A DNA stretch of 64,000 bases, taken from the NCBI GenBank assembly GCA_018812925.1, contig JAHJCU010000005.1, forward strand, positions 124,001-188,000, in the 5' to 3' direction. The notes under the pieces are model-generated. The model saw only the letters and a list, made by a program, of their open reading frames with translations, had not been told where the DNA came from and searched no databases. The translations under genes were made by a program, and so were the position numbers. This document shows positions 1-64,000 of this stretch, piece by piece. This DNA comes from Candidatus Omnitrophota bacterium (GTDB lineage: Bacteria > CAIJMQ01). Position 1 is the stretch's first letter; each line of letters opens with the position of its first letter.

Positions 1-341
1 GCGAAATCCTCAAGTCGTACAAGAGCAAAAAATCCTTTTCTTAATAAATTCTCATTATTAGCCAGAAAATGCTGGTGATACAGGTAGAAAGAAGATTTAT
101 CTCCTTTCATAAAAATCCCATCTCTTAACCATTCATTTAGCATAGAAGCAGAGTGTTGGTATTTATCCTGATTTGTGGTTTCTTTTGGAAGAATGAGGTT
201 GATAATATTATGCTTTCTTGCATAATATTCCTCTCTTTCCTCAATAGGAATAACATCGTACGGAGGCGCAATAACTTGCGAAAGACTTTTTATCTTATTG
301 GGATTATAAAAATATCCGTTAAAAGGTTTTATTTCAGCCAT
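1..341 (-). CDS. DUF1015 family protein, N-terminal part (cut by window start)
   Basis: Reading leftward from an ATG at 341, the frame stays open to the window edge (113 codons seen). The product begins MAEIKPFNGYFYNPNK and continues with VIAPPYDVI, the N-terminal signature I know from the DUF1015 (COG4198) family, whose members are usually about 400 residues. The biochemical function of the family is not established. It lies 26 nt downstream of serS on the same strand and is probably co-transcribed with it. I recall serS/DUF1015 neighbourhoods in other bacteria. There is no clear ribosome-binding site ahead of the ATG. The family call is recognition by eye; the rest of the gene lies outside the window. 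Confidence 0.8.
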   Translation of the reverse strand, partial: MAEIKPFNGYFYNPNKIKSLSQVIAPPYDVIPIEEREEYYARKHNIINLILPKETTNQDKYQHSASMLNEWLRDGIFMKGDKSSFYLYHQHFLANNENLLRKGFFALVRLEDF

Positions 342-367
342 TTTTAAAAGTGATAAATCTGAAAAGG

Positions 368-1645
368 TTATGTTTTTTCAATTTTCGTTTTTCCGTTCAT
401 ATAAGGACGCAGGACTTCAGGAATAAGAATTGAGCCGTCCTCTTGCTGGTAGTTTTCTAATATTGCGATAACTGTTCTTGCCAAGGCCACGCCTGAGCCG
501 TTTAATGTATGTAAATATATCGGCTTTCCGCCGCCTTTAGGTTTATACTTTGCGCTTATTCTCTGCGCCTGAAAATTCGTGCAGTTTGAGCATGAAGATA
601 CTTCTAAATATCTTTCTAATCCGCTTGCCCAAAGTTCGATATCGTAACATTTTGAGGCGGAAAATCCCATGTCGCCGGTGCAGAGTAAAATTATGCGATA
701 AGGCAATTTTAATTTTTGAAGAATATCCTCGGCGTTTTTCAACATTGATTCAAGTTCGTCAAAAGAATTTTCCGGTTTTACAAATTTTACCATCTCTACT
801 TTATCGAATTGATGAACCCTGATAAGTCCTTTCGTGTCCTTACCGTAAGAACCCGCTTCTCTCCTGAAACAGGGAGTGTAGCCGGTATAATATATCGGCA
901 AATCTTCTTCTGGGAATGTCTCGCCCGCATGCAGATTAGTTAATGGAACTTCTGCCGTGGGAATGAGAAAATAATCCTCTTTCTCAATATGATACATATC
1001 TTCTTCCAATTTCGGCAGTTGTCCCGTGCCTGTCATGGTAGCGCGGTTAGCCAGAAACGGCGGCGATATTTCGGTATATTTATGTTCTTTTGTATGAACA
1101 TCCAGCATAAAGTTGATTAAAGCTCGTTCCAATAAAGCACCCATACCTTTGTATAAAGGGAAATTGCTGCCGACAATTTTCAGAGCTCTCTCAAAATCGA
1201 TAATATCCAAATCTTTTGCCAACTGCAGATGGTCTTTGGGCGAAAAATTAAACTTAGGAATTGTTCCCCACTGGCGAATCACTTTGTTGTCTTTAGCGTC
1301 TTTGCCGACTGGAACCGAAGAATGAGGGATATTAGGAATAGTTAGTAAAACGGGATTAACCTTATCTTCTATCTCTTTGACTTGTTTATCAAGTCCTTTT
1401 ATTTGTTCCGAGACATCTCTCATCTCATCTTTTAATTTTTCGGCGTCTTTGCCCTCTTTAATCAACTTGCCGATATCATCCGATTGAGTATTTCGTTGAT
1501 GTTTAAGAGTTTCTACTTCGCTAAGCAGTTTTCTTCTTTCTTCGTCGGATTTAAGCAATTCATCTATATTTACTTTCATGCCTCTATCCCTCATCGCTTT
1601 TTTTACTACTTCAGCGTTACTTCTTATATATTCCAGTTTTAACAT
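368..1645 (-). CDS. serS: Seryl-tRNA synthetase
   Basis: Charges tRNA-Ser (and tRNA-Sec where present) with serine in the cytoplasm. The 425-residue length is normal for bacterial SerRS. Residues about 30-105 form the charged antiparallel coiled coil that grips the long variable arm of tRNA-Ser. The class II core follows: motif 2 contains [20 protein letters not shown] near residue 260 and motif 3 contains [17 protein letters not shown] near residue 385, with the ATP-binding arginine. It sits 31 nt downstream of rtcB and 26 nt upstream of the DUF1015 gene, all leftward, so the three form a likely operon. The ATG at 1645 gives the canonical start [18 protein letters not shown]. Confidence 0.97.
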
Positions 1646-1676
1646 AATTTACCTCATCGGCACTTTTTAAAAAAGT

Positions 1677-3122
1677 TCAGCCCTTTATCACACCCAAAGG
1701 TTTCATTTTTGCTACTTTTTGCGATATCCCTGCCTTATGAACTATATCCACAACCATATTTATATCTTTATACGCTTCAGACATTTCTTCTGCAAGTGTG
1801 TTTTTGTTCCTAGCCCTTACTGTAATGCCTTTTTCTTCCATTTCCCTAAAAATCGACCTGCCTTCGGCAATCTTTATAGCCTTATGCCTGCTCATAGTTC
1901 TTCCAGCTCCGTGACAAGTACTGCCCCATGTTTCTTCAAAGGCTTTTTGTGTACCGGCAAGTAAATAAGACGCTCTTCCCATATCACCCGGAATTATAAC
2001 AGGTTGGCCTATACTTTTATATTTTAATGGGATATCAGGATGATTCGGCGGAAAAGCTCTTGTTGCGCCTTTGCGATGGACGCAAAGAAGAGTTTCTTTC
2101 CCATTGACCTTATGTTTTTCTAACTTGGCAATATTATGCGCTACATCGTATATCAGTTCCATACCCAAATCCTGCCACTTCTTGCCGAAAAATTTTCCAA
2201 AGGTTTCTCTTACAAGATGCATAAGTATCTGCCTATTGCACCACGCATAATTAGCCGCAGATGCCATAGCTGAAAAATAATCTTTTCCCTCGGGTGAATC
2301 TATGGGCACGCTTACGAGTTGTCTGTCGGGGAGTTTAATTCCGTATTTAGATACTACTTTTTGCATAATTCTCAAACTATCGTCGCATATCTGATGACCC
2401 AGTCCTCTTGAGCCGGAATGGATCATAATCGTAATTTGGTCTTTTTCTATCCCGAAAACTTTTGCTTTTTGTTCATCATATATTTCATCAATCTTTTGTA
2501 TTTCCAGAAAATGATTGCCTGAACCTAACGTGCCGCTTTGATTTTTGCCTCTTTCATAAGCCCTGGGGCTCACTTTATCCGGATTAGCGCTCTGCAAACA
2601 TCCACCTTCCTCTGTATTTATTATGTCATCTTCTACGCCATAACCTTGTTTTACTGCCCATTTTGAACCATCTTTTAGAAGTTCTTTTTCCTGTTGAGGC
2701 GAAACTTTTATTTTGCCGCCTATGCCTACGCCGCAGGGAATATTAGTAAAAAGAGCATCCATTAAGGCAGGAATTTTATTTTTTATATCTTCTGTTTTTA
2801 GATTGGTCTTGAGTAAACGAATCCCACAGTTAATGTCGTAGCCTACACCGCCGGGCGAAATAACTCCGCCTTGTTCTGGGTCTGTTGCCGCAACACCGCC
2901 GATAGCAAAACCATAACCCCAATGTGCATCAGGCATAGCGAACGAATGCTTAACGATTCCCGGAAGACATGCTACATTTGCAACTTGTTTCATTACTTGT
3001 TCTTTTTCAAGAGACTGCATCATTTTTTCATTGGAATAGATAATTCCCGAAACGCGCATTCCTTCGACATATCCTTTGGGTATTTCCCATCTATAATCGT
3101 CAATTTTCTTAAGATTTGCCAT
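1677..3122 (-). CDS. rtcB: RNA-splicing ligase RtcB
   Basis: GTP- and Mn-dependent ligase joining 2',3'-cyclic phosphate (3'-phosphate) RNA ends to 5'-OH ends, in RNA repair or tRNA splicing. At 481 residues it is close to archaeal RtcB, and the active-site set is complete: Cys99 in GYDINCG, His204 in GNHFLEI, His235 in HSGSRGLGHQ, His329 in VAHNIAKLEKH, and His404 in CHGAGR, the residue that is guanylylated in characterised enzymes. Its activator archease is encoded about 3.7 kb away (6809-7225). It is the first gene of a leftward group with serS. An extended -10 lies about 25 nt upstream. No Shine-Dalgarno is visible. Confidence 0.97.
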   Translation of the reverse strand: MANLKKIDDYRWEIPKGYVEGMRVSGIIYSNEKMMQSLEKEQVMKQVANVACLPGIVKHSFAMPDAHWGYGFAIGGVAATDPEQGGVISPGGVGYDINCGIRLLKTNLKTEDIKNKIPALMDALFTNIPCGVGIGGKIKVSPQQEKELLKDGSKWAVKQGYGVEDDIINTEEGGCLQSANPDKVSPRAYERGKNQSGTLGSGNHFLEIQKIDEIYDEQKAKVFGIEKDQITIMIHSGSRGLGHQICDDSLRIMQKVVSKYGIKLPDRQLVSVPIDSPEGKDYFSAMASAANYAWCNRQILMHLVRETFGKFFGKKWQDLGMELIYDVAHNIAKLEKHKVNGKETLLCVHRKGATRAFPPNHPDIPLKYKSIGQPVIIPGDMGRASYLLAGTQKAFEETWGSTCHGAGRTMSRHKAIKIAEGRSIFREMEEKGITVRARNKNTLAEEMSEAYKDINMVVDIVHKAGISQKVAKMKPLGVIKG

Positions 3123-3145
3123 ATTTTTATTGAGATTTTAGGGAT

Positions 3146-3154
3146 ATTATATCA
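3146..3154 (-). promoter_or_regulatory. Extended -10 candidate for rtcB-serS
   Basis: On the minus strand the bases read TGATATAAT, a perfect extended -10 (TGnTATAAT), ending 23 bases before the rtcB ATG. No good -35 is seen at 16-18 nt, which is tolerable for an extended -10 promoter. The initiation point would leave a leader of roughly 17 nt. Confidence 0.5.
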
Positions 3155-3257
3155 GACCCACCTGTTCACGAAAAGAAGAGGGGAATTGAGAAATGCCTTG
3201 ATATCTATCTATTAAACTTTCTTATCTTGTTTTAAAACTCTGTAAAAACAATTTTTA

Positions 3258-3809
3258 TTATTTCAAAAAATTATTGAATTTTTTTAATAATCCTTTTTGA
3301 TCGTCCATCTTACTAAACTCTAAAAGCCATTTCCCAATATATTTAAAATCGATTTTATTTTTGTTCTTGGTTAATATATTTTTCACATCTTCTTCGTCAA
3401 TGGCTCTGCCCGCAAACATTTTGTGAATAATAACATCTTCGCAAGAAGCGAATTTTACCGGATAGCCATCAATTAAAACTTTCTTTGCTTTTTCTATGGC
3501 CTGTTTCTCATACGGCATAAAAGAGAAAATAAAATCTATTCTTATTTTTAGTTTGCTTTCTTCAACGGGCAAGACATTAGTGCTTTTTGCAAAACCTTCG
3601 GGATTTTTAGGGAGAAGCTCGAAGTTTAATTTCTTGCACAGGTTTTTAATTGAAAGAAATTTATCTACATCAATACCTAAAGTTATATCTATATCCCGTG
3701 TTAAGCGAGGTGTTCCGTATAGTAAAACGGCTTGACCGCCGATAATCATATAAGGGATTTTTTCTTTATCTAACTGCTGTGCCGTTTTTCTTATTAATTT
3801 TTCAAACAT
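3258..3809 (-). CDS. Nucleotidyltransferase-fold protein (AbiEii/MNT-like)
   Basis: A 183-residue protein with the minimal nucleotidyltransferase signature: IGGQAVLLYG near residue 22, then RLTRDIDITLG near 35, giving the DxD metal-binding pair. A third acidic residue probably lies in KIRIDFIFSF near residue 93. This pattern is typical of proteins annotated as AbiEii/AbiGii-toxin-like or MNT nucleotidyltransferases. It follows a 73-residue small protein by 7 nt, and the pair shares a promoter, an arrangement like two-gene toxin-antitoxin modules. The substrate (tRNA, a partner protein or a nucleotide) cannot be told from the sequence, and a toxin role is only inferred from layout. Codon use matches the neighbours. 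Confidence 0.8.
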   Translation of the reverse strand: MFEKLIRKTAQQLDKEKIPYMIIGGQAVLLYGTPRLTRDIDITLGIDVDKFLSIKNLCKKLNFELLPKNPEGFAKSTNVLPVEESKLKIRIDFIFSFMPYEKQAIEKAKKVLIDGYPVKFASCEDVIIHKMFAGRAIDEEDVKNILTKNKNKIDFKYIGKWLLEFSKMDDQKGLLKKFNNFLK

Positions 3810-3816
3810 TTAACTT

Positions 3817-4038
3817 TTATTTGGAAATCTTAGAGGTATTTCTGCGGGGGTTTAATGCTCTGGCAATTCTCAAATCAGTTTCTATACCATCTAATATATT
3901 CTTGGAATTGATAATGTTTAAAGAAACCGCTTCTTTGTGAAGGGCTTCATATATAGACAAAGCTTTTTTGTAGGAAAGATTTTCGTTTTTGATGAGTTGT
4001 TTGTTGAATTTGTTTAATTTAATTGTATTTTTTATCAT
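3817..4038 (-). CDS. Small protein paired with the nucleotidyltransferase
   Basis: A 73-residue, lysine-rich, mostly helical-looking protein. It has no transmembrane segment and no motif I can name; the C-terminus reads IETDLRIARALNPRR. It is the first gene of a two-gene leftward unit, 7 nt ahead of the nucleotidyltransferase. A good promoter (4055-4083) puts the transcription start about 10 nt from the ATG. The size, position and tight spacing fit an antitoxin or accessory subunit of the following enzyme, but that is inference from layout only. Reality as a gene is supported by the promoter, the spacing and the absence of any competing frame. Confidence 0.65.
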   Translation of the reverse strand: MIKNTIKLNKFNKQLIKNENLSYKKALSIYEALHKEAVSLNIINSKNILDGIETDLRIARALNPRRNTSKISK

Positions 4039-4054
4039 CTTTTTTGTTTAATAC

Positions 4055-4083
4055 ATCTTATATAAACCTCTTGTTTGTGTCAA
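4055..4083 (-). promoter_or_regulatory. Sigma-70 type promoter of the nucleotidyltransferase pair
   Basis: Minus strand: TTGACA (4083-4078), a 17-nt spacer, then TAAGAT (4060-4055). The predicted transcription start near 4048 leaves about a 10-nt leader before the ATG at 4038. Confidence 0.65.
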
Positions 4084-4125
4084 ACGGCATATGTTAAAAA
4101 GATGCTTTAAAAACCGCTTGAATTT

Positions 4126-4134
4126 TGATATAAT
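4126..4134 (+). promoter_or_regulatory. Extended -10 promoter candidate for gyrA
   Basis: TGATATAAT is a perfect extended -10 about 160 nt upstream of gyrA. No consensus -35 is evident. The leader downstream contains the AT-rich inverted repeat at 4159-4254. Confidence 0.5.
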
Positions 4135-4158
4135 TTATCAAAAGAATCAATGACCAAG

Positions 4159-4254
4159 ATACAAGAAACAATAACCAAACAATATCCAAATTCCAAATTC
4201 AAATAACCAAACTATTTGTTTCTCTGAGTACTTGCTTTTGTTTAGTTATTTGGT
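4159..4254. repeat. AT-rich semi-palindromic element in gyrA leader
   Basis: Two direct copies of AATAACCAAAC (about 4170-4180 and 4202-4211) face an inverted, one-mismatch copy in GTTTAGTTATTTGGT (about 4240-4254), with ATCCAAATTCCAAATTC between them. The RNA could fold into a long weak hairpin. It belongs to the general class of AT-rich intergenic elements that recurs through this window. Confidence 0.55.
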
Positions 4255-4294
4255 GATTAATATTTTTAATTTTAAATAGGAGGACTAAAAGAAA

Positions 4295-6715
4295 ATGCCG
4301 GAAATTATCAAGCAGGTAAACATCGAAGAAGAGATGAAAACGTCCTATTTGGACTATGCTATGAGCGTCATAGTAGCGCGCGCTTTGCCTGATGTAAGAG
4401 ACGGCTTAAAACCTGTTCATAGAAGAATTTTATTCGCTATGCGTGACTTGAGCCTCTTCCCTAATCGTCCTTTCAGGAAATGCGCTAAAATCACGGGCGA
4501 TGTATCCGGAAATTACCATCCTCACGGCGCAGATATCGTATATCCTTCGCTTGTTAGGTTGGCCCAAGATTTTTCTATGAGATATCCGCTTGTAACAGGA
4601 CAGGGAAATTTTGGCTCAATTGATGGCGACCCACCTGCAGCTATGCGTTATACTGAAGCGAAAATGTCGCATTTAGCCGTAGAAATGTTGGAAGATATAG
4701 AACAGGAAACAGTAGATTTTGCTTCCAATTATGACGGAACTTGTCTTGAGCCGGTAGTTCTTCCTTCTAAAATTCCAAATTTGCTTCTAAACGGTTCATC
4801 AGGAATTGCCGTTGGAATGGCAACTTCTATTCCGCCTCATAATCTAACGGAAATCACTAAGGGTTTAGTGTTGCTTTTGGAAAATCCCAAAGTAACTACT
4901 GAAGAAATTATGAAACTTGTCACAGGTCCCGACTTTCCCACAGGCGGAATCATTCAAGGGAGAAACGGTATAAATGACGCTTATTCGACAGGCAGGGGAT
5001 TAGTAAGAGTTCGAGGTAAAGCTTTCATAGAAGGAGAAGAAGACGAAAAGCGAAAGATAGTTATTTCCGAAATTCCTTACATGACAAATAAGGCGCGGCT
5101 TGTAACATCAATTTCCGAATTGGTAAGAGAGAAAAAAATTGAAGGAATATCAGATCTCAGAGACGAATCCGATAAAGACGGAATGAGAATCGTTCTGGAG
5201 ATAAAAAGAGGTAAAGAACCGCAAGTCGTTTTGAATAAACTTTATCAGCATACTGCTCTTCAAACGACTTTTGGAATTATTCTTTTGGCATTGGTCGACA
5301 GAAGACCCAGAATCCTGCCGCTTAAGGATGTGATGGCGGATTTTCTATCTCACAGAGAAGAAGTGGTAAAACGGCGAACCGCCTTTCAATTAAGAAAAGC
5401 AAAAGAAAGAGCGCACATATTAGAAGGGTTAAAAATAGCGTTAAAAAATTTGGACGAAATAATTAAACTCATCAAGGGTTCTCAAAACGCAGAAATCGCA
5501 AGAGAGAACTTAATCAAATCTTTTGACCTTTCTCAAATCCAAGCCCAATCGATTCTGGATATGAGATTGCAGCGGCTTACAGGTCTTGAGAGAAAGAAAA
5601 TAGAGGAAGATTATTTGGCTGTTATAAAAGAAATCGTCCGACTTGAATCGCTGCTTGCTTCGTCTGTTCAAATAAGAAGTGTAATCAAGGAAGAATTAAT
5701 CTACCTTCAGGAAAAATACGGTGATGAAAGAAGAACTAAGATTGTGGATGCACAGCCGATGTTAAACGATGAAGATTTTATTGAAGAAGAAGACATGGTT
5801 GTTACGATTTCTAAACAGGGTTATATAAAACGTCTTCCTCTTAACACTTATAGGACGCAGGGAAGAGGCGGAAAGGGAATTATCGGCGCCGGCACCAAAG
5901 AAGAAGATTTCATAGAGGATATATTCATTGCGTCAACTCATGATTATATACTCTGCTTTTCTAATTTGGGGAAAGTTTATTGGATAAAAGTATACGAAAT
6001 CCCGCAGGCGGGAAGATTATCAAAAGGACAAGCAGTAGTAAACTTTTTGAAACTTCCAGATGAAGAGAGAATAACCGCGTTTTTATCGGTTAAAAATTTT
6101 TCCCAAGAGGGATATGTTTTCATGGTAACAAGACGTGGCAAAGTTAAAAAGACACCTTTGTCAAATTTCTCCCATCCGCGCACCACGGGAATAATAGCAT
6201 TGGGATTGGAAAAAGATGACGAGCTTATAGGCGTTGACCTTATAAAAGGCGACGAGGATATATTAATCGCGACCAAAAACGGCAGAGCGATTCGATTCTC
6301 CGGCAAACAAGTCCGTTCTATGGGAAGAACAGCAAAAGGAGTTCGAGGTATAAGACTAAAACCCAAAGACGAAGTTGTGGGCAGAGAAATAGTAAAAGAA
6401 GACGAATCGCTTCTTGTAGTCACCAGCAAAGGTTTCGGTAAAAAATCTACATATGAGCTATATCCAAAAAGGGGTAGAGGCGGAAGTGGTGTAATTAACA
6501 TAAGACAATGCAAGAGAAATGGTGAAGTCATAAGCATTGCCGGAATAAAAAAGACCGACCATATGCTGATAGTGACACAAAACGGCAAGATTATCCGAAT
6601 GGATAGCGCTTCGATGAGAAATATCAGCCGCAACACAATGGGTGTGCGTTTGGTGTCTCTTGGCGAGGGCGATTGTATCTCATCCTTTACGATTGTTAAG
6701 GAAGAAGAAGTATGA
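4295..6715 (+). CDS. gyrA: DNA gyrase subunit A
   Basis: Breakage-reunion subunit of type IIA topoisomerase, which introduces negative supercoils as GyrA2GyrB2. The 806-residue length is typical. The N-terminus has YLDYAMSVIVARALPDVRDG; the catalytic tyrosine is Tyr119 in PAAMRYTEAKM. Six beta-pinwheel repeats fill the last ~300 residues, with the GyrA-box as QGRGGKG near residue 526 (canonical QRRGGKG), which argues for gyrase rather than topoisomerase IV. In the quinolone-resistance region HPHGADIVYP, the positions matching E. coli Ser83 and Asp87 are Asp80 and Pro84. A clear AGGAGG ribosome site precedes the ATG. gyrB is not nearby. Confidence 0.97.
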   Translation: MPEIIKQVNIEEEMKTSYLDYAMSVIVARALPDVRDGLKPVHRRILFAMRDLSLFPNRPFRKCAKITGDVSGNYHPHGADIVYPSLVRLAQDFSMRYPLVTGQGNFGSIDGDPPAAMRYTEAKMSHLAVEMLEDIEQETVDFASNYDGTCLEPVVLPSKIPNLLLNGSSGIAVGMATSIPPHNLTEITKGLVLLLENPKVTTEEIMKLVTGPDFPTGGIIQGRNGINDAYSTGRGLVRVRGKAFIEGEEDEKRKIVISEIPYMTNKARLVTSISELVREKKIEGISDLRDESDKDGMRIVLEIKRGKEPQVVLNKLYQHTALQTTFGIILLALVDRRPRILPLKDVMADFLSHREEVVKRRTAFQLRKAKERAHILEGLKIALKNLDEIIKLIKGSQNAEIARENLIKSFDLSQIQAQSILDMRLQRLTGLERKKIEEDYLAVIKEIVRLESLLASSVQIRSVIKEELIYLQEKYGDERRTKIVDAQPMLNDEDFIEEEDMVVTISKQGYIKRLPLNTYRTQGRGGKGIIGAGTKEEDFIEDIFIASTHDYILCFSNLGKVYWIKVYEIPQAGRLSKGQAVVNFLKLPDEERITAFLSVKNFSQEGYVFMVTRRGKVKKTPLSNFSHPRTTGIIALGLEKDDELIGVDLIKGDEDILIATKNGRAIRFSGKQVRSMGRTAKGVRGIRLKPKDEVVGREIVKEDESLLVVTSKGFGKKSTYELYPKRGRGGSGVINIRQCKRNGEVISIAGIKKTDHMLIVTQNGKIIRMDSASMRNISRNTMGVRLVSLGEGDCISSFTIVKEEEV

Positions 6716-6723
6716 TTTTTAAC

Positions 6724-6805
6724 AACGGTTATCGGAAAAGAGAAAGACGGTGTTCGGTTTTCGCAGTAACGATAACCGAAAACCTATAACCGTTTTCTTT
6801 TTTTT
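6724..6805 (+). terminator. Nested hairpins with T-run after gyrA
   Basis: AACGGTTAT (6724-6732) pairs with ATAACCGTT (6786-6794), and GGTTTTCG (about 6756-6763) with CGAAAACC (6777-6784). CGGTTATCG (6726-6734) can alternatively pair with CGATAACCG (6770-6778). A T-rich run (6793-6805) follows directly. It has the form of an intrinsic terminator for gyrA, yet the archease ATG lies only 3 nt after the run, with no ribosome-binding site visible, so it may instead control archease expression. Confidence 0.6.
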
Positions 6806-6808
6806 GAA

Positions 6809-7225
6809 ATGGGTACCTACCACCTAATCGACCACACTGCTGACATCGGCATTTTTATTGAAGGGAAAGATTTAAAAGACCTGTTTTCAACTGCTGCTTA
6901 TGCGATGTTTTCGCAGATGTTTGATTTGGATAAGCTCGAAGAGAAAGAAAAAAAGAAAATAGAACTTGAAGGCGCGAATTTAGAAGACTTGCTCATTAGA
7001 TGGCTAAATGAGTTATTATTTCTTTCGGATAGTGGTTATATATTCAAACAATTTAATATAGAAATACTGCAACAAAACTCTCTTTCCGCAACTGTAAAAG
7101 GCGAAAAAATAGATTTTCAAAAAACATCTCTAAAACAACAAATCAAAGCCGCAACTTATCATCAGTTGGAAATCAAAAAAGCGGATTCAGGAAACTTGCA
7201 GGCAACAATTATCTTCGATGTGTAA
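6809..7225 (+). CDS. Archease, RtcB activator
   Basis: Small metal-binding cofactor that promotes guanylylation and multiple turnover of the RNA ligase RtcB. The 138-residue length is typical. Family hallmarks are present: DHTADIGIFIEG at residues 8-19, LIRWLNELLFL near 62-72, IKAATYHQLEIKK near 111-123, and an acidic residue at the extreme C-terminus (TIIFDV). RtcB lies at 1677-3122, so the functional pair is separated by gyrA and the nucleotidyltransferase module. The start is immediately downstream of a terminator-like hairpin, without an obvious Shine-Dalgarno. It converges on ahcY with a 28-nt gap. Confidence 0.92.
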   Translation: MGTYHLIDHTADIGIFIEGKDLKDLFSTAAYAMFSQMFDLDKLEEKEKKKIELEGANLEDLLIRWLNELLFLSDSGYIFKQFNIEILQQNSLSATVKGEKIDFQKTSLKQQIKAATYHQLEIKKADSGNLQATIIFDV

Positions 7226-7253
7226 TCTTCAAACTTACAACTTATAACTTTTT

Positions 7254-8513
7254 TTACGTTCCCATATCCCAAGAAGCAAGATATTCCTCTTGCTCTGGAG
7301 TGAGAACATCTATGGCGGTATTCATAGATTCCAATTTAAGCCGGGCTATTTCGTCGTCAATTTCTTTGGGAACGGGATAAACCTTGTTTTTAAAAGTCCC
7401 CGCCTTGTTCTTTATATACTCGCAGGAAAGTGCCTGATTTGCAAAACTCATATCCATAACCTCGGAAGGATGGCCTTCGGCACAAGCTAAATTGACAAGC
7501 CTTCCTTCACCTAAAAGATGGATTTTATTGCCATTTTCTAAAGTATATTCATCAATAAAACCTCTGATTCTTCTTTTTCCCTTCGAAATTTTTTCCAATT
7601 TTTCGATATCTATTTCAACATTGAAATGACCTGAGTTTGATAAGATAGCACCATCTTTCATCGCCATAAAATGTTCTTCTCGGACAACATGTAAATCCCC
7701 CGTAGCAGTTACTATGACATCTGCAGTTGGGCAAGCTTCAATAAGAGTTTTCACTTCAAATCCATCCATAATTGCTTCCAACGCTTTTAGGGGGGAAACT
7801 TCGGTAACAGTAACTCTTGCACCCAATCCTTTAGCGCGAGAGGCAATTCCTCTGCCGCACCATCCATACCCACATACGACAAACCTACTTCCTGCTAAAA
7901 GTTTATTCGTAGCTCTCAAGATTCCATCAATTGTACTCTGTCCTGTACCGTAACGGTTATCAAACAGATACTTGGTATTAGCATCATTGACTGAAACGAG
8001 AGGATAGGGGAGTTTTCCGTCTTTTTCCATTGCCTTCATCCTAATAACACCTGTCGTTGTCTCTTCACTTCCTCCAATCATATTAGGAAGAAGTTCTTTG
8101 CGGGATGAATGCAAGGTTGAAACTAAATCAGCACCGTCATCCATAGTATATTGAAGCCCGCTATCCAAAACTTTTTGTATATGCTGATAGTAGGAATCTC
8201 TGTCTTCACCCTTAATAGCGAATACGGGAATCTGGTAATCTTTCACTAAAGATGCAGCAACCTCATCTTGCGTGGAAAGCGGATTTGAAGCGCAAAGTTC
8301 AACAGATGCGCCGCCCTCTTTTAACGTAATCATTAAATTTGCAGTTTCACTTGTTACATGAAGACACGCCCCGATTTTCAAATCTTTAAGTGGCTTTTCT
8401 TTTTTGAATCGTTCTCTTATCAATGCAAGAACAGGCATTCTTTTATTAGCCCATTCTATTTTTAACTTACCTTCCTCGGCAAGACTGATATCTTTTATAT
8501 CATAATCCATCAT
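7254..8513 (-). CDS. ahcY: Adenosylhomocysteinase
   Basis: Reversible NAD-dependent hydrolysis of S-adenosylhomocysteine to adenosine and homocysteine, removing the product inhibitor of SAM methyltransferases. At 419 residues it is the shorter bacterial/archaeal form. Visible motifs are [11 protein letters not shown] near residue 121, [20 protein letters not shown] near 175, the NAD Rossmann glycine motif [10 protein letters not shown] near 213, [10 protein letters not shown] near 292, and [15 protein letters not shown] near 348. It would supply homocysteine to the split methionine synthase encoded at 44-46 kb, and the window holds at least four methyltransferase genes that make its substrate. 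The ATG at 8513 or 8510 follows a good AGGAG. A TTGACA-containing promoter lies upstream. Confidence 0.97.
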
Positions 8514-8553
8514 TTACTCCTTTTATTGATTAAACAATAATTTTGAATTTGAT

Positions 8554-8582
8554 TTTTAACACAAAAGATTGATGTCTGTCAA
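8554..8582 (-). promoter_or_regulatory. Promoter candidate for ahcY
   Basis: Minus strand: TTGACA (8582-8577), 17 nt, then TTAAAA (8559-8554), a weak -10. The -35 lies inside a small inverted repeat (GATGTC / GACATC, 8571-8591), which could be an operator. I do not see a SAH riboswitch fold. Confidence 0.45.
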
Positions 8583-8648
8583 AAGGACATCTGATTATTA
8601 TTTCCTGTAAAATTTTTTCCATAATTCACAAATACCTTAGCCATAATT

Positions 8649-9149
8649 TTAAAATTGTAATTTCTGAATTAATCCTATCCCTGCAATTGAAAGAACGGTT
8701 ACGGTTATACCCGCAAGTAGTATACCTATAAGAATTGCTATAACCGAATATTTGAATCTGATTTTGAAAAGCATTGCTGCTACGCAACCTGTCCAAGCTC
8801 CTGTTAAAGGAAATGGGATTGCAACAAAAAGCGCCAATCCTATTGCTTCGTATTTTTCAACTATTTTCGCTTTTCTCTTTGTCCTTTCAAAAAACCAGTC
8901 GAAAAATTTCTTGAATGGTCTCCATTTGCTTAAGAATTCGCTGGCGGGTTTCAAGAAAAGAAGAAGAGGTATTACCGAAATGAAATTTCCCAAAACCGCC
9001 AAGAAAAAACTTTTTAGAACCGAAAAATTATAAAGGGCAAGCCCTACGGGTATTCCTCCTCTTAATTCTGATATCGGCAATGCAGAAATAATCATTACGA
9101 TTAATTCTTCCGGCAGTCCTTGTAACACTTGAATTATCTTCTCTATCAT
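8649..9149 (-). CDS. COG2426-type small membrane exporter-like protein
   Basis: A 166-residue integral membrane protein of the family annotated as putative small multi-drug export protein (PF06695). The N-terminus has the conserved PEELIVMIISALPISELRGG, in which the ISELRGG turn is the hallmark. About four hydrophobic segments are visible (residues ~15-30, 42-66, 100-122, 133-155), plus a basic cytoplasmic loop with several K/R around residues 75-95. The transported substrate is unknown for the family and the name should not be over-read. It lies leftward between pcm and ahcY with gaps of about 135-145 nt, so co-transcription is uncertain. Confidence 0.82.
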   Translation of the reverse strand: MIEKIIQVLQGLPEELIVMIISALPISELRGGIPVGLALYNFSVLKSFFLAVLGNFISVIPLLLFLKPASEFLSKWRPFKKFFDWFFERTKRKAKIVEKYEAIGLALFVAIPFPLTGAWTGCVAAMLFKIRFKYSVIAILIGILLAGITVTVLSIAGIGLIQKLQF

Positions 9150-9185
9150 AAAAATTACTTTTATTAAAGATTACCCCTAGAAACG

Positions 9186-9290
9186 CATAGCATTTCAGGG
9201 ACTAAGTCCTCGGAATCTTGCTAAGATTCCAGAGGGAAAATTTAAGATTCGAGATTTTAAGAATCTTTAATCTTCAATCTTGAATTTTGA
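9186..9290. repeat. Hairpins and AAGATT-rich semi-palindromic element
   Basis: A perfect small hairpin, GGAATCTT/AAGATTCC (9212-9230), is preceded by GGACT/AGTCC. It is followed by an AT-rich stretch in which AAGATT and AATCTT words alternate (9241-9285). The latter closely resembles 27163-27215 upstream of ruvA, so it appears to be a dispersed element. No T-run follows on either strand, so I do not call it a terminator. Confidence 0.55.
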
Positions 9291-9294
9291 ATGT

Positions 9295-9948
9295 TTATTT
9301 ATCCCATCCGTGTTTTCCTATTAAGGGCACAAATGTGCATCCACAAATTGTTTTTGTTATTAATTCTCCTTTTATTTTTTCCCCGAGGATTAAATCTTGA
9401 GAAAAGGGCCCCCCTATTGGAATGACGATTCGGCCGTTTTCAGAGAGTTGTTTAATCAAAGGTTCTGGAATTTTGGGCGAACCTGCCGTTACTATAATGC
9501 CGTTATAAGGAGCATATTCGCTCCAACCTTCACTTCCGTCGCCCACTTTCACTTTTATATTCTGGTATCCCAATTCTTTAAACATTTCTTCAGCTTTTAA
9601 AGCAAGAGATTCTATTTTTTCCACAGTATAAACTTCTTTTGCGGTTTTGCTTAAAACGGCCGTCTGATATCCCGAACCTGTTCCAATCTCCAAAACTTTT
9701 TCGTGTTCTTTAAGCCGAAGCAATTCTGTCATTAAAGCTACCATATAGGGTTGAGAAATAGTTTGTCCTTCTCCTATGGGAAGAGGAAAATCTTCATATG
9801 CGCACGACCTTTGTTGTTCTGAAACGAAAAGATGTCTTGGTATTTGCCCCATAACTTCCAGGAGTTTTTCGTCTTTTATTCCCCTTGTTTTTAGCTGAAC
9901 TTCCACCATATTTTCTCGTAATATTTTGTAATCTTCTTTATTAAACAT
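9295..9948 (-). CDS. pcm: Protein-L-isoaspartate O-methyltransferase
   Basis: Transfers methyl from SAM to L-isoaspartyl residues, starting repair of damaged proteins. The family length is about 210-220 residues. From the ATG at 9948 the product has 217, beginning MFNKEDYKILRENMV; an upstream in-frame TTG at 9972 would add eight residues and is less likely. Motifs: LPIGEGQTISQPYMVALMTE, the isoaspartate-pocket region, near residue 63; the SAM-binding VLEIGTGSGYQTAVLS near 85; and GDGSEGWSEYAPYNGIIVTA near 140. Its product S-adenosylhomocysteine would feed AhcY two genes downstream. It follows the glycosyltransferase gene by about 50 nt on the same strand. Confidence 0.94.
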   Translation of the reverse strand: MFNKEDYKILRENMVEVQLKTRGIKDEKLLEVMGQIPRHLFVSEQQRSCAYEDFPLPIGEGQTISQPYMVALMTELLRLKEHEKVLEIGTGSGYQTAVLSKTAKEVYTVEKIESLALKAEEMFKELGYQNIKVKVGDGSEGWSEYAPYNGIIVTAGSPKIPEPLIKQLSENGRIVIPIGGPFSQDLILGEKIKGELITKTICGCTFVPLIGKHGWDK

Positions 9949-10001
9949 AATATAGTCAATAAAGAATAGCAAGTAAAAATAAAAAACTATCTTTATCTTT
10001 T

Positions 10002-10727
10002 TTATAGATTTTTCAGGACAAATCTAAAAAATCTTAAAGTATCAATAAACGGATTGATTTTGCTTCTTTTTGTAGATTCTGCCAAATAAACTGTGGAAAT
10101 GGGAATTTCTTTGATTTTGAAACCCTTACGCGCGGCTTTTATTATTACTTCGGATTCTATTTCGAAATTGGAAGTGGAGAGCTCTATTTTTTTAAGCGCA
10201 TCGGTTGATATGAGCCTAAAACCTGACTGGCTATCAGAAACACTAGATCTGCTCAAGACAGAAGTAATAAAAGAAGTGAAATGATTTGTAGCATATCGTA
10301 TAAAGGGCATACCCGCCTGCTTTTTGGAAGATGGCAGGTCTTTGCATTGCATCCCACCACTAATACGATGGCGGGCAAGCATCCTTGAACCGACCACAAT
10401 ATCAGCGTCGCCTTTTTTATATGCTTCTATAAAATTGGGGATTTCACTATATTTATGTTGTCCGTCACCGTCTAGGGTTATAACGGCGCCGTAATCTTTG
10501 CTTTTTATATAAGAAAAACCTGTTCTTAATGCAGCGCCTTTGCCTTTGTTTTTTTCATGCCTTAGGACAATTGCGCCTGCTTTTTTGGCTTCTTCATATG
10601 TATTATCAACTGATCCGTCATCAACCACAATTACGTCGGAAATTCCTTCTACTTCGCGAATTTGTAAAATTAGCTGCCCTATTCTTTCTTTCTCGTTATA
10701 AGCTGCAATTAACGCGCATATCTTCAT
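10002..10727 (-). CDS. Family 2 glycosyltransferase (dolichyl-P-mannose synthase-like)
   Basis: A 241-residue GT-A fold enzyme that transfers a sugar from a nucleotide donor, probably to a lipid carrier. The N-terminus has LIAAYNEKERIG, then VIVVDDGSVDNTYE, the glycine/lysine motif NKGKGAALRTGF, and the DxD-type metal motif LDGDGQH near residue 90. The acceptor motif DSQSGFRLI lies near residue 171. Between GSRMLAR and MPFIRYATN the protein has about 20 extra residues (HRISGGMQCKDLPSSKKQAG) that I do not expect in the family. They are encoded by a GC-rich palindromic element (10308-10378) in frame. There is no C-terminal membrane anchor. It lies downstream of the LpxL-like gene, suggesting a cell-envelope role. 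Confidence 0.88.
   Translation of the reverse strand: MKICALIAAYNEKERIGQLILQIREVEGISDVIVVDDGSVDNTYEEAKKAGAIVLRHEKNKGKGAALRTGFSYIKSKDYGAVITLDGDGQHKYSEIPNFIEAYKKGDADIVVGSRMLARHRISGGMQCKDLPSSKKQAGMPFIRYATNHFTSFITSVLSRSSVSDSQSGFRLISTDALKKIELSTSNFEIESEVIIKAARKGFKIKEIPISTVYLAESTKRSKINPFIDTLRFFRFVLKNL
10308..10378. repeat. GC-rich palindromic element inserted in frame in the glycosyltransferase gene
   Basis: CCCGCC at about 10312-10317 and GGCGGG at 10370-10375 form the outer arms, with GCCTGC next to the first arm and inner GATGGCAGG-type repeats. The same words occur at 10737-10769, 19290-19320 and 21160-21190 in non-coding DNA. Here the element is read through in frame and adds about 20 residues without a stop. 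Confidence 0.6.
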
Positions 10728-10736
10728 AATATTTTT

Positions 10737-10769
10737 CCGCCTACTTGTTTTGCATCAAAGCGGGCAAGG
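10737..10769. repeat. GC-rich palindromic element, intergenic copy
   Basis: CCGCCTACTTG at 10737-10747 is followed by CAAAGCGGGCAAGG ending at 10769. Arms CCGC/GCGG and CTTG/CAAAG make a short hairpin. It shares its word order with the copy at 21160-21190 and lies in the 117-nt gap between the glycosyltransferase and acyltransferase genes. Confidence 0.5.
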
Positions 10770-10782
10770 AAATAAATTGCCT

Positions 10783-10830
10783 TTCTACTATGTATTTCCA
10801 AGTATTTCCACATATTTCTACCGTATATCT
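10783..10830. repeat. TATTTCC-repeat element
   Basis: Closely spaced copies of TATTTCC/ATTTCTA (GTATTTCCAAGTATTTCC and then ACATATTTCTAC) resemble the murF-mraY spacer at 55523-55610. No function is evident. Confidence 0.4.
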
Positions 10831-10844
10831 ATTTTATTTTTTGT

Positions 10845-11723
10845 CTACCAGACCTCTTCAAAAACACACCATTGTTCGGGATAAAGACGGACATATTTTT
10901 CTATTACCGTAGCTATTTTCTGCGTGTTAATTCTGATAAATTCCTCTTTATCTTTACATCTTTTGACTTGTATTGGGCGTTCAAAATGAAGCGTGTATTT
11001 ATTGTTCTTGTTCCTTATTGTAAATCCGGGGAGAATAAGCGCTTGGGTCCAGTATGCCAAAATAGCAGGACCTTTAGGGAAATATGTTTTTCTACCAAAG
11101 AATTCTACCTCTACCCCAGTAGCTTTATTTGCAGTTTTATCCCTTGTGTTTTTTGAAAAATCAATATTTCTATCGCCGAGTATTGCCAACACTTCCCCCC
11201 TTTTTAATCTTCGAACTCCTTCTATTAAATTTTGCCCTAGAAATATTGATTTAAGCCCCTTTGCCAAGCGTTGTTTAAGAAATATATTATTTATCGCTCT
11301 ATTACGCTGTGGCAAAACTATTGCCGAAATAGGATACCCCATTAGTGAAAGAATCGTGCCGCCTAACTCCCAATTACCGATATGCGCGGTTAGAGCTATA
11401 ATTCCTTTGTTTTTTCTATAAGCGTTGTCAAAGTTTTCTTTATTTACCGTTTTCACCCATTTCTTCCAGTTATATTTGTTCAGTTGGGAAATAAAGAGAA
11501 AATCAGCCAAATATTTGGAAAAATTATGGAACATATCTCTCGCGGCATTATATTTTGCTTTTTTCGACGGAATTTTTCCAAAATTAGAAAACACTGCTTT
11601 CCGGTTTTTTCTGTGAAAAAGAAAATACATATCGGAAGTTCTTAACCCTATCCAGTACTTAAATGGAGTTGGGAAAGAAACGGCCACAAACCTAGCAAAC
11701 AGATACAATATATACTCTAACAT
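10845..11723 (-). CDS. LpxL/HtrB-type lysophospholipid/lipid A acyltransferase
   Basis: A 292-residue membrane-associated acyltransferase of the LpxL-LpxM family, which adds secondary acyl chains to lipid A precursors from acyl-ACP. The catalytic HxxxxE motif is ALTAHIGNWELGG near residue 115. The downstream block GVRRLKRGEVLAILGDRNID and a later EVEFFGRKTYFPKGPAILAY match the substrate-binding regions of the family. A hydrophobic N-terminus (YILYLFARFVAVSF) anchors it to the inner membrane. This is the main evidence in the window for an outer membrane with lipid A. The start ATG at 11723 is the first in frame. The acyl chain and exact acceptor cannot be read. Confidence 0.88.
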   Translation of the reverse strand: MLEYILYLFARFVAVSFPTPFKYWIGLRTSDMYFLFHRKNRKAVFSNFGKIPSKKAKYNAARDMFHNFSKYLADFLFISQLNKYNWKKWVKTVNKENFDNAYRKNKGIIALTAHIGNWELGGTILSLMGYPISAIVLPQRNRAINNIFLKQRLAKGLKSIFLGQNLIEGVRRLKRGEVLAILGDRNIDFSKNTRDKTANKATGVEVEFFGRKTYFPKGPAILAYWTQALILPGFTIRNKNNKYTLHFERPIQVKRCKDKEEFIRINTQKIATVIEKYVRLYPEQWCVFEEVW

Positions 11724-11894
11724 TTCTTTAAAAGTCGTTCTTCGGATTTTCCTGAAAATTGCAGGAATATGTTTCCATAGTTACGGGTTTTTGCTAAAAT
11801 GGATTATAACAGCAAAAGGAATCTAAATCCAAGACAAATGTTGGCAAAAAGCTATACAAAGAAATAATTAAAATTCTTTATTTCTTCAATTTCA

Positions 11895-12659
11895 ATGAGT
11901 CAAAATATTGAAAGAATGCCAGACAAAAAAGATAAAAATTATCAACATCTATTGCAAAATAGGAAATTAAAAATTGCTTTCTATTCCTGGTTCAAAACAA
12001 GAATTATAGGCACTTTGGTCAATAGGTATTTAGATATCCAAGCCGAGGGGCTGGATAATATCCCAGAAGGACCATGTATACTTGTTACACACCATTGTTT
12101 ATATTTCGACTCGTCTGTAATTGCTTCTACGATTAAACGCAAAATACACGGATGGATAGACGAAGACGCTTTTTCCAAACCGGGTGTGTGGCGATTATGT
12201 AACTTTCTTGAACAAGTCCCGGTTAAAACAGGCGGTCAGGCGTCACGGGAAGATTATAAAAAAACAAAAGAAATGAGCATTATGTGGCTTAAAAATACAA
12301 AGGATCTTATCGGGTTGACTAATGACGGTGCCTCAAGGTATCTCTTTGATGAAACGGGAAATATATTAGATCTTCCTTCCAGAATGAATCATTCAGGAGC
12401 TGCAAGTTTAGCAATGGAAGCCAATGTTCCTGTTATTCCTACAGCTTCTTGGATTTCCCAAAAACATCAAAAGGAACTGTTTGTTTCAAAGGGGTTAAAT
12501 AGTATAAAATACATGGAGAAGCAAAAAAAAATCCCTTATAAATTTTTCTTTTGTAAACCTTTAAATCCTTGCGAATATACAAATAAAAAAGATTTAAAAG
12601 AAGATATCAGAAAAAAACAATTGGAAGCTTATCGAAAACTTTCGAATAAAACCCCGTAG
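11895..12659 (+). CDS. PlsC-like acyltransferase
   Basis: A 254-residue protein of the 1-acylglycerol-3-phosphate acyltransferase superfamily. Block I is VTHHCLYFDSSVIAS near residue 75, giving the catalytic HxxxxD. A later DGASRYLFDE could correspond to the substrate-binding block, and AMEANVPVIPTASWIS near residue 175 matches block IV, with its conserved proline. It has no clear transmembrane segment, so it is probably a peripheral membrane enzyme. It is divergent from the LpxL-like gene and 39 nt upstream of a methyltransferase gene, suggesting lipid or polyketide-like lipid tailoring. The true substrate is unknown. The ATG at 11895 has little Shine-Dalgarno; an internal ATG at residue 8 is an alternative. 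Confidence 0.82.
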   Translation: MSQNIERMPDKKDKNYQHLLQNRKLKIAFYSWFKTRIIGTLVNRYLDIQAEGLDNIPEGPCILVTHHCLYFDSSVIASTIKRKIHGWIDEDAFSKPGVWRLCNFLEQVPVKTGGQASREDYKKTKEMSIMWLKNTKDLIGLTNDGASRYLFDETGNILDLPSRMNHSGAASLAMEANVPVIPTASWISQKHQKELFVSKGLNSIKYMEKQKKIPYKFFFCKPLNPCEYTNKKDLKEDIRKKQLEAYRKLSNKTP

Positions 12660-12698
12660 GAAAATTCCAACGGGGTAAGAATATTTAGACGCAAAAAT

Positions 12699-13475
12699 AT
12701 GAAAATCACCAAAGCTAAATTACTAAACCCTATCTGGAAAATCTGGTATTCGTATATAAGTAATTTGGATAGAAAAGGAGAAGTAACTTTTCTTAATTAT
12801 GGCTATGCGGATGACAAAAATATTGAGTTTAAGAAAGAAGACGAAATCAACAGGTATTCCGCTCAACTTTATCATCATGTTGTCAGTTCCGTTAAATTGT
12901 ATGGATTGGATGTTTTGGAGGTCGGATGTGGAAGAGGAGGCGGAGCTTCTTATGTAGCCGGATGCTTTGTTCCTAAATCCGTGACGGGGCTTGACCTTTG
13001 TAAAGAATCTATTAACTTTTGCAAGAAACATTACTTTGTCAAAGGATTATCTTTTTGCCAAGGTGATGCCTTGAATTTGCCTTTTGCGGACAATAACTTC
13101 GATGCAGTTGTAAACGTGGAATCTTCCCATCGTTATCCTGATATGGAAAAGTTTTTAAAAGAAGTTTATAGAGTTCTAAAAACCGGCGGATATTTTCTAT
13201 TCGCAGATTTAAGAGATGAGCAATCAATAGGAACTCTAAGGGAACAATTAAATAACTCAAACATGAAAATTATAAAAGAAGAAGTTATCACACCTAATGT
13301 TCTTAAAGCATTAGAATTAGACCACAAAAGAAGAATAGGACTTATTAATAAATTAGTGCCCAAAATTTTCCATTCGCTAACCAAAGAATTTGCAGGGACA
13401 AAGGAAACAGGACTATATAAATCTTTCCTGACAAAGAAAAAAGAATATCTCTACTATGTTCTGCAGAAAGATTAA
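12699..13475 (+). CDS. SAM-dependent methyltransferase (class I)
   Basis: A 258-residue methyltransferase. Motif I is VLEVGCGRGGGASYVAG near residue 72; motif II is VTGLDLCKESINFCKKH near 95; a motif VVNVESSHRYPDMEKF follows near 132, and then VLKTGGYFLFADLR. The GGGASY and NVESSHRYP words are those of the phthiotriol/phenolphthiotriol dimycocerosate methyltransferase-like group, which act on long-chain lipids or polyketides. Here the substrate is unknown, but the adjacent PlsC-like gene makes a lipid acceptor plausible. It converges on miaA: the two stop codons share the palindrome TTAA at 13472-13475, so there is no room for a separate terminator. Confidence 0.88.
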   Translation: MKITKAKLLNPIWKIWYSYISNLDRKGEVTFLNYGYADDKNIEFKKEDEINRYSAQLYHHVVSSVKLYGLDVLEVGCGRGGGASYVAGCFVPKSVTGLDLCKESINFCKKHYFVKGLSFCQGDALNLPFADNNFDAVVNVESSHRYPDMEKFLKEVYRVLKTGGYFLFADLRDEQSIGTLREQLNNSNMKIIKEEVITPNVLKALELDHKRRIGLINKLVPKIFHSLTKEFAGTKETGLYKSFLTKKKEYLYYVLQKD

Positions 13476-14398
13476 TCACTTTTTCTTTTGGAGATAAATT
13501 TTTCCACTTCTTCAAAAATTTCTTGTCTTTCCTCATCCAATACAAACCATTTTATATCTTTGTTTTTCCGAAAATATGTCATTTGGCGCTTGGCAAAGTT
13601 TCGCGTGCTTGTCTTAACTTTTTCTTTTGCTTCTTCCAGAGTAAAATTGCCGTTTAAATAATTTGCAACTTCTTTATAACCTAGTGCCTGAAACGAAGAA
13701 AGTTCCGGATTATATCCTTGTTTGATAAGAATTTTTACCTCTTCTACCAATCCGTTATCAAACATGTTATCCACTCTCATATCTATTCTTTCGTATAGTT
13801 GGGGTCTTGGTCTTGCAATACCTATTATGAGACAGTGATAATCCTGAATTTTACTTTTTACTTTCTGAATTTCGGACATCGGTTCGCCCGTAAGCTGATA
13901 AACTTCTATGGCGCGGATTATTCTATTTAAATCATTAGGATGAAGCTTTTTCGCTGATATAGGGTCTATTTCCTTTAATAGTTCATGCAAAAAAGCGCTT
14001 CCCTTTTGAGCCGCTTCTTGTCCTAATTTCTTTCTAAGGGCAAGGTTTGCTTTAGGCATAGAAGAGATGCCATAAACCAGGGCATCAAGATATAACCCGC
14101 TGCCTCCTGAAATCAAAGGAGTTTTGCCCCGTTTGGCTATACCCTCAATTACTTTGCCGGCGTCACACGCATATTCTCCCGCGCTGTAATGGTAATCCGG
14201 AGAAACGACATCAATCATATGATGGGAATATTTTTCCCTATCTTCGGATGCAGGTTTCGCTGTTCCTATATCCATACCGCGATATATCTGCATGGAATCA
14301 CACGAAACAATCTCAAGAGGGAATTTTTCCGCGAGTTCATGGCTAATTTTTGTTTTGCCGACAGCAGTTGGGCCTATGAGGGCAATTAGCTTTATCAT
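13472..14398 (-). CDS. miaA: tRNA dimethylallyltransferase
   Basis: Adds the dimethylallyl group from DMAPP to N6 of A37 in tRNAs reading UNN codons. The 308-residue length is normal. It has the P-loop LIGPTAVGKTKIS at residues 6-18, DSMQIYRGMDIGTAKP near 34, GGSGLYLDALV near 98, and the C-terminal QALGYKEVANYLNG. The start is certain from the MIKLIALIGPTAVGKT beginning. On the minus strand TTGTCA-16-TATAAT is followed by exactly six bases and then the ATG, so +1 should coincide with the A of the start codon: a leaderless mRNA. The promoter -35 overlaps that of the divergent sigma factor gene. Confidence 0.96.
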   Translation of the reverse strand: MIKLIALIGPTAVGKTKISHELAEKFPLEIVSCDSMQIYRGMDIGTAKPASEDREKYSHHMIDVVSPDYHYSAGEYACDAGKVIEGIAKRGKTPLISGGSGLYLDALVYGISSMPKANLALRKKLGQEAAQKGSAFLHELLKEIDPISAKKLHPNDLNRIIRAIEVYQLTGEPMSEIQKVKSKIQDYHCLIIGIARPRPQLYERIDMRVDNMFDNGLVEEVKILIKQGYNPELSSFQALGYKEVANYLNGNFTLEEAKEKVKTSTRNFAKRQMTYFRKNKDIKWFVLDEERQEIFEEVEKFISKRKSD

Positions 14399-14404
14399 GT
14401 GTGT

Positions 14405-14432
14405 ATTATACCCCAGCCGTATACATTGACAA
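14405..14432 (-). promoter_or_regulatory. miaA promoter, leaderless geometry
   Basis: Minus strand: TTGTCA (14432-14427), 16-nt spacer, TATAAT (14410-14405), six bases, then the ATG. Its -35 overlaps the opposite-strand TTGACA of the sigma gene by five bases. Confidence 0.7.
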
Positions 14433-14455
14433 CTTTGTCCGTATGGTGGTGTAAT
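14426..14455 (+). promoter_or_regulatory. Promoter of the ECF sigma factor module
   Basis: TTGACA (14426-14431), an 18-nt spacer, TGTAAT (14450-14455). The predicted start near 14462 leaves a leader of about 68 nt before the ATG at 14530. The -35 shares bases with the miaA promoter on the other strand. Confidence 0.6.
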
Positions 14456-14529
14456 GCTTATGAAAAAGAATTTTAGACAAATTTAGGCGGGATTTACGTC
14501 TTTAATATGACTTTACAGAGAACTCATCA

Positions 14530-15078
14530 ATGGAAAAACAAATAGAATTAAAAATAAAGGAATTGCTTCTAAAAAATGATTCTTGTGCCCTTGAAATTAT
14601 ATACGATAATATCGGAAGGAATCTCTATAAATACATGTTATCTATTCTATGTTCGCACACCAAAGCGGAGGAAGTTATGCAGAACTTGTTTGTAGCAATA
14701 GCCGAAAAGCGAAACCGTCTTTCAAGAGCCCGTAATTTAACAAGTTACATATTTGCTATGGCAAAAAATCAGGCAATGGATTTTTTAAGAAGCGAACCCA
14801 AAAACGAGAAAAATATTGAAGATTACAAAAATATTATTACTGTACGAGATAACACAACCGACAAACTAAACGATGAAGAAATTGAAAAGATTACCAATGC
14901 TTTGTTTTTTTTACCACTAAAGCAGCGGGAAGTTATCACTATGAAGTTCTTTCAGGGTATGACGTTTGAAGATATTGCTAAAGCACTAAATATCTCTTTA
15001 AATACTGCCGCCAGCCGTTACCGTTACGGTATAGAAAAATTAAAGGGTAAACTCAAGGAGTTGGGAAATGAAATATAA
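14530..15078 (+). CDS. ECF-type RNA polymerase sigma factor
   Basis: A 182-residue sigma-70 family protein with only regions 2 and 4. Region 2 spans about residues 20-90 (KAEEVMQNLFVAIAEKRNRL, then LTSYIFAMAKNQAMDFLRS). Region 4 spans about residues 120-175 (LPLKQREVITMKFFQGMTFE, then DIAKALNISLNTAASRYRYG), which contains the -35-binding helix-turn-helix. It overlaps the next gene by 11 nt, which implies translational coupling; that membrane-anchored partner would be the natural anti-sigma. A decayed copy of region 4 lies at about 16950-17105. Target promoters and signal are unknown. Confidence 0.92.
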   Translation: MEKQIELKIKELLLKNDSCALEIIYDNIGRNLYKYMLSILCSHTKAEEVMQNLFVAIAEKRNRLSRARNLTSYIFAMAKNQAMDFLRSEPKNEKNIEDYKNIITVRDNTTDKLNDEEIEKITNALFFLPLKQREVITMKFFQGMTFEDIAKALNISLNTAASRYRYGIEKLKGKLKELGNEI

Positions 15079-15505
15079 CGACATTGAAAAAGAGCTTTCT
15101 CATTTCACGCTCAAAGAACCTGAACATAATTTGAAGGTTCAAGTCTTGCGAAAGGCAAGAACAGCTTGGTTCGAAAAACAGCCGGTTCCCGTTTTTACTT
15201 TCAGATTAATAAGAAATTACGCTTATGGTTTAGCAATGCTTCTCTTAATTAGTATAGTGAGTTTAAAAATTGACAATTCTCTTACGGATAAATTAATTGG
15301 CGGAAAAACCACATTAGTTGCAAAAACTATTGAAAAACCCAATGACATTGGGAATTTGTGTTCCGATTTAGGGATTGACTGCAAAACTTATCAACTATTT
15401 GCAAATATGGTTAAGACAGGAGAAAACAAGACTGGACCAACAGCATTAGAACAATTAGAGCAGTTAAAAAAAGAATTTAACCTGATAAATGGAGGATTGT
15501 CATGA
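15068..15505 (+). CDS. Membrane-anchored small protein, possible anti-sigma factor
   Basis: A 145-residue protein with one central transmembrane helix (about residues 54-72, YAYGLAMLLLISIVSL). It has a ~50-residue N-terminal part, presumably cytoplasmic, and a ~70-residue C-terminal part, presumably periplasmic. No zinc-binding HxxxCxxC motif of ZAS anti-sigma factors is visible and I do not recognise a family. Position decides the proposal: it overlaps the upstream ECF sigma gene by 11 nt and the downstream 472-residue membrane protein gene by 4 nt, so all three are translated together. An anti-sigma role is inference. Confidence 0.72.
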   Translation: MKYNDIEKELSHFTLKEPEHNLKVQVLRKARTAWFEKQPVPVFTFRLIRNYAYGLAMLLLISIVSLKIDNSLTDKLIGGKTTLVAKTIEKPNDIGNLCSDLGIDCKTYQLFANMVKTGENKTGPTALEQLEQLKKEFNLINGGLS

Positions 15506-16920
15506 GTAAAGGGAAAAAAGCTTTAAAAGTAATAGGTATTATATTCGGTAGTTTAATCGCTCTGATTATTGTGGTACATATTATCCTTAACATTGTATTC
15601 GGTATTCAGCTCCGCAATAAAATTGCTGAATTAAAGGTGCAGGGCATGCCCATGACCATTGCTGAAATTGTGCCTCTACCTGTTCCCGATGAAGAGAATG
15701 CGGCTCTCCTCTATAACAAAGCATTTATTCTTATGACAACTGCAGAAGGAGGAACACCTTATATTCCTAATAAAGAACGTGGCACAAAGAATAATGTAAT
15801 TAAAACCATTACAGATGTTAAATCTTTTTCGGATATTTCCGAGTGGACCGATGAACAAAGAAATGAAATTCCCCAGCTAATCAACTCCAGAGATATGCAG
15901 TATATTTACGAGCTTCTTGAAGAAGGTTCCCAGAAACCTAAATGCAATTTCAATCGTAATTATGAAGATGGACTTGGAATGCGTTTCCCAGATCTTGAAT
16001 ACATGCGAGATACCGAGAGATTACTCTGCGCGAAAGCCTTGCTTCAAGCAGAATCAGGTAATACAGGGAAAGCATTTGATACGCTTATTGTCGGATTGAA
16101 AATTTCGAACCATCTAAAAGATGGGTTGACTTTAATTGAGCAATTGATAAGGATTGCCTGTGACGGAATTATAATAGAATGTATTGAGAGCATTTCGGAC
16201 TCAAAGGGCATTTCACCCGAAAAAGCAAACTTGATAATGAATGAACTCTCTACCCATGAAGGCATTGAGCCTTTTATTAAATGTATGGATGGGGAAAGAC
16301 TTTATGGGATATTGGTATTTGAACAAATATCGAAGGGGGAAATATCGTTAAGAGATATGATGGGAAAAATACATGGAGAACTTCAGGAAAACGCTTTAGT
16401 TTTTTCATTATTTAATATTCTCTACTATAGACCAATAATGAAAAAAGATTTTGCATATTACCTAACAGTACTATCTAAGATGCAAGATAATTATAATATC
16501 CCATACTATGAGTATAAGAATGCTCAAACGATTCCTTTTGACCAAGAGTGGCAACAGGCCAGACAAAAATTCTATATTTTTACCGCAGCCCTCCTACCAG
16601 GACTCGATAGAGTACGGGATTTGCAAGAAAGACATCAGGCAAATATTGGAGTATGCAGAGTCGGGCTTGCTTTGAAACTACACAAGGCAAAGAACGGAAT
16701 TTATCCCGAGAAGTTGGAGGGTTTAGCGCCTGAATTTTTAAGAGAGATTCCTACCGACCCATTCAGCGGAAAAGGTCTCATATATTCCCGTTACATCGGT
16801 GGATTCAAGCTTTACAGCTTGGGTCCTAACATGCGGGATGATTATGGGACACCGAGAGCAAAAGAGCAGGATGCTCCAGCTAATAAGGATTATGATATTG
16901 TCTGGGAATCTGGCTCTTGA
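15502..16920 (+). CDS. Large single-pass membrane protein of the sigma module
   Basis: A 472-residue protein: a basic N-terminus, one transmembrane helix (about residues 10-34), then a long presumably extracytoplasmic domain. The last ~90 residues (VGLALKLHKAKNGIYPEKLE, followed by FLREIPTDPFSG and GFKLYSLGPNMRDDYG) look like the short pseudopilin-G-like tail found in many planctomycete and candidate-phylum proteins. The function is unknown. It could be the sensor or effector controlled by the upstream sigma/anti-sigma pair. A free-standing decayed copy of exactly this tail lies at 18952-19251. The stop is followed directly by TGATGCTAGATACTGG, similar to the palindrome arm flanking the decayed copy. 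Confidence 0.75.
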   Translation: MSKGKKALKVIGIIFGSLIALIIVVHIILNIVFGIQLRNKIAELKVQGMPMTIAEIVPLPVPDEENAALLYNKAFILMTTAEGGTPYIPNKERGTKNNVIKTITDVKSFSDISEWTDEQRNEIPQLINSRDMQYIYELLEEGSQKPKCNFNRNYEDGLGMRFPDLEYMRDTERLLCAKALLQAESGNTGKAFDTLIVGLKISNHLKDGLTLIEQLIRIACDGIIIECIESISDSKGISPEKANLIMNELSTHEGIEPFIKCMDGERLYGILVFEQISKGEISLRDMMGKIHGELQENALVFSLFNILYYRPIMKKDFAYYLTVLSKMQDNYNIPYYEYKNAQTIPFDQEWQQARQKFYIFTAALLPGLDRVRDLQERHQANIGVCRVGLALKLHKAKNGIYPEKLEGLAPEFLREIPTDPFSGKGLIYSRYIGGFKLYSLGPNMRDDYGTPRAKEQDAPANKDYDIVWESGS

Positions 16921-16949
16921 TGCTAGATACTGGATTCTAAATGCTCGAT

Positions 16950-17105
16950 TCTATTTACCCCCCCCCGCAACAAAGAGAAGTCATCAACATGAAGATTTTT
17001 CAAGATATGACATTTGAAGATATTGCTAAAGCGTTAAATATCTCTTGTAATACCGTTTCAAGCCGCTATCGCCATGGCATAAATTAAAGAACAAATTAAG
17101 AGGAC
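16950..17105 (+). pseudogene. Remnant of an ECF sigma factor region 4
   Basis: Translated piecewise this reads QREVINMKIFQDMTFEDIAK and ALNISCNTVSSRYRHGI, nearly the same as residues 125-170 of the intact sigma factor at 14530-15078. It then loses frame by a 4-nt deletion near 17080. It has no start, no region 2, and begins beside a run of nine C (16958-16966). It is a dead fragment of a duplicated sigma module; the matching other end is at 18952-19251, on the far side of the amylase gene. Confidence 0.82.
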
Positions 17106-17129
17106 TTGAAGTTGTTGAACATAACCGAT

Positions 17130-18800
17130 TTACTTTTTTATTACATCTAAGACTAAACTCTCATACCTCCCTAAGGAAATTATTTCATACTCATGCATAT
17201 TTTCTTCGGTGACATCTTCCATTTTTTTATTGGCACTTAATAAATTTACTGCCTCATATTTTCCACTTTTAATTCCTGCATCGTAGAGATTCAATTTAAT
17301 ATCTTTTGCCTCTTTATCATCAAAATTGTGGATAAATAATAAACCTCTATCATCATTAGTATAAATATATGCGTAGATTTTATCGTTATTAGCGCCTACC
17401 GACCTTATTTCGCCATTATCTATCAATTCCCCGTATTTATTTCTTATTCTAATGAATTTCTTGTAATGGTTAAGCAGCGAGTCTTCTTTAAGTTCCTGAG
17501 AACTGACATTGATACTTATGAAATTATCCTGTAATTTTTCCCACGGCTTACCTTTAGTAAAGCCGCCGTTTTCAGTATCATCCCATTGCATAGGTATTCG
17601 TATTCTCCTATGCTGCCCCCTGCCTGTCATGCCTATTTCTTCACCGTAATAGATAAAAGGAGGAGTGCCTTTCACTGATAATAATAAGCTTGCTGCAAGT
17701 TTTAACTTTTGTTCATCCCCATTTAATTCTGAAGCGATTCTATTCTGGTCATGGTTGGTAAGAAAAGGCGAATAAAAATTTATGGGCGCATTATAGCAAT
17801 TCATTTTATTTAAAACATTCTCGATTTCTCTATAATCATTGGATTTTATAGAATTTATTATTGCAGCAGCCAAATCAAAATTGAAAGCATGGTTTAACTC
17901 GTTGCCTTCCCCATAATATTCCGAGACAATTTTATTGTCAGCCCAAACTTCGCCTATTAATATACAGTCTTTATTTATACTCTTTGCATAGCTTGCAAGT
18001 TCCGTTAAAACTTTGTGGGTCTGTTTTAAATCCGCCTGACCCGATACTCCCCCGCTCTCTTCTATTAAATACCTGACTGCGTCTAATCTAAATCCATCTA
18101 TTCCTTTATTAAGCCAATACCTTATAATTCGTTTCATCTCTTCTATTACTTCTCTATTTTTATAATTCAAATCTGGCATATCGACGGAAAAAGCCGAATA
18201 ATAATAAGAGCCTTTTTTGTAATGCCACACATCTTTTGACTCGCCGCCTCCCCAGGGCTTCCACCACCCTTGCGGCATAGTGTCTTTCCATACGTACCAG
18301 TCTGCCTTCGCTAGCACATCCGAAGGCAACCCTTTCGTCTTTTTTTTACTTTTTCTTGCCCTGCAAGAATCCGCAAACCAGCGATGTCTTGAGGAGGTGT
18401 GATTTAAGACTAAATCTATTATTACGCTTATCCCTCTTTTGTGAGCTTCAGCTACAAATTTATTGAAATCCTCTTCGGTTCCATAATCACTTTCTATTTT
18501 GTAGTAATCAACAACATCGTATCCGTGGTAGCTTGGCGATTCCAGTGTCGGCATAAGCCATATCCCTTTAATTTCTAAGTCTGTAAGTGTTTGGGGATTT
18601 CCGTCATTTAGATAATCCAATTTTTCAATTAAACCATTAAAATCGCCTATACCATCGCTGTCAGAGTCGTAAAAAGAGCGGACAAAAATTTCATAGAATA
18701 CCCCTTGATTGGCTGCCTCTGCAATTATTGATGCAGCGACTAAGAAAAATATTGCAAGTGCACAACTTATAATTCTAAATCTATTTCTTCTTTTAAGCAT
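17130..18800 (-). CDS. Secreted GH13 alpha-amylase family enzyme
   Basis: A 556-residue glycoside hydrolase family 13 enzyme acting on alpha-1,4-glucans or short maltodextrins. Residues 1-30 form a signal peptide (KRRNRFRI basic head, hydrophobic core, cleavage after AEA), so it is exported. The (beta/alpha)8 barrel motifs are present: VIIDLVLNHTS near 133, the nucleophile Asp in GIDGFRLDAVRYL near 238, the acid/base Glu in ILIGEVWADN near 280, and the transition-state Asp in FLTNHDQNRIASE near 345. A beta-sandwich C domain covers the last ~90 residues. A strong AAAGGAGG precedes the ATG. It sits reversed between the two remnants of a duplicated sigma module. The GH31 gene at 22-25 kb could act on the same kind of glucan. 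Confidence 0.93.
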   Translation of the reverse strand: MLKRRNRFRIISCALAIFFLVAASIIAEAANQGVFYEIFVRSFYDSDSDGIGDFNGLIEKLDYLNDGNPQTLTDLEIKGIWLMPTLESPSYHGYDVVDYYKIESDYGTEEDFNKFVAEAHKRGISVIIDLVLNHTSSRHRWFADSCRARKSKKKTKGLPSDVLAKADWYVWKDTMPQGWWKPWGGGESKDVWHYKKGSYYYSAFSVDMPDLNYKNREVIEEMKRIIRYWLNKGIDGFRLDAVRYLIEESGGVSGQADLKQTHKVLTELASYAKSINKDCILIGEVWADNKIVSEYYGEGNELNHAFNFDLAAAIINSIKSNDYREIENVLNKMNCYNAPINFYSPFLTNHDQNRIASELNGDEQKLKLAASLLLSVKGTPPFIYYGEEIGMTGRGQHRRIRIPMQWDDTENGGFTKGKPWEKLQDNFISINVSSQELKEDSLLNHYKKFIRIRNKYGELIDNGEIRSVGANNDKIYAYIYTNDDRGLLFIHNFDDKEAKDIKLNLYDAGIKSGKYEAVNLLSANKKMEDVTEENMHEYEIISLGRYESLVLDVIKK

Positions 18801-18951
18801 AGTCCTCCTTTAACACCGATATTCTATGTTCTTATTCAAGTCCGTGAGGTGGTTAGGGAAATACAACCCAAGGCTCCCCTTCAATAAAATTTCACCTTTT
18901 TATTCGCAGGTGCAAAAATTATATCCACCAATATAATTCAATTGAGATGAT
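18801..18951. other. Intergenic spacer upstream of the amylase gene
   Basis: This holds the amylase ribosome site at its left edge and an inverted repeat AATTATA/TATAATT (18917-18938). No consensus promoter could be assigned with confidence. Confidence 0.4.
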
Positions 18952-19251
18952 ATGTTATCATACTACCGCAATACTGCACTTCCAATAGATGTTGGACTTG
19001 CTTTGAAAATCTATAAGGCAAAAAATGGAAATTATCCGGAAATATTAGGTAAATTAGCACCTAAATTTTTAAAGGAAATTCCTATTGACCCATTCAACAG
19101 TGAAAGTCTTAAATATTCCAGTTATATTGGCGGTTTCAAGCTTTACAGTTTTGGACCCAACATGCAGAATGACTTCGGAACTCCGAGAGCAAAGAGGGGA
19201 AATGTTCCAGCTTCTACGGATTATGATATTGGATGGGAATCAAACTCTTGA
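18952..19251 (+). pseudogene. Remnant: C-terminal tail of the 472-residue sigma-module protein
   Basis: This 99-codon open frame matches the last ~90 residues of the protein at 15502-16920 (VGLALKIYKAKNGNYPEILG, IPIDPFNSESLKYSSYIGGF and YDIGWESNS versus VGLALKLHKAKNGIYPEKLE, IPTDPFSGKGLIYSRYIGGF and YDIVWESGS). The signal/transmembrane part and ~380 residues are missing, and no ribosome site precedes the ATG. The first ~10 residues are unrelated. It is best read as the far end of a duplicated sigma-module copy; translation cannot be excluded because the frame is intact. Confidence 0.75.
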
Positions 19252-19334
19252 TACTAGTAAAAAATATTAAAAATAAATCTTTAACGAGAATCCCCGCCTG
19301 CTAAATCTTGGCGGGCAGGCAGAATCTAGTATCA
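19249..19334. terminator. Large palindrome between convergent genes, bidirectional terminator candidate
   Basis: TGATACTAG (19249-19257) and its exact inverse CTAGTATCA (19326-19334) enclose a GC-rich hairpin, CCCGCC (19293-19298)/GGCGGG (19310-19315), with an alternative GCCTGC/GCAGGC pairing. The outer arms contain the TGA stop codons of the genes on both sides. A T-run (from 19338) follows on the plus strand. The central part belongs to the same GC-rich palindrome family as 10308-10378. Confidence 0.6.
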
Positions 19335-19676
19335 GGTGTTTTTTACTTTCTTTACATTCAACGGACAGGAGAACGTATGTTCTGACTGAGAATCGCTTTT
19401 TTCTTCTGTTTTTCCAACTTCAGTTATTTCCTCATCCATACTATCCGCAATGTATCCTATAACACTCAAAACAGGGACAGTATCACCCTCTTTTTTTAAT
19501 ATTTCCCTTAAGAATCCGTCATACAAAGATTCAACTTCTAAAACTGCTTTGTCGGTCATAATTTCAACCAGGACTTCGCCTTTTGTTACTTTGTCGCCTT
19601 CTTTTTTGCGCCATTTATCGATAGCTGCTTCTTTAATTGTTTCTCCCAATTTCGGTATTATAATTTCTTTAATCAT
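19332..19676 (-). CDS. Stand-alone lipoyl/biotinyl domain (possible truncated E2)
   Basis: Residues 1-75 are a classic lipoyl domain of 2-oxoacid dehydrogenase E2 subunits: PKLGETIKEAAIDKW, then EIMTDKAVLEVES with the lipoyl-accepting lysine in TDKA, and GDTVPVLSVIGYI. A flexible acidic linker follows (EEITEVGKTEEKSDSQSEHT). The protein then ends at residue 114, where an E2 would continue with a subunit-binding domain and a ~230-residue catalytic domain. The stop lies inside an arm of the palindrome at 19249-19334, so the gene may have been cut by that element. A free-standing lipoyl carrier is the alternative. A strong AAGGAGGT ribosome site lies upstream. No E1, E3 or other 2-oxoacid dehydrogenase gene is nearby. 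Confidence 0.8.
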   Translation of the reverse strand: MIKEIIIPKLGETIKEAAIDKWRKKEGDKVTKGEVLVEIMTDKAVLEVESLYDGFLREILKKEGDTVPVLSVIGYIADSMDEEITEVGKTEEKSDSQSEHTFSCPLNVKKVKNT

Positions 19677-19742
19677 TAATGACCTCCTTAATTTAATAAT
19701 TGTAATTTACCTATTTAAATTTCAAAATGCAATATCTTCATT

Positions 19743-19770
19743 TTGACAAAAGTTCTTAGTATTGTAAAAT
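19743..19770 (+). promoter_or_regulatory. Promoter of the HPS-RraA gene, near-leaderless
   Basis: TTGACA (19743-19748), 16-nt spacer, TAAAAT (19765-19770). The predicted +1 near 19777 is only about three bases from the ATG at 19780, and there is no Shine-Dalgarno. Confidence 0.65.
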
Positions 19771-19779
19771 CACACTACA

Positions 19780-21075
19780 ATGAAACCTATAATACAAGTT
19801 GCGCTTGATTTTATTGAATTAAAAAGAGCCGTAAAACTTGCTCATGAAGCGGTTGGAGGCGGAGCTGATTGGCTTGAGGCGGGAACTCTTCTTATAAAAA
19901 GTGAAGGGATGGATGCGGTTAGAACTCTAAGAAAAGAATTTCCGAATTACACCATAATCGCAGATATGAAAATCGCGGATACGGGTAGAGCCGAAGTCGA
20001 AGTTGCGGCTAAATCAGGGGCGGATATCGTTTGTGTGCTCGGTGGAATTTCTGACAGTACCATAAAAGAGTGCATTGAAGCAGGCAGGAATTATGGCGCT
20101 AAAATCATGGTTGACCTTCTTGAAGTAGAAGATTTGGTAAAAAGAGCAAAACAAGTTGAAAGTTGGGGCGCAGATTATTTGTGTATACACACTCCCATTG
20201 ATGCGCAAATGAGGGGAAAAGACCCTTTTAAAGATTTGGGAAAAATCAGCAAGGCAGTAAATATACCTATTGCGGTTGCTGGCGGAATAAACAGCGAAAC
20301 TGCTTCTAAGGCAGTCCAAGCAGGTGCTTCTATAATAATTGTCGGAGGAGCAATAACAAAATCTGAAAATGCAAAAGAAGCGACACGGATTATTAAAAAA
20401 AGTATAAAAGATAAAAAACCTGTAAAAACATCTCTATATAAAAGAATTAGCGGGGAGGACATAAAAGATATTTTTTTTAAAGTATCTACTTCCAATATAT
20501 CCGATGCGCTTCATAGGGGCGGTTATTGCAGAGATATAAGACCTATACTGGAAAATATTAAATTGGTAGGGAAAGTTTTTACGGTAAGAACGTACCCGGG
20601 TGATTGGGCAAAACCGGTGGAAGCAATAGATAAAGCGGAAAAGGGAGATGTTATAGTAATTGATTGTGGTGGGGTTGGTCCTGCGGTATGGGGAGAACTT
20701 GCATCATGGAGCGCTAAGCAAAAAGGCATTGCAGGCGTGGTGATAGACGGGGCAATAAGAGATGTCCCGGAAATAAAAAAGTTTAAATTTTCGGCATTTG
20801 CAAAAATAATTACTCCACAGGCAGGCGAACCGAAAGGATTCGGAGAAATAGGAGTTGGCGTTGAAGTAGGCACAGTAAAAGTTTTTCCGGGGGACTGGAT
20901 AATAGGAGATGATGACGGAGTAGTAGTAGTTCCTCAATTAAAAGCCACCGAAATAGCTAATCGCGCAATGGATGTGTTGGAAAAGGAAAACAGAGTCCGC
21001 AAAGAAATCAAAGAAGGCAGCACGCTTTCTCAAGTAACAGAGCTTTTGCGTTGGGAAAAAAACAGGCGAACGTAA
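19780..21075 (+). CDS. Fusion of hexulose-6-phosphate synthase and RraA-like protein
   Basis: A 431-residue two-domain protein. Residues 1-210 are a KGPDC/HPS-type TIM barrel: QVALDFIELKRAVKLAHEA, ADMKIADTG with the metal/phosphate residues near 69, DLLEVEDLVKRAK near 112, and VAGGINSETA near 167. They would condense formaldehyde with ribulose-5-phosphate, or run the reverse to make ribulose-5-phosphate from fructose-6-phosphate. Residues ~222-430 are an RraA-like domain (VSTSNISDALHRGG, GGVGPAVWGELASWSA, GVVIDGAIRDVPEI, DDDGVVVVP). Such fusions are known from archaea and some bacteria; the real activity of the RraA-like half is often aldolase/decarboxylase rather than RNase E control. The ATG at 19780 appears near-leaderless. 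Confidence 0.88.
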   Translation: MKPIIQVALDFIELKRAVKLAHEAVGGGADWLEAGTLLIKSEGMDAVRTLRKEFPNYTIIADMKIADTGRAEVEVAAKSGADIVCVLGGISDSTIKECIEAGRNYGAKIMVDLLEVEDLVKRAKQVESWGADYLCIHTPIDAQMRGKDPFKDLGKISKAVNIPIAVAGGINSETASKAVQAGASIIIVGGAITKSENAKEATRIIKKSIKDKKPVKTSLYKRISGEDIKDIFFKVSTSNISDALHRGGYCRDIRPILENIKLVGKVFTVRTYPGDWAKPVEAIDKAEKGDVIVIDCGGVGPAVWGELASWSAKQKGIAGVVIDGAIRDVPEIKKFKFSAFAKIITPQAGEPKGFGEIGVGVEVGTVKVFPGDWIIGDDDGVVVVPQLKATEIANRAMDVLEKENRVRKEIKEGSTLSQVTELLRWEKNRRT

Positions 21076-21080
21076 TCTTG

Positions 21081-21108
21081 TTGACTTGTCTAATGAAAGA
21101 GGTATAAT
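21081..21108 (+). promoter_or_regulatory. Promoter of the LysM protein gene
   Basis: TTGACT (21081-21086), 16-nt spacer, TATAAT (21103-21108). It gives a leader of about 130 nt that contains the GC-rich palindrome at 21160-21190. Confidence 0.65.
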
Positions 21109-21159
21109 GCAAAAAGGCGTTTGCGTATATGTAATTTGCGATATTTTTATTTAGACTAT

Positions 21160-21190
21160 CCGCCTTGCTGAGAGGCGAACAAAGCGGGAG
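21160..21190. repeat. GC-rich palindromic element in the LysM leader
   Basis: CCGCCTTGCTGAGAGGCG, then CAAAGCGGG ending at 21188. Arms CGCC/GGCG make an inner hairpin and CCGC/GCGG an outer one. The word order matches 10737-10769. Confidence 0.5.
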
Positions 21191-21243
21191 AACTTAAAAT
21201 TAAAAGACTTTTGAATTTTTCAATATAAAAAGGAGGAAAGATT

Positions 21244-21843
21244 ATGAAAAGCGGAATTTTAAAAATATTATTGGTTGCTTTTGTTTCTGTTTTTATATGT
21301 GTAACGGTTTTTGCGGCAACACAGACTGAAGAACAAGAAAATCTCATACTGAAAATAAGGGCGAGGTTGCAGGAATTCGGCTGGAGAGCCAGGTATTATC
21401 AATCCGATGATACAGATATATGGGGAAATCGGGGTATTGGAGTTGGGGGTTATATAGTGGGAACGCCTCCGGGAACCGAAATTCCGCAAATGGCTGTTGC
21501 GCCGCAAATGCTTACCGAAACAGAACTTCAAATGCTGAAAAACGAAATTTCACAGTCCCTGAAAACAGTTCAGCTCCAAAAAGAACAGACAGAAGAACTT
21601 GAATATTATCTTTCCCAGATAGAAACACAATTGGCGGCATATAAAGAAAATTTCGAGATACGCGGCGGGACAACTTATATCGTGCAGAAAAATGATTCGC
21701 TTTGGAAAATTGCAAGAAAAGAATATAACGATGCTAACAAATGGCCTCTTATTTATAGAGCTAACCAAGACAAACTCGAAAATCCTAATCTTATATATGC
21801 GGGGCAGGAATTGCATATCCCACAGTTAAAAATAAGAAAATAG
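21244..21843 (+). CDS. Secreted LysM-domain protein
   Basis: A 199-residue exported protein. Residues 1-25 form a signal peptide with hydrophobic core ILLVAFVSVFICVTVFAA. A glycine-rich segment follows near 60-72 and a predicted coiled coil over about residues 95-140 (LQMLKNEISQSLKTVQLQKE and on). A C-terminal LysM domain spans about residues 147-197 (YIVQKNDSLWKIARKEYND, then IYAGQELHIP), which binds peptidoglycan glycan strands. There is no catalytic domain, so it is more likely structural or a partner of a hydrolase. AAGGAGG lies 8 nt before the ATG. It has its own promoter. Confidence 0.88.
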   Translation: MKSGILKILLVAFVSVFICVTVFAATQTEEQENLILKIRARLQEFGWRARYYQSDDTDIWGNRGIGVGGYIVGTPPGTEIPQMAVAPQMLTETELQMLKNEISQSLKTVQLQKEQTEELEYYLSQIETQLAAYKENFEIRGGTTYIVQKNDSLWKIARKEYNDANKWPLIYRANQDKLENPNLIYAGQELHIPQLKIRK

Positions 21844-22096
21844 AGTTTATCCCAGGATTCCAAATATTAAAGAAGAGCATCTGATATTGGTTTAATGGAT
21901 AAAGTCAATAATTTGGATTTTGGTTAATTTGGCAACAAATTTCTAGAAAGATTTTGATATTATCGTGGAATTGAAAGGCCTGGTTGTGTTAACGGGCGTT
22001 TAATCCGTCAGTGTTGTTGGTCTAATAGTGGAAATGTCAGCTTATATAATAAAGTTGGGAAAATACAAGGAGGCTTTCAATGCAAGACCGACAGGT
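21844..22096. other. Spacer between the LysM and GH31 genes
   Basis: It contains an extended -10-like TGATATTAT (21955-21963) that could serve GH31, without a convincing -35. An in-frame GTG at 22028 and ATG at 22034 could extend the GH31 frame. A strong AAGGAGG (22067-22073) points at an ATG (22080) in another frame. No other feature is seen. Confidence 0.4.
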
Positions 22097-25000
22097 ATGT
22101 CAAAGTACACCCTATTTCACATTGGTGTGGTGCTCTTCGCAACATTCTTGAGATTGGGGTCTCTCGTCTCATGTGCCCAAGAGTCCCTCCATTACGAAAG
22201 GCAGGGGGAAACTAAAATCGTCGTGGGCGAAGCACGCTTCACGGTAATCGCTCCAGAATGCATCCGAATGGAATATTCCAAGACCGCCAAATTTATTGAT
22301 GCCAGGTCCACATTTGCCATCAACCGCAAGGCGGCGTTTAAGGATTTTAAAATACTCCAGCAAGGCAATAAGACTATAATTGATACTGGCAAGCTCGAAC
22401 TCATCTACTCTCCTGATGGCAATCCCTTTAATCCTCAGAATCTGAAAGCCTACATTAAGAAGGGGAAAGAGACCATAGAGTGGGTCCCGGGGAAACAAAA
22501 CCAACAGAATCTTGGCGGCACCATTCGCACCCTGGACGGAGTGAGAGGCCCGGTTGACCTTGGCGATGGACTGCTTGCCAGGGACGGCTGGTATTTGCTG
22601 GATGATTCCCAGAGCTGTCTCTTCACCGATGACTGGATAGAAGCCCGTCCGCAAGACAGTGGAACCGACTGGTATTTGTTTGGTTACGGCGATGATTATA
22701 AGGCTGCACTTAAGGTCTTCACCAGGATTGCGGGAGAGGTGCCGATGCCGCGTAAATATGTGTTGGGCGCATGGTATTCCCGCTATTGGCCCTATAGTTC
22801 TGAGGATTACCGCCAGATTGTAGAAGAATACCGCCAGCAGGATTTCCCGCTGGATGTGATGGTCCTGGATATGGACTGGCACCGGGCTGGATGGACCGGA
22901 TGGTCAGTGAACCGTGAATTGCTACCCGATTTTGAGGATTTGCTGAAGTGGTTCCACGAACATAAACTCTTTGTAACCTTAAATGTCCATCCCGCTGATG
23001 GTGTTGGTCCGCACGAAGACACTTATGAGGAATTTATGGAAGCCCTGGGTAAGGACCCTTCCACGAATGAATGGCTACCCTTTGATGCGGGCGATAAAAA
23101 GTATCTGGAGTCGCTTTTTGAACACACGCACGTGCCGCTGGAGAAAAAGGGTGTGGATTTCTGGTGGCTTGATTGGCAGCAGTATCCATTTACCCGAAGT
23201 ATTCCGAGTTTAAGCAATCTGGCATGGTTAAATCACTTCTACTATCAGCATACGGGCAAGAATAATCAACGGGGACAGTCTTTTAGCCGTTGGGCAGGCT
23301 GGGGCGACCATCGGTACCCAATTCATTTTTCTGGCGATGCGGATACTAGCTGGTCAATGTTGGCATTTGAAGTGCCGTTTACCTCCACCGCCGGGAATGT
23401 CGGTTGTTTCTTCTGGTCTCATGACATCGGAGGGCATTGGGGCTCTCGCAATGAGGAATCTTATACGCGCTGGGTACAGTTTGGCTCTACCACTGCTGCT
23501 TTGCGTTCGCATTCAACCCGTTCCCCAGAATTAGACCGCAGACCATGGAAATATAGTGAACAGGCAGAAGATTCTATGCGCATTGCCTTTCATCTGCGTT
23601 CACTCTTATTTCCCTATATCTATTCCAGTGTCTGGCAATCTCACAGAGAATCATTACCTCTTAACCGACCGATGTATCTTGAGTATCCTGAGGAGGAAAA
23701 AGCTTATTGTAATCCTCATCAGTATTTCTTTGGCGATACATTTTTGGTTGCGCCAATCGTATCACTTGGAGCAGGACCAAATAAAGTTGCCACGCAAACG
23801 GTCTGGTTCCCTGAAGGCATGTGGTACAACTGGTTTACAGGCGAGAGATATTCGGGTAATAAGGAAGTAATCGTTGCCGCGGACATTAATGAGTTCCCGT
23901 TCTACGCAAAGGGAGGGATGCCTATTCCCAATCAGTCCTATACTTCCCGTATGACGACTGAGCCATTGAAGGAACTGGTTATCCGTTGTTATCCCGGAGA
24001 GGATGGTAAAACCGGGAATTATTCGCTTTATGAGGATGATGGCTTCACGAAGGATTACCTAAAGGACAATTATGCCCTTACCACCCTAAGCTATATGCGT
24101 AAAGGGAATATCGTCACCGTTAAAGTGAGTCCGGTAAAGGGCAGCTATAATGGACAGGTAAAATCTCGGTCTTACATTATTGAACTACCTTGCACTCGCA
24201 AGGCTGAAACTGTCAAAATCAACGGCAAGTCAACTCGTATTATATATGACGAAAAGACCTATACTAATCGGATTAAAGTTCCCATTCGGTCCGTCAGCCA
24301 GCCAGTCACGGTAAAAGTTAAGGTTGAGGAGGCAAATTTCGATGACTTTCGACATAGAGCCGCTTCACGTCGTTTGCAGGGCTTACTGGGAAAGACAACT
24401 AATCAATCTTCACAGGATATCATAGTTCAGTATGCGCAACAAAATAATCCCAACGATGCTGTTCTTGAGACTTTGCTGGCCATAGCTGGGATTGGCGTGA
24501 AAAAGAGCAAGACGGAATATCTTTATAAAGGGCCGGAGAGGACTTGTCTTTACAATGGCTCTGACTTGATTGATGGCAATACCTTCGGTGTTACAATCAC
24601 TGATTATATCGGCGAGGGGAAAAAGGTAATATTTTCTCAGGATTATAAGGTAAGAAAGCCTTCTTCATTTTGTATTCCGGAGATTCCTTTTTTTCCCAAG
24701 CCACCATGGGTAGGGGCGCACAACAGTCAAATAATGCAGATAGACTTCAAAATAAAAGGCTATCCTATATCACTCTACAAAACTACTGCTGGGAAAGGTG
24801 GTCATTTAAGCAAATGGAACATTGTCGGACCTTTTGAGTTTGACAAAAATAAAAAACTTTCCGAACAGAAATACGGGCCGGAAGAAGGTCAAATCGATCT
24901 ATCAGTTAGTTATAAGGGAGCTGACTACAGGGACATTCAGTGGCAAAAAGCTGAAATCAATGAGGACAACATTGTCAATTTGATAAAGTACTTCAAATTT

Positions 25001-25291
25001 GACGATAAAATTGTCTACGCTGTCACTTACTTGCATTCCGAAAGAGAACAGGAAGTGGTTCTTAAAATAAACTCTGATGATGGAGTTGAGGTCTGGCTCA
25101 ATGGCGAAAAGATTCATTCAATGGATGTAGGTCGGTCAATAGCTCATGAACCTGATGTGGTGAAACCAACCCTGAAGAGCGGAAACAATATTCTATTGCT
25201 CAAGGTGTCACAGCACGGGTATGAATGGGGGTTTAAGGTGGAAATCGAAAGTTTTTATCCGACCAAAGAGGCATATAGTGAGTTCCATTAG
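22097..25291 (+). CDS. Secreted GH31 alpha-glucosidase/xylosidase family lipoprotein
   Basis: From the ATG at 22097 the product is 1064 residues; an in-frame GTG at 22028 would give 1087. The start MSKYTLFHIGVVLF begins a signal peptide ending LGSLVSC, a lipobox (L-V-S|C), so it is probably a lipoprotein. An N-terminal mutarotase-like domain is followed by the GH31 barrel, with nucleophile Asp in VDFWWLDWQQ and acid/base Asp in FSGDADTSWS, then NVGCFFWSHDIGGHWG and FLVAPIV. A C-terminal ~150-residue module begins WNIVGPFEFDKNKK and has a PA14/carbohydrate-binding look (INSDDGVEVWLNGEKI). Codons are richer in GC and use CGC/CGT arginine far more than neighbours, suggesting acquisition by transfer. 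Substrate linkage is not decidable. Confidence 0.9.
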   Translation: MSKYTLFHIGVVLFATFLRLGSLVSCAQESLHYERQGETKIVVGEARFTVIAPECIRMEYSKTAKFIDARSTFAINRKAAFKDFKILQQGNKTIIDTGKLELIYSPDGNPFNPQNLKAYIKKGKETIEWVPGKQNQQNLGGTIRTLDGVRGPVDLGDGLLARDGWYLLDDSQSCLFTDDWIEARPQDSGTDWYLFGYGDDYKAALKVFTRIAGEVPMPRKYVLGAWYSRYWPYSSEDYRQIVEEYRQQDFPLDVMVLDMDWHRAGWTGWSVNRELLPDFEDLLKWFHEHKLFVTLNVHPADGVGPHEDTYEEFMEALGKDPSTNEWLPFDAGDKKYLESLFEHTHVPLEKKGVDFWWLDWQQYPFTRSIPSLSNLAWLNHFYYQHTGKNNQRGQSFSRWAGWGDHRYPIHFSGDADTSWSMLAFEVPFTSTAGNVGCFFWSHDIGGHWGSRNEESYTRWVQFGSTTAALRSHSTRSPELDRRPWKYSEQAEDSMRIAFHLRSLLFPYIYSSVWQSHRESLPLNRPMYLEYPEEEKAYCNPHQYFFGDTFLVAPIVSLGAGPNKVATQTVWFPEGMWYNWFTGERYSGNKEVIVAADINEFPFYAKGGMPIPNQSYTSRMTTEPLKELVIRCYPGEDGKTGNYSLYEDDGFTKDYLKDNYALTTLSYMRKGNIVTVKVSPVKGSYNGQVKSRSYIIELPCTRKAETVKINGKSTRIIYDEKTYTNRIKVPIRSVSQPVTVKVKVEEANFDDFRHRAASRRLQGLLGKTTNQSSQDIIVQYAQQNNPNDAVLETLLAIAGIGVKKSKTEYLYKGPERTCLYNGSDLIDGNTFGVTITDYIGEGKKVIFSQDYKVRKPSSFCIPEIPFFPKPPWVGAHNSQIMQIDFKIKGYPISLYKTTAGKGGHLSKWNIVGPFEFDKNKKLSEQKYGPEEGQIDLSVSYKGADYRDIQWQKAEINEDNIVNLIKYFKFDDKIVYAVTYLHSEREQEVVLKINSDDGVEVWLNGEKIHSMDVGRSIAHEPDVVKPTLKSGNNILLLKVSQHGYEWGFKVEIESFYPTKEAYSEFH

Positions 25292-25444
25292 GATTTAGAT
25301 TATACTAAATACGATTAATTAATGCGCTGAGCGGGGTCTTTCTCCGATACATTCTCTTTTCCCATGCCGCAAGCCGTATAAGTCCTTTTGGGAAGGCATA
25401 AAGATGTGCGGATAATTTGGGGATTATTGAGAAATTCCTACCTT
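25292..25444. other. Spacer between convergent GH31 and HIT genes
   Basis: About 150 nt without an open frame. There are short GC-rich patches (GCGCTGAGCGGGG near 25324) but I could not confirm a hairpin with a T-run, so no terminator is called. Confidence 0.35.
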
Positions 25445-25948
25445 TTATTTAGATTTTTTGTTCCAACTATTTTGTATTTCGCTCTTAATTTTCCTATAAC
25501 TTTCCTCCAAAGATTCGGGGATAATTTTAGTTCCACCTATAACGGGCATATAATTCGTATCCCCTTCCCATCGGGGAACTATATGCAGATGCATATGCTC
25601 TGCCACACTTGTTCCCGCACATACCCCAAGATTCATGCCAATATTAAAACCTTGCGGATGATACACTTTCTTCAATATCGGAATTATTCTTCTGGCAAGC
25701 AAAAAAATTTCATTTAATTCCTCATCGCCTAAATCTTCTAAATTTTTTATGTGCTTGATAGGGACTATCATAAGATGCCCGTTGTTATAAGGAAACTTAT
25801 TTAAAATTATAAAAGAGTGTTTTCCCTTATAAAGTATCAAACTTTTCCTCGTATCTTTTAATTTTAAATGTTGACACAGGAAACAACCTTTTATCTTTCC
25901 TACATTTGCTACGTATTTGCCTCTCCAAGGTGCCCATAAATTTTCCAT
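25445..25948 (-). CDS. HIT family nucleotide phosphorylase/hydrolase (Ap4A-type)
   Basis: A 167-residue histidine-triad protein acting on nucleotide phosphoesters such as diadenosine tetraphosphate. The catalytic triad is HMHLHIVPRW near residue 117. CFLCQHLK near residue 22 supplies two cysteines that could bind zinc with downstream histidines. The N-terminus MENLWAPWRGKYV is the standard start of the FHIT/Ap4A-phosphorylase-like group (LWAPWR), so the ATG at 25948 is firm. On the minus strand TATAAT ends exactly six bases before that ATG, giving a leaderless geometry like miaA. It is divergent from the unknown gene at 26013. Confidence 0.93.
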   Translation of the reverse strand: MENLWAPWRGKYVANVGKIKGCFLCQHLKLKDTRKSLILYKGKHSFIILNKFPYNNGHLMIVPIKHIKNLEDLGDEELNEIFLLARRIIPILKKVYHPQGFNIGMNLGVCAGTSVAEHMHLHIVPRWEGDTNYMPVIGGTKIIPESLEESYRKIKSEIQNSWNKKSK

Positions 25949-25954
25949 GTCAAT

Positions 25955-25960
25955 ATTATA
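25955..25960 (-). promoter_or_regulatory. -10 box of the HIT gene, leaderless geometry
   Basis: Minus-strand TATAAT followed by six bases and the ATG at 25948, so +1 should be the A of the start codon. No consensus -35 is seen. Confidence 0.5.
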
Positions 25961-25994
25961 CTATAAATCTGTTGGTAAAAATTGAGTCAGAATA

Positions 25995-26003
25995 TGCTAA
26001 AAT
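25995..26003 (+). promoter_or_regulatory. Extended -10 upstream of the 26013 gene
   Basis: TGCTAAAAT (extended -10) ends ten bases before the ATG at 26013, leaving a leader of about three bases. No ribosome site is visible. Confidence 0.45.
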
Positions 26004-26012
26004 ACTATCGAA

Positions 26013-26585
26013 ATGGGCAATATAAACGAATTCTTAGTTAGAGAGTTTTTTGAGATATCGGGATTTATAGTCAAAGCTAATCTCAAATTTGTTCCTAAGG
26101 GTAAAACATCCAGAAGGGGAGTAGACTTTTTTGTTGTAAACCTCAATACAAATCAAACTAAAGAATTGACAGAATTTGTATTAGACGGCGAATCTGCTAA
26201 GTTAGTCCATAACGCGATAATAAGGATTGAACCCTGGCATACCGATAAATTTTACCCTTCTGTTATTCAAAAAGACGAGGGACTGATTGATTTCTTAAGT
26301 TCTGAAAATCTAAAAGAAGCCCAAAAAACATTAAAAACAGCTGATTTTAAGAAAATTTTGGTGATTTCCAATCTACCCACTAATAAAGATATGCGTGACA
26401 AATCAGAAAAACTTCTCAAGGCAAAAGGTGTAGACCATCTGATAACTTTCCCTGCTATGCTTGCCTGGCTTATAGAGAATATCAAGAGTAATAAAAATTA
26501 CTACAACGATACTTTGGAACTTTTAAGAATATTGAAACACTATAAACTATTTAAAAAACCGCAGTTAGAATTATTCAAAAAATAA
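26013..26585 (+). CDS. Conserved-looking protein of unknown function next to ruvCAB
   Basis: A 190-residue soluble protein with no signal peptide or transmembrane segment. The N-terminal half (NEFLVREFFEISGFIVKANL, then RRGVDFFVV and IIRIEPWHTDKF) has the rhythm of a restriction-endonuclease-like fold: helix, a strand with Asp, then a strand with Glu. I cannot identify a convincing PD-(D/E)xK lysine. The C-terminal half has KKILVISNLP, then KGVDHLITFPAMLAWLIENI and LLRILKHYKLF. I have the impression of seeing such proteins in candidate-phylum genomes but cannot name a family. It lies 73 nt upstream of ruvC on the same strand, so a DNA repair role is possible. Possibly translated from a near-leaderless mRNA. 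Confidence 0.78.
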   Translation: MGNINEFLVREFFEISGFIVKANLKFVPKGKTSRRGVDFFVVNLNTNQTKELTEFVLDGESAKLVHNAIIRIEPWHTDKFYPSVIQKDEGLIDFLSSENLKEAQKTLKTADFKKILVISNLPTNKDMRDKSEKLLKAKGVDHLITFPAMLAWLIENIKSNKNYYNDTLELLRILKHYKLFKKPQLELFKK

Positions 26586-26658
26586 TTTTGCGGGAAAATA
26601 AAGAGGAAGTTTTTGCGGTAATCTTCTACAAAATATCTTCTAATTTGGATAAAAACAT

Positions 26659-27165
26659 ATGAATCCTATTGTTCTTGGTTTTGACCCCGGCATAAAAGTA
26701 AGTGGTTACGGAATAATTACGAAAGATAATAATTCAAAACTTACGACTATTGACTATGGAATAATTGAAAATACTTATCCTGAGTCATATCCTTTGTATC
26801 TGGAAAAAATCTATGATAAAGTTGTTCAGTTAATAAAAAAGTTTAAGCCTGGCAGTATTGCGGTAGAAGAACCTTTCATTTCCAGAAACCCTAACGCAGG
26901 TTTGAAAATCGGACAAATTGTGGGAGTAGTTGGGTTGGTGGGAATAAAAAAGGGGCTTAGGGTTTTTGGTTATTCCGTTCTTGCTGTAAAACAAGCGGTT
27001 ACCGGATATGGTAGAGCTGAAAAACAGCAGGTACAGGATATGGTGAAAAGAATGTTATCTTTGAATGTAGAATTCAAGCGTGTTGATATTTCAGATGCTT
27101 TGGGTGTGGCTATTTGTTGCATGAATTCTATGGATTGGGATAATAAAATAAAAAACAACATTTAA
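26659..27165 (+). CDS. ruvC: Holliday junction endonuclease RuvC
   Basis: Resolves Holliday junctions by paired nicks, working with RuvAB. The 168-residue length is usual. Acidic catalytic residues are visible: Asp8 in VLGFDPGIKVSGYG, Glu in IAVEEPFISRNPNAGLKIGQ near residue 74, and the C-terminal pair in RVDISDALGVAICC near 152. It is the first of ruvC-ruvA-ruvB in order, with a 64-nt AT-rich spacer before ruvA that contains a semi-palindromic element. Confidence 0.95.
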   Translation: MNPIVLGFDPGIKVSGYGIITKDNNSKLTTIDYGIIENTYPESYPLYLEKIYDKVVQLIKKFKPGSIAVEEPFISRNPNAGLKIGQIVGVVGLVGIKKGLRVFGYSVLAVKQAVTGYGRAEKQQVQDMVKRMLSLNVEFKRVDISDALGVAICCMNSMDWDNKIKNNI

Positions 27166-27215
27166 AATTTAAGATTGAAGATTCTAAGAATTTTTAATCT
27201 GTAATTTTCAATCTT
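27163..27215. repeat. AAGATT-rich semi-palindromic element before ruvA
   Basis: TTTAAGATTGAAGATTCTAA at its left, then a run of AATTTTTAATCTG and TTTCAATCTTTAA. It strongly resembles 9241-9285 in word order and length and can fold on itself through AAGATTGA/TCAATCTT. Confidence 0.55.
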
Positions 27216-27229
27216 TAATAAGATAAACT

Positions 27230-27829
27230 ATGATAGATTCCTTGCGAGGTAAACTCGCTTACAAATCTCCGACTTATATCAGAGTAGATGTTAATGGGGT
27301 GGGCTTCGGATTAAATATTCCCGTTTCTACATATAATTCCTTGGGAGAAATAGGTGTAGATATTAGTCTTTTTACTTATCTTCATGTCAGAGAAGATATG
27401 ATGCGTCTTTATGGGTTTAAGACGGAAGAGGAGATTAAAACTTTTAAAATGTTGATTTCTGTTACTTTGATAGGTCCGCAATTAGCATTGGGTATTTTAT
27501 CTTCCATTTCATCAGATGAATTTAAAAAAGCAATAATCCAAGACGATTTTAATAGACTTGACGCTATACCCGGGGTCGGGAAAAAGACCGCCCAAAGAAT
27601 GGTTATAGAGCTTAAAGAAAAGATTTCTTCTGTGGGAGGGATATTGGACAAGACAGAAGGATTAAATGAAGCGGAATCATCGCTTATAGAAGAAGCGGTA
27701 CGCGCGCTTATATCTTTGGGTTGCAGTAAAAAAGAGGCGCTTTTATCTATAAAAACTTCATATATAACTATTAAAGACAAAAAGCCGTCTTTGGAAGAAC
27801 TTATTAAATATTCTTTAAAACACTTATAA
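27230..27829 (+). CDS. ruvA: Holliday junction branch-migration protein RuvA
   Basis: Tetrameric junction-binding subunit that loads RuvB. The 199-residue length is normal. The N-terminal OB fold starts MIDSLRGKLAYKSP and includes VNGVGFGLNIP. The helix-hairpin-helix region contains DAIPGVGKKTAQRMVIELKE near residue 111. The C-terminal domain III (EEAVRALISLGCSKKEALLS) contacts RuvB. The stop is 1 nt from the ruvB start, so translation is coupled. Confidence 0.96.
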   Translation: MIDSLRGKLAYKSPTYIRVDVNGVGFGLNIPVSTYNSLGEIGVDISLFTYLHVREDMMRLYGFKTEEEIKTFKMLISVTLIGPQLALGILSSISSDEFKKAIIQDDFNRLDAIPGVGKKTAQRMVIELKEKISSVGGILDKTEGLNEAESSLIEEAVRALISLGCSKKEALLSIKTSYITIKDKKPSLEELIKYSLKHL

Positions 27830-27830
27830 A

Positions 27831-28859
27831 ATGGCAAAAGAAAGAGTTATAAATCCGAAACCTACGCTTGAAGACAAAGAACTGGATAATGAACTGCGAC
27901 CTGCATCTTGGAAGGATTTTGCGGGACAGGGAAAGATTAAGGAGCAGCTGTCCATATTTATAAAGGCGGCAAAAGATAGAGGGGAAGCTCTTGACCATAT
28001 TCTTTTTCACGGGCCTCCGGGATTAGGAAAAACCACTCTTGCCAATATAGTCTCAAGAGATTTAGGTGTTAATATTAATTCGACATCCGGTCCCGTTATA
28101 GAAAGACCCGTAGACTTGTCGGCACTTTTGTCGCGTTTGAAGGAAAAGGAAGTTCTTTTCGTAGACGAGATACACCGGTTGCCTCATACGGTAGAAGAAG
28201 TGCTTTATTCGGCTATGGAAGATTATAAGTTAGACATAATGGTTGGTAAGGGCCCCTCGGCGCGCGCTATAAAACTTGAACTTCCGCATTATACTTTAAT
28301 AGGAGCAACCACTCGCACGGGGCTTATTACTTCTCCTTTGAGGGCAAGATTTGGGATGATAATTCGCATAGGTTTCTATAATGCCGGCGAACTTGCTCAG
28401 ATAGTAAAAAGGTCTGCCAGAATTTTGAATATTGAAATAGATGAAGAAGGAGCCTGGGAATTGGCCTCAAGAAGCCGGGGCACTCCTAGAATAGCAAATA
28501 GACTTCTTCGTAGAGTAAGAGATTACGCTCAAGTAAAGGCTAACGGTGTTATTAATAAAGATATTACAGCAAAAGCGTTGGAACTTCTGGGTGTAGATGA
28601 ATATGGTCTTGACGAAATGGATAAACTTTTGCTTAAAACATTGGTGGAAAAGTTTAACGGTGGGCCTGTGGGAATAAAGACATTGGCGATATCTTTGGGC
28701 GAAGAAGAAGATACTCTCCAAGAAGTATGTGAAGCTTATCTTATTCAGCAGGGTCTTATAAAAAGAACCGCGCAGGGAAGAGAAGCCACGCCGTTATGTT
28801 ATGAATGCTTGGGAATTGTTAAAGCAAAATCAAAGGAGCAGAAAAAACTTTTTAAATAA
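27831..28859 (+). CDS. ruvB: Holliday junction DNA helicase RuvB
   Basis: Hexameric AAA+ motor driving branch migration. The 342-residue length is typical. Walker A is HGPPGLGKTTLANIV near residue 61, Walker B LFVDEIHRLPHTVEEVLY near 107, sensor 1 LIGATTRTGLITSPLRARFG near 156, and the arginine finger lies within the same block. The C-terminal winged helix contains GGPVGIKTLAISLGEE and ends AQGREATPLCYE. It follows ruvA by one nucleotide and precedes a small unknown gene by 12 nt. Confidence 0.97.
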   Translation: MAKERVINPKPTLEDKELDNELRPASWKDFAGQGKIKEQLSIFIKAAKDRGEALDHILFHGPPGLGKTTLANIVSRDLGVNINSTSGPVIERPVDLSALLSRLKEKEVLFVDEIHRLPHTVEEVLYSAMEDYKLDIMVGKGPSARAIKLELPHYTLIGATTRTGLITSPLRARFGMIIRIGFYNAGELAQIVKRSARILNIEIDEEGAWELASRSRGTPRIANRLLRRVRDYAQVKANGVINKDITAKALELLGVDEYGLDEMDKLLLKTLVEKFNGGPVGIKTLAISLGEEEDTLQEVCEAYLIQQGLIKRTAQGREATPLCYECLGIVKAKSKEQKKLFK

Positions 28860-28871
28860 AGGGGGATTGTT

Positions 28872-29081
28872 ATGCAAAAAGTTAAAATTTTCATGAGTTC
28901 AGCTACAGGAGAAGGTCTTGAAGAACTTGAACAAATTATAAATAAATGGATTGAAAAAGAGAAAATTGAAATTAAGAATATTTCCACCTCGGTGAGACTT
29001 ATACCGTCTGGAGAAAGAGCAAGTTTAACATCTGAAATAACAGACCAATTTATAGTTTGCCTAACCTATGAAAGCAAATAA
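28872..29081 (+). CDS. Small protein of unknown function between ruvB and metG
   Basis: A 69-residue protein (MQKVKIFMSSATGEGLEELE start; C-terminus DQFIVCLTYESK). It has no transmembrane segment or known motif. A GGGGGA site lies five bases upstream of the ATG, it begins 12 nt after ruvB, and its end overlaps the metG start by 14 nt. These features support a real, translationally coupled gene. I do not recognise a family. Confidence 0.7.
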   Translation: MQKVKIFMSSATGEGLEELEQIINKWIEKEKIEIKNISTSVRLIPSGERASLTSEITDQFIVCLTYESK

Positions 29082-30603
29082 TAATCCGGGCAAATTTTAC
29101 GTCACTACACCTATTTATTATGTAAATAGCATTCCGCATGTAGGGCATAGCTATACCACAATTGCGGCTGATGTTTTAGCGCGTTCTGCTCGTCAAGAAG
29201 GTAAAGAGGTATTTTTCCTAACGGGAACAGATGAGCATGGAGAGAAAATAGCCAAGGCATCTGAAGCTGTTGGAAAAACCCCAAAAGAGTTCTGCGACGA
29301 AATTTCCGCAAAGTTCAGATATGTATGGGATAAGCTAAATATATCTTATGATTATTTTATCCGCACTACCGATAAAAAGCATGAAGACGCGGTAAAAAAA
29401 TTCTTAAGTAACCTTCATGAAAACGGTCTGATATACAAAGGCAAATATGAAGGGCTTTATTGTCGAGGATGCGAAAAATTTCTACAAAAAAATGACATAG
29501 TAGAAGGTAAATGTCCTCTGCATTTAACAGAGCCGGAATTACTAAAAGAGGAAAATTATTTCTTTAAACTAAGCGATTATAGAGATAAACTTATAGAATT
29601 GATAGAAAATGACACAATAGAAATACTCCCTATTGCGCTTAAAAAAGAAGTTTTAAGTAAGTTGATTTTGGGGATAGAAGATATTAGCATTTCCAGGCAA
29701 ACCGTTCAGTGGGGAATAAATCTTCCGTTTGATGATTCTCAGACAATCTATGTCTGGATAGACGCTTTAATAAACTATATATCGTCTATAGGATATGCCG
29801 ATGACAGCAAGAATTTCTCAAAGTGGTGGCCTGCGGATGTGCATTTAATGGCTAAAGATATATGTTGGTTTCATGCGGTTATCTGGCCCGCGATGCTTTT
29901 GGCGGTTGGAGAAAAAACGCCCAAAAAACTTTTTGTCCACGGTTTTTTTACCGTTGAAGGGCAAAAGATGAGCAAGTCATTGGGCAATATGATAGACCCT
30001 TTGCCTTTAGTGGAGGAATACGGAGCAGATACTTTGCGATACTTTCTTTTAACTGAATTCCCTTTTGACCACGACGGAGATTTTTCTATCAGGAGACTTG
30101 AAGAACGTTATAATAATGACCTTGCAAATGATTTGGGCAATTTGGTTTTGCGCATATTGACGATGATAGAAAAATATTGCGAGGGGAAAATTCCAGCTGC
30201 AAATGATGAAGCAAACAATATTAAAATAAAATCTATAAAATTAGATTTATCCGCACAATTGAATATTCGCAATCGGGAAATCGAAGCTGCGGAATTTTCC
30301 AAGGTATTGGTCAATATAATGAATTTGATACGGGAAACCAACCGGATTATAGAAGAATACGCTCCCTGGAATTTGGCAAAACAAAAAGATACCGATTCTT
30401 TAAATACACTTCTTTATTATTTGGCGCAACGACTTGCAACGATTGCAATATTGATATATCCCTTCTTGCCGAACACGAGCGAAGTCATATTTAGACAGCT
30501 TGGACTTGAAGTTCCATCGGCTTTTTCAATTAAAGAAAATTTAATAACTCTTTTGCCGAATAAGAAAATAAAAAAAGAAAAACCGTTATTTCCTAAAAAA
30601 TGA
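29068..30603 (+). CDS. metG: Methionyl-tRNA synthetase
   Basis: Class I synthetase charging initiator and elongator tRNA-Met. At 511 residues it is the short form lacking the C-terminal dimerisation/tRNA-binding domain. HIGH motif as HVGHSYTT near residue 24; KMSKSLGN near residue 298; a connective zinc-knuckle region with CRGCEKF and a later GKCPLH shows only three clear cysteines. Anticodon-binding helices occupy the last ~150 residues (NLVLRILTMIEKYCEGKIPA). It overlaps the upstream small gene by 14 nt, and its stop overlaps the pyrF start as ATGA. Confidence 0.97.
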   Translation: MKANNNPGKFYVTTPIYYVNSIPHVGHSYTTIAADVLARSARQEGKEVFFLTGTDEHGEKIAKASEAVGKTPKEFCDEISAKFRYVWDKLNISYDYFIRTTDKKHEDAVKKFLSNLHENGLIYKGKYEGLYCRGCEKFLQKNDIVEGKCPLHLTEPELLKEENYFFKLSDYRDKLIELIENDTIEILPIALKKEVLSKLILGIEDISISRQTVQWGINLPFDDSQTIYVWIDALINYISSIGYADDSKNFSKWWPADVHLMAKDICWFHAVIWPAMLLAVGEKTPKKLFVHGFFTVEGQKMSKSLGNMIDPLPLVEEYGADTLRYFLLTEFPFDHDGDFSIRRLEERYNNDLANDLGNLVLRILTMIEKYCEGKIPAANDEANNIKIKSIKLDLSAQLNIRNREIEAAEFSKVLVNIMNLIRETNRIIEEYAPWNLAKQKDTDSLNTLLYYLAQRLATIAILIYPFLPNTSEVIFRQLGLEVPSAFSIKENLITLLPNKKIKKEKPLFPKK

Positions 30604-31316
30604 GAAAAGATAAACCGATAATAGTAGCTTTGGATGTTTTTACGAGAAAAGAGGCACAGCGCTTAGTAGAAGATTTAGTCGAATATGTTTCCATTTTCAA
30701 AATCGGACATCAACTTTTCTTAAAAGAAGGAATGGATATTATCCATATGATTCAAGATAAGGGCGCAGAAGTTTTCCTTGACTTAAAATTCCATGATATC
30801 CCAAGTGTTATATCAAATGCGGTAGAAGTGGCTTTTAATGAAAAGGTTTATATGTTGACTCTGCATTCTTTGGGCGGCAGAATGATGCTTGAGCAAGTTG
30901 TAAAAAAAGTTAAAACGTTATCTTCGGAAGGAAAGGGCAGGACACCGATACTTTTGGGCGTTACCATCCTTACGAGTTTAGATGAAGAAAAACTAAAGGA
31001 AATGGGTTTTTCTTTGCCGATGAAACAGCAGGTTCTAAAACTTGCCAAAATTAGCGAAGAGTGTGGTTTGGGCGGAATAGTTTGTTCCGGTGAAGAGATA
31101 AGTTTGATAAGAGATAATACAAAAGAGAATTTTATCATTGTTACCCCGGGAGTAAGACTGGAGAAGCTACCTTCAGACGACCAAGAAAGAATAATTGCCG
31201 TTGAAGATGCAATAAAACGCGGAGCGGATTATTTAGTTATGGGTAGAAGTATAACGGAAAGTAAAGAACTAAAAAAGAAACTGGAATTGATTTTGGAGAA
31301 ATTAAATAGATTATGA
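30600..31316 (+). CDS. pyrF: Orotidine 5'-phosphate decarboxylase
   Basis: Last step of UMP synthesis. A 238-residue TIM barrel with PIIVALDVFTRKEAQRLVE at the start, the catalytic FLDLKFHDIPSVISNAV near residue 58 (Lys-Asp-Asp network), TLHSLGGRMM near 85, and the phosphate-binding VTPGVRL near 180 and VMGRSIT near 215. It overlaps metG by 4 nt (ATGA). Its TGA lies inside the extended -10 of the rpsO promoter. Confidence 0.96.
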   Translation: MRKDKPIIVALDVFTRKEAQRLVEDLVEYVSIFKIGHQLFLKEGMDIIHMIQDKGAEVFLDLKFHDIPSVISNAVEVAFNEKVYMLTLHSLGGRMMLEQVVKKVKTLSSEGKGRTPILLGVTILTSLDEEKLKEMGFSLPMKQQVLKLAKISEECGLGGIVCSGEEISLIRDNTKENFIIVTPGVRLEKLPSDDQERIIAVEDAIKRGADYLVMGRSITESKELKKKLELILEKLNRL

Positions 31317-31322
31317 TATAAT
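31293..31322 (+). promoter_or_regulatory. Promoter of rpsO-infC-rpmI-rplT
   Basis: TTGGAG (31293-31298), 18-nt spacer, and an extended -10 TGATATAAT (31314-31322). It overlaps the pyrF stop codon and leaves about a 28-nt leader with AAGGAG before rpsO. Confidence 0.6.
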
Positions 31323-31356
31323 TCCACCCTAATAATTTAATAAGGAGTTTTTAATT

Positions 31357-31626
31357 ATGCCTTTTACTAAGGAAGATAAAGCGAAAATAGTTGAAGAATT
31401 CGGTAAAGACCCTAAAAATACAGGTTCGCCGGAGGTGCAAATAGCAATTATTACACAGAGAATAAACACTCTTTCGCAGCATCTTGCGAAATTTAAACAT
31501 GACCGCACATCCAAAAGAGGATTACTGCAATTGGTCGGTAAAAGAAGAGCTTTACTAAATTATTTAAAAAAAGAGTCCGAAGCCCGATATTTGGAAACGC
31601 TTAAAAAACTTGGTCTTAGAAAGTAA
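31357..31626 (+). CDS. rpsO: 30S ribosomal protein S15
   Basis: An 89-residue S15, the standard length, binding the 16S rRNA central domain three-way junction early in 30S assembly. It has the canonical FGKDPKNTGSPEVQIAIITQ near residue 14 and KFKHDRTSKRGLLQLVGKRR near 46. AAGGAG precedes the ATG. No pnp follows; instead it heads the infC-rpmI-rplT group with a 15-nt gap. Confidence 0.98.
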   Translation: MPFTKEDKAKIVEEFGKDPKNTGSPEVQIAIITQRINTLSQHLAKFKHDRTSKRGLLQLVGKRRALLNYLKKESEARYLETLKKLGLRK

Positions 31627-31641
31627 ATCTTAAAGAAAACC

Positions 31642-32208
31642 TTGCAAGCAAAAACACAAAGAGTTCGAATAAATAGATGGATTAGGGCAGAAACGGTTAG
31701 AGTAGTAGGACCCGATAGCAAACAGATAGGCGTTATGCCGTTAAATCGTGCTTTATATATTGCTAAAGAGTTGGAATTAGACCTTGTGGAAGTGGCTCCG
31801 GAAGCTAAACCGCCGGTATGCAGAATAATAGATTTCGGAAAATATAAATACGAACAACAAAAGAGAGAGAAAAACCAGAAGAAACAACAGAGAGTACAGC
31901 AGATGAAGGAAATGGTTTTTAGGCCTTCCATCGGCGAGCACGATTTTGAAGTAAAAGCAAAACACATCAGAGAGTTTCTTGAGGATGGGCATAAAGCGAA
32001 AATAGTAGTGCGATTTAGAAGAGGAGAGATGGCTCGTAAGGAAAGAGGTAGTCAGCTTCTCGCGAAAATACAGAAAGGGATGGAAGATATAAGTAAAGTT
32101 GCAAAACCTTCTTATATGTTAGGCAAAGCACTAATGATGGTTCTTGCGCCTATAGAAGTTAAGAAAGAGAAAAATGCCAAAACTGAAAACAAAGAAATCG
32201 GCGGCTAA
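31642..32208 (+). CDS. infC: Translation initiation factor IF-3
   Basis: A 188-residue IF-3, which keeps subunits apart and proofreads start codon choice. The N domain has RINRWIRAETVRVVGPDSKQ and PPVCRIIDFGKYKYEQQKRE, followed by a lysine-rich linker and a C domain with KAKIVVRFRRGEMA. The frame begins with TTG at 31642; the next in-frame ATG lies well inside the N domain, so TTG is the supported start. Non-AUG starts on infC are the basis of autogenous control in characterised bacteria. The 3' end overlaps rpmI by 35 nt. Confidence 0.96.
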   Translation: MQAKTQRVRINRWIRAETVRVVGPDSKQIGVMPLNRALYIAKELELDLVEVAPEAKPPVCRIIDFGKYKYEQQKREKNQKKQQRVQQMKEMVFRPSIGEHDFEVKAKHIREFLEDGHKAKIVVRFRRGEMARKERGSQLLAKIQKGMEDISKVAKPSYMLGKALMMVLAPIEVKKEKNAKTENKEIGG

Positions 32209-32371
32209 AAGGTTTCGTCGTTCTGCTTCCGGAAAAATAATAAGAAACAAAGCAGGAAAACGACACTTTTTAAGCAGTAAAGGTACAACGCAGAAAAGAA
32301 GATTAGCGCAAAAAGATACAGTTGATGCGTCAGACCATAAAAGAATAAAAGAGCTGATACCTTATAAATAA
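32174..32371 (+). CDS. rpmI: 50S ribosomal protein L35
   Basis: A 65-residue basic L35 beginning MPKLKTKKSAAKRFRRSASG, the family signature, with a conserved HFLSSKGTTQKRRL. It starts inside infC (35-nt overlap), which makes translation dependent on infC passage. The usual order infC-rpmI-rplT is kept. Confidence 0.97.
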   Translation: MPKLKTKKSAAKRFRRSASGKIIRNKAGKRHFLSSKGTTQKRRLAQKDTVDASDHKRIKELIPYK

Positions 32372-32446
32372 GGACAGATGTCAGAAAACAGAGGACAGAA
32401 AAATCTGGTTTTTGTTATCTGATTACGAACAGGGTGAGGAGTAAAG
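32372..32446. other. rpmI-rplT spacer with repeated GACAGA words
   Basis: A 75-nt spacer in which GGACAGA recurs (GGACAGATGTCAG and GAGGACAGAAAA) and CAGATGTCAG partners loosely with CTGGTTTTTGTTATCTG. It ends with GTGAGGAG before rplT. It could be one of the intergenic elements or an L20 leader; I cannot show an L20 operator. Confidence 0.35.
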
Positions 32447-32824
32447 ATGTCTAGAGTAAAAAGAGGAACAATAAAAAAGAAAAAAAGAAGAAGAATATTA
32501 GGCAAAGCAAAGGGATATGTTGCCGGCAGAAGTAAACTCTATACCGTGGCAAAGGATGCTGTTCAAAAAGGACTTGTCTATGCCTATAGAGACAGAAGAA
32601 CAAAAAAGAGAAACTTCCGCAGTTTGTGGATACAGAGAATAAATGCCGCTACAAGAAGCCAGGGCATAACCTATTCGCAGTTGATTGACGGCTTAGCCAA
32701 AGCCAATGTCGAAATAAACAGAAAAATGCTGGCAGAAATGGCAGTCAACGCTCCAGAATCATTCTCTGCATTAGTTGAAATTGCGAAGAAACATATTACC
32801 GTAAAACCTGCTAAGGCGAGTTAA
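32447..32824 (+). CDS. rplT: 50S ribosomal protein L20
   Basis: A 125-residue L20, which binds 23S rRNA early in 50S assembly and represses the rpmI-rplT unit in characterised bacteria. The start MSRVKRGTIKKKKRRRILGK and KGLVYAYRDRRTKKRNFRSL are diagnostic. A GAGGAG site lies upstream. It is the last gene of the group; no clear terminator follows, only AGTAAAAAG-type repeats (32836-32885). Confidence 0.98.
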   Translation: MSRVKRGTIKKKKRRRILGKAKGYVAGRSKLYTVAKDAVQKGLVYAYRDRRTKKRNFRSLWIQRINAATRSQGITYSQLIDGLAKANVEINRKMLAEMAVNAPESFSALVEIAKKHITVKPAKAS

Positions 32825-32892
32825 GGATGACTCTGGAAGTAAAAAGTTAGAAGTAAAAAGGTAAAACCACAAGTTAAAAGTTAAAACAAGAA

Positions 32893-33708
32893 TTAGAATA
32901 GAGTCTTAAGATACACTTGGATAATTTTTACAACACCTTCAAAACAAGCCTTAATGTCTTCTGAGCTCCATTCTTTTATTTTTTCTCCTGGTTTCGGAGC
33001 ATGACGAATATCAGCATAACTTGCGTTAGCAACTTTCCCTATCAAATTCCATTCAGTATTACATCCTATAATATCTTTAGCTTCTTTCTCACCGCCATAT
33101 TTTTTTTCTAAAACCTCAATGATTTTATAAAGATAAAAGAGAGCAACATCATCCTGTTTTAAAGCATTATCATGGTATTTGAGTACTAAATTCGCCGTAT
33201 CGTCACTTTCTATGGTTTGGATTTTAATACGAGTAGCTGTAGCCAATTTTTCCTTGGCAGGTTCAAATTTTTTATCCAGAATCTCTCGTTCGTTTTCTAA
33301 TTTTTGCATTTCTTCCTTGATTTTTTCTTCTCCGAGAGATAAAAAAAGATCAATTATATTTACCTTCGATTGGGTCTCATAAATTTTCGGTATCACTCTA
33401 TTAAGAAAAGTAGCTATGATTTCTTCATTAGATTTATATTCAGGCAGTATTATCAATTGTCCGTCTCCTATCTCTAGGGAGATACCCAAAATCTCACGGT
33501 TCATATTATAAAAAAGAAGAGCCCCACCTTCTCTTATTCTTAGTGGAACATTAATCGTCTGCAAAATAGGTATTTTTAAGCTGTCTTTTACAACTAAGGG
33601 AGAAAGATAATGATTATTGAGGAAGACTAATACTATTACCAGCAAGTGGTTTATAGTCTTTTGTAAACAATATTCCAGGTATAGATGGGATCCAATTATA
33701 AGCTTCAT
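32893..33708 (-). CDS. Unknown protein, C-terminal part of a frameshifted gene
   Basis: This frame continues the gene whose N-terminal part is at 33614-34024; the two overlap by 95 nt in different frames. The plausible native product joins them near 33605-33625, giving about 370 residues. In this part, residues ~110-180 form a charged coiled-coil-like stretch (EEKIKEEMQKLENEREILDK). The C-terminus (WNLIGKVANASYADIRHAPK, then VKIIQVYLKTLF) has the look of an all-helical HEPN-type domain, though no RxxxxH motif is visible. The first ~30 residues of this frame are probably not translated natively. The function is unknown. Confidence 0.6.
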   Translation of the reverse strand: MKLIIGSHLYLEYCLQKTINHLLVIVLVFLNNHYLSPLVVKDSLKIPILQTINVPLRIREGGALLFYNMNREILGISLEIGDGQLIILPEYKSNEEIIATFLNRVIPKIYETQSKVNIIDLFLSLGEEKIKEEMQKLENEREILDKKFEPAKEKLATATRIKIQTIESDDTANLVLKYHDNALKQDDVALFYLYKIIEVLEKKYGGEKEAKDIIGCNTEWNLIGKVANASYADIRHAPKPGEKIKEWSSEDIKACFEGVVKIIQVYLKTLF

Positions 33709-34024
33709 TTTGTTTTTTTAAGTCATCAACTATCCGATTGATAAAAATAAGGAAGGTGGCACCACGATAAATATGTCTGGATAAATTACTCAAGCTATAT
33801 TCAGGTGTAAGGTCGTGAATATCACTACTTGAAATACAACCATGTTCATTCCTTGCAAAACAGTGAGGATCATATACAAATACATCCTTCTCATATACTT
33901 GACACGGCAAATTCCTTATTCCGTTACAAAAACCAATCGTACCCGAATCGACATCAAAACCTTGGTGTTTAAGTTTCTCAGTTAAGCTACTTGAACAATC
34001 TAGTAATAAAATACTTGGTATCAT
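33614..34024 (-). CDS. Unknown protein, N-terminal part of a frameshifted gene
   Basis: 136 codons starting MIPSILLLDCSSSLTEKLKH, a beta-alpha start like a Rossmann or receiver-type fold (SILLLDC, then GFDVDSGTIGF, and VFVYDPH). It ends prematurely just after KDYKPLAGN, while the adjacent frame continues sensibly with NNHYLSPLVVKDSLKI. A single-base indel near 33605-33625, real or an assembly error, explains this. Upstream is a 220-nt AT-rich repeat region with no obvious promoter. Confidence 0.6.
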   Translation of the reverse strand: MIPSILLLDCSSSLTEKLKHQGFDVDSGTIGFCNGIRNLPCQVYEKDVFVYDPHCFARNEHGCISSSDIHDLTPEYSLSNLSRHIYRGATFLIFINRIVDDLKKQNEAYNWIPSIPGILFTKDYKPLAGNSISLPQ

Positions 34025-34089
34025 AATTATCTTTAACTTTTACAATAACACACTTTTGTTTCACCATTATATTCCCCCACCAGAAAATT

Positions 34090-34243
34090 GGCAATCAATT
34101 AACAACTGGCAATTGGTAATTAGTAAATGGTAATTGGTAATCTTGAAAATTACGGGTTACGGTTTACGAATTACCAGTTACGAGACTCAACTTTATGACT
34201 GTTACCATTTTCCAAAAGGTTTTAAGTCTTTAGTCTATAGTCT
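34090..34243. repeat. AT-rich repeat region (TGGTAAT and TCTATAGTCTA words)
   Basis: Copies of GGCAATTGGTAATTAG, TAAATGGTAATTGGTAAT, and then GTTACGGTTTACGAATTACC and TTACGAG stand close together and are partly self-complementary (GGTAAT/ATTACC). At 34218-34243, AGTCTTTAGTCTATAGTCTA resembles the start of the btuF-like gene (46114-46143). No coding capacity is seen. Confidence 0.55.
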
Positions 34244-34246
34244 AAA

Positions 34247-35707
34247 TTAAATACTATTTGTTACTTCTTCCCCTCGTTTCCCCTTCTCGTATTCTCTGAT
34301 GTTTTCTATCGTGGTATCGGCGATGTTCTGAAGGGCTTCTTTGGTAAGAAATCCTTGATGGCTTGTGACTATCACATTATTGAAAGTTGTCAGGCGGGCA
34401 AGAATGTCGTCAACTAGTATACGGTTGGAAAAATCCTCAAAGAAGTAATCCTGCTCATCCTCATAAACATCTAATCCTGCATAACCTATTTTTCCGTTTT
34501 TTAATCCGTCCAAGAGCGCTTTGGTATCTATTAATGCGCCTCTTCCCGTATTAATCAGCATGACCCCCTTTTTCATTTTTTTGATTGTTTTTTTGTCGAT
34601 TATATGGCGGGTTTCTGGAGTAAGCGGTATATGAAGACTGATGATGTCGGATTCAGCCAAAAGTTTGTCCAATGGGACAAAACACACGCCTGTTTGTTTT
34701 TCAAGTTCTTTATCTCGGTGTCTTGCATAAGCAAGTAATTTGCATCCAAACCCGGCGAGAATATTTATGAGGCACTTTCCTATTTTGCCGGGACCTATAA
34801 TTCCTGCGGTTTTGCCGTGAATATCAAAACCAACCAGCCCGGCAAGTGAAAAATTACCTTCACGGATACGGTTATTGGCGCGGTGAACCTTGCGGTTAAG
34901 TGTCATCATTAACGCTACTGCGTGTTCAGCTACAGCATATGGCGAATATGCGGGGACTCTTGCTACAGTTATTCCGAACTGTTTACATGCCTCTATATCA
35001 ACGTTATTGTATCCGGCAGAGCGCAGCGCTATCATCTCCACTCCCATATCTTTAAGTTCCTCAATTACACCCTTATTCACAATATCATTTACAAACACGC
35101 AAACTATCTTACAGCCGGCTGCCAGGGAAACGGTTTTTAGTGAAAGGCGGGATTCGAAAAACTGGATGGAATAATTGTATCGGTTCTGTTTTTTGAAGAT
35201 TTCTTCCATGTAAGATTTTGAATCAAAAAAAGCTATTTTTAAACGCTTGTCAATATTACTAGAAAGTAATTTTGCCACTACAGATGTTTCCCTATGTAAA
35301 TGTTTACTTAGATGCGCCAGCAGGCCTTTGGCAAGATTGTTATTTTGGTTGAGTAGTTTTTGAAAAGTAGCATGGTCAATCGTCCATACTTTGGTTTTAG
35401 TGCGAGTATGAAGTGTTGCTGAGCGCACTGTTTTCCCAAATAAGCTCATTTCCCCGGCTATATCGCCCTTTTGCAAAACAGCAACTTGAATTTTAATTTC
35501 CTGTTCGCCTTCTTTCAAAACTTCTACCTTGCCGGATTCTATAACCAACATACTATCGCCTTTTTCTCCTTCGCGGTAGATGTTTTTACCTTTATTGAAG
35601 ACTATTGGTTTCATCCTATCCACGAGCAAGCGCAGTGTTTCATTGTCCACAGCGGAGAAACAGTCCGCTTTCTTAAGTAGTTTCAATAAGTTTGCCTTAT
35701 ATTCCAT
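34247..35707 (-). CDS. Cyclic-nucleotide-binding domain fused to D-lactate dehydrogenase
   Basis: A 486-residue fusion from the ATG at 35707 (preceded by GGAGAAAG; a longer frame begins at 35797). Residues ~10-125 are a cNMP-binding beta-barrel: VFNKGKNIYREGEKGDSMLV, then GDIAGEMSLFGKTVRSATLH, the phosphate-binding cassette, with arginine. Residues ~155-485 are a D-2-hydroxyacid dehydrogenase of the LdhA type: substrate Arg in ALRSAGYNNVD, NAD loop GIIGPGKIGK, RHIIDKKTIKKMKKG, the Glu in DVYEDEQDYF, and catalytic His in VTSHQGFLT. All catalytic residues are present. The fusion implies lactate formation gated by cAMP, c-di-AMP or another ligand. I know of no characterised enzyme with this architecture. 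Confidence 0.92.
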   Translation of the reverse strand: MEYKANLLKLLKKADCFSAVDNETLRLLVDRMKPIVFNKGKNIYREGEKGDSMLVIESGKVEVLKEGEQEIKIQVAVLQKGDIAGEMSLFGKTVRSATLHTRTKTKVWTIDHATFQKLLNQNNNLAKGLLAHLSKHLHRETSVVAKLLSSNIDKRLKIAFFDSKSYMEEIFKKQNRYNYSIQFFESRLSLKTVSLAAGCKIVCVFVNDIVNKGVIEELKDMGVEMIALRSAGYNNVDIEACKQFGITVARVPAYSPYAVAEHAVALMMTLNRKVHRANNRIREGNFSLAGLVGFDIHGKTAGIIGPGKIGKCLINILAGFGCKLLAYARHRDKELEKQTGVCFVPLDKLLAESDIISLHIPLTPETRHIIDKKTIKKMKKGVMLINTGRGALIDTKALLDGLKNGKIGYAGLDVYEDEQDYFFEDFSNRILVDDILARLTTFNNVIVTSHQGFLTKEALQNIADTTIENIREYEKGKRGEEVTNSI

Positions 35708-35814
35708 TTTCTTTCTCCATTTTTTAATTTTGATTTTGTTGGTGTTGCAAGAACAAAGAATTTTACTCTCATGTAGCGGATAGGTCAAAACAATCACTGT
35801 GAGTTTGGGCTAAG

Positions 35815-35895
35815 AATTTAAGATAGTTGTAAGTTTTAGGTTTTAAGTTCTAAGTTACTACTTAAAACTTATCACTTACGACTTATAACTTGTTT
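35815..35895. repeat. AAGTT/AACTT semi-palindromic element
   Basis: TAAGTTTTAGGTTTTAAGTT on the left and CTTAAAACTTATCACTTACG on the right, with ACTTATAACTTG at the end, form an imperfect hairpin. A short relative (ACTTACAACTTATAACTT) lies at 7231-7249. Confidence 0.5.
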
Positions 35896-35904
35896 CCCCT
35901 TTCT

Positions 35905-35934
35905 TGCTTCTGCGATATTTGTGATGTTATACTT
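35905..35934 (+). promoter_or_regulatory. Promoter candidate for pheS
   Basis: TTGCTT (35905-35910), 18-nt spacer, extended -10 TGTTATACT (35926-35934). It gives a leader of about 65 nt. No T-box or leader peptide is recognisable. Confidence 0.5.
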
Positions 35935-36005
35935 AGACAAAATAGTTTATAGTTTAGGGTTGAGAGTTTATAGCTAGCCAACAAAATCAACAAGATAAAT
36001 GAAAT

Positions 36006-37016
36006 ATGTTAAACGAACTTGAAAAAATCAAGAAAGAATTTTTAGATTCGATTGAAACTATCAAAGACAGCAAGACATTAGAAGAGTTAAGAGTTAAATT
36101 TTTAGGAAGAAAAAGCGGTTTAACCTCTGTCCTTCGTTCTTTGGGGACACTTATTCAGGAAGAACGTGTTTTAGTTGGTCAGAAAGCAAATGTTTTACGC
36201 AAAGACATTGAGGCTCGATTAGAGGAAATAAAGCATAATCTTGGTCAGAAGACGGGGAAAGAAGTTTCTATTGACCATACTCTTCCGGGTCTTCCTTTAT
36301 CACTTGGCAAAGAACATCCCATAACAAAAACGATTCGAGAAATAGTGGATATTTTTTCTCCTTTGGGATTTCAAGTGGCTACAGGGCCCGAAATAGAAAC
36401 TGATTATTATAATTTTGAAGCTTTAAATTTCCCACCTGAGCATCCTGCAAGAGACGAACAGGATTCTTTTCAGCTTTTGGGCGGCAAATATTTGCTTCGT
36501 ACCCAGACTTCTCCGGTGCAGATAAGAGTAATGGAAAAAACTAAACCACCTGTAAGGATAATTTCGCCTGGCGTATGTTATAGAAGAGATAATCCAGACG
36601 CTTCACATTCTCCGATGTTTCATCAGGTAGAAGGTTTAGCCGTTGATACGGATATACATTTTACCGACTTGAAAGGTGTTTTGTCGGAATTTATACATCA
36701 AATGTTTGGCAAGGAAATAAAGATGCGTTTTGTTCCGTCATTTTTTCCGTTTACTGAGCCGTCGGCTGAAGTTGCTATTTCCTGTATTATATGCGGCGGA
36801 AAAGGATGTTCGACTTGCGGAAGGACAGGATGGCTTGAGGTTCTCGGAGCAGGTATGGTTCATCCGAATGTTTTTAAGAAAGTACATTATGATCCTAAAA
36901 AATATACAGGATTTGCCTTTGGTATGGGAGTAGAAAGAATAGCAATGCTGAAATATGGTGTTGGCGATATACGTCTTTTTTATCAAAATAATTTACAGTT
37001 TTTACGTCAATTTTAA
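36006..37016 (+). CDS. pheS: Phenylalanyl-tRNA synthetase alpha subunit
   Basis: Catalytic subunit of the (alpha-beta)2 class IIc synthetase. The 336-residue length is typical. An N-terminal coiled coil (~1-85) leads into the core: FQVATGPEIETDYYNFEALN near residue 119, motif 2 VRIISPGVCYRRDNPDASHS near 184, and motif 3 FAFGMGVERIAMLKYGVGDI near 303. CIICGGKGCSTCGRTG near residue 261 carries four cysteines. Unusually pheT does not follow; the next gene is a secreted protein, so the beta subunit must be elsewhere. Confidence 0.96.
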   Translation: MLNELEKIKKEFLDSIETIKDSKTLEELRVKFLGRKSGLTSVLRSLGTLIQEERVLVGQKANVLRKDIEARLEEIKHNLGQKTGKEVSIDHTLPGLPLSLGKEHPITKTIREIVDIFSPLGFQVATGPEIETDYYNFEALNFPPEHPARDEQDSFQLLGGKYLLRTQTSPVQIRVMEKTKPPVRIISPGVCYRRDNPDASHSPMFHQVEGLAVDTDIHFTDLKGVLSEFIHQMFGKEIKMRFVPSFFPFTEPSAEVAISCIICGGKGCSTCGRTGWLEVLGAGMVHPNVFKKVHYDPKKYTGFAFGMGVERIAMLKYGVGDIRLFYQNNLQFLRQF

Positions 37017-37129
37017 TCGGCCCCATTTAGAGAATTGGAAACTATATTTACTTGCCATTAACTTCATAATCTTGTTGGAAACTAGATTTTCTGTTGAGAT
37101 TGTATTCCTAATGGGGTTGACAAACATGG

Positions 37130-37135
37130 TATAAT
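37130..37135 (+). promoter_or_regulatory. -10 box candidate of the secreted three-gene operon
   Basis: TATAAT 27 nt before the ATG at 37162. No acceptable -35 is seen at 16-18 nt; a TTGACA at 37117 is far too close. GAAGAG lies between it and the start. Confidence 0.35.
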
Positions 37136-37161
37136 CTCCCGGAAAGAAGAGTGAAATCGGA

Positions 37162-39903
37162 ATGCTAAGAAAGTTGAAAGCTTTAATTTTAGTTTTAAGT
37201 TTATTCGGACTGATTTGTATTCCTAACATAAATTCTGCCAAGGTTTCTTCCACTCCAGCCAAACTCGCAAGTTTAGATTCGGATAAAGACGGTTATAGCG
37301 ATTCATGCGAAGTTTTACACAAATCAGACCCACAAGATAAAAAAAGCATACCCAAGCAAAATATCACAATCAATGTGCCTTCAGATGTAGAAACAATCCA
37401 AGAAGCAATAAATGTATCTATCGACGGTGATATTATTATGGTATTCCAAGGCAAATACCAAGGCAATATCAATTTCAACGGCAAAACAATCACTCTGCTT
37501 TCCACCCTGCACCAGTCCGCTACCGAACCAATGGCGGACGGTTCAGGGCAAGCAGACTCAAATGCTACGAATTTAACTACTAATACTATTATTGAAGATA
37601 TTCAAGGCGCAAACGTTATTACATTCAACAAGACAGAAGATACTAATCCAGTGCTTAAAAAGCTTACAATAACCCCCACCATAGAATCCGAAACTACTGA
37701 ACCCCCACCTCCAACTATACCTATGCAATTTGAAAATTCCACTACTCCAACTGTCATTTCGGAAATAAATACCACCGCAGATGAAGAGCTCATTATCTCT
37801 TCCCCTTCCACCGCCCCCGATGAACAGCTTATTGATTCAGAGATAGCGACATCAGATACAGAACCCTCACTGGAAGTAATAGACCCTGGTTCTCCAGTGG
37901 GAGATACAGTAATTATAAGTGTAACCGCAGTTGACCTTGAAAACTTCTATTATGTGTATCTATATTGTGACGGTAGCCAGATTGGCTTGGATATAACAGA
38001 ACCATTAGAATATAGCTGGAACACAATTCGTTTCACTAACGGCACCCACACTCTAAAGGCAAAAGCTTATCATAAAGTTCTCGGAGAATATATAGAATCC
38101 GTACCTATTAATGTTACAGTATATAACGAAACTCCCGATGTCCCTTCTGTAACAATAACTTACCCCACCGAATCTCATACTGTTTCGGGTTCCATCCGCA
38201 TCCAGGCAACTCACAGTCATCCTGATGAGATGACCAGATTAGCCACTTATTTCTATGTAAACGATGAATATCTTGGCCCCAGCTTCAGTTCACCTGCCGG
38301 CAGGACTTGGGCAACCGAATACTTCTCTGATGGCGCATATATCGTAAAAGTTATTTCCTACTTTTGTGACTCAGGATTAAAATTCAAAATTAAATGCGAA
38401 AATTCGGTTGCTGTCACTGTAGATAATACTGCCACACTAAATCCTGAAGTAAATATAGATAATTTAACAGATGGACAAGAAGTTAGCGGCACAGTTACAA
38501 TTCAAGCCTCAGTAAGCGACCCTGCCAATATGCGAGCCGTCATCTGCTATGTTAACGGCGGATGGATAGGATATGACTCTTCATCTCCTTATCAATTTAC
38601 CTGGAATACCCAAGATTTAGAAAATGGAACCTATACAATAAAAGTTATGAATTATCACAGTAAATCTCACCTATATTATGAAAAAGAAATAACTGTAAAT
38701 GTGGATAATTCTAATCTTGATAGTGATAACGATGGTATGCCCGATTGGTGGGAGATTTTATATGGCCTTGACCCATACAATCCCGATGATGCAGATGGCG
38801 ACCCGGACGAAGACGAAGTTACCAACTTATTGGAATATATATATAACACTGACCCAACCAATCCCGATACGGATGGTGATGGGCTCTCAGATGAATATGA
38901 AATCTACGCCTATGGCACCGACCCCAATAATCCCGATTCTGATGGGGATAGTGTGAGTGATGGAGACGAAGTAAATCAGGGAAGCGACCCTGCAGACCCT
39001 TCAGACGAAGGTCAACCGCCCGCTGTGGAAGATCTTTTATCCTTATTGGAAGCAGCTTATAATGTAGGAGATTTAGAAGGGATAGCTTTAAATGCAGACA
39101 AATTAATGAAACAGGGCTCAGCGGCTACTTCGCTGTTGACAGCAGTTCTTCAAGATGAAGAAAAAGACCTTGACTTCCGCGGAATAATTGCAGAGATAAT
39201 CGCAGAGGCAAAAGACCCAGATTCCGCAGATGCCTTAATTGAAATCTTGGAAGATGTAAATCAAGACACATATATCAGGGCAGAGGCGGCATACGTATTA
39301 GGAACAACAGGAAGCGATACTGCTCTGGCTCCTTTACTTAATGCTCTGAATAATCCCGATGTAGATATAAAATCTTCTGCCGCTTTAGGATTGGGGTTTC
39401 TGGGCAGGCAAGAAGCAATCACTCCGCTCATTATCCTTTTAGAAAATACGGAAGAAGAAGCAATAGTTCGTGTCCGCTGCGGTGAGGCATTATCTAATCT
39501 TAAAACCCTATTAGCCCTAGATATATTTATAAATACACTGCAGAATGATGAGGATGAAACAATTAGAGGACGTTCTGCTTTATGGCTTGGTTCTCTTGAG
39601 CATTCCGACGCAGTTCCGGCTCTAATAGAAGCTGTAAATGAAGATAGTAGTCTTTACGTAGCCGACAACGCTGCCATCGCTTTAGGAATGATAAAAGACC
39701 TTTCCGCCGTAGATACTCTGATAAATGCTTTAGACAGGGGAGGACTCCTTAGAATAAATTCTGCAGAGGCATTGGCGCAAATAGGCGATTTGAGTGCTGC
39801 CCAACCAATAGCCGATGCAATAGAAGACGAACAAGACCCATGGGGAAAACAAAAATTAATGGAAGCATATGAACAATTAACAGGAGTAGAGTATCAGCCA
39901 TGA
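37162..39903 (+). CDS. Large secreted protein with TSP3-like, Ig-like and HEAT repeats
   Basis: 913 residues. A signal peptide (residues 1-27) is followed by a calcium-binding type repeat (DSDKDGYSDSCEVLHKSDPQ), then a short pectin-lyase-like start (VPSDVETIQEAINVSIDGDI). Three Ig-like/bacterial Big modules (~230-510) share the pattern "YVNxxxLG" and "WNTxxxxNGTYTIKV". An acidic block of TSP3 repeats (~515-605: DSDNDGMPDWWE, DTDGDGLSDEYE, DSDGDSVSDGDE) precedes a C-terminal ~280-residue array of PBS-lyase-type HEAT repeats (ADALIEILEDVNQDTYIRAE and on). This is an extracellular structural or scaffold protein. The stop overlaps the next start as ATGA, so the operon is tightly coupled. Confidence 0.85.
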   Translation: MLRKLKALILVLSLFGLICIPNINSAKVSSTPAKLASLDSDKDGYSDSCEVLHKSDPQDKKSIPKQNITINVPSDVETIQEAINVSIDGDIIMVFQGKYQGNINFNGKTITLLSTLHQSATEPMADGSGQADSNATNLTTNTIIEDIQGANVITFNKTEDTNPVLKKLTITPTIESETTEPPPPTIPMQFENSTTPTVISEINTTADEELIISSPSTAPDEQLIDSEIATSDTEPSLEVIDPGSPVGDTVIISVTAVDLENFYYVYLYCDGSQIGLDITEPLEYSWNTIRFTNGTHTLKAKAYHKVLGEYIESVPINVTVYNETPDVPSVTITYPTESHTVSGSIRIQATHSHPDEMTRLATYFYVNDEYLGPSFSSPAGRTWATEYFSDGAYIVKVISYFCDSGLKFKIKCENSVAVTVDNTATLNPEVNIDNLTDGQEVSGTVTIQASVSDPANMRAVICYVNGGWIGYDSSSPYQFTWNTQDLENGTYTIKVMNYHSKSHLYYEKEITVNVDNSNLDSDNDGMPDWWEILYGLDPYNPDDADGDPDEDEVTNLLEYIYNTDPTNPDTDGDGLSDEYEIYAYGTDPNNPDSDGDSVSDGDEVNQGSDPADPSDEGQPPAVEDLLSLLEAAYNVGDLEGIALNADKLMKQGSAATSLLTAVLQDEEKDLDFRGIIAEIIAEAKDPDSADALIEILEDVNQDTYIRAEAAYVLGTTGSDTALAPLLNALNNPDVDIKSSAALGLGFLGRQEAITPLIILLENTEEEAIVRVRCGEALSNLKTLLALDIFINTLQNDEDETIRGRSALWLGSLEHSDAVPALIEAVNEDSSLYVADNAAIALGMIKDLSAVDTLINALDRGGLLRINSAEALAQIGDLSAAQPIADAIEDEQDPWGKQKLMEAYEQLTGVEYQP

Positions 39904-40754
39904 GAAAAATACACAACCTGATAATAATTATATTCATAGCAATATTTATATCAGGTATTGTCTATTATCAAGAAGTTTTTTCATTAGAACAAATGCCTTC
40001 CGATGAATTAATAGAACAACTTAAAGATAAATCTAATTCTAAGCGGTCGGATATAATATCCACTTTAGCTTTTAAGGGAAATGAGAACACAATTCCAGCG
40101 TTAATAGAAATAATACAAGATAAAGATGAAAAAGAAGACATTATACTTAATACAATTTTAGCCCTTGGTTTGTTAAGAGCTAAAGAAGCTGTCCCTGATT
40201 TAATTAACCTTCTGGACAGTGATGACCCTGAAATAAGAGGACAAGCTATATTGATTTTAGGAAGCTTTAGGGATAAGAAAGCTTTGCCTGCCTTAGAGAA
40301 AATTAATGAAACCGAGAAAGACGACAAAGTCAAAGAAAAACTTTTGACAACCATTAACAAAATAAAAATGGGAGAAAAAGAAATTAAGATTAATTCTGAT
40401 GTAAAAAAGAAAGTTGATGAGATAATTCAAAGATTGTCAGCTTCTATGATAGATCCTTCTCAGGCTGACCTTCAATTATACAACGAGGTTCAGAAATTAT
40501 CATCAGAAAAGGGCGCAGAAATAACGCCTTACTTGATCAAGAAGACTGATGAAATCTGTGAAGTCATTGAAGATTATGAAGGTGCAGGATGGATGGTGAT
40601 ACCTATAATGAGTATTATAGATACGGTTGGCAAACCAGCTCTCCCTGCACTTCGATCTGCACTCCAAGATAAAACATTAGATAAGAAAACCCACTTGTTC
40701 ATAATGGAAGCTGTAGAACATTTCACAAGCGGAGAAAAACAATCAGAGAGATAA
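39900..40754 (+). CDS. Secreted HEAT-repeat protein
   Basis: 284 residues: a signal peptide or membrane anchor (residues 5-30, LIIIIFIAIFISGIVYY) and then HEAT/PBS-lyase repeats (ENTIPALIEIIQDKDEKEDI, AVPDLINLLDSDDPEIRGQA, ALPALEKINETEKDDKVKEK). A helical C-terminal region without clear repeats follows. It starts within the stop codon of the upstream gene (ATGA) and ends 2 nt before the downstream gene, so all three are one operon. It could scaffold the other two products at the cell surface or periplasm; no enzymatic motif is visible. Confidence 0.82.
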   Translation: MRKIHNLIIIIFIAIFISGIVYYQEVFSLEQMPSDELIEQLKDKSNSKRSDIISTLAFKGNENTIPALIEIIQDKDEKEDIILNTILALGLLRAKEAVPDLINLLDSDDPEIRGQAILILGSFRDKKALPALEKINETEKDDKVKEKLLTTINKIKMGEKEIKINSDVKKKVDEIIQRLSASMIDPSQADLQLYNEVQKLSSEKGAEITPYLIKKTDEICEVIEDYEGAGWMVIPIMSIIDTVGKPALPALRSALQDKTLDKKTHLFIMEAVEHFTSGEKQSER

Positions 40755-40756
40755 CG

Positions 40757-42355
40757 ATGAAATTTAATAAGAATTTTTGCCTCTTAATAGGGCTTTATCT
40801 TTTATCCTTCTCTCTTTATGCAGTTTATGGTCAGTCTGTAGTATTTGAGAAGGGAGATGCTATATATTATCAAGGTGCAAATATTGTGACTGCAAATGAA
40901 GGACATGCAGGTGTTTTTTATGGTTGGCCCTTTGCATTTGGGGGTGATCCTAGCAATAGAATTATTCCACTTACTCCAATAGAAGAAGCAAATCCGCAAA
41001 ATCTCTCTCAATATGCTACCGTAGAAGCACTTGGCGGAAGCTATCCTTTTGTAGGTAAGAGTAATATAGCAAGTTTTCTATCTCGTGGAGCTACATTCTG
41101 GGGAGTTCATACTGCGGATTTAACTTATCTTCAACGAAATCAAATAGTGAATACAGCTAAGAACCAATTAGGTTGTAAATATCACTTCTTTTGGGGTTAT
41201 AAAAGTCCAGGTGTTTCTTTTAGGTGTGATGGATTAGTAGAATATTGTTATGAGCAGGCAGGTGTAGATTTAGTGCCCGGAGACACTTGGAATCCTAAAA
41301 CTGCTTTACTACCATGGAGACATTTACTTACTCCAAAAAATCAGATGAATTCTCCTCTTTTATCCGGACGCAGTTTTGCTGAATTAGAGACATTAGAATT
41401 AGATAGCATACTTCAGAATAATGAGCAGGTAGAGCCTGATAGCAACGGTGTATATTATGTTTGCGATAGACCAGGTCGTCAGGATGTAGTGACTATAAAA
41501 GTAAATGCAGATGGTGGTGGTGATGGTTCCGGAGTTAGGATGGCTGATTTCTGGGTTGGTAAACCTGATGACACACCGGATATATTTGAAGGAAATGATG
41601 GCGGTAAAAGAATAGAAATAGATGATCATAAAGAAGCAGTCGGTGGTATTTATAAAGCAGACTGGATTATTGACGATTTTGGACTTGGCGAATACACCCT
41701 CTACATCTTAGCCTATGACCAAGCAGGGAATATGGGGGATGTTATGGTGCAGGTGGAAATTATAGAAATAGCACCAATATCTGCATCAGTGTCAGGAAAA
41801 CAAATAAAGGGTGAGGGCGGACAGTCGCCTTTTTGGTTTTCCTCGTTTAATCAGGCCTGGGATTGGGTTGTTGAAAGATATGGAATGGTGGATTGGCATG
41901 ACACGGGTGGAACAATAATAAATTGCGCGGGAGGGATGATGCATAGAGATGCTCCTCCAGAAAACCCAGAATGGCCAGAGTGGAGAGCGACACTTGGAGC
42001 AGGAAGAGCATATCTAACTTTTAATTTAGCAGCATATATGACCGAAGAACAATTTGTTGCACTTATTGAATCGGCACAAATAACCATCCAATGTTATAAT
42101 GATGCCCCAATCGCAGTATTGGGCGGAAGATATATTGTAACTCCACCAGGCATTACAGTTGGTGCAGAAGAAGGCACAATAAGTATAAATATACCCAAGT
42201 CATCTTTACAATACCCAACAACAACAATTTTAATATCGGCAGATGAGAGTGTAGTGACAGGATTAATACCTCCGAATGGAGGTGGGGGGGTATGGTCAAG
42301 TGCAAATGGTTCCTGGCTTGAGTTAGCATCAGCAAAAATGGAGTTTTTTTACTAA
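40757..42355 (+). CDS. Secreted NlpC/P60-like (permuted) papain-fold protein
   Basis: 532 residues with a signal peptide (1-26, ending YAVYG). The first ~200 residues fit the permuted NlpC/P60-LRAT fold, in which His precedes Cys: KGDAIYYQGANIVTANEGHA (His in GHAGVFYG near 51) and, near 157, FRCDGLVEYCYEQAGVDLVP with the catalytic Cys. Such proteins are amidases or peptidases of cell wall or acyl groups. Residues ~225-335 look like an Ig-type domain; the last ~190 residues are unrecognised and end in a run encoded by a G7 tract (PNGGGGVW). It is the last gene of the secreted operon, directly upstream of the riboswitch leader. Confidence 0.78.
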   Translation: MKFNKNFCLLIGLYLLSFSLYAVYGQSVVFEKGDAIYYQGANIVTANEGHAGVFYGWPFAFGGDPSNRIIPLTPIEEANPQNLSQYATVEALGGSYPFVGKSNIASFLSRGATFWGVHTADLTYLQRNQIVNTAKNQLGCKYHFFWGYKSPGVSFRCDGLVEYCYEQAGVDLVPGDTWNPKTALLPWRHLLTPKNQMNSPLLSGRSFAELETLELDSILQNNEQVEPDSNGVYYVCDRPGRQDVVTIKVNADGGGDGSGVRMADFWVGKPDDTPDIFEGNDGGKRIEIDDHKEAVGGIYKADWIIDDFGLGEYTLYILAYDQAGNMGDVMVQVEIIEIAPISASVSGKQIKGEGGQSPFWFSSFNQAWDWVVERYGMVDWHDTGGTIINCAGGMMHRDAPPENPEWPEWRATLGAGRAYLTFNLAAYMTEEQFVALIESAQITIQCYNDAPIAVLGGRYIVTPPGITVGAEEGTISINIPKSSLQYPTTTILISADESVVTGLIPPNGGGGVWSSANGSWLELASAKMEFFY

Positions 42356-42388
42356 AAAGCGGTTATAGATAAAAGCTCTAAAGGTAAA

Positions 42389-42417
42389 TTTACCAATTAA
42401 AATTTTCCTGTTATAAT
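42389..42417 (+). promoter_or_regulatory. Promoter of the cobalamin riboswitch operon
   Basis: TTTACC (42389-42394), 17-nt spacer, extended -10 TGTTATAAT (42409-42417). The -35 is half of the perfect palindrome GGTAAATTTACC (42383-42394). Transcription should start near 42424, just before the riboswitch. Confidence 0.65.
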
Positions 42418-42439
42418 TTGCACACAATTAAATATAGTA

Positions 42440-42602
42440 TTTTCTTTCGGAGTGAGGAACACCGTGAAAATCGGTGACAGTCCCGCTACTGTAAGAGGAG
42501 GACGAAAGCTCTTAAGTAAGCCACTCTCCGATGTTATGTCGGAGGGGAAGGTCAGAGCAAGTAGGTTTAATTCCTTAAGTCAGGATATTCGCCAGAAGAA
42601 AA
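42440..42602 (+). promoter_or_regulatory. Cobalamin riboswitch aptamer
   Basis: The B12-box core is clear by eye: GTGAGGAACACCGTGAAAAT, GGTGACAGTCCCGCTACTGT, AAGCCACTC, and the 3' conserved AAGTCAGGATATTCGCC (42576-42592). P1 can form between TTTTCTTTCGG (42440-42450) and CCAGAAGAAAA (42592-42602). The motif is the established sensor of adenosyl- or methylcobalamin. Downstream genes include corrinoid transport and a B12-type methyltransferase set, but the first gene is a pilin. An open frame inside it is incidental. Confidence 0.93.
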
Positions 42603-42642
42603 AATCGCAGACTTTCTTCGTGGAAAGAAGGTGTGATTTTTA
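42595..42642 (+). terminator. Riboswitch terminator/antiterminator
   Basis: AAAAATCGCA (42600-42609) pairs with TGTGATTTTT (42632-42641) around an inner CTTTC/GAAAG, forming a terminator-like stem with a U-rich end. A competing hairpin pairs GAAGAAA (42595-42601) with TTTCTTC (42613-42619). The P1 helix of the aptamer uses the same GAAGAAAA, so ligand binding would remove the antiterminator and allow termination. Confidence 0.65.
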
Positions 42643-42661
42643 TTTGTATAAAAATCTATAA

Positions 42662-42713
42662 AACCTCCTCAAACTAAGTTAAGTCTTTGCAATAAGTCAT
42701 AAACGAGGAGGTT
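42662..42713 (+). promoter_or_regulatory. Ribosome-site sequestering stem of the riboswitch
   Basis: AACCTCCTC (42662-42670) is perfectly complementary to GAGGAGGTT (42705-42713), which contains the Shine-Dalgarno of the first pilin gene (ATG at 42714). The same CCTCCTC can also pair with GAGGAGG inside the aptamer (42495-42501), giving a two-state switch. Confidence 0.72.
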
Positions 42714-43469
42714 ATGATGAATTTAAGGATAGATAAATTCCGGATTCAAGATTTAATAGGGACTGGTTTTACCCTAATAGAACTGTTGGTTGTTATCGCT
42801 ATCATAGGCATCCTCGCCGCAATGCTTCTGCCCGCTTTAAATCAGGCAAGAGAAAAAGCAAGAGGAGCTATATGTAAGAGTAATTTAAGACAGTTGTATA
42901 TGGCTTTTATGTTGTATTCCCAAGACAACGATGGCTATTATTCTCCCACATATTGTTCTACTTGCATATCTGAAATCGGATGGGATTTTGCTACTGATGA
43001 TTGGATTAATTATAGATTGGGCATTATTGGAGATTATTTGCAAGAAGAAAAGATATTTGAATGTCCTTCAAGAATGTCTTTGGCGTCAGCTGATAGACCT
43101 TTTACCGGGTATGCTTATAATGCCACACATATCGGGGGGGGATATTTCGACTGTGCCGCATGGGGAATTTCCCAGGCAGATGCTCCAGTAAAAGTGACCC
43201 AAGTAAGAAACTCTTCTGGGACAATTCTTCTGACTGATAGTGCTCTGTGGTCAACTTTCACGAATGAAACGATTGCCAATAATTATCTTCGTGCCCCTTT
43301 AGATGTTTACTATTATGGACCAAATGTTCACTTCAGACATAGCGGATTTGCAAATGTGAATTTTTGTGATGGTCATGTAGAGGCAAGAGGAGAAAAACAT
43401 AATGTAAGTATTAATGATTCTACTTTGGGAGATTTGTCTGAAGACGATAGTTTATATGATTTGGAATAA
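42714..43469 (+). CDS. Type IV pilin/pseudopilin-like protein, riboswitch-controlled
   Basis: 251 residues with a type IV prepilin leader: short basic leader, cleavage after Gly18 in [20 protein letters not shown], Phe at +1, Glu at +5, then a hydrophobic helix. The conserved [20 protein letters not shown] and the C-terminal [20 protein letters not shown] are those of the abundant pilin-like (DUF1559-type) surface proteins of PVC and candidate phyla. The globular domain has several cysteines (CSTCIS). It is the first gene behind the cobalamin riboswitch, with GAGGAGG ahead of ATGATG. A role in corrinoid capture is conceivable but unproven. Confidence 0.9.
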
Positions 43470-43485
43470 CACCTTATTCATCACG

Positions 43486-44295
43486 ATGAAACAATTTATA
43501 ACGGTTAAGTATAATCTGAAAAAATTAAAAATTTTAAGACCTTTACCAATAGTAACGGGGTTCACTTTAATCGAGCTACTTGTTGTTATCGCCATCATCG
43601 GCACCCTCGCCGCAATGCTTCTGCCCGCTTTAAATCAGGCAAGAGAGAAAGCAAGAGGGGCAGTATGTGCATCCAATCAAAGACAGGTTGCTTTAGCGAT
43701 GTTTATGTATCAAGATGACTGGGATGGATATTACCCCCCAGCTGCTGTGGATATTGTGTCTCCTAATCTTCATAGGTGGCATGGTGTGAGAAGTAGTCCT
43801 GGATTACCATTTGACCCTACAAGAGGTCCAATATATCCCTATCTTGGAACAGGTGAGATTAAGAAATGCCCATCTTTTATAGATTATCTGAGAGGTTTTG
43901 AAGCAGGATGTGGAGGATATGGGTATAATGCTCAATTTGTAGGCGGTACTCCAGGCAACTTTGAACTTTCTGCAAAAGCCTCTCAAATAAAGAACCCGTC
44001 TCAAACTATAATGCTTGCTGATTGTGCCTTTTCTTATGACTATTTGGAAGAAGATGCAAATATTATTGAGTATTCTTTTGTGGAAGCGGTTTTCTGGGTA
44101 GTTTATGGCGGTAGTCCAATACCAAGCACTCATTTCAGGCATATTGAAAGAGCTAATATAACATTTTGTGATGGACATGTTGAGTTAAGAAAGATGGATT
44201 GCTGTCGTGGTGGAAACTGTGAAAATGAAACAGGATGCAAAGCCAATTATATCGGCTTTGTAGGAACAGACAATACTCTTTATGATAGAGAATAA
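43486..44295 (+). CDS. Type IV pilin/pseudopilin-like protein, second copy
   Basis: 269 residues from the ATG at 43486 (a longer frame at 43414 overlaps the previous gene and is unlikely). The prepilin site is [20 protein letters not shown], Glu at +5. The first ~60 mature residues are nearly identical in DNA to the preceding gene, while the globular domains differ strongly, so the pair arose by duplication with retention or conversion of the 5' part. It ends with [20 protein letters not shown] and a cysteine-rich tail ([13 protein letters not shown]). It starts 16 nt after the first pilin gene. Confidence 0.88.
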
Positions 44296-44352
44296 AAATA
44301 GGGTTTCTATTTGGGAAATGAATTGTTGTTAAAAACTATTTAAGATTGTAAA

Positions 44353-45264
44353 ATGAGTCCTATGAACAAATTGCAGAGACTTCTAAAAAAGAAAAAAGTG
44401 TTGGTTGCCGATGGCGCTTGGGGAACTGAATTAATAAAGAGAGGTCTTGCAGTCTCAGATGTCCCCGAAGTATGGAATTTGGAAAACCCCTTTTTTGTAA
44501 AGGAAATTGCAAAAAGTTATAGGGATGCCGACGCGGATATTATTCTTACTAATACATTTGGAGCGAACAGATTGAAGTTAAATAGAACCGGTTTTAAAGG
44601 TGATGTTAAGGAAATAAATAGGATAGGAGTCGAATTGTCAAAAGAAGAAGCAGGATCATCTTTAGTTTTTGCTTCTATCGGCCCGACAGGGGAACTTTTA
44701 AAGCCTTTAGGAAATTTTAACGAAGCCGATTTTATAGAAGTTTTTACCCAGCAGGTCAAGGGTCTTGTGGAAGGTAAAGCTGACGGAGTAATAATTGAAA
44801 CAATGAGCGATGTAAAAGAGGCTTTATGCGCTCTTGAAGCAGTTAAGAAAAATTCATCGTTGCTTGTCGGCGTAAGTTTTAGTTTCAATAAAGGGCATAA
44901 AGGTTTTGCAACAATGATGGGTTTATCTGTTGAGCAGGCAGTTAAGGCTGTTTTAGAAAAAAAGCCCGATATAATAGGCGCAAATTGCGGTTCGGTTACT
45001 ATAGAAGACATGATAGACATTACAAGGATAATGAAGAAATTTACATCTTTACCGTTATGGATAAAATCTAATGCAGGGCTTCCGTTGATCAAGGATAAAA
45101 AGACTATTTATCCGCAAACTCCCGAAGAAATAACTTCTTTTATTCCTGACCTGATAGAAGCAGGCGCAAAAATCATCGGGGGTTGTTGTGGGACCACGCC
45201 CGAACATATAAAAAAAATCAGAGAAAAAGTAGACCAGTATTTTGAAAACAGCAGGAGGAAATAG
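44353..45264 (+). CDS. Homocysteine S-methyltransferase (MetH-type N-terminal module)
   Basis: 303 residues forming the homocysteine-binding barrel of methionine synthase or betaine-type methyltransferases. The start contains VADGAWGTELIKRG. Zinc-binding cysteines lie in DIIGANCGSVT near 214 and KIIGGCCGTTPEHI near 280. No pterin, corrinoid or activation domain is attached; the pterin domain is the next gene, nearly adjacent, so together they make a split MetH. A corrinoid protein is still required and is not found here. TAAGAT ends six bases before the ATG, hinting at a weak internal leaderless promoter; otherwise it is expressed from the riboswitch promoter. Confidence 0.9.
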   Translation: MSPMNKLQRLLKKKKVLVADGAWGTELIKRGLAVSDVPEVWNLENPFFVKEIAKSYRDADADIILTNTFGANRLKLNRTGFKGDVKEINRIGVELSKEEAGSSLVFASIGPTGELLKPLGNFNEADFIEVFTQQVKGLVEGKADGVIIETMSDVKEALCALEAVKKNSSLLVGVSFSFNKGHKGFATMMGLSVEQAVKAVLEKKPDIIGANCGSVTIEDMIDITRIMKKFTSLPLWIKSNAGLPLIKDKKTIYPQTPEEITSFIPDLIEAGAKIIGGCCGTTPEHIKKIREKVDQYFENSRRK

Positions 45265-45265
45265 C

Positions 45266-46066
45266 ATGTTCACAGTAATTGGCGAAAGAATTAACATGAC
45301 CAGAAAAAGAATAAAAGAAGAAGTCTGGAAAAGGAACGAGGAATTTATCGTTTCAGAAGTGACCAAACAGGAAAAAGCGGGAGCTACTCATATCGATATT
45401 AATGCCGGGGGCGATCCTAATAAAGAAGTCGAAGACATGATTTGGTTGACTAATATCGTATCCAAAGCTACGAAGTTACCTTTAGTATTTGATTCCACAA
45501 ATGAGAAAGCAATTGAAGAGGGGCTTAAGCTTTGCAATAGAGAAGGAACTATAATTAATTCTATTACAGCAGAAGAGAAAAGAATTGAGAAGATTTTGCC
45601 TCTGGTGAAAAAATATGGGACAGCTATTGTGGTTTTAACGATGGATGATAAGGGTATGCCTTCAGATTCTGACAGGAGAATAGAAATTACAAGAGGAATA
45701 ATAAAACTGTTACAAGCCGAAGGAATTTCACAGGATAAAATATATATTGACCCATTGATTAGGCCGGTATCCACGGAACCGAAGCAGGCGCAGTTTATTC
45801 TCCAAGCGGTAAGGATAATCAAACAAGAATTTTCGTCTGTTCATATTTGTGTCGGTCTTTCCAATATATCTTTTGGATTGCCTCAAAGGAATAATTTAAA
45901 CAAAGTTTTTCTTGCCATGTTGATTGAAGCCGGTTGCGATGGCGCAATTATCGACCCGACAGAGGCGGATATGATGAATACACTTCTCTCTGCGCGCGCA
46001 GTCGCGGGTTTAGATGAATATTGTATGGAATATATTACGGCTTATAGAGAAGGCAAGTTAAAGTAA
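45266..46066 (+). CDS. Methyltetrahydrofolate:corrinoid methyltransferase (pterin-binding domain)
   Basis: 267 residues beginning MFTVIGERINMTRKRIKEEV, preceded by AGGAGG; the start overlaps nothing and follows the homocysteine gene by 1 nt. The barrel resembles the pterin-binding domain of MetH and AcsE: THIDINAGGDPNKEVEDMIW near 42, PLVFDSTNEKAIEEGL near 75, IYIDPLIRPVSTE near 155, and CVGLSNISFGLPQRNNLNKV near 190. It would transfer the methyl of methyltetrahydrofolate to a corrinoid protein. With the upstream gene it forms a split methionine synthase. An acetyl-CoA pathway role is the alternative, but no AcsCD genes are nearby. Confidence 0.9.
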   Translation: MFTVIGERINMTRKRIKEEVWKRNEEFIVSEVTKQEKAGATHIDINAGGDPNKEVEDMIWLTNIVSKATKLPLVFDSTNEKAIEEGLKLCNREGTIINSITAEEKRIEKILPLVKKYGTAIVVLTMDDKGMPSDSDRRIEITRGIIKLLQAEGISQDKIYIDPLIRPVSTEPKQAQFILQAVRIIKQEFSSVHICVGLSNISFGLPQRNNLNKVFLAMLIEAGCDGAIIDPTEADMMNTLLSARAVAGLDEYCMEYITAYREGKLK

Positions 46067-46076
46067 TTCTTCAAGA

Positions 46077-46967
46077 ATGACTAATTCCTCATTTCCAAGA
46101 ACTAATATGCAAACTAAAGGCTATAGTCTATGGTCTATAGTCTATGTTTTGTATTTTATCTTTTACATCTTGATTATTAATTCTTCTCTCTTTGCTCAAG
46201 ATTCAAGTCCGAAAAGAATAATCTCTTTAGGACCTGCGATTACAAGGCAACTTTCACTTTTGGATGTAGAGGATAAAATTATAGGTGTTACGACTTATTG
46301 CAATGTTCCAAATCTTGTTAATACAGAAAGAATCGGAACCGTTCTGGAAGCCAATGTAGAAAAGATATTAATACTTAATCCTGATATTGTTTTGGCAACA
46401 AATTTAAGTAATCTCAAAACAATACAAAGATTGAAAAATCTAAAGATAAATGTGGTGGTTTTAGACGAAGTTAAAAACTTTAACGGGCTCTGCGAACAAT
46501 TTTTAAAATTGGCGCAACTTGTAGGCAAAGAAAAAATTGGCAGAGCAATTATTTCTAAGGCAGAAGAAAAATTATCAAATCTTTCACAGAAAAATAAAAA
46601 TTTATCTAAACAAAAAGTAGTCGTCCAAATAGGAGCCAATCCGCTTTGGATAGTTACGAAAGATTCTATGATAAACAATTTCGTTTTATTGGCGGGTGGG
46701 ATTAATGTGGGTCCTATAGGGGAAAACGGGCTTGTCAGCAGAGAATATATAGTTAAACAAAACCCAGATGTAATTATTATTATAGATATGGGAATATTGG
46801 CAGAAGAGGAGAAAGGGACTTGGTTAAAATTCGACACTATAAACGCGGTTATACAAAACAGAATCCATATATTGGACGCTTACGATATCTGTAGTCCTAC
46901 ACCGTTAAGTTTTGTCGGGACTTTAGAAGAATTATTTGAACTTTTTTATCCGGGAATAGAATATTAA
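46077..46967 (+). CDS. btuF: Corrinoid/iron-complex ABC transporter substrate-binding protein (BtuF-like)
   Basis: 296 residues, or 286 from a second ATG at 46107. The signal peptide is VYVLYFIFYILIINSSLFAQ, and the mature part is a class III periplasmic binding protein: KRIISLGPAITRQLSLLDVE, VTTYCNVPNLVNTERIGTVL, ILNPDIVLATN, NPDVIIIIDMG. The position, 10 nt after the pterin gene, and the following permease and ATPase genes identify a B12-type uptake system downstream of a cobalamin riboswitch; iron-siderophore specificity cannot be fully excluded. The DNA encoding residues 14-22 (CTATAGTCTATGGTCTATAG) looks like one of the intergenic repeat words. Confidence 0.85.
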   Translation: MTNSSFPRTNMQTKGYSLWSIVYVLYFIFYILIINSSLFAQDSSPKRIISLGPAITRQLSLLDVEDKIIGVTTYCNVPNLVNTERIGTVLEANVEKILILNPDIVLATNLSNLKTIQRLKNLKINVVVLDEVKNFNGLCEQFLKLAQLVGKEKIGRAIISKAEEKLSNLSQKNKNLSKQKVVVQIGANPLWIVTKDSMINNFVLLAGGINVGPIGENGLVSREYIVKQNPDVIIIIDMGILAEEEKGTWLKFDTINAVIQNRIHILDAYDICSPTPLSFVGTLEELFELFYPGIEY

Positions 46968-46968
46968 T

Positions 46969-48006
46969 ATGCCAGTATCTAATGGGATTTCCCAAAATAG
47001 GAAGAGAAAATTAGTTCGTTGGGCGAGTTGGATATTTATTATGCTAATTTTCGTTTTAGTCATAGGCTTTATTTCCTTGTGTATTGGCTCCGGAGGGCTT
47101 TATTTTAAAGAAATAATATCCGGTATTTTTACAAAAGGCACGCCTGAATTTAGCATTCTTTTTGATATTCGCCTGCCCAGAATAATTCTTGCTTTTGTTG
47201 TTGGAGGGGCATTATCTTTGGCAGGTGTAATCCTACAGGGAATTTTCAGAAATCCTTTGGTTGAACCATATACTCTTGGAATTTCCGGCGGAGCGGCTTT
47301 AGGCGTAACCTTAAATATTGTTTTTGGCATAGCAAGTATTTTTGGGACGATGTCCATGCCCATATCAGGTTTTTTAGGAGCTATTGTTGTAATTATCTTC
47401 TTGTATTCTTTAAGTATAAACAGAAGAATACTTAAAATGCACGAACTTCTTTTGTGTGGGGTAATGATAAGTTTTGTGTGCTCTTCAATCCTTATGCTTT
47501 TAATGGCTATTTCCAAAACCGAAAATTTACACGGCATTATATTTTGGATGATGGGTTCTTTGGAACAACCAAACATAAATTTAATATGGATGACTCTTTT
47601 TGTATCCATCTTAGGCTTAATTGCTTCTTATTTTTTCTGTTTTGATCTTAACGCTTTACTTTTGGGAGAAGAAGAAGCAACTCATTTGGGAATAAATGTG
47701 GAAAAAACAAAAAGAGCCCTTTTTATAATAGCTTCTGTACTCACGGGGGTTAGCGTGTCTGTTGTGGGAATAATCGGATTTGTGGGGCTTTTAGTTCCGC
47801 ATTTTGTAAGGATGTTTGTCGGCAATGATTATCGTATTCTTAATATTTCTGCTTTTATTGTAGGCGGAGGGTTTCTTATATTTTGTGATACTTTGGCAAG
47901 AATTGTTATTGTTCCGTTAGAATTGCCTGTAGGAGTGATTACGGGAATATTGGGTGGAATTTTATTTATTTATGCAATTCTAAAGAAAAGATTGATTTTT
48001 GGATAG
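46969..48006 (+). CDS. btuC: FecCD-family ABC permease (BtuC-like)
   Basis: 345 residues with about ten transmembrane helices. Family landmarks are LFDIRLPRIILAFVVGGALS near residue 63, GIFRNPLVEPYTLGISGGAA near 90, LGEEEATHLGINVEKTKRAL near 232 (the ATPase-contact loop), and GFVGLLVPHFVRMFVGNDYR near 272. It starts 1 nt after btuF and ends 8 nt before the ATPase gene. It functions as a homodimeric inner-membrane channel for corrinoids. Confidence 0.9.
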   Translation: MPVSNGISQNRKRKLVRWASWIFIMLIFVLVIGFISLCIGSGGLYFKEIISGIFTKGTPEFSILFDIRLPRIILAFVVGGALSLAGVILQGIFRNPLVEPYTLGISGGAALGVTLNIVFGIASIFGTMSMPISGFLGAIVVIIFLYSLSINRRILKMHELLLCGVMISFVCSSILMLLMAISKTENLHGIIFWMMGSLEQPNINLIWMTLFVSILGLIASYFFCFDLNALLLGEEEATHLGINVEKTKRALFIIASVLTGVSVSVVGIIGFVGLLVPHFVRMFVGNDYRILNISAFIVGGGFLIFCDTLARIVIVPLELPVGVITGILGGILFIYAILKKRLIFG

Positions 48007-48014
48007 GCAATAAA

Positions 48015-48815
48015 ATGTTAGAAATAAAAAATATTTTTTGTGGTTATCCTGAGGGATTTACTCTTAAAAATGTCAGTTTTAAGTTAGAGAAAAAAGAATT
48101 TTTAGGCATTGTAGGTCCTAACGGTTCCGGAAAAACCACTCTTCTTAAAACAATCACACGACTTCTTAAACCTAAAAAAGGCGAAGTTATTATTGACGGG
48201 GTAAATATAGAAAAAATGAAGTTCAAAGAGATTGCTAAAAAGATTGCCGTTGTTCCGCAGATTTTTAATATGGAATTTGACATAAACGTGGAAGAATTTA
48301 TTTTCTTGGGCAGAATCCCCCTTAAAAGCACTTTTCAGTTTTTGGAAAATAAAAACGATGAAGAAGTGGTTAAAAACGCAATGGAGTTAACAGAAACCGT
48401 TAAATTGAAAGAAAGATTGGTCAATAGTCTTAGTGGTGGCGAGATTCAACGCGTTGCGATAGCACGCGCTTTAGTTCAAGAGCCGCAACTTCTTTTGTTA
48501 GACGAGCCGACTTCACATTTGGATATAGGGCATCAAATTAGAATTTTGGATTTATTGAGAAAATTAAACAAAGAGAATTTGTTGACAATTGTGGCTATTT
48601 TCCATGACCTTAACCTTGCAAGCGAATACTGCAACAGATTATTACTTATGAAGGAAGGCAAAACTTATTGCATCGGTAAGCCCGAAGAAGTGTTAACTTA
48701 TCAAGCTTTGGAGGAAGTCTACGACACACCGGTTATAGTTCAAAAAAGCATTGTGTCCGGAAAACCCTATATATTAGTTGTCCCTCATCCCGAAGAATAT
48801 AAGCAATCAATTTAA
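48015..48815 (+). CDS. btuD: ABC transporter ATPase (BtuD/FhuC-like)
   Basis: 266 residues. Walker A is GIVGPNGSGKTTLLKTI near residue 32, signature NSLSGGEIQRVAIARALV near 138, and Walker B LLLLDEPTSHLDIGHQ near 162, with the switch His in VAIFHDLNLASEYC. It powers the BtuC-like permease and completes btuFCD. About 110 nt after its stop begins the independent promoter of the dcw cluster. Confidence 0.92.
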   Translation: MLEIKNIFCGYPEGFTLKNVSFKLEKKEFLGIVGPNGSGKTTLLKTITRLLKPKKGEVIIDGVNIEKMKFKEIAKKIAVVPQIFNMEFDINVEEFIFLGRIPLKSTFQFLENKNDEEVVKNAMELTETVKLKERLVNSLSGGEIQRVAIARALVQEPQLLLLDEPTSHLDIGHQIRILDLLRKLNKENLLTIVAIFHDLNLASEYCNRLLLMKEGKTYCIGKPEEVLTYQALEEVYDTPVIVQKSIVSGKPYILVVPHPEEYKQSI

Positions 48816-48927
48816 GCGGAGAAAATAATTCCCCCATTTTGTTGAGTCCTTAAGTCTTATTTTATCTATATGTTGTATTAAATATTCGCAAATCTTTTTT
48901 TTGGTTTACACAAAAAAACATGAGCAC

Positions 48928-48955
48928 TTGACAGATTGAAAAGATATTCTATAAT
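48928..48955 (+). promoter_or_regulatory. Promoter of the dcw cluster (Pmra)
   Basis: TTGACA (48928-48933), 16-nt spacer, TATAAT (48950-48955): full consensus hexamers. Predicted +1 is 48962. Confidence 0.85.
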
Positions 48956-48957
48956 TG

Positions 48958-48983
48958 TGGTGTGGAGTGGGGAAAAGTGGGGG
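48958..48983 (+). promoter_or_regulatory. MraZ operator: three TGG repeats at 10-bp spacing
   Basis: TGGTG (48958), TGGGG (48968) and TGGGG (48978) stand exactly 10 bp apart, immediately after the -10. Characterised MraZ proteins bind TGGGN direct repeats separated by 5 nt at this place, repressing mraZ and the dcw genes. Confidence 0.8.
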
Positions 48984-49432
48984 ATAATGCTAAACAACTT
49001 TATGGGGAATATCGGCACGCTCTTGACGAGAAAAGTCGTCTTTTTATTCCTGCAAGACTTAGAAAAGCTTTTAAGAAAGGGGAAAAGCTTGTTCTATCAA
49101 GAGGGCTGGATGGATGTCTTTTTCTTTTTCCTCAGAACGAATGGAGGAAATTAGAAGACAAAACCAAAACCTTGCCCATTACCGCCCGGGATGCTCGCAC
49201 ATTTACACGTCACCTGTTTTCTGGTGCTTCCTTGTGTACTATTGATACGCAAGGAAGAATTCCTTTCCCTTCTCCGCTAAGAGAATATGCAGAAATTGTC
49301 AAAGAAGTAGTTATAATCGGAGTTTCCAATAGAATAGAAATATGGGCAAAGCAAAAGTGGGAGAATTATTTCAAAAATACAGAAAATAAAGTCGAAGATA
49401 TTACCGAAAAATTGGAAGAATTCCGAATTTGA
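48962..49432 (+). CDS. mraZ: Transcriptional regulator MraZ
   Basis: 156 residues from GTG at 48962, or 151 from GTG at 48977. It has two MraZ/AbrB-type swapped-hairpin repeats: LYGEYRHALDEKSRLFIPAR near residue 14 and FSGASLCTIDTQGRIPFPSP near 87. MraZ forms a ring that binds TGGGN repeats at its own promoter. The start is uncertain: 48962 coincides with the predicted +1 (a leaderless GTG), while 48977 has GGAG nine bases upstream but only a 15-nt leader. Either way the operator overlaps the first codons or the short leader. Confidence 0.94.
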   Translation: MEWGKVGDNAKQLYGEYRHALDEKSRLFIPARLRKAFKKGEKLVLSRGLDGCLFLFPQNEWRKLEDKTKTLPITARDARTFTRHLFSGASLCTIDTQGRIPFPSPLREYAEIVKEVVIIGVSNRIEIWAKQKWENYFKNTENKVEDITEKLEEFRI

Positions 49433-49475
49433 ATTAGAGATGGATGCCCGGTTGTAGTTTTAGGTTATTTAAACA

Positions 49476-50462
49476 ATGGACGAATTATTATTCAAAACCG
49501 AAAAGCAAGAACCGGGAGCTAAAGAAGTTGTTCATATCCCGGTTCTGCTTAAAGAAATTTTACAATATTTACAGTTGAAAGAGGGCGGAATTTATGTGGA
49601 TTGCACAATAGGCGAAGGTGGACATTCCCAAAAAATTTTAAAAAATATCGGCGAAAAAGGTTTCCTTGTGGGGTTGGATAAAGACGCTAAATTGCTGGAT
49701 ATAGCAAAAAAAAGACTTGCAAAAATAAGCAAAAATTTTGCATTGATAAATGATGATTTTTTAAACCTTCCTTCCCATCTTAAGATGCTCAAACTTAATA
49801 AAGTAGACGGTATCTTATTTGATTTTGGGATTTCTTCGTTTCAGCTCGAAAATTTTTCAAGAGGATTTTCCTTCAAGAACAACGGGCCTTTGGACATGAG
49901 ATTTGATTCATCGTCTTTACTAATTTGCGAAGAGTTGATAAACCAAGCCAACTATGAAGAACTTTATCAAATCTTGAAGGATTTTGGAGAAGAAAGGCGG
50001 GCATCGTTGATAGCCCGAAGGATAATTCAAAAACGCAAAGAAAAAAGAATAAAAACCACTTTCGAATTGGCAGAAATAGCTAGCAAAGCTCTTGGCAAGG
50101 GTAAAGGAAAAATAGACCCTGCTACAAGAACATTTCAGGCATTTAGAATAGCTGTGAATAAAGAATTAGAGTCAATAGAAAAAATATTGCCTCAAATTCC
50201 TGATTTATTGGCGGATGGAGGCATAGCTTGTGCAATTTCTTATCACTCCCTAGAGGACAGACTGGTTAAAAGAGCTTTTAAGGCAGCGAAAGAAATGGGA
50301 ACGATGAAAATTATTACAAAAAAACCGATTAGACCTTTATATGAGGAAATAATCAAAAATTCCCGCTCGCGTTCTGCGAAATTACGCGTAGCAGAAAAAA
50401 TAAAATTTGTTAGAAAGTCTGTAAAAGAGATGGAATTTATGCCGTATGAATTGTCAAATTAA
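49476..50462 (+). CDS. rsmH: 16S rRNA (cytosine-1402-N4)-methyltransferase
   Basis: 328 residues. HIPVLLKEILQYLQLKEGG near residue 21 is the canonical opening, followed by the SAM motif YVDCTIGEGGHSQKIL, DGILFDFGISSFQLE near 111, and RGFSFKNNGPLDMRFD. The C-terminal part has SYHSLEDRLVKRAFK and the closing RSRSAKLRVAEKI. Second gene of the dcw cluster, 43 nt after mraZ, in the standard order. Confidence 0.97.
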   Translation: MDELLFKTEKQEPGAKEVVHIPVLLKEILQYLQLKEGGIYVDCTIGEGGHSQKILKNIGEKGFLVGLDKDAKLLDIAKKRLAKISKNFALINDDFLNLPSHLKMLKLNKVDGILFDFGISSFQLENFSRGFSFKNNGPLDMRFDSSSLLICEELINQANYEELYQILKDFGEERRASLIARRIIQKRKEKRIKTTFELAEIASKALGKGKGKIDPATRTFQAFRIAVNKELESIEKILPQIPDLLADGGIACAISYHSLEDRLVKRAFKAAKEMGTMKIITKKPIRPLYEEIIKNSRSRSAKLRVAEKIKFVRKSVKEMEFMPYELSN

Positions 50463-50470
50463 AGTAAAAA

Positions 50471-50782
50471 ATGAGAAAAATAACAAAAGGAAAAACAAAT
50501 CTTAAGGCAAATAGTAAAACTTTTCTTGCGATTTTCTTTGTTTTGGCAATTGCCCTGTTTATTGTTCACTTGCGTGTTCTTGTAAACAATCTACAATATG
50601 AAATTACAGGAAAGAGTAAAACTAGTAAAAAATTATTGAAAGATAGGGAAATTCTAAAAAAAGAATTGGAATTTTTAAAATCGCCTTCAAGGATAGAAAA
50701 AGAGGCTCTGCGTAACGGCATGAATTTTCCTAAAGATTGGCAAATTAGAACAATTGATGTTCAAAGCCAATTAGATTCTTAA
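50471..50782 (+). CDS. ftsL: FtsL-like division protein
   Basis: 103 residues with the bitopic FtsL/DivIC plan: short basic cytoplasmic N-terminus, one transmembrane helix (about residues 17-36, TFLAIFFVLAIALFIVHL), then a leucine/lysine coiled coil (KKLLKDREILKKELEFLKSP) and a short C-terminal tail. The sequence is poorly conserved in the family, so the assignment rests on topology and its place between rsmH and ftsI. FtsL links FtsB/FtsQ to the FtsWI synthase. Confidence 0.82.
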   Translation: MRKITKGKTNLKANSKTFLAIFFVLAIALFIVHLRVLVNNLQYEITGKSKTSKKLLKDREILKKELEFLKSPSRIEKEALRNGMNFPKDWQIRTIDVQSQLDS

Positions 50783-50835
50783 GAAAATTTATTTCTAACG
50801 GGGTTAGAAATAAAAACTTTTACAGACAAAGAAAA

Positions 50836-52548
50836 ATGATCGTAAAAAGAAAGCTTTACTTTGTTGTTGTTGTTGTCATGTGTACGCTCTTTTTACTTGT
50901 TTTAAGGCTAGTGGCTTTACAGATAGTTAACGGAGATAATTTTGTTAGGGATGCGGAGAATTTACACAGTACCACTATCAAAACGCAAGCCGCTAGAGGA
51001 AGGATTTTTGATAGAAACGGCAATCCTTTGGCTTTAAATGTTCCCTCTTATGAAATTTTTTGGAGAAGAACTTCCAATGTAATTAATAAAGAAAAATTAA
51101 AATATCTTTTCACCCTTTCAGGTCAAGATTGGTCAGACATAGAGAAAAGAATTGATGGCGGAGCGAATTTTATATATTTTAATCGCTCTGCCGATGAAGA
51201 TTTTTTGAACTTGGTCAAGGAAAATTTAACAAGGGGAATAGAGTGGAAAGAGAATAAGAATAGAATTTATCCTTGCGGTGAATTGGCTGCTAATATCGTG
51301 GGGTTTGTTGGCTCTGACCACGGATTGGAAGGCATTGAAAGAGACTATGAATATTATCTCAAAGGAAAATCCGGATTTAAATTGGCACAAAGAGATGCGA
51401 AAGGAAATATCCTTTATACATTGGGCGGGAAAGTGGCTGTTCTTGAGCCGGGTTATGACATCTATCTTACGATAGATAGAGTTCTCCAACATACTGTAGA
51501 AAGAGAACTTGCGGAAATCCAACAAAAATTTGATCCTACATCAATCGTTGCCATTATTTTGGAGCCGAAAACCGGCAAGATTCTATCATTGGCGAATTAT
51601 CCTTCCTATGATCCGAATAGATTCGGAGAATTTCCTACGTCTTCTTTCAGAAATAGAGCCATAGCTGACTTTTATGAACCGGGCTCCACATTTAAGATAA
51701 TCACGGCTTCTGCTGCATTGGAGGAGAAAATAATCGATCCCAAAGACAGGATATTTTGTGAGAATGGTAGCTATCAAGTTGCCGGACATACTATTCGTGA
51801 TGTGCATCCTTACGGGTGGCTGACTTTTAGGGAAGCTTTGTTATATTCTTCGAATATAGCTTTCACGAAAATCGGGCAGAAAATGGGAGAAAAAGAATTA
51901 TACAAGTATCTAAAGAAATTTGGTTTTGGAGAAAAAACGGGGATAGATTTAGAAGGGGAAGTAAATGGATTGTTGCGGGATGTAACCAAATGGTCAAAAC
52001 TGTCTATAGGTGCAATTCCTTATGGGCAAGAGATAGGTGTTACGCCTTTACAGATAGCTTCTGCGGTAGCTGCCGTAGCTAATGGAGGGGTGCTTGTAAA
52101 ACCGTTTATAGTGAATGAAATTGCAAACGAAAATGGAGTGATTATTAAGAAAAATTCTCCGACTGTAAAAAGGAGGGTAATTTCTAATGATTCCGCAAAG
52201 CTTTTAACAAGTTTGCTTGTTGATGTTGTAGAAAATGGAACCGGCAAAGCGGCGATTGTTAATGGATACAGCATAGCAGGGAAAACAGGAACTTCCCAAA
52301 AATATATTCCCGGGGAGGGATATTCCATGACAAAATATGTATCTTCTTTTATTGGATATGCTCCTGCCAATGATCCTCAAGTATTGATTTTGGTAGTGGT
52401 AGACGAACCAAAAGGCGCTTATTACGGCGGACAAGTGGCTGCTCCCTCATTTAAAAATATAATGGAGAAAACTTTAAGATATTTGGAAATTCCGCCTGAC
52501 AAAATTAGTTCAGAAATGGCAGGTTTACAATCAATTGTAAAAAGATAA
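50836..52548 (+). CDS. ftsI: Septal peptidoglycan transpeptidase (FtsI/PBP3 type)
   Basis: 570 residues, class B penicillin-binding protein. It has an N-terminal membrane anchor (~8-27), the dimerisation/pedestal domain with TQAARGRIFDRNGNPLALNV near 50, and the transpeptidase domain: SxxK as EPGSTFKIITA near 280, SxN as YSSNIAFTKIG near 338, and KTGT as AGKTGTSQKY near 480. There are no C-terminal PASTA domains, which separates it from SpoVD/PBP2x forms. It acts with FtsW, encoded seven genes downstream. Confidence 0.95.
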   Translation: MIVKRKLYFVVVVVMCTLFLLVLRLVALQIVNGDNFVRDAENLHSTTIKTQAARGRIFDRNGNPLALNVPSYEIFWRRTSNVINKEKLKYLFTLSGQDWSDIEKRIDGGANFIYFNRSADEDFLNLVKENLTRGIEWKENKNRIYPCGELAANIVGFVGSDHGLEGIERDYEYYLKGKSGFKLAQRDAKGNILYTLGGKVAVLEPGYDIYLTIDRVLQHTVERELAEIQQKFDPTSIVAIILEPKTGKILSLANYPSYDPNRFGEFPTSSFRNRAIADFYEPGSTFKIITASAALEEKIIDPKDRIFCENGSYQVAGHTIRDVHPYGWLTFREALLYSSNIAFTKIGQKMGEKELYKYLKKFGFGEKTGIDLEGEVNGLLRDVTKWSKLSIGAIPYGQEIGVTPLQIASAVAAVANGGVLVKPFIVNEIANENGVIIKKNSPTVKRRVISNDSAKLLTSLLVDVVENGTGKAAIVNGYSIAGKTGTSQKYIPGEGYSMTKYVSSFIGYAPANDPQVLILVVVDEPKGAYYGGQVAAPSFKNIMEKTLRYLEIPPDKISSEMAGLQSIVKR

Positions 52549-52611
52549 TAATTTCAAGAATTTGTCGAGAGTTTTATTTGTTACTTCTAACTAACACCAA
52601 AGAATAAATTT

Positions 52612-54090
52612 ATGCAACTTAAACAACTTCTAAAAGACATATCCGTAGAAAAAATAATAGGTGATAAAGATATCAGTATTAAAGGAATATCCTCTCATTC
52701 GGCGGAAGTAAAACAAGGATATGTGTTTGTGGCTTTAAGGGGAAAATCTCGCGACGGTCATGATTTTGTGTCGGAAGTAACAAAAAAAGGCGCTGTTGCA
52801 GTTGTAATAGATAAGAACTTCAAACTGCCTCTTAACGGCATAACTTATATTTATGTTCAAGATACACAGGAAGCTCTTGCTAAAATCGCCGATAATTACT
52901 ATGGTAGTCCCACAGACCATATGAAAATTATAGGAATTACGGGAACTAACGGAAAAACTACTGTTTCCTATCTGATTGACAATATTCTCAAATCGCATGG
53001 TTTGGTTACAGGAAGAATAGGGACTATTGATTATTGTTGGGGGGGAAGAGTGATACCGTCTTCTCATACAACTCCTCCACCTATTTTTTTGAGTGAAATC
53101 TTCAATAAAATGAGGACAGATAAAGTAAAAACCGTAGTGATGGAAGTATCTTCTCATTCTCTTGTGCAGAAGAGAGTAGATGCGGTTCAATTTGATTCCT
53201 GCATTTTTACCAATATCCAAAGAGACCATCTTGATTACCATTCCACGGTTTCAGATTATATTTCATCAAAGAGAAGACTAATAGATTTACTTTACTCAAG
53301 TAGCAAGCAAAATAAATTTTTAATTATAAACGGCGATGATGAAGTTTTAAAAAGTTTTCCTATTTCAAATTTGCCGTGTATTTTTTACGGTTTAAATAAA
53401 ACAAACAATGTTTACGCCTCAGAGATAGAATTTAATTGGAATAGCACAACATTCAATCTAAATTCACCTTGGCATAAAGGCAAAGTAGAAGTTCCATTGG
53501 TCGGTAATTTTAATCTTTATAATGTTCTTGCAGCAATATCTTTTGCCGGCATGGATGGTTTGAATATAAATACGGTTATTGAAAGTCTTAAAAATATCAA
53601 ACAAGTAACAGGACGTTTCCAAGTATTTAAAAAGAACGGAATAACGACAATTGTGGATTATGCTCATACTCCGGACGCGTTAGAGAAAGTAATTGAAACA
53701 GCCAGAAAGCTTACGAATGGGAAATTAATAACGATATTTGGATGTGGCGGAAACAGAGACAAAGGCAAAAGACCTATTATGGGAGAAATTTCATCGAAAA
53801 AATCGGATTATACTATCATAACTTCCGATAATCCTCGCTCTGAAGACCCCTTAGAGATAATCAAAGATATAAAAAAAGGAGTTTCAGGCAGTAACTGGTG
53901 TATAGAAGCCGATAGAGCAAAAGCTATTGAACAAGGAATTAATATGTTAAACAAAGGCGATGTTTTACTCGTTGCCGGAAAAGGACATGAGAGTTATCAG
54001 GTCCTAAAAGACACTGTTATCCCTTTTAGCGATATAGAGATTGTGAAGAGGCATTTTATTTCTAATGATAGTAAAAAAGATTCTAATTAA
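52612..54090 (+). CDS. murE: UDP-MurNAc-tripeptide ligase MurE (meso-DAP type)
   Basis: 492 residues. The N-terminal domain contains GISSHSAEVKQGYVFVALRG. The ATP P-loop is GITGTNGKTTVSYLID near residue 109; VMEVSSHSLVQKRVD near 178 and NIQRDHLDYHST follow; the carbamylated-lysine region lies beyond. The amino-acid-selecting motif is DNPR in ITSDNPRSEDPLEII near 408, which predicts addition of meso-diaminopimelate as in Gram-negatives, rather than lysine. The end overlaps or abuts murF depending on the start chosen. Confidence 0.96.
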   Translation: MQLKQLLKDISVEKIIGDKDISIKGISSHSAEVKQGYVFVALRGKSRDGHDFVSEVTKKGAVAVVIDKNFKLPLNGITYIYVQDTQEALAKIADNYYGSPTDHMKIIGITGTNGKTTVSYLIDNILKSHGLVTGRIGTIDYCWGGRVIPSSHTTPPPIFLSEIFNKMRTDKVKTVVMEVSSHSLVQKRVDAVQFDSCIFTNIQRDHLDYHSTVSDYISSKRRLIDLLYSSSKQNKFLIINGDDEVLKSFPISNLPCIFYGLNKTNNVYASEIEFNWNSTTFNLNSPWHKGKVEVPLVGNFNLYNVLAAISFAGMDGLNINTVIESLKNIKQVTGRFQVFKKNGITTIVDYAHTPDALEKVIETARKLTNGKLITIFGCGGNRDKGKRPIMGEISSKKSDYTIITSDNPRSEDPLEIIKDIKKGVSGSNWCIEADRAKAIEQGINMLNKGDVLLVAGKGHESYQVLKDTVIPFSDIEIVKRHFISNDSKKDSN

Positions 54091-54094
54091 TCAC

Positions 54095-55480
54095 ATGAAT
54101 CTCAAAATTTCTGAAATTCTTAAAGTAACAGGGGGAAGAATATTTCTGACGGGATGCAAGCAGGATATTCTTGAGAGCAATATTATAGGCATATCAACTG
54201 ACTCGAGAAAATTGAAGAAAGGAGAAATGTTTATCGCTCTTAGGGGCGATAAATTTGATGGAAATAATTTTGTTTTTGAAGCTATGAAGAAAGGCGCAAT
54301 TGGAGTAATAATATCTAAAACCGAGGTCCAATCCAAAATTTCTAATTTCCGAAAACTTATAACTAATAACCAATTTATCATCCAAGTTTCAGATACTCTA
54401 AAAACCCTGGGGGATATTGCAAAGTTTTATAGGAAAAAATTCAATATTCCATTGATTGCAATAACGGGTAGTTGCGGTAAGACAACTACAAAAGAAATGA
54501 CATCTGCATTTCTTTCTACAAAATTTAAGGTTTTAAGAACAAAGAAAAACTATAATAACCTTATAGGGTTGCCCCTTACTTTATTTAATATTAACAATAA
54601 ACATGATGTGGCGGTGGTTGAAATGGGAATGTCGCATACGGGGGAAATTAAAAGATTGGCAGAAATAGCCCGACCGGATATTGCGGTTATAACAAATATT
54701 GGTAAAGCGCATAGAGGATTTTTTAATTCATTGGAAGATATTGCAAAAGCCAAAGCCGAAATTTTCAAAATATCCCCGCAACCAAAAATTTCTATATTAA
54801 ATCGGGACGATAAGTTCTTTTCTTATTTTGTTTCTAAAACAAAAGGGGAAATAATTACTTTTGGGATAAATAAAAAAAGCGATTTCCGCGCGGAAAAAAT
54901 AACTTTTGATTCTTTTGGAAGAGCATCTTTTTTTCTGAACGGTAAGATAAAAATAAAAATGCCTTTTCCTGGTAGAGGGAATATATACAATATCCTTACA
55001 TCGCTTGCTATTGTGTCTTCAATGGGGGTAGAAATAAAACAATCTGTTTCTACCTTGCCAAAAATCCAATTGCTGTCAGGCAGAACAAATTTTTATAAAG
55101 TAAATGGAGTGCATGTTCTGGATGACACTTATAATGCAAATCCTTTGTCTTTTATTAATTTACTTGAGATCATTGAGAAGGTTAGAATTAAAGGAAAAAA
55201 AATTCTTGTATTAGGAGATATGTTGGAATTGGAAAAAGATGCGCAAAAAGAACATATTACAGTGGGAAAATTGATTTCTGATTCTTCTATTGATATTCTA
55301 ATTGCTGTTGGGACAGAAACCCAACTTACAGCTGAAAATATCTCGGCAAATAAAAAAGTATGGCATTTTTATGACAAACATGAGGCAGAGAAAAAACTTA
55401 AGAGTTTATTAAGTAAAGGGGATTTACTGGCAGTAAAAGGGTCGCGTTCCATGGGAATGGAGAAATTTTGCCGATTTTAA
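54095..55480 (+). CDS. murF: UDP-MurNAc-pentapeptide synthetase MurF
   Basis: Adds D-Ala-D-Ala to the UDP-MurNAc-tripeptide. From ATG 54095 (MNLKISEILKVTGGRI, the usual MurF opening) it has 461 residues; an upstream ATG at 54065, inside murE, would add ten. Motifs: KGEMFIALRGDKFDGNNFV near 42, ITGSCGKTTTKEM near 128, TKKNYNNLIGLPL near 153, ADIAVITNIGKAH-like RPDIAVITNIGKAHRG near 195, and DDTYNANPLSFI near 347. It is followed by a 155-nt spacer with an inverted repeat. Confidence 0.95.
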   Translation: MNLKISEILKVTGGRIFLTGCKQDILESNIIGISTDSRKLKKGEMFIALRGDKFDGNNFVFEAMKKGAIGVIISKTEVQSKISNFRKLITNNQFIIQVSDTLKTLGDIAKFYRKKFNIPLIAITGSCGKTTTKEMTSAFLSTKFKVLRTKKNYNNLIGLPLTLFNINNKHDVAVVEMGMSHTGEIKRLAEIARPDIAVITNIGKAHRGFFNSLEDIAKAKAEIFKISPQPKISILNRDDKFFSYFVSKTKGEIITFGINKKSDFRAEKITFDSFGRASFFLNGKIKIKMPFPGRGNIYNILTSLAIVSSMGVEIKQSVSTLPKIQLLSGRTNFYKVNGVHVLDDTYNANPLSFINLLEIIEKVRIKGKKILVLGDMLELEKDAQKEHITVGKLISDSSIDILIAVGTETQLTAENISANKKVWHFYDKHEAEKKLKSLLSKGDLLAVKGSRSMGMEKFCRF

Positions 55481-55522
55481 AAATTAAGATATATTTGAAA
55501 ATACAACAGTGGATGTATAGTG

Positions 55523-55610
55523 GAAATATGATGAAAATACAATAGAAATACGTAGTATGCAGACAATTTATTTCCATCATATTTCTATGATATTTCAAGG
55601 TATTTCATTT
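55523..55610. repeat. Inverted repeat in the murF-mraY spacer
   Basis: GAAATATGATG (55523-55533) and its exact inverse CATCATATTTC (55575-55585) flank a 41-nt spacer; further ATTTC words follow (TATTTCAAGGTATTTC). It resembles 10783-10830. It could act as an attenuator inside the dcw operon. Confidence 0.5.
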
Positions 55611-55635
55611 ATATTTATATAGTGGAGGGATTAAA

Positions 55636-56733
55636 TTGTTTCTTAAATTTTTAAATACACTTGTAAATTTATTTTCGGGTTTTAATGTAATCCAGTATAT
55701 TACTTTTAGGAGCGCTTTTTCAGCAGTTACAGCTTTTTTGCTTGCGGTGTTCTTAACACCCTTTTTAATTAGAAAATTAAAAAGCAAGAATATTGTGGAT
55801 ATGAACGCGCGGGAATACTGCTCCACTCTCAACGCTTTACATAAAGATAAACACGGCACGCCGACTATGGGCGGAATTATCATTATTTTATCTTTTCTGG
55901 TTTCTATTTTATTCTGGGGGGATTTGCAAAATCCTTATATCTGGCTTGTCATTATTTCAATGTTGGTAATGGGGGCATTGGGATTTGTTGACGATATTTT
56001 GAAAATAAAAAACAAAAGCAGTAAAGCTCTATCTATAAGAAGCAAACTAATAATTCAAATTTTGCTCGGACTTGTGGTCGGGACATATCTTTATATTTAT
56101 CCCACCCATCCTGTTTACGGAACTTACTTACAGTTTCCATTTTTCAAAAATTTAATCTTTGATATGGGAATATATTATATCCCGTTTGCTGTATGCGTAA
56201 TTTTAGCAACATCAAATGCGGTGAATGTAACAGACGGTTTAGATGGATTGGCGATAGGTTCTCTTATGATATGTATAGGCGCGTATGCGGTTATATCGTA
56301 TTTGACAGGACATATCGAGTTTGCAAATTATTTACAGATTCTCCCGATTGCAGGAAGCGGAGAATTGGCAGTTTGTTCTACTGCTTTGGTTGGCGCTTCT
56401 TTGGCATTTTTATGGTTTAACACAAAACCTGCCCAAATTTTTATGGGTGATGTCGGGTCTTTACCGTTAGGTACGGCTATCGGCGTAGTAGCTTTAATAA
56501 CTAAACAGGAATTATTGCTTTTTCTTATTGGCGGTGTTTTTGTTATGGAAATACTGTCGGTAGTAATTCAGATTATATCCTATAAAATCTGGCGTAAAAG
56601 AATTTTTAAAATGGCGCCTATACATCATCATTTTGAAAAATTGGGATGGCAGGAATCTCAGATTATTGTTCGATTTTGGATTATAGGGATAATACTTGCA
56701 TTGTTGAGTTTGAGCACGCTTAAATTGAGATGA
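55636..56733 (+). CDS. mraY: Phospho-MurNAc-pentapeptide transferase MraY
   Basis: Transfers phospho-MurNAc-pentapeptide to undecaprenyl phosphate, giving lipid I. 365 residues with ten transmembrane helices. It starts with TTG at 55636, preceded by GGAGGG six bases upstream. Motifs: ALHKDKHGTPTMGGII near 75, GALGFVDDILKIKNKSSKAL near 115 (the DD pair), ATSNAVNVTDGLDGLA near 193, GDVGSLPLGTAIG near 274, and the late MAPIHHHFEKLGWQES near 333. It overlaps murD by 4 nt. Confidence 0.96.
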   Translation: MFLKFLNTLVNLFSGFNVIQYITFRSAFSAVTAFLLAVFLTPFLIRKLKSKNIVDMNAREYCSTLNALHKDKHGTPTMGGIIIILSFLVSILFWGDLQNPYIWLVIISMLVMGALGFVDDILKIKNKSSKALSIRSKLIIQILLGLVVGTYLYIYPTHPVYGTYLQFPFFKNLIFDMGIYYIPFAVCVILATSNAVNVTDGLDGLAIGSLMICIGAYAVISYLTGHIEFANYLQILPIAGSGELAVCSTALVGASLAFLWFNTKPAQIFMGDVGSLPLGTAIGVVALITKQELLLFLIGGVFVMEILSVVIQIISYKIWRKRIFKMAPIHHHFEKLGWQESQIIVRFWIIGIILALLSLSTLKLR

Positions 56734-58103
56734 TTGATTTAAAAGATAAAGAAGTTTGCGTTCTGGGGTTGGGAGTCAGCGGTTTTGCTGCGTGTAAGCT
56801 TTTACTTGCGCAAAAAATCAATGTGAAAATATCGGAAATCAATGATAATCCAAATACAAAAGACAAGCTAAAAATACTACAAGATAAGGGGGTTAAGTTC
56901 GAAATCGGCAAACACTCAGCGGAATTTATTTTATCTTGTGACTTAATTGTAGTTTCACCGGGTGTTAGGTTTGACCTGCCTATTTTAAAAAAGGCAAGGC
57001 AAAATAAAATACCCGTAATAAGCGAAATCGAACTTGCTTATCAGTTTTGCCCTTCCAAAATTATTGCGGTTACGGGGACAAACGGTAAAACTACTACCGT
57101 AAAACTTATCTCTCATTTGTTAAAGGAAAAGTTCAATGTATATGAAGGCGGCAATTTAGATATCCCTTTTGAAGTCCCATTTTCTTCCTTTGTTGAAAAA
57201 CTTTACGGCGAAGATATAGTTGTTTTGGAAGTAAGCAGTTTCCAGCTTGAAAACATTTTATATTTTGAACCGTTTGTTTCTATAATGCTTAATATTACTA
57301 CTGACCATCTTAATGTTCATAAAGATATGAATGATTATTTATCTTCCAAAGCTAAAATTTTTTCCAACCAGAAAGCAGGAGATTTTACGGTTATCAATGC
57401 CTCTGACCCATATCTTTTAAAGATGAAAGATATAATACATTCTAATCTTTGCTATTTCTCTTTAAATAAAAAGGTTCCTGAAGGAGCGTATATAAATCGG
57501 GACGAAATAATATTTTGCAAAGACGAAGAAATAGAAGTGATTTGTAAAAAGGATGTTTTCCCTTTACTGGGAGAACATAACTTGGAGAATTGCCTTGCTG
57601 CTGTAGTTGCCGCAAGAATTTTAGGATTGAATAAATTCGAAATAGAAAAAGGGTTAAGAAGTTTCCAAAACATAGAACACCGATTGGAAGAAGTGGGAGA
57701 AATAAAAGGCGTTGAATTCATTAACGATTCCAAATCTACGAATGTCGCATGCTTAGAAAAAGCGCTTCTTACATTTAAAGCGCCTTTGTTTCTCATCTTG
57801 GGTGGCATAGACAAAGGCAATGATTATTCTCAGATAGGAACACTTATAAAAGGTAAAGTGAAATCGATTTTCGCAATTGGTAAAAGTAAAGAAAACATTG
57901 CAAAAGTTTTCAAAAACATTGTTGATGTTATCATCAAGGAAACATTGGAAGAAGCAGTAGAATGCGCGTTAAAAAATGCCAAGTCTGGCGAAAAAATTCT
58001 CTTTTCCCCAGCCTGCGCTTCTTTTGATATGTTTAAGGATTATAAAGATAGAGGCAAACAGTTTAAGAAAATTTTTTCAAGATTGAAAAAAAAATATGAA
58101 TAA
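56730..58103 (+). CDS. murD: UDP-MurNAc-L-alanine:D-glutamate ligase MurD
   Basis: 457 residues. A Rossmann N-terminus (VCVLGLGVSGFAACKLL), P-loop AVTGTNGKTTTVKLIS near residue 112, VLEVSSFQLENI near 168, NITTDHLNVHKDMNDYLSSK near 188, and INDSKSTNVACLEKAL near 330. A MSPACASFD-like FSPACASFDMFKDYKDRGK closes the protein. Its start overlaps the mraY stop (ATGA) and its end overlaps ftsW by 8 nt. Confidence 0.96.
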   Translation: MIDLKDKEVCVLGLGVSGFAACKLLLAQKINVKISEINDNPNTKDKLKILQDKGVKFEIGKHSAEFILSCDLIVVSPGVRFDLPILKKARQNKIPVISEIELAYQFCPSKIIAVTGTNGKTTTVKLISHLLKEKFNVYEGGNLDIPFEVPFSSFVEKLYGEDIVVLEVSSFQLENILYFEPFVSIMLNITTDHLNVHKDMNDYLSSKAKIFSNQKAGDFTVINASDPYLLKMKDIIHSNLCYFSLNKKVPEGAYINRDEIIFCKDEEIEVICKKDVFPLLGEHNLENCLAAVVAARILGLNKFEIEKGLRSFQNIEHRLEEVGEIKGVEFINDSKSTNVACLEKALLTFKAPLFLILGGIDKGNDYSQIGTLIKGKVKSIFAIGKSKENIAKVFKNIVDVIIKETLEEAVECALKNAKSGEKILFSPACASFDMFKDYKDRGKQFKKIFSRLKKKYE

Positions 58104-59184
58104 AACAAATTTCATGTTGCTTATGGTGGTTGTTCTGCTTGCTTGTATTGGGCTTATTATGGTTTATTCTGCTTCTTCAGCATATGCAATGGACAGATTT
58201 GGAAGCAGTTATTATTTTTTTCACAGGCAACTTTTATGGCTATTTATTGGTGGGATGGGACTAATCTTTACTTATAATTTGCCGTATAAAAAATGGAAAG
58301 CTGCAAGCAAGCCATTGATAATTGTTTCAATATTACTATTATTGATGACTATTAGCCCTTTGGGGCATCAAGCCGGAGGCGCTAAAAGATGGATAGGCTT
58401 TGGTGGTTTTCTTCTTCAACCTGCTGAAATCGCGAAACTCTTTTTTGTAATATACATAGCGGAGTTCTTATCAAGAAAAAAAGTAAAAGTGAAAAGTTTT
58501 TGGCAGGGATTATTCCCGCCTCTTTTGGTTCTTATAGTTTTTGTGGGTATTCTTTTACTTCAACCGGATTTCGGCACAGCAGTACTCATTGCTGTCCTTA
58601 CTTTTATTCTTTTCTTTGTGGGAGGAGGCAGTCTTATCTATCTGTTATCACTTTTTTCCCTTTCCTTGCCGATTGCTTATTATCTTGTATTTAATGTTGG
58701 ATACAGAAGGGAGAGGGTTATGACTATTTTAAATCCTTACAAGGACCCTCAAGGCGCAGGTTTCCAACTTATACAATCTATTATTGCTATTGGATCAGGT
58801 AGAATTTTTGGTAAAGGGATTGGCGCTTCAAAGCAAAAATTGTTTTTTCTGCCTTCTTCATATAATGATTTTATTTTCTCCATAATAGCGGAAGAATCGG
58901 GGTTTATAGGCGCAACGATTATAATTTTGCTCTTTGTAGTTTTTGTTATTCTCGGTTTTAGAATCGTTTTAAAAGCAAGAGAAGCAAAAGATGACTTTGC
59001 AGTTTTGCTTGCGTTGGGGATTATTCTGCTAATCTCCATACAAGCTTTTATAAATATTGGAGTAAGCACGGGGATTCTTCCTACAAAAGGTTTATGTCTT
59101 CCCTTTGTATCGTATGGAGGCAGTTCTTTGGCGGTTAACTTGACATCTGTCGGTATTCTTCTTAACATTGGAAAGTCTCATTAG
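58096..59184 (+). CDS. ftsW: SEDS peptidoglycan polymerase FtsW
   Basis: 362 residues, about ten transmembrane helices, the SEDS glycosyltransferase that makes septal glycan strands from lipid II together with FtsI. Landmarks: IGLIMVYSASSAYAMDRFGS near 14, AGGAKRWIGFGGFLLQPAEI near 94, LLQPDFGTAVLIA near 153 (the Asp is essential in SEDS proteins), LFFLPSSYNDFIFSIIAEES near 253, and FVSYGGSSLAVNLTSVGIL near 336. It overlaps murD by 8 nt and precedes a PilZ gene by 52 nt. Confidence 0.95.
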   Translation: MNKTNFMLLMVVVLLACIGLIMVYSASSAYAMDRFGSSYYFFHRQLLWLFIGGMGLIFTYNLPYKKWKAASKPLIIVSILLLLMTISPLGHQAGGAKRWIGFGGFLLQPAEIAKLFFVIYIAEFLSRKKVKVKSFWQGLFPPLLVLIVFVGILLLQPDFGTAVLIAVLTFILFFVGGGSLIYLLSLFSLSLPIAYYLVFNVGYRRERVMTILNPYKDPQGAGFQLIQSIIAIGSGRIFGKGIGASKQKLFFLPSSYNDFIFSIIAEESGFIGATIIILLFVVFVILGFRIVLKAREAKDDFAVLLALGIILLISIQAFINIGVSTGILPTKGLCLPFVSYGGSSLAVNLTSVGILLNIGKSH

Positions 59185-59236
59185 TAATATTTTCTATAAA
59201 TAAATATCTTTATAAAATAAAGAAAGGGAGATTGGC

Positions 59237-59671
59237 ATGAAAAATAAGAAAATAACGGACTCGGAAAAAAGAAAATATTTAAGGTTTGATTATCCTTTTT
59301 TCATTCGTATAAGGAAGAAAGGGGGAAAAGGGGGACTTAATAGAAAAGAGCAATCTGTTATAACGTTCAAAGAATTCAAAGAAAACAATATCAGTATATC
59401 CAAGAATATATCCGTAGAAGGAATCTGTTTTACAACAAGCAAGGATTATCCTCTCAATACTCTTGTGCTTTTGGAAGTTTTTAGCCCCACTAGGAAAGTG
59501 CCATTTAACATGTTAGCAAAAATAAGATGGAGAAAAGAAAGAGTTATAAAAAGCTCTTTAAAGTGCATCTATGATATAGGAGTGGAATTCTTAAAAATAG
59601 ATGCGGATGGTGAATTCCACGATTTACTTGAACAATTGGTAAACAGCAAATTAGAAAAGATTCTGTTGTGA
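59237..59671 (+). CDS. PilZ domain protein in the dcw cluster
   Basis: 144 residues, a single PilZ domain. The c-di-GMP signature RxxxR is RKYLRFDYPF near residue 13 (with further arginines at IRIRKKGG), and the D/NxSxxG motif is SKNISVEGICF near 58. The barrel ends with DIGVEFLKIDADGEFHDLL. An insert of about 20 residues (GGLNRKEQSVITFKEFKENN) separates the two motifs. It sits between ftsW and murG, with AGGGAG before the ATG, and is presumably co-transcribed with them. A link from c-di-GMP to septal wall synthesis is inference from position. Confidence 0.88.
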   Translation: MKNKKITDSEKRKYLRFDYPFFIRIRKKGGKGGLNRKEQSVITFKEFKENNISISKNISVEGICFTTSKDYPLNTLVLLEVFSPTRKVPFNMLAKIRWRKERVIKSSLKCIYDIGVEFLKIDADGEFHDLLEQLVNSKLEKILL

Positions 59672-59674
59672 TAA

Positions 59675-59725
59675 AGTAGAAAGGAAAGATAATTAATATT
59701 TGTTTAATTTTTGCTAATTTCTACT
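59675..59725. repeat. Inverted repeat between the PilZ gene and murG
   Basis: AGTAGAAA (59675-59682) and TTTCTACT (59718-59725) are exact inverses around an AT-rich loop, 23 nt before the murG TTG start. It may be a weak attenuator or a member of the intergenic element class. Confidence 0.4.
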
Positions 59726-59747
59726 ATCCAACTATGAAGAGGAATCT

Positions 59748-60833
59748 TTGAGCAATAAGATAATAATAGCGGTTGGCTCCACAGGTGGGCATTTTTTCCC
59801 AGGTTTGAGAATAGCCTGCCATGCAAGAGAAAAATATGGCATAGAGTCCATATTTTTAGGTCCTATAAAATCAAAATTTCAAACCATACTTAAAGCTGAA
59901 AATTTCCCATTTGTTAACCTTTCTATTTCTCAGGCCAAAAAAAACATAATTACAACAATTTTTATTTATTATATGACTATGGTCAGAGCAATTGTTAAAT
60001 CTTTTATCTTTCTTTGTCGTGCAAGGCCAAAACTTGTAATAGGAATGGGAAGCTTCGGAAGCTTTCCTGCTTGTATATCCGCTTATTTGTTGAAGGTTCC
60101 TTTATTCTTACATGAACAAAATATAATCCCCGGTAAAGCTAATAAATTTTTAGCTAAATTTTCACACAAGATATTCCTTGCTTTCCCTGGCTCTTCTTTC
60201 CATCCTGCGAAAACTTTGGTGGTGGGAAATCCCGTTGTAAAATGCGAATTGGATTTAGATAAACAAAACTGTTATAAAAAATTCGGGTTGGATACGGATA
60301 AGAAAACTCTGCTTATTTTTGGCGGTTCTCAAGGCGCTTTTTCTTTGAATACTTGGGTTGTGAATATATTGCCTCAAATCGCAAATTTTAAAAATTGGCA
60401 GGTAATTCATATTGCAGGGGACGCGGATTGCAAAAGAGTTAAAGGCAAATATATTAATTCTAAAATACATTCTATTGTTTTACCTTTTTTATTTCCGATG
60501 GATTGCGCCTATTTGATATCGGATTTGGCAATTGCAAGAGGCGGAGCACTTTCCCTTTCCGAGCTTTCTTTCTGGGGGATTGCGTCTTTGATAGTGCCTT
60601 ACTCTTATGCTAAAGATAACCATCAGGAATATAACGCTTTCTACTTTCAAAAAAAGGGGGGAGCACATCTCTTAAAAACAACAGACGTCCAAAACGGTCG
60701 CATTCCCAAAATTTTACAAGAATTATTAAAAGATTCCAATAAACTTGAACAGATGGGTAAGAAAATGAAGGGAATAATGCGAAACGATGCTTTAGAAAGA
60801 ATATGCGAGGAAATATACAAAAAATACCAATGA
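59748..60833 (+). CDS. murG: Lipid II synthase MurG
   Basis: Transfers GlcNAc to lipid I on the inner face of the membrane. 361 residues from a TTG start preceded by AGAGGA. Motifs: AVGSTGGHFFPGLRIA near residue 9, VIGMGSFGSFPACISAYL near 97, FLHEQNIIPGKANKFLAKFS near 118, VVGNPVVKCELD near 165, the donor site FGGSQGAFSLN near 191, and ARGGALSLSELSFWGIASLI near 265, with SYAKDNHQEYNA. It ends in an ATGA overlap with murC. Confidence 0.95.
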   Translation: MSNKIIIAVGSTGGHFFPGLRIACHAREKYGIESIFLGPIKSKFQTILKAENFPFVNLSISQAKKNIITTIFIYYMTMVRAIVKSFIFLCRARPKLVIGMGSFGSFPACISAYLLKVPLFLHEQNIIPGKANKFLAKFSHKIFLAFPGSSFHPAKTLVVGNPVVKCELDLDKQNCYKKFGLDTDKKTLLIFGGSQGAFSLNTWVVNILPQIANFKNWQVIHIAGDADCKRVKGKYINSKIHSIVLPFLFPMDCAYLISDLAIARGGALSLSELSFWGIASLIVPYSYAKDNHQEYNAFYFQKKGGAHLLKTTDVQNGRIPKILQELLKDSNKLEQMGKKMKGIMRNDALERICEEIYKKYQ

Positions 60834-62230
60834 CAGCTAATCAATTATCAGTAAATAATTATAAATTAAGAGGTCCAATTCACTTCATTGGTATAGGTGG
60901 ATGTTCTATGAGTGGAATTGCGTATATTCTTTTCAAGAAAGGATATAAGGTCCAAGGGGCAGATTTGCAGGAAAATTCATATACAAAAAGACTTACGGAA
61001 TTAGGAATAAAAGTTTATATCGGACATAAGAAGGATAATATTAAAGATGCGAAGGAAATAGTTTATTCCAACGCTGTTTCTTGTGGCAACGAAGAACTTG
61101 TACTCGCTAAACAAAAAGGATTGGAGATTTTTCCCAGAGGTCAGATATTGGCAAGTCTGATGAACAGTAGCGCAGGGATTGCCATTTGCGGCAGTCATGG
61201 CAAAACAACCACATCTTCCCTAATATCTTTTCTATTTTTACGCGCAGGACTTGAGCCCACGTTTATTGTAGGCGGCAATGTGATAGATTTAGACACGAAT
61301 GCGCATGTCGGTAAAAGCGAATTATTTATAGCCGAAGCCGACGAATCTGACGGTTCATTTTTAATGTTATCTCCTCTATTCGAAATAATTACCAATATAG
61401 AAGAAGAACATCTGGATTATTATAAAAATTTCGAGAATCTCAAAAATGCTTTTTTGAAATACATTCATAATATAAAAAACGGCGGTTCGCTTATAGCAGG
61501 AGGAGATGACGAAATCGTAAAAAATATTTTAATGTCGCATAAGAAAAATATTAAGGCACAAATTATAACTTATGGCATATGTCCGACTAATTTGATTTAT
61601 GCGTCCAATATCCATACTGATAACGGTAAAACGTGTTTTGAAGTTAATTTCAAAGGTAAAAATTTAGGCAAAATAAAAATGTCTTTATTGGGGATTCATA
61701 ATGTAAAAAACGCTCTTGCTTGTATAGCAGTCGGGCTATTAAACGGAATTAAATTCAAAGAAATAGCAGAAATATTACCCGGATTCAGAGGTGTAAGTCG
61801 AAGATTCCAGATAAAAGGCAGATACAAGGGTGCCTTAATTGTGGATGATTATGCTCATCATCCTACCGAAATAAAAGCCGCAATCCAAATGGTTGAAGAG
61901 TTGAAACCGAAGAGAACAATAGCCATATTTCAGCCGCACCGATATACAAGAACGCAGTATTTTGTTCGCGAATTTGCCAAAGCTTTAAAAAAGGTCGATG
62001 TCCCGATTCTTATACCTATTTATGCCGCAAGTGAAAAACCAATACCAGGAGTCACTTCGCGACTTATTTGCGAGCATTTGGAAAAACTAGGGACGCCTGC
62101 CTTGCATTTTGAAAACAAAAAAGAAGTGGTTGCTTATCTGAAAAAGACAATTCAACCTAATGATATTGTTTTAACCGTAGGCGCAGGAGATGTGTACAAA
62201 ATAGGTGAGGAATTGTTGGGGAAAAATTGA
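60830..62230 (+). CDS. murC: UDP-MurNAc:L-alanine ligase MurC
   Basis: 466 residues from the ATG at 60830, which overlaps the murG stop as ATGA; an in-frame ATG at 60803 would add nine residues. The Rossmann start is IHFIGIGGCSMSGIAYIL; P-loop CGSHGKTTTSSLISFL near 110; AEADESDGSFLMLSPLFEII near 165; the loop NIEEEHLDYY; DDYAHHPTEIKAAIQMV near 340; and the late FQPHRYTRTQYF near 370. It is the last gene of the dcw run; no murB, ddl or ftsQAZ follow, and dprA faces it with a gap of 5 nt. Confidence 0.96.
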   Translation: MTANQLSVNNYKLRGPIHFIGIGGCSMSGIAYILFKKGYKVQGADLQENSYTKRLTELGIKVYIGHKKDNIKDAKEIVYSNAVSCGNEELVLAKQKGLEIFPRGQILASLMNSSAGIAICGSHGKTTTSSLISFLFLRAGLEPTFIVGGNVIDLDTNAHVGKSELFIAEADESDGSFLMLSPLFEIITNIEEEHLDYYKNFENLKNAFLKYIHNIKNGGSLIAGGDDEIVKNILMSHKKNIKAQIITYGICPTNLIYASNIHTDNGKTCFEVNFKGKNLGKIKMSLLGIHNVKNALACIAVGLLNGIKFKEIAEILPGFRGVSRRFQIKGRYKGALIVDDYAHHPTEIKAAIQMVEELKPKRTIAIFQPHRYTRTQYFVREFAKALKKVDVPILIPIYAASEKPIPGVTSRLICEHLEKLGTPALHFENKKEVVAYLKKTIQPNDIVLTVGAGDVYKIGEELLGKN

Positions 62231-62235
62231 AATTT

Positions 62236-63330
62236 TCAGATTTTAGCAAAAAACTTTCCGGGTAATTGTTTTACAATTCCTTTTAGTTCCAGTGATAATA
62301 GCACAGACAATGCTTCCGAGGAACTCATTTTAGTTTCTTTGATAATCTCTTCGATCTGTGCTGGCTCAGAAGAGAGCAAGTTATAGATTTTATTTTCTTT
62401 TTCTTCCAATTTTATTTTTGGTTTTTCTTCTGTTTTCTCTTGTGTCTGCCAATCTATTTGGGGCATAAGTTCGGATGTAATATCCGTCCATCTAGTAACA
62501 AGTTTAGTTCCGTCTTGAATGAGTCTATGTGTTCCTTGAGTGTATTTAGAATCAATTTTCCCGGGTATGGCAAATACATCTCTACCTTGTTCTAATGCAA
62601 GATTCGCGGTAATTATCGCCCCGCTTTTCTCGCCCGCTTCGACGACAACTACACCTAAAGATAATCCCGATATTATTCTATTTCTTCTTGGGAAATTAAA
62701 TCTATCGGGCGCAGTATTCATTGGAAATTCGGAAACCAAAACCCCGCTTTGTGCTATTTCTTCGGATAATTTTTTGTTTTCTCTCGGATATATAAAATTT
62801 AATCCGCTTCCTAAAACCGCAATAGTTCTTCCCTTTTTCTTTAAAGCGCTCTGATGTGCTGATGTATCTATCCCCCGCGCCATTCCGCTAACTATAGTGA
62901 AGCCGGCTTGAGTCAAATTGCCTGCTAATTCCGATGTTATGCTATTACCGTAATAAGTTGCTTTTCTTGTTCCGACAATGGCTATGGGCATTTTATAATC
63001 TTGCTCTTGAAATTTTCCCTTTACATATAAGAGTAGGGGGAAAGAAGAAATATTTTTAAGAAGAGGGGGATAATCCGAATCTTGAAAAGTAATAATTTCA
63101 ATACCTAATTTTTCTATCAGGGAAATTTCCTGTTTTAGGTCTAACCATTTCTCTTTATTCCTTATTTTTTCTATTAAGTCTGTTCCGATTCCCCCAACAG
63201 ATGCAAGCTCTTGGTCTGTTGCTTTAAATATGTTTTCCGGCGAACCAAACCTGTCAAGAAGAGCTTTGCCTTTTACCGGTCCAAGACCTTGAATTGCATT
63301 AAGATAAAGCCAGCTTTCAATGTTTTTCAT
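62236..63330 (-). CDS. dprA: DNA processing protein DprA
   Basis: 364 residues. DprA loads RecA on incoming single-stranded DNA in natural transformation. An N-terminal SAM/HhH-like region (LYLNAIQGLGPVKGKALLDR) leads to the Rossmann core: VGTRKATYYGNSI near 119, IVSGMARGIDTSAHQSAL near 147, VLGSGLNFIYPRENKKLSEE near 172, FPRRNRIISGLSLGVVVVEA near 210, and FAIPGKI near 255. A C-terminal winged-helix follows. The -10 TATAAA ends eight bases before the ATG, another near-leaderless arrangement. It lies on the strand opposite to murC. Confidence 0.95.
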   Translation of the reverse strand: MKNIESWLYLNAIQGLGPVKGKALLDRFGSPENIFKATDQELASVGGIGTDLIEKIRNKEKWLDLKQEISLIEKLGIEIITFQDSDYPPLLKNISSFPLLLYVKGKFQEQDYKMPIAIVGTRKATYYGNSITSELAGNLTQAGFTIVSGMARGIDTSAHQSALKKKGRTIAVLGSGLNFIYPRENKKLSEEIAQSGVLVSEFPMNTAPDRFNFPRRNRIISGLSLGVVVVEAGEKSGAIITANLALEQGRDVFAIPGKIDSKYTQGTHRLIQDGTKLVTRWTDITSELMPQIDWQTQEKTEEKPKIKLEEKENKIYNLLSSEPAQIEEIIKETKMSSSEALSVLLSLELKGIVKQLPGKFFAKI

Positions 63331-63368
63331 TTTAGAATTTATACTTATTTCTCATTTAAACATAATTT

Positions 63369-64000
63369 CTAATGAGATAAATTTGGTTTTGCGTCCAGAG
63401 TCAAAGAAGAGGTTTTGCCTTTTTTAAACATCCAATAAGCCAAACCCGCAATCATTGCGGCGTTGTCCGTACATAATTTAAGTTGATTCGGAAAATAGAC
63501 TTTTAAGTTATTTTTATTTGCCTCCTGTTGCATTTTAAAGCGTATTCTTGAATTTGCGGCAACACCGCCGCCTACGATTATTGTATTTGTTTTTTTGTAT
63601 TCCGCGGCAAGAATAGTTTTTTTAACGAGCGCATCAGCTATTGCTTCCTGAAAGCTTGCGGCTATATCGGGGAGTTCTTTTTTTGTGATTTTTCCTCTTT
63701 TTTCCACATATCTTGAAAGTGAGGTTTTGAGTCCCGAAAAACTAAAATCGAAAGGATTTTTCATTTTAGCGCGAGGAAATTTTATTGCGGAAAGATTGCC
63801 TTTTTTGCTTATTCTGTCTATAACAGGCCCGCCGGGATAACCTAATTTTAAGATTTGTGCTCCCTTATCAAATGCTTCTCCGCAAGCGTCGTCTCTTGTT
63901 TGTCCAAGAAAAGAATAGGTCAGAAAATCTTTAACATAAAAAAGCGAAGTGTGCCCTCCGGAAATTACCAAGCCGATATACGGGAACTTTATTTTAGAAT
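63369..64000 (-). CDS. tsaD: tRNA N6-adenosine threonylcarbamoyltransferase TsaD, C-terminal part (cut by window end)
   Basis: About 210 residues of the C-terminal part of TsaD, which transfers threonylcarbamoyl to A37 of ANN-reading tRNAs within the TsaBDE complex. The frame is open to the window edge and already reads KFPYIGLVISGGHTSLF, so translation must begin beyond 64000; a TTG at 63971 is not a start. Motifs: TRDDACGEAFDKGAQILKLG, PGGPVIDRISKKG, FSFSGLKTSL, IIVGGGVAANSRIR, and CTDNAAMIAGLAYW. It stands upstream of dprA on the same strand, 38 nt apart. Confidence 0.95.
   Translation of the reverse strand, partial: SKIKFPYIGLVISGGHTSLFYVKDFLTYSFLGQTRDDACGEAFDKGAQILKLGYPGGPVIDRISKKGNLSAIKFPRAKMKNPFDFSFSGLKTSLSRYVEKRGKITKKELPDIAASFQEAIADALVKKTILAAEYKKTNTIIVGGGVAANSRIRFKMQQEANKNNLKVYFPNQLKLCTDNAAMIAGLAYWMFKKGKTSSLTLDAKPNLSH

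Follow-up and report, generated by a model that had tools for sequence, protein, structure and literature searches.

Cobalamin riboswitches of the family RF00174 control regulons comprising btuB, btuFCD, metE, nrd, and cob genes, and in E. coli the controlled import system consists of BtuB-TonB-ExbBD and BtuFCD. In Bacteroides, BtuB loci also encode the surface B12-binding lipoproteins BtuG, BtuH, and BtuJ (DUF4465), which raise uptake (PMC10404256, PMC8941943, PMC13398666). The H-X9-DG/DUF1559 (SBP_bac_10) pilins of planctomycetes form large paralog families with an N-terminal prepilin motif and an H-X9-DG region (PMC8567305, PMC2754498). No link of cobalamin riboswitches or B12 to pilins was found in the open-licence full-text papers searched.

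The window, a stretch of 64,000 nucleotides from a contig of a Candidatus Omnitrophota bacterium, contains an operon that resembles the RF00174 regulons in aptamer family and downstream partners but differs in its first controlled gene, which encodes a type IV pilin-like protein (Table 1). With the E. coli system it shares riboswitch control, a downstream BtuFCD, and the first-gene position, where a pilin replaces the TonB receptor in a family whose genomes showed no TonB plug domain. The Bacteroides lipoproteins are likewise additional surface proteins encoded at B12 loci under riboswitch control; in contrast to them, the proteins of the window type are prepilins, BtuB is often missing, and no sequence or fold match was seen. 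Prepilin motif, H-X9-DG region, and large paralog families are common to the planctomycete pilins and the riboswitch-linked pilins, whereas the linked clade has its own residue signature and is tied to corrinoid genes. The location of the riboswitch directly before pilins, often at the BtuB position, in this bacterium, many Armatimonadota, and some bacteria of Planctomycetes type hints at a route of vitamin B12 capture that has so far gone unrecognised. The locus is probably a B12-repressed corrinoid-acquisition operon in which dedicated type IV pilin-like proteins take the place that BtuB has in other diderms.

Table 1. Features of the riboswitch-pilin operon (window positions).
Feature	Position	Strand	Evidence
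Sigma-70-type promoter TTTACC-17-TATAAT	42389-42417 (TTTACC 42389-42394, TATAAT 42412-42417)	+	Read directly
Cobalamin riboswitch aptamer RF00174	42431-42610	+	Infernal
Switch hairpin 3' of aptamer, terminator-like or SD-masking; arms AAATCGCA/TGTGATTT	42602-42641 (arms 42602-42609/42632-42639)	+	Fold z, conservation
Possible 5-codon leader ORF, TTG TAT AAA AAT CTA TAA (G000)	42644-42661	+	Sequence comparison only
Second hairpin, covers Shine-Dalgarno (SD) of pilin 1; arms AACCTCCTC/GAGGAGGTT	42662-42713 (arms 42662-42670/42705-42713)	+	Fold z -3.2; genus only
Pilin 1, 251 aa, prepilin-type H-X9-DG-like, riboswitch-linked clade	42714-43469	+	PF07963, AlphaFold2, tree
Pilin 2, 269 aa, second riboswitch-linked clade	43486-44295	+	PF07596, PF07963, tree
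Homocysteine S-methyltransferase domain protein, part of split methionine synthase	44353-45264	+	PF02574 E 2e-63
Methyl-THF:corrinoid methyltransferase-type protein (Pterin_bind)	45266-46066	+	PF00809; NF005719 above cut-off
BtuF-like periplasmic binding protein	46077-46967	+	PF01497 E 9e-25
BtuC-like permease (FecCD)	46969-48006	+	PF01032 E 1.7e-89
BtuD-like ATPase	48015-48815	+	PF00005 E 2.4e-36

The aptamer matched RF00174 with 69.6 bits against a gathering threshold of 31.5 (E = 4.2e-15) over model positions 1-189, a complete aptamer, which together with the promoter agreed with the preliminary description of a B12 aptamer transcribed from a promoter of its own. It was the only copy in a genome-wide search of the 1.47-Mb genome. 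The window's genome (G000) was compared with a genome of the same genus (G001), other members of its family including G003, and one of the sister family (G004). Promoter spacer, TATAAT, and the leader 3' of the promoter are kept in G001 and G003. The competing pair proposed earlier, GAAGAAA/TTTCTTC against the arms of the switch hairpin, is present, as the 5' arm of the hairpin can pair alternatively with GAAGAAA in the stem that closes the aptamer; the hairpin has a fold z of -3.2, and 51 of 52 pair cells are kept in four genomes. In G003 and G002, the SD sequence AAGGAGGTG sits inside the equivalent hairpin, followed in G003 by the pilin's own TTG start; in the window's genus, the TTG at this position opens merely a short frame.

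The 9-bp stem that had been described over the SD of pilin 1 was confirmed within the genus (27 of 27 cells paired) and is absent in G003. One of its pairs varies, being C-G in G000, U-A in G001, and U-G in G002, with the other pairs unchanged; this single compensatory pair in three sequences, a depth at which the shuffle control is uninformative, suggests covariation, and the change could instead derive from template-switch repair of inverted repeats. Translation of the short TTG frame might open the second hairpin in a relay. The aptamer sequence GAGGAGG (42495-42501) pairs perfectly with the anti-SD in G000, and the anti-SD had been proposed to switch to it. This pairing is unconserved and was equalled in 14, 102, and 36 of 500 shuffles (G000, G001, and G002, respectively); since shuffles often pair as well, a conserved switch is unsupported. 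Elsewhere, a terminator-like hairpin lies between riboswitch and linked pilin in 25 of 71 leaders, with 0.6 expected from mononucleotide shuffles, which indicates that attenuation of transcription is frequent in the group; in many of the other pilin leaders, these hairpins are GC-rich.

The pilin-like nature of the first two genes, already noted from the sequence, was upheld by PF07963, which scored over its cut-off in both proteins across the prepilin motif GFTLIE and the N-terminal hydrophobic helix. Pilin 2 also exceeded the PF07596 cut-off and reached that of TIGR04294 (19 bits), and pilin 1 remained just under the former (20.2 against 23.3). The AlphaFold2 model of pilin 1, built from 28 sequences, had a pLDDT of 89.1 and a pTM of 0.81, with a helix at residues 21-71, and its predicted fold appears to be an ordinary pilin-like one. 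Type IV pilins ranked top in VIA-align, led by PilA4 of Thermus (6xxd; Z 6.5, rmsd 3.4, 123 of 251 residues aligned), with other pilins at Z 3-4. A corrinoid-binding fold was not found, as the structure search at Z ≥ 3 gave pilins alone and the Foldseek E value was never below 0.08; matches of the pilin in a PDB sequence search were exclusively pilins, in the N-terminal part. A single operon controlled by a cobalamin riboswitch encodes the PF01497, PF01032, and PF00005 proteins, which are on this basis assigned to BtuFCD. None of them reached the NCBIfam equivalog cut-offs for BtuF, BtuC, or BtuD, so the corrinoid specificity of the ABC importer rests on the riboswitch.

The order riboswitch, pilin, methyltransferases, and btuFCD was found in all four genomes of the window's family (G000 to G003), within a comparison that included seven genomes of the window's own class. 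In G001, a second locus elsewhere has the order riboswitch-pilin-metE. The contig of G002 ends within the aptamer, behind which a pilin-2-type gene occupies the pilin slot, followed by the same operon. A recent insertion of the pilin before btuF was thus ruled out by the occupied slot in 4/4 genomes, and no relative was seen to have the riboswitch immediately ahead of btuF and the pilin as a newcomer. In the sister family (G004), two tandem riboswitches without a linked pilin precede a TonB receptor and ExbB-, ExbD-, and TonB-like genes, the ExbD and TonB labels being based on gene order and sequence character. The TonB plug domain PF07715 was not detected genome-wide in G000 to G003, which are 81-96% complete, and the reported lack of BtuB/TonB genes was thereby borne out at the genome level.

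In one Armatimonadota genome (G010), the top match among 42 pilins is encoded immediately after the genome's single riboswitch; therefore, the DNA behind all 116 cobalamin riboswitches of this phylum, found in 82 of the 91 genomes searched, was examined with a profile built from the pilins of the window's family. A pilin-like frame, mostly the first gene, was present behind 76 of the 116 riboswitches in 70 of the 82 genomes and 30 of 32 families, compared to 0 of 44 control riboswitches of other phyla. The linked pilin was the best-scoring one with this profile in 39 of 40 Armatimonadota genomes carrying a linked pilin, with 24-372 candidates each. A GTDB scan with the C-terminal part of the pilin yielded 80 named loci, and RF00174 was located upstream on the same strand at 19 of the 20 best; at the remaining locus, the contig ends too early. 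Further riboswitch-pilin loci occurred in records labelled Planctomycetota, Verrucomicrobia, and Lentisphaerae. Most genomes compared are metagenome bins, and the large riboswitch searches were run with stricter Infernal filters.

In Phycisphaerae, Verrucomicrobia, and Lentisphaerae, a gene for a secreted companion protein separates the riboswitch from the pilin. The companion had no Pfam or useful NCBIfam match, its PDB phmmer matches were not meaningful, and its AlphaFold2 model was poor (pLDDT 46.5).

On a tree of 106 pilins, built with a quick method without bootstraps, the linked state required 4 changes compared to 24.8 with shuffled labels, and the linked pilins formed clades separate from the ordinary pilins of the same genomes. 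The clade of pilin 1 (SH-aLRT 99) comprised 31 linked pilins, drawn from Armatimonadota, bins labelled Omnitrophota, and the Planctomycetes group, and that of pilin 2 comprised 11 (SH-aLRT 100). No missed riboswitches were detected at E values up to 0.05 upstream of the non-linked pilins inside these clades. Clade 1 retains several residues that other pilins seldom have, among them N190, L192, R193, H206, F207, L241, S242, Y248, D249, and L250. Several Armatimonadota, among them G068, G096, and G093, possess one linked pilin of each clade at separate loci, and the tandem pair of the window may accordingly reflect a two-subunit device.

Genes of corrinoid metabolism recur behind the linked pilins. 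At least 14 Armatimonadota genomes have btuF there, the Zipacnadia loci L209 and L211 continue with btuF-btuD-btuC, L207 with cobU and cobT (assigned by Pfam; L206 has the same layout), L212 with CobB/CbiA and BtuF, and L205 and L208 with methyltransferase and btu genes; PduO and metE are also among the neighbours. Where no pilin follows, Armatimonadota riboswitches precede TonB receptors (12), BtuF, MetE, NrdA-like, and CobU/CobT-like genes, all classical targets. In the two TonB loci read further, the riboswitch is followed by a TonB receptor and then by ExbB/ExbD/TonB-like genes, of which ExbB was matched in L314 and the rest labelled by order and sequence character. Among the 12 genomes in which a TonB receptor is riboswitch-linked, 8 lacked a linked pilin, and 66 of the 70 pilin genomes lacked a linked TonB receptor, an inverse relation with a Fisher P of 5.6e-6 in a test that ignores the relatedness of the genomes. 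Four genomes have both, and some TonB plug domain was present in half of the 50 genomes tested, so the replacement of TonB by the pilin is not absolute. Since pilin-less riboswitches often precede a TonB receptor and the window's family has no plug domain, the linked pilins appear to occupy the BtuB slot. This comparative evidence strongly strengthened the core idea of the preliminary description, that the pilins are made at low B12 and serve corrinoid uptake without BtuB/TonB.

Judging from the biology of the riboswitch class, the operon would be expressed at low B12. Low intracellular cobalamin would leave the aptamer unliganded and the downstream hairpin broken, which would turn the operon on, and high cobalamin would turn it off by termination or ribosome-site masking, with the extra SD hairpin adding to the shut-off in the window's genus. 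Secretins and T2SSE ATPases were present in 14 of 14 genomes tested (3 and 8 matches, respectively, in G000), and the T4P/T2SS machinery of the cell would presumably process the pilins and build them into a pilus or pseudopilus. This structure would help corrinoids reach BtuF and BtuCD without a TonB receptor, most likely by capture outside or by movement through a secretin together with a partner protein. A role of the linked pilins in corrinoid uptake is likely. Direct corrinoid binding by them is conceivable but doubtful; no binding site was identified in the linked pilins and no fold match to a known corrinoid binder was seen. We regard as slightly more tentative still the complete scheme of TonB-independent outer membrane import, in which B12-repressed, T4P/T2SS-assembled pilins themselves bind corrinoids and pass them on through a secretin to BtuF in the window's lineage, most Armatimonadota, and part of the Planctomycetes-Verrucomicrobia group.

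The least probable alternative by far is that the pilins are hitchhikers without any B12 role, landed by chance behind riboswitches. The H-X9-DG pilins are indeed a huge family, as the number of candidates per Armatimonadota genome illustrates, but chance in its simple form is refuted by the riboswitch survey with its empty controls, the ranking of the linked pilin as the best of its genome, the clade structure, and the recurrence in several phyla and operons. Riboswitches for c-di-GMP control pili in other systems, and a cell short of B12 might similarly make adhesive or motile pili to reach B12-producing partners or surfaces. T4P machinery is available for such a response, and several linked pilins, e.g., that of G010, precede genes without a known B12 role; still, we consider it unlikely, since operons shared with btuF/btuCD, cobU-cobT, and methionine genes and the exchange of places between pilins and TonB receptors point to uptake rather than to scarcity pili.

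Somewhat more improbable is that the proteins are dedicated pseudopilins of a T2SS whose export or display substrate is another protein, a corrinoid-binding exoprotein such as the secreted companion. The presence of secretins, the companion without family assignment encoded between the riboswitch and the pilin at L229, L235, L236, L238, L241, L242, and L247, and the over-expression of a pulG-like pseudopilin together with alginate-use genes in a verrucomicrobial isolate (PMC13274419) agree with this reading, but a companion was seen neither in the window's operon nor in most Armatimonadota operons.

Uptake by dedicated pilins would provide a testable function for particular clades, in Armatimonadota and planctomycete-like bacteria, of a pilin family that ranks among the most expanded and least understood, and a proposal for vitamin B12 supply in diderms without BtuB. 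If one pilin clade corresponds to one nutrient, the sister pilins, which number from dozens to hundreds per genome, may be a set of nutrient-specific capture devices. The pseudopilin of the verrucomicrobial isolate, which has 67 homologues there (PMC13274419), fits single-nutrient service by members of the pilin family.

Secreted proteins sharing the motif series DFIVFGNAF...GPYADxFAPTLGRxYDP...SAGGTGFD...DAVADV, for which no Pfam match was found, were often encoded directly 3' of a cobalamin riboswitch and 5' of the linked prepilin-type gene in Phycisphaerae, Verrucomicrobia, and Lentisphaerae. These proteins are candidate corrinoid-binding exoproteins. At loci L235 and L236, the same slot was filled by another secreted protein, distinct from this family. 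In the Armatimonadota genome G085 (locus L311), an element that initially scored weakly as RF00174 was identified as an AdoCbl-II riboswitch (RF01689, 48.8 bits), followed by one protein gene and then a family member, without a pilin.

Coordinates of the features (L-numbers, loci in other genomes)
Feature	Position
pheS, window	36006-37016
Block of 913-aa repeat, HEAT-repeat, and 532-aa proteins, window	37162-42355
Possible leader frame, window	42644-42661
DFIVFGNAF-family member	L229:990-2693
DFIVFGNAF-family member	L238:1758-2678
DFIVFGNAF-family member	L241:1484-2584
DFIVFGNAF-family member	L242:920-2710
DFIVFGNAF-family member	L247:1536-2684
DFIVFGNAF-family member	L272:334-2163
DFIVFGNAF-family member	L311:1427-2218
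AdoCbl-II riboswitch, G085	L311:202-289
Extended pilin, G001	L049:8439-9413
Truncated pilin-2-like gene, G001	L313:2527-2961

Three genes separate pheS from the riboswitch in the window. In G003, from the same family, pheS adjoins the riboswitch and this block is absent between them, and thus the block was either gained by insertion or lost. The possible 5-codon leader frame, located 3' of the first hairpin after the aptamer at a site matching the G003 pilin start, might translationally couple the two leader hairpins.

In G001, a genome of the same genus, one pilin carried approximately 75 additional residues ahead of the prepilin motif with the frame intact, which look like a translated repeat insertion. 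The truncated pilin-2-like gene, near a riboswitch-pilin-metE operon, was neighbored by a gene resembling a REP-associated transposase.
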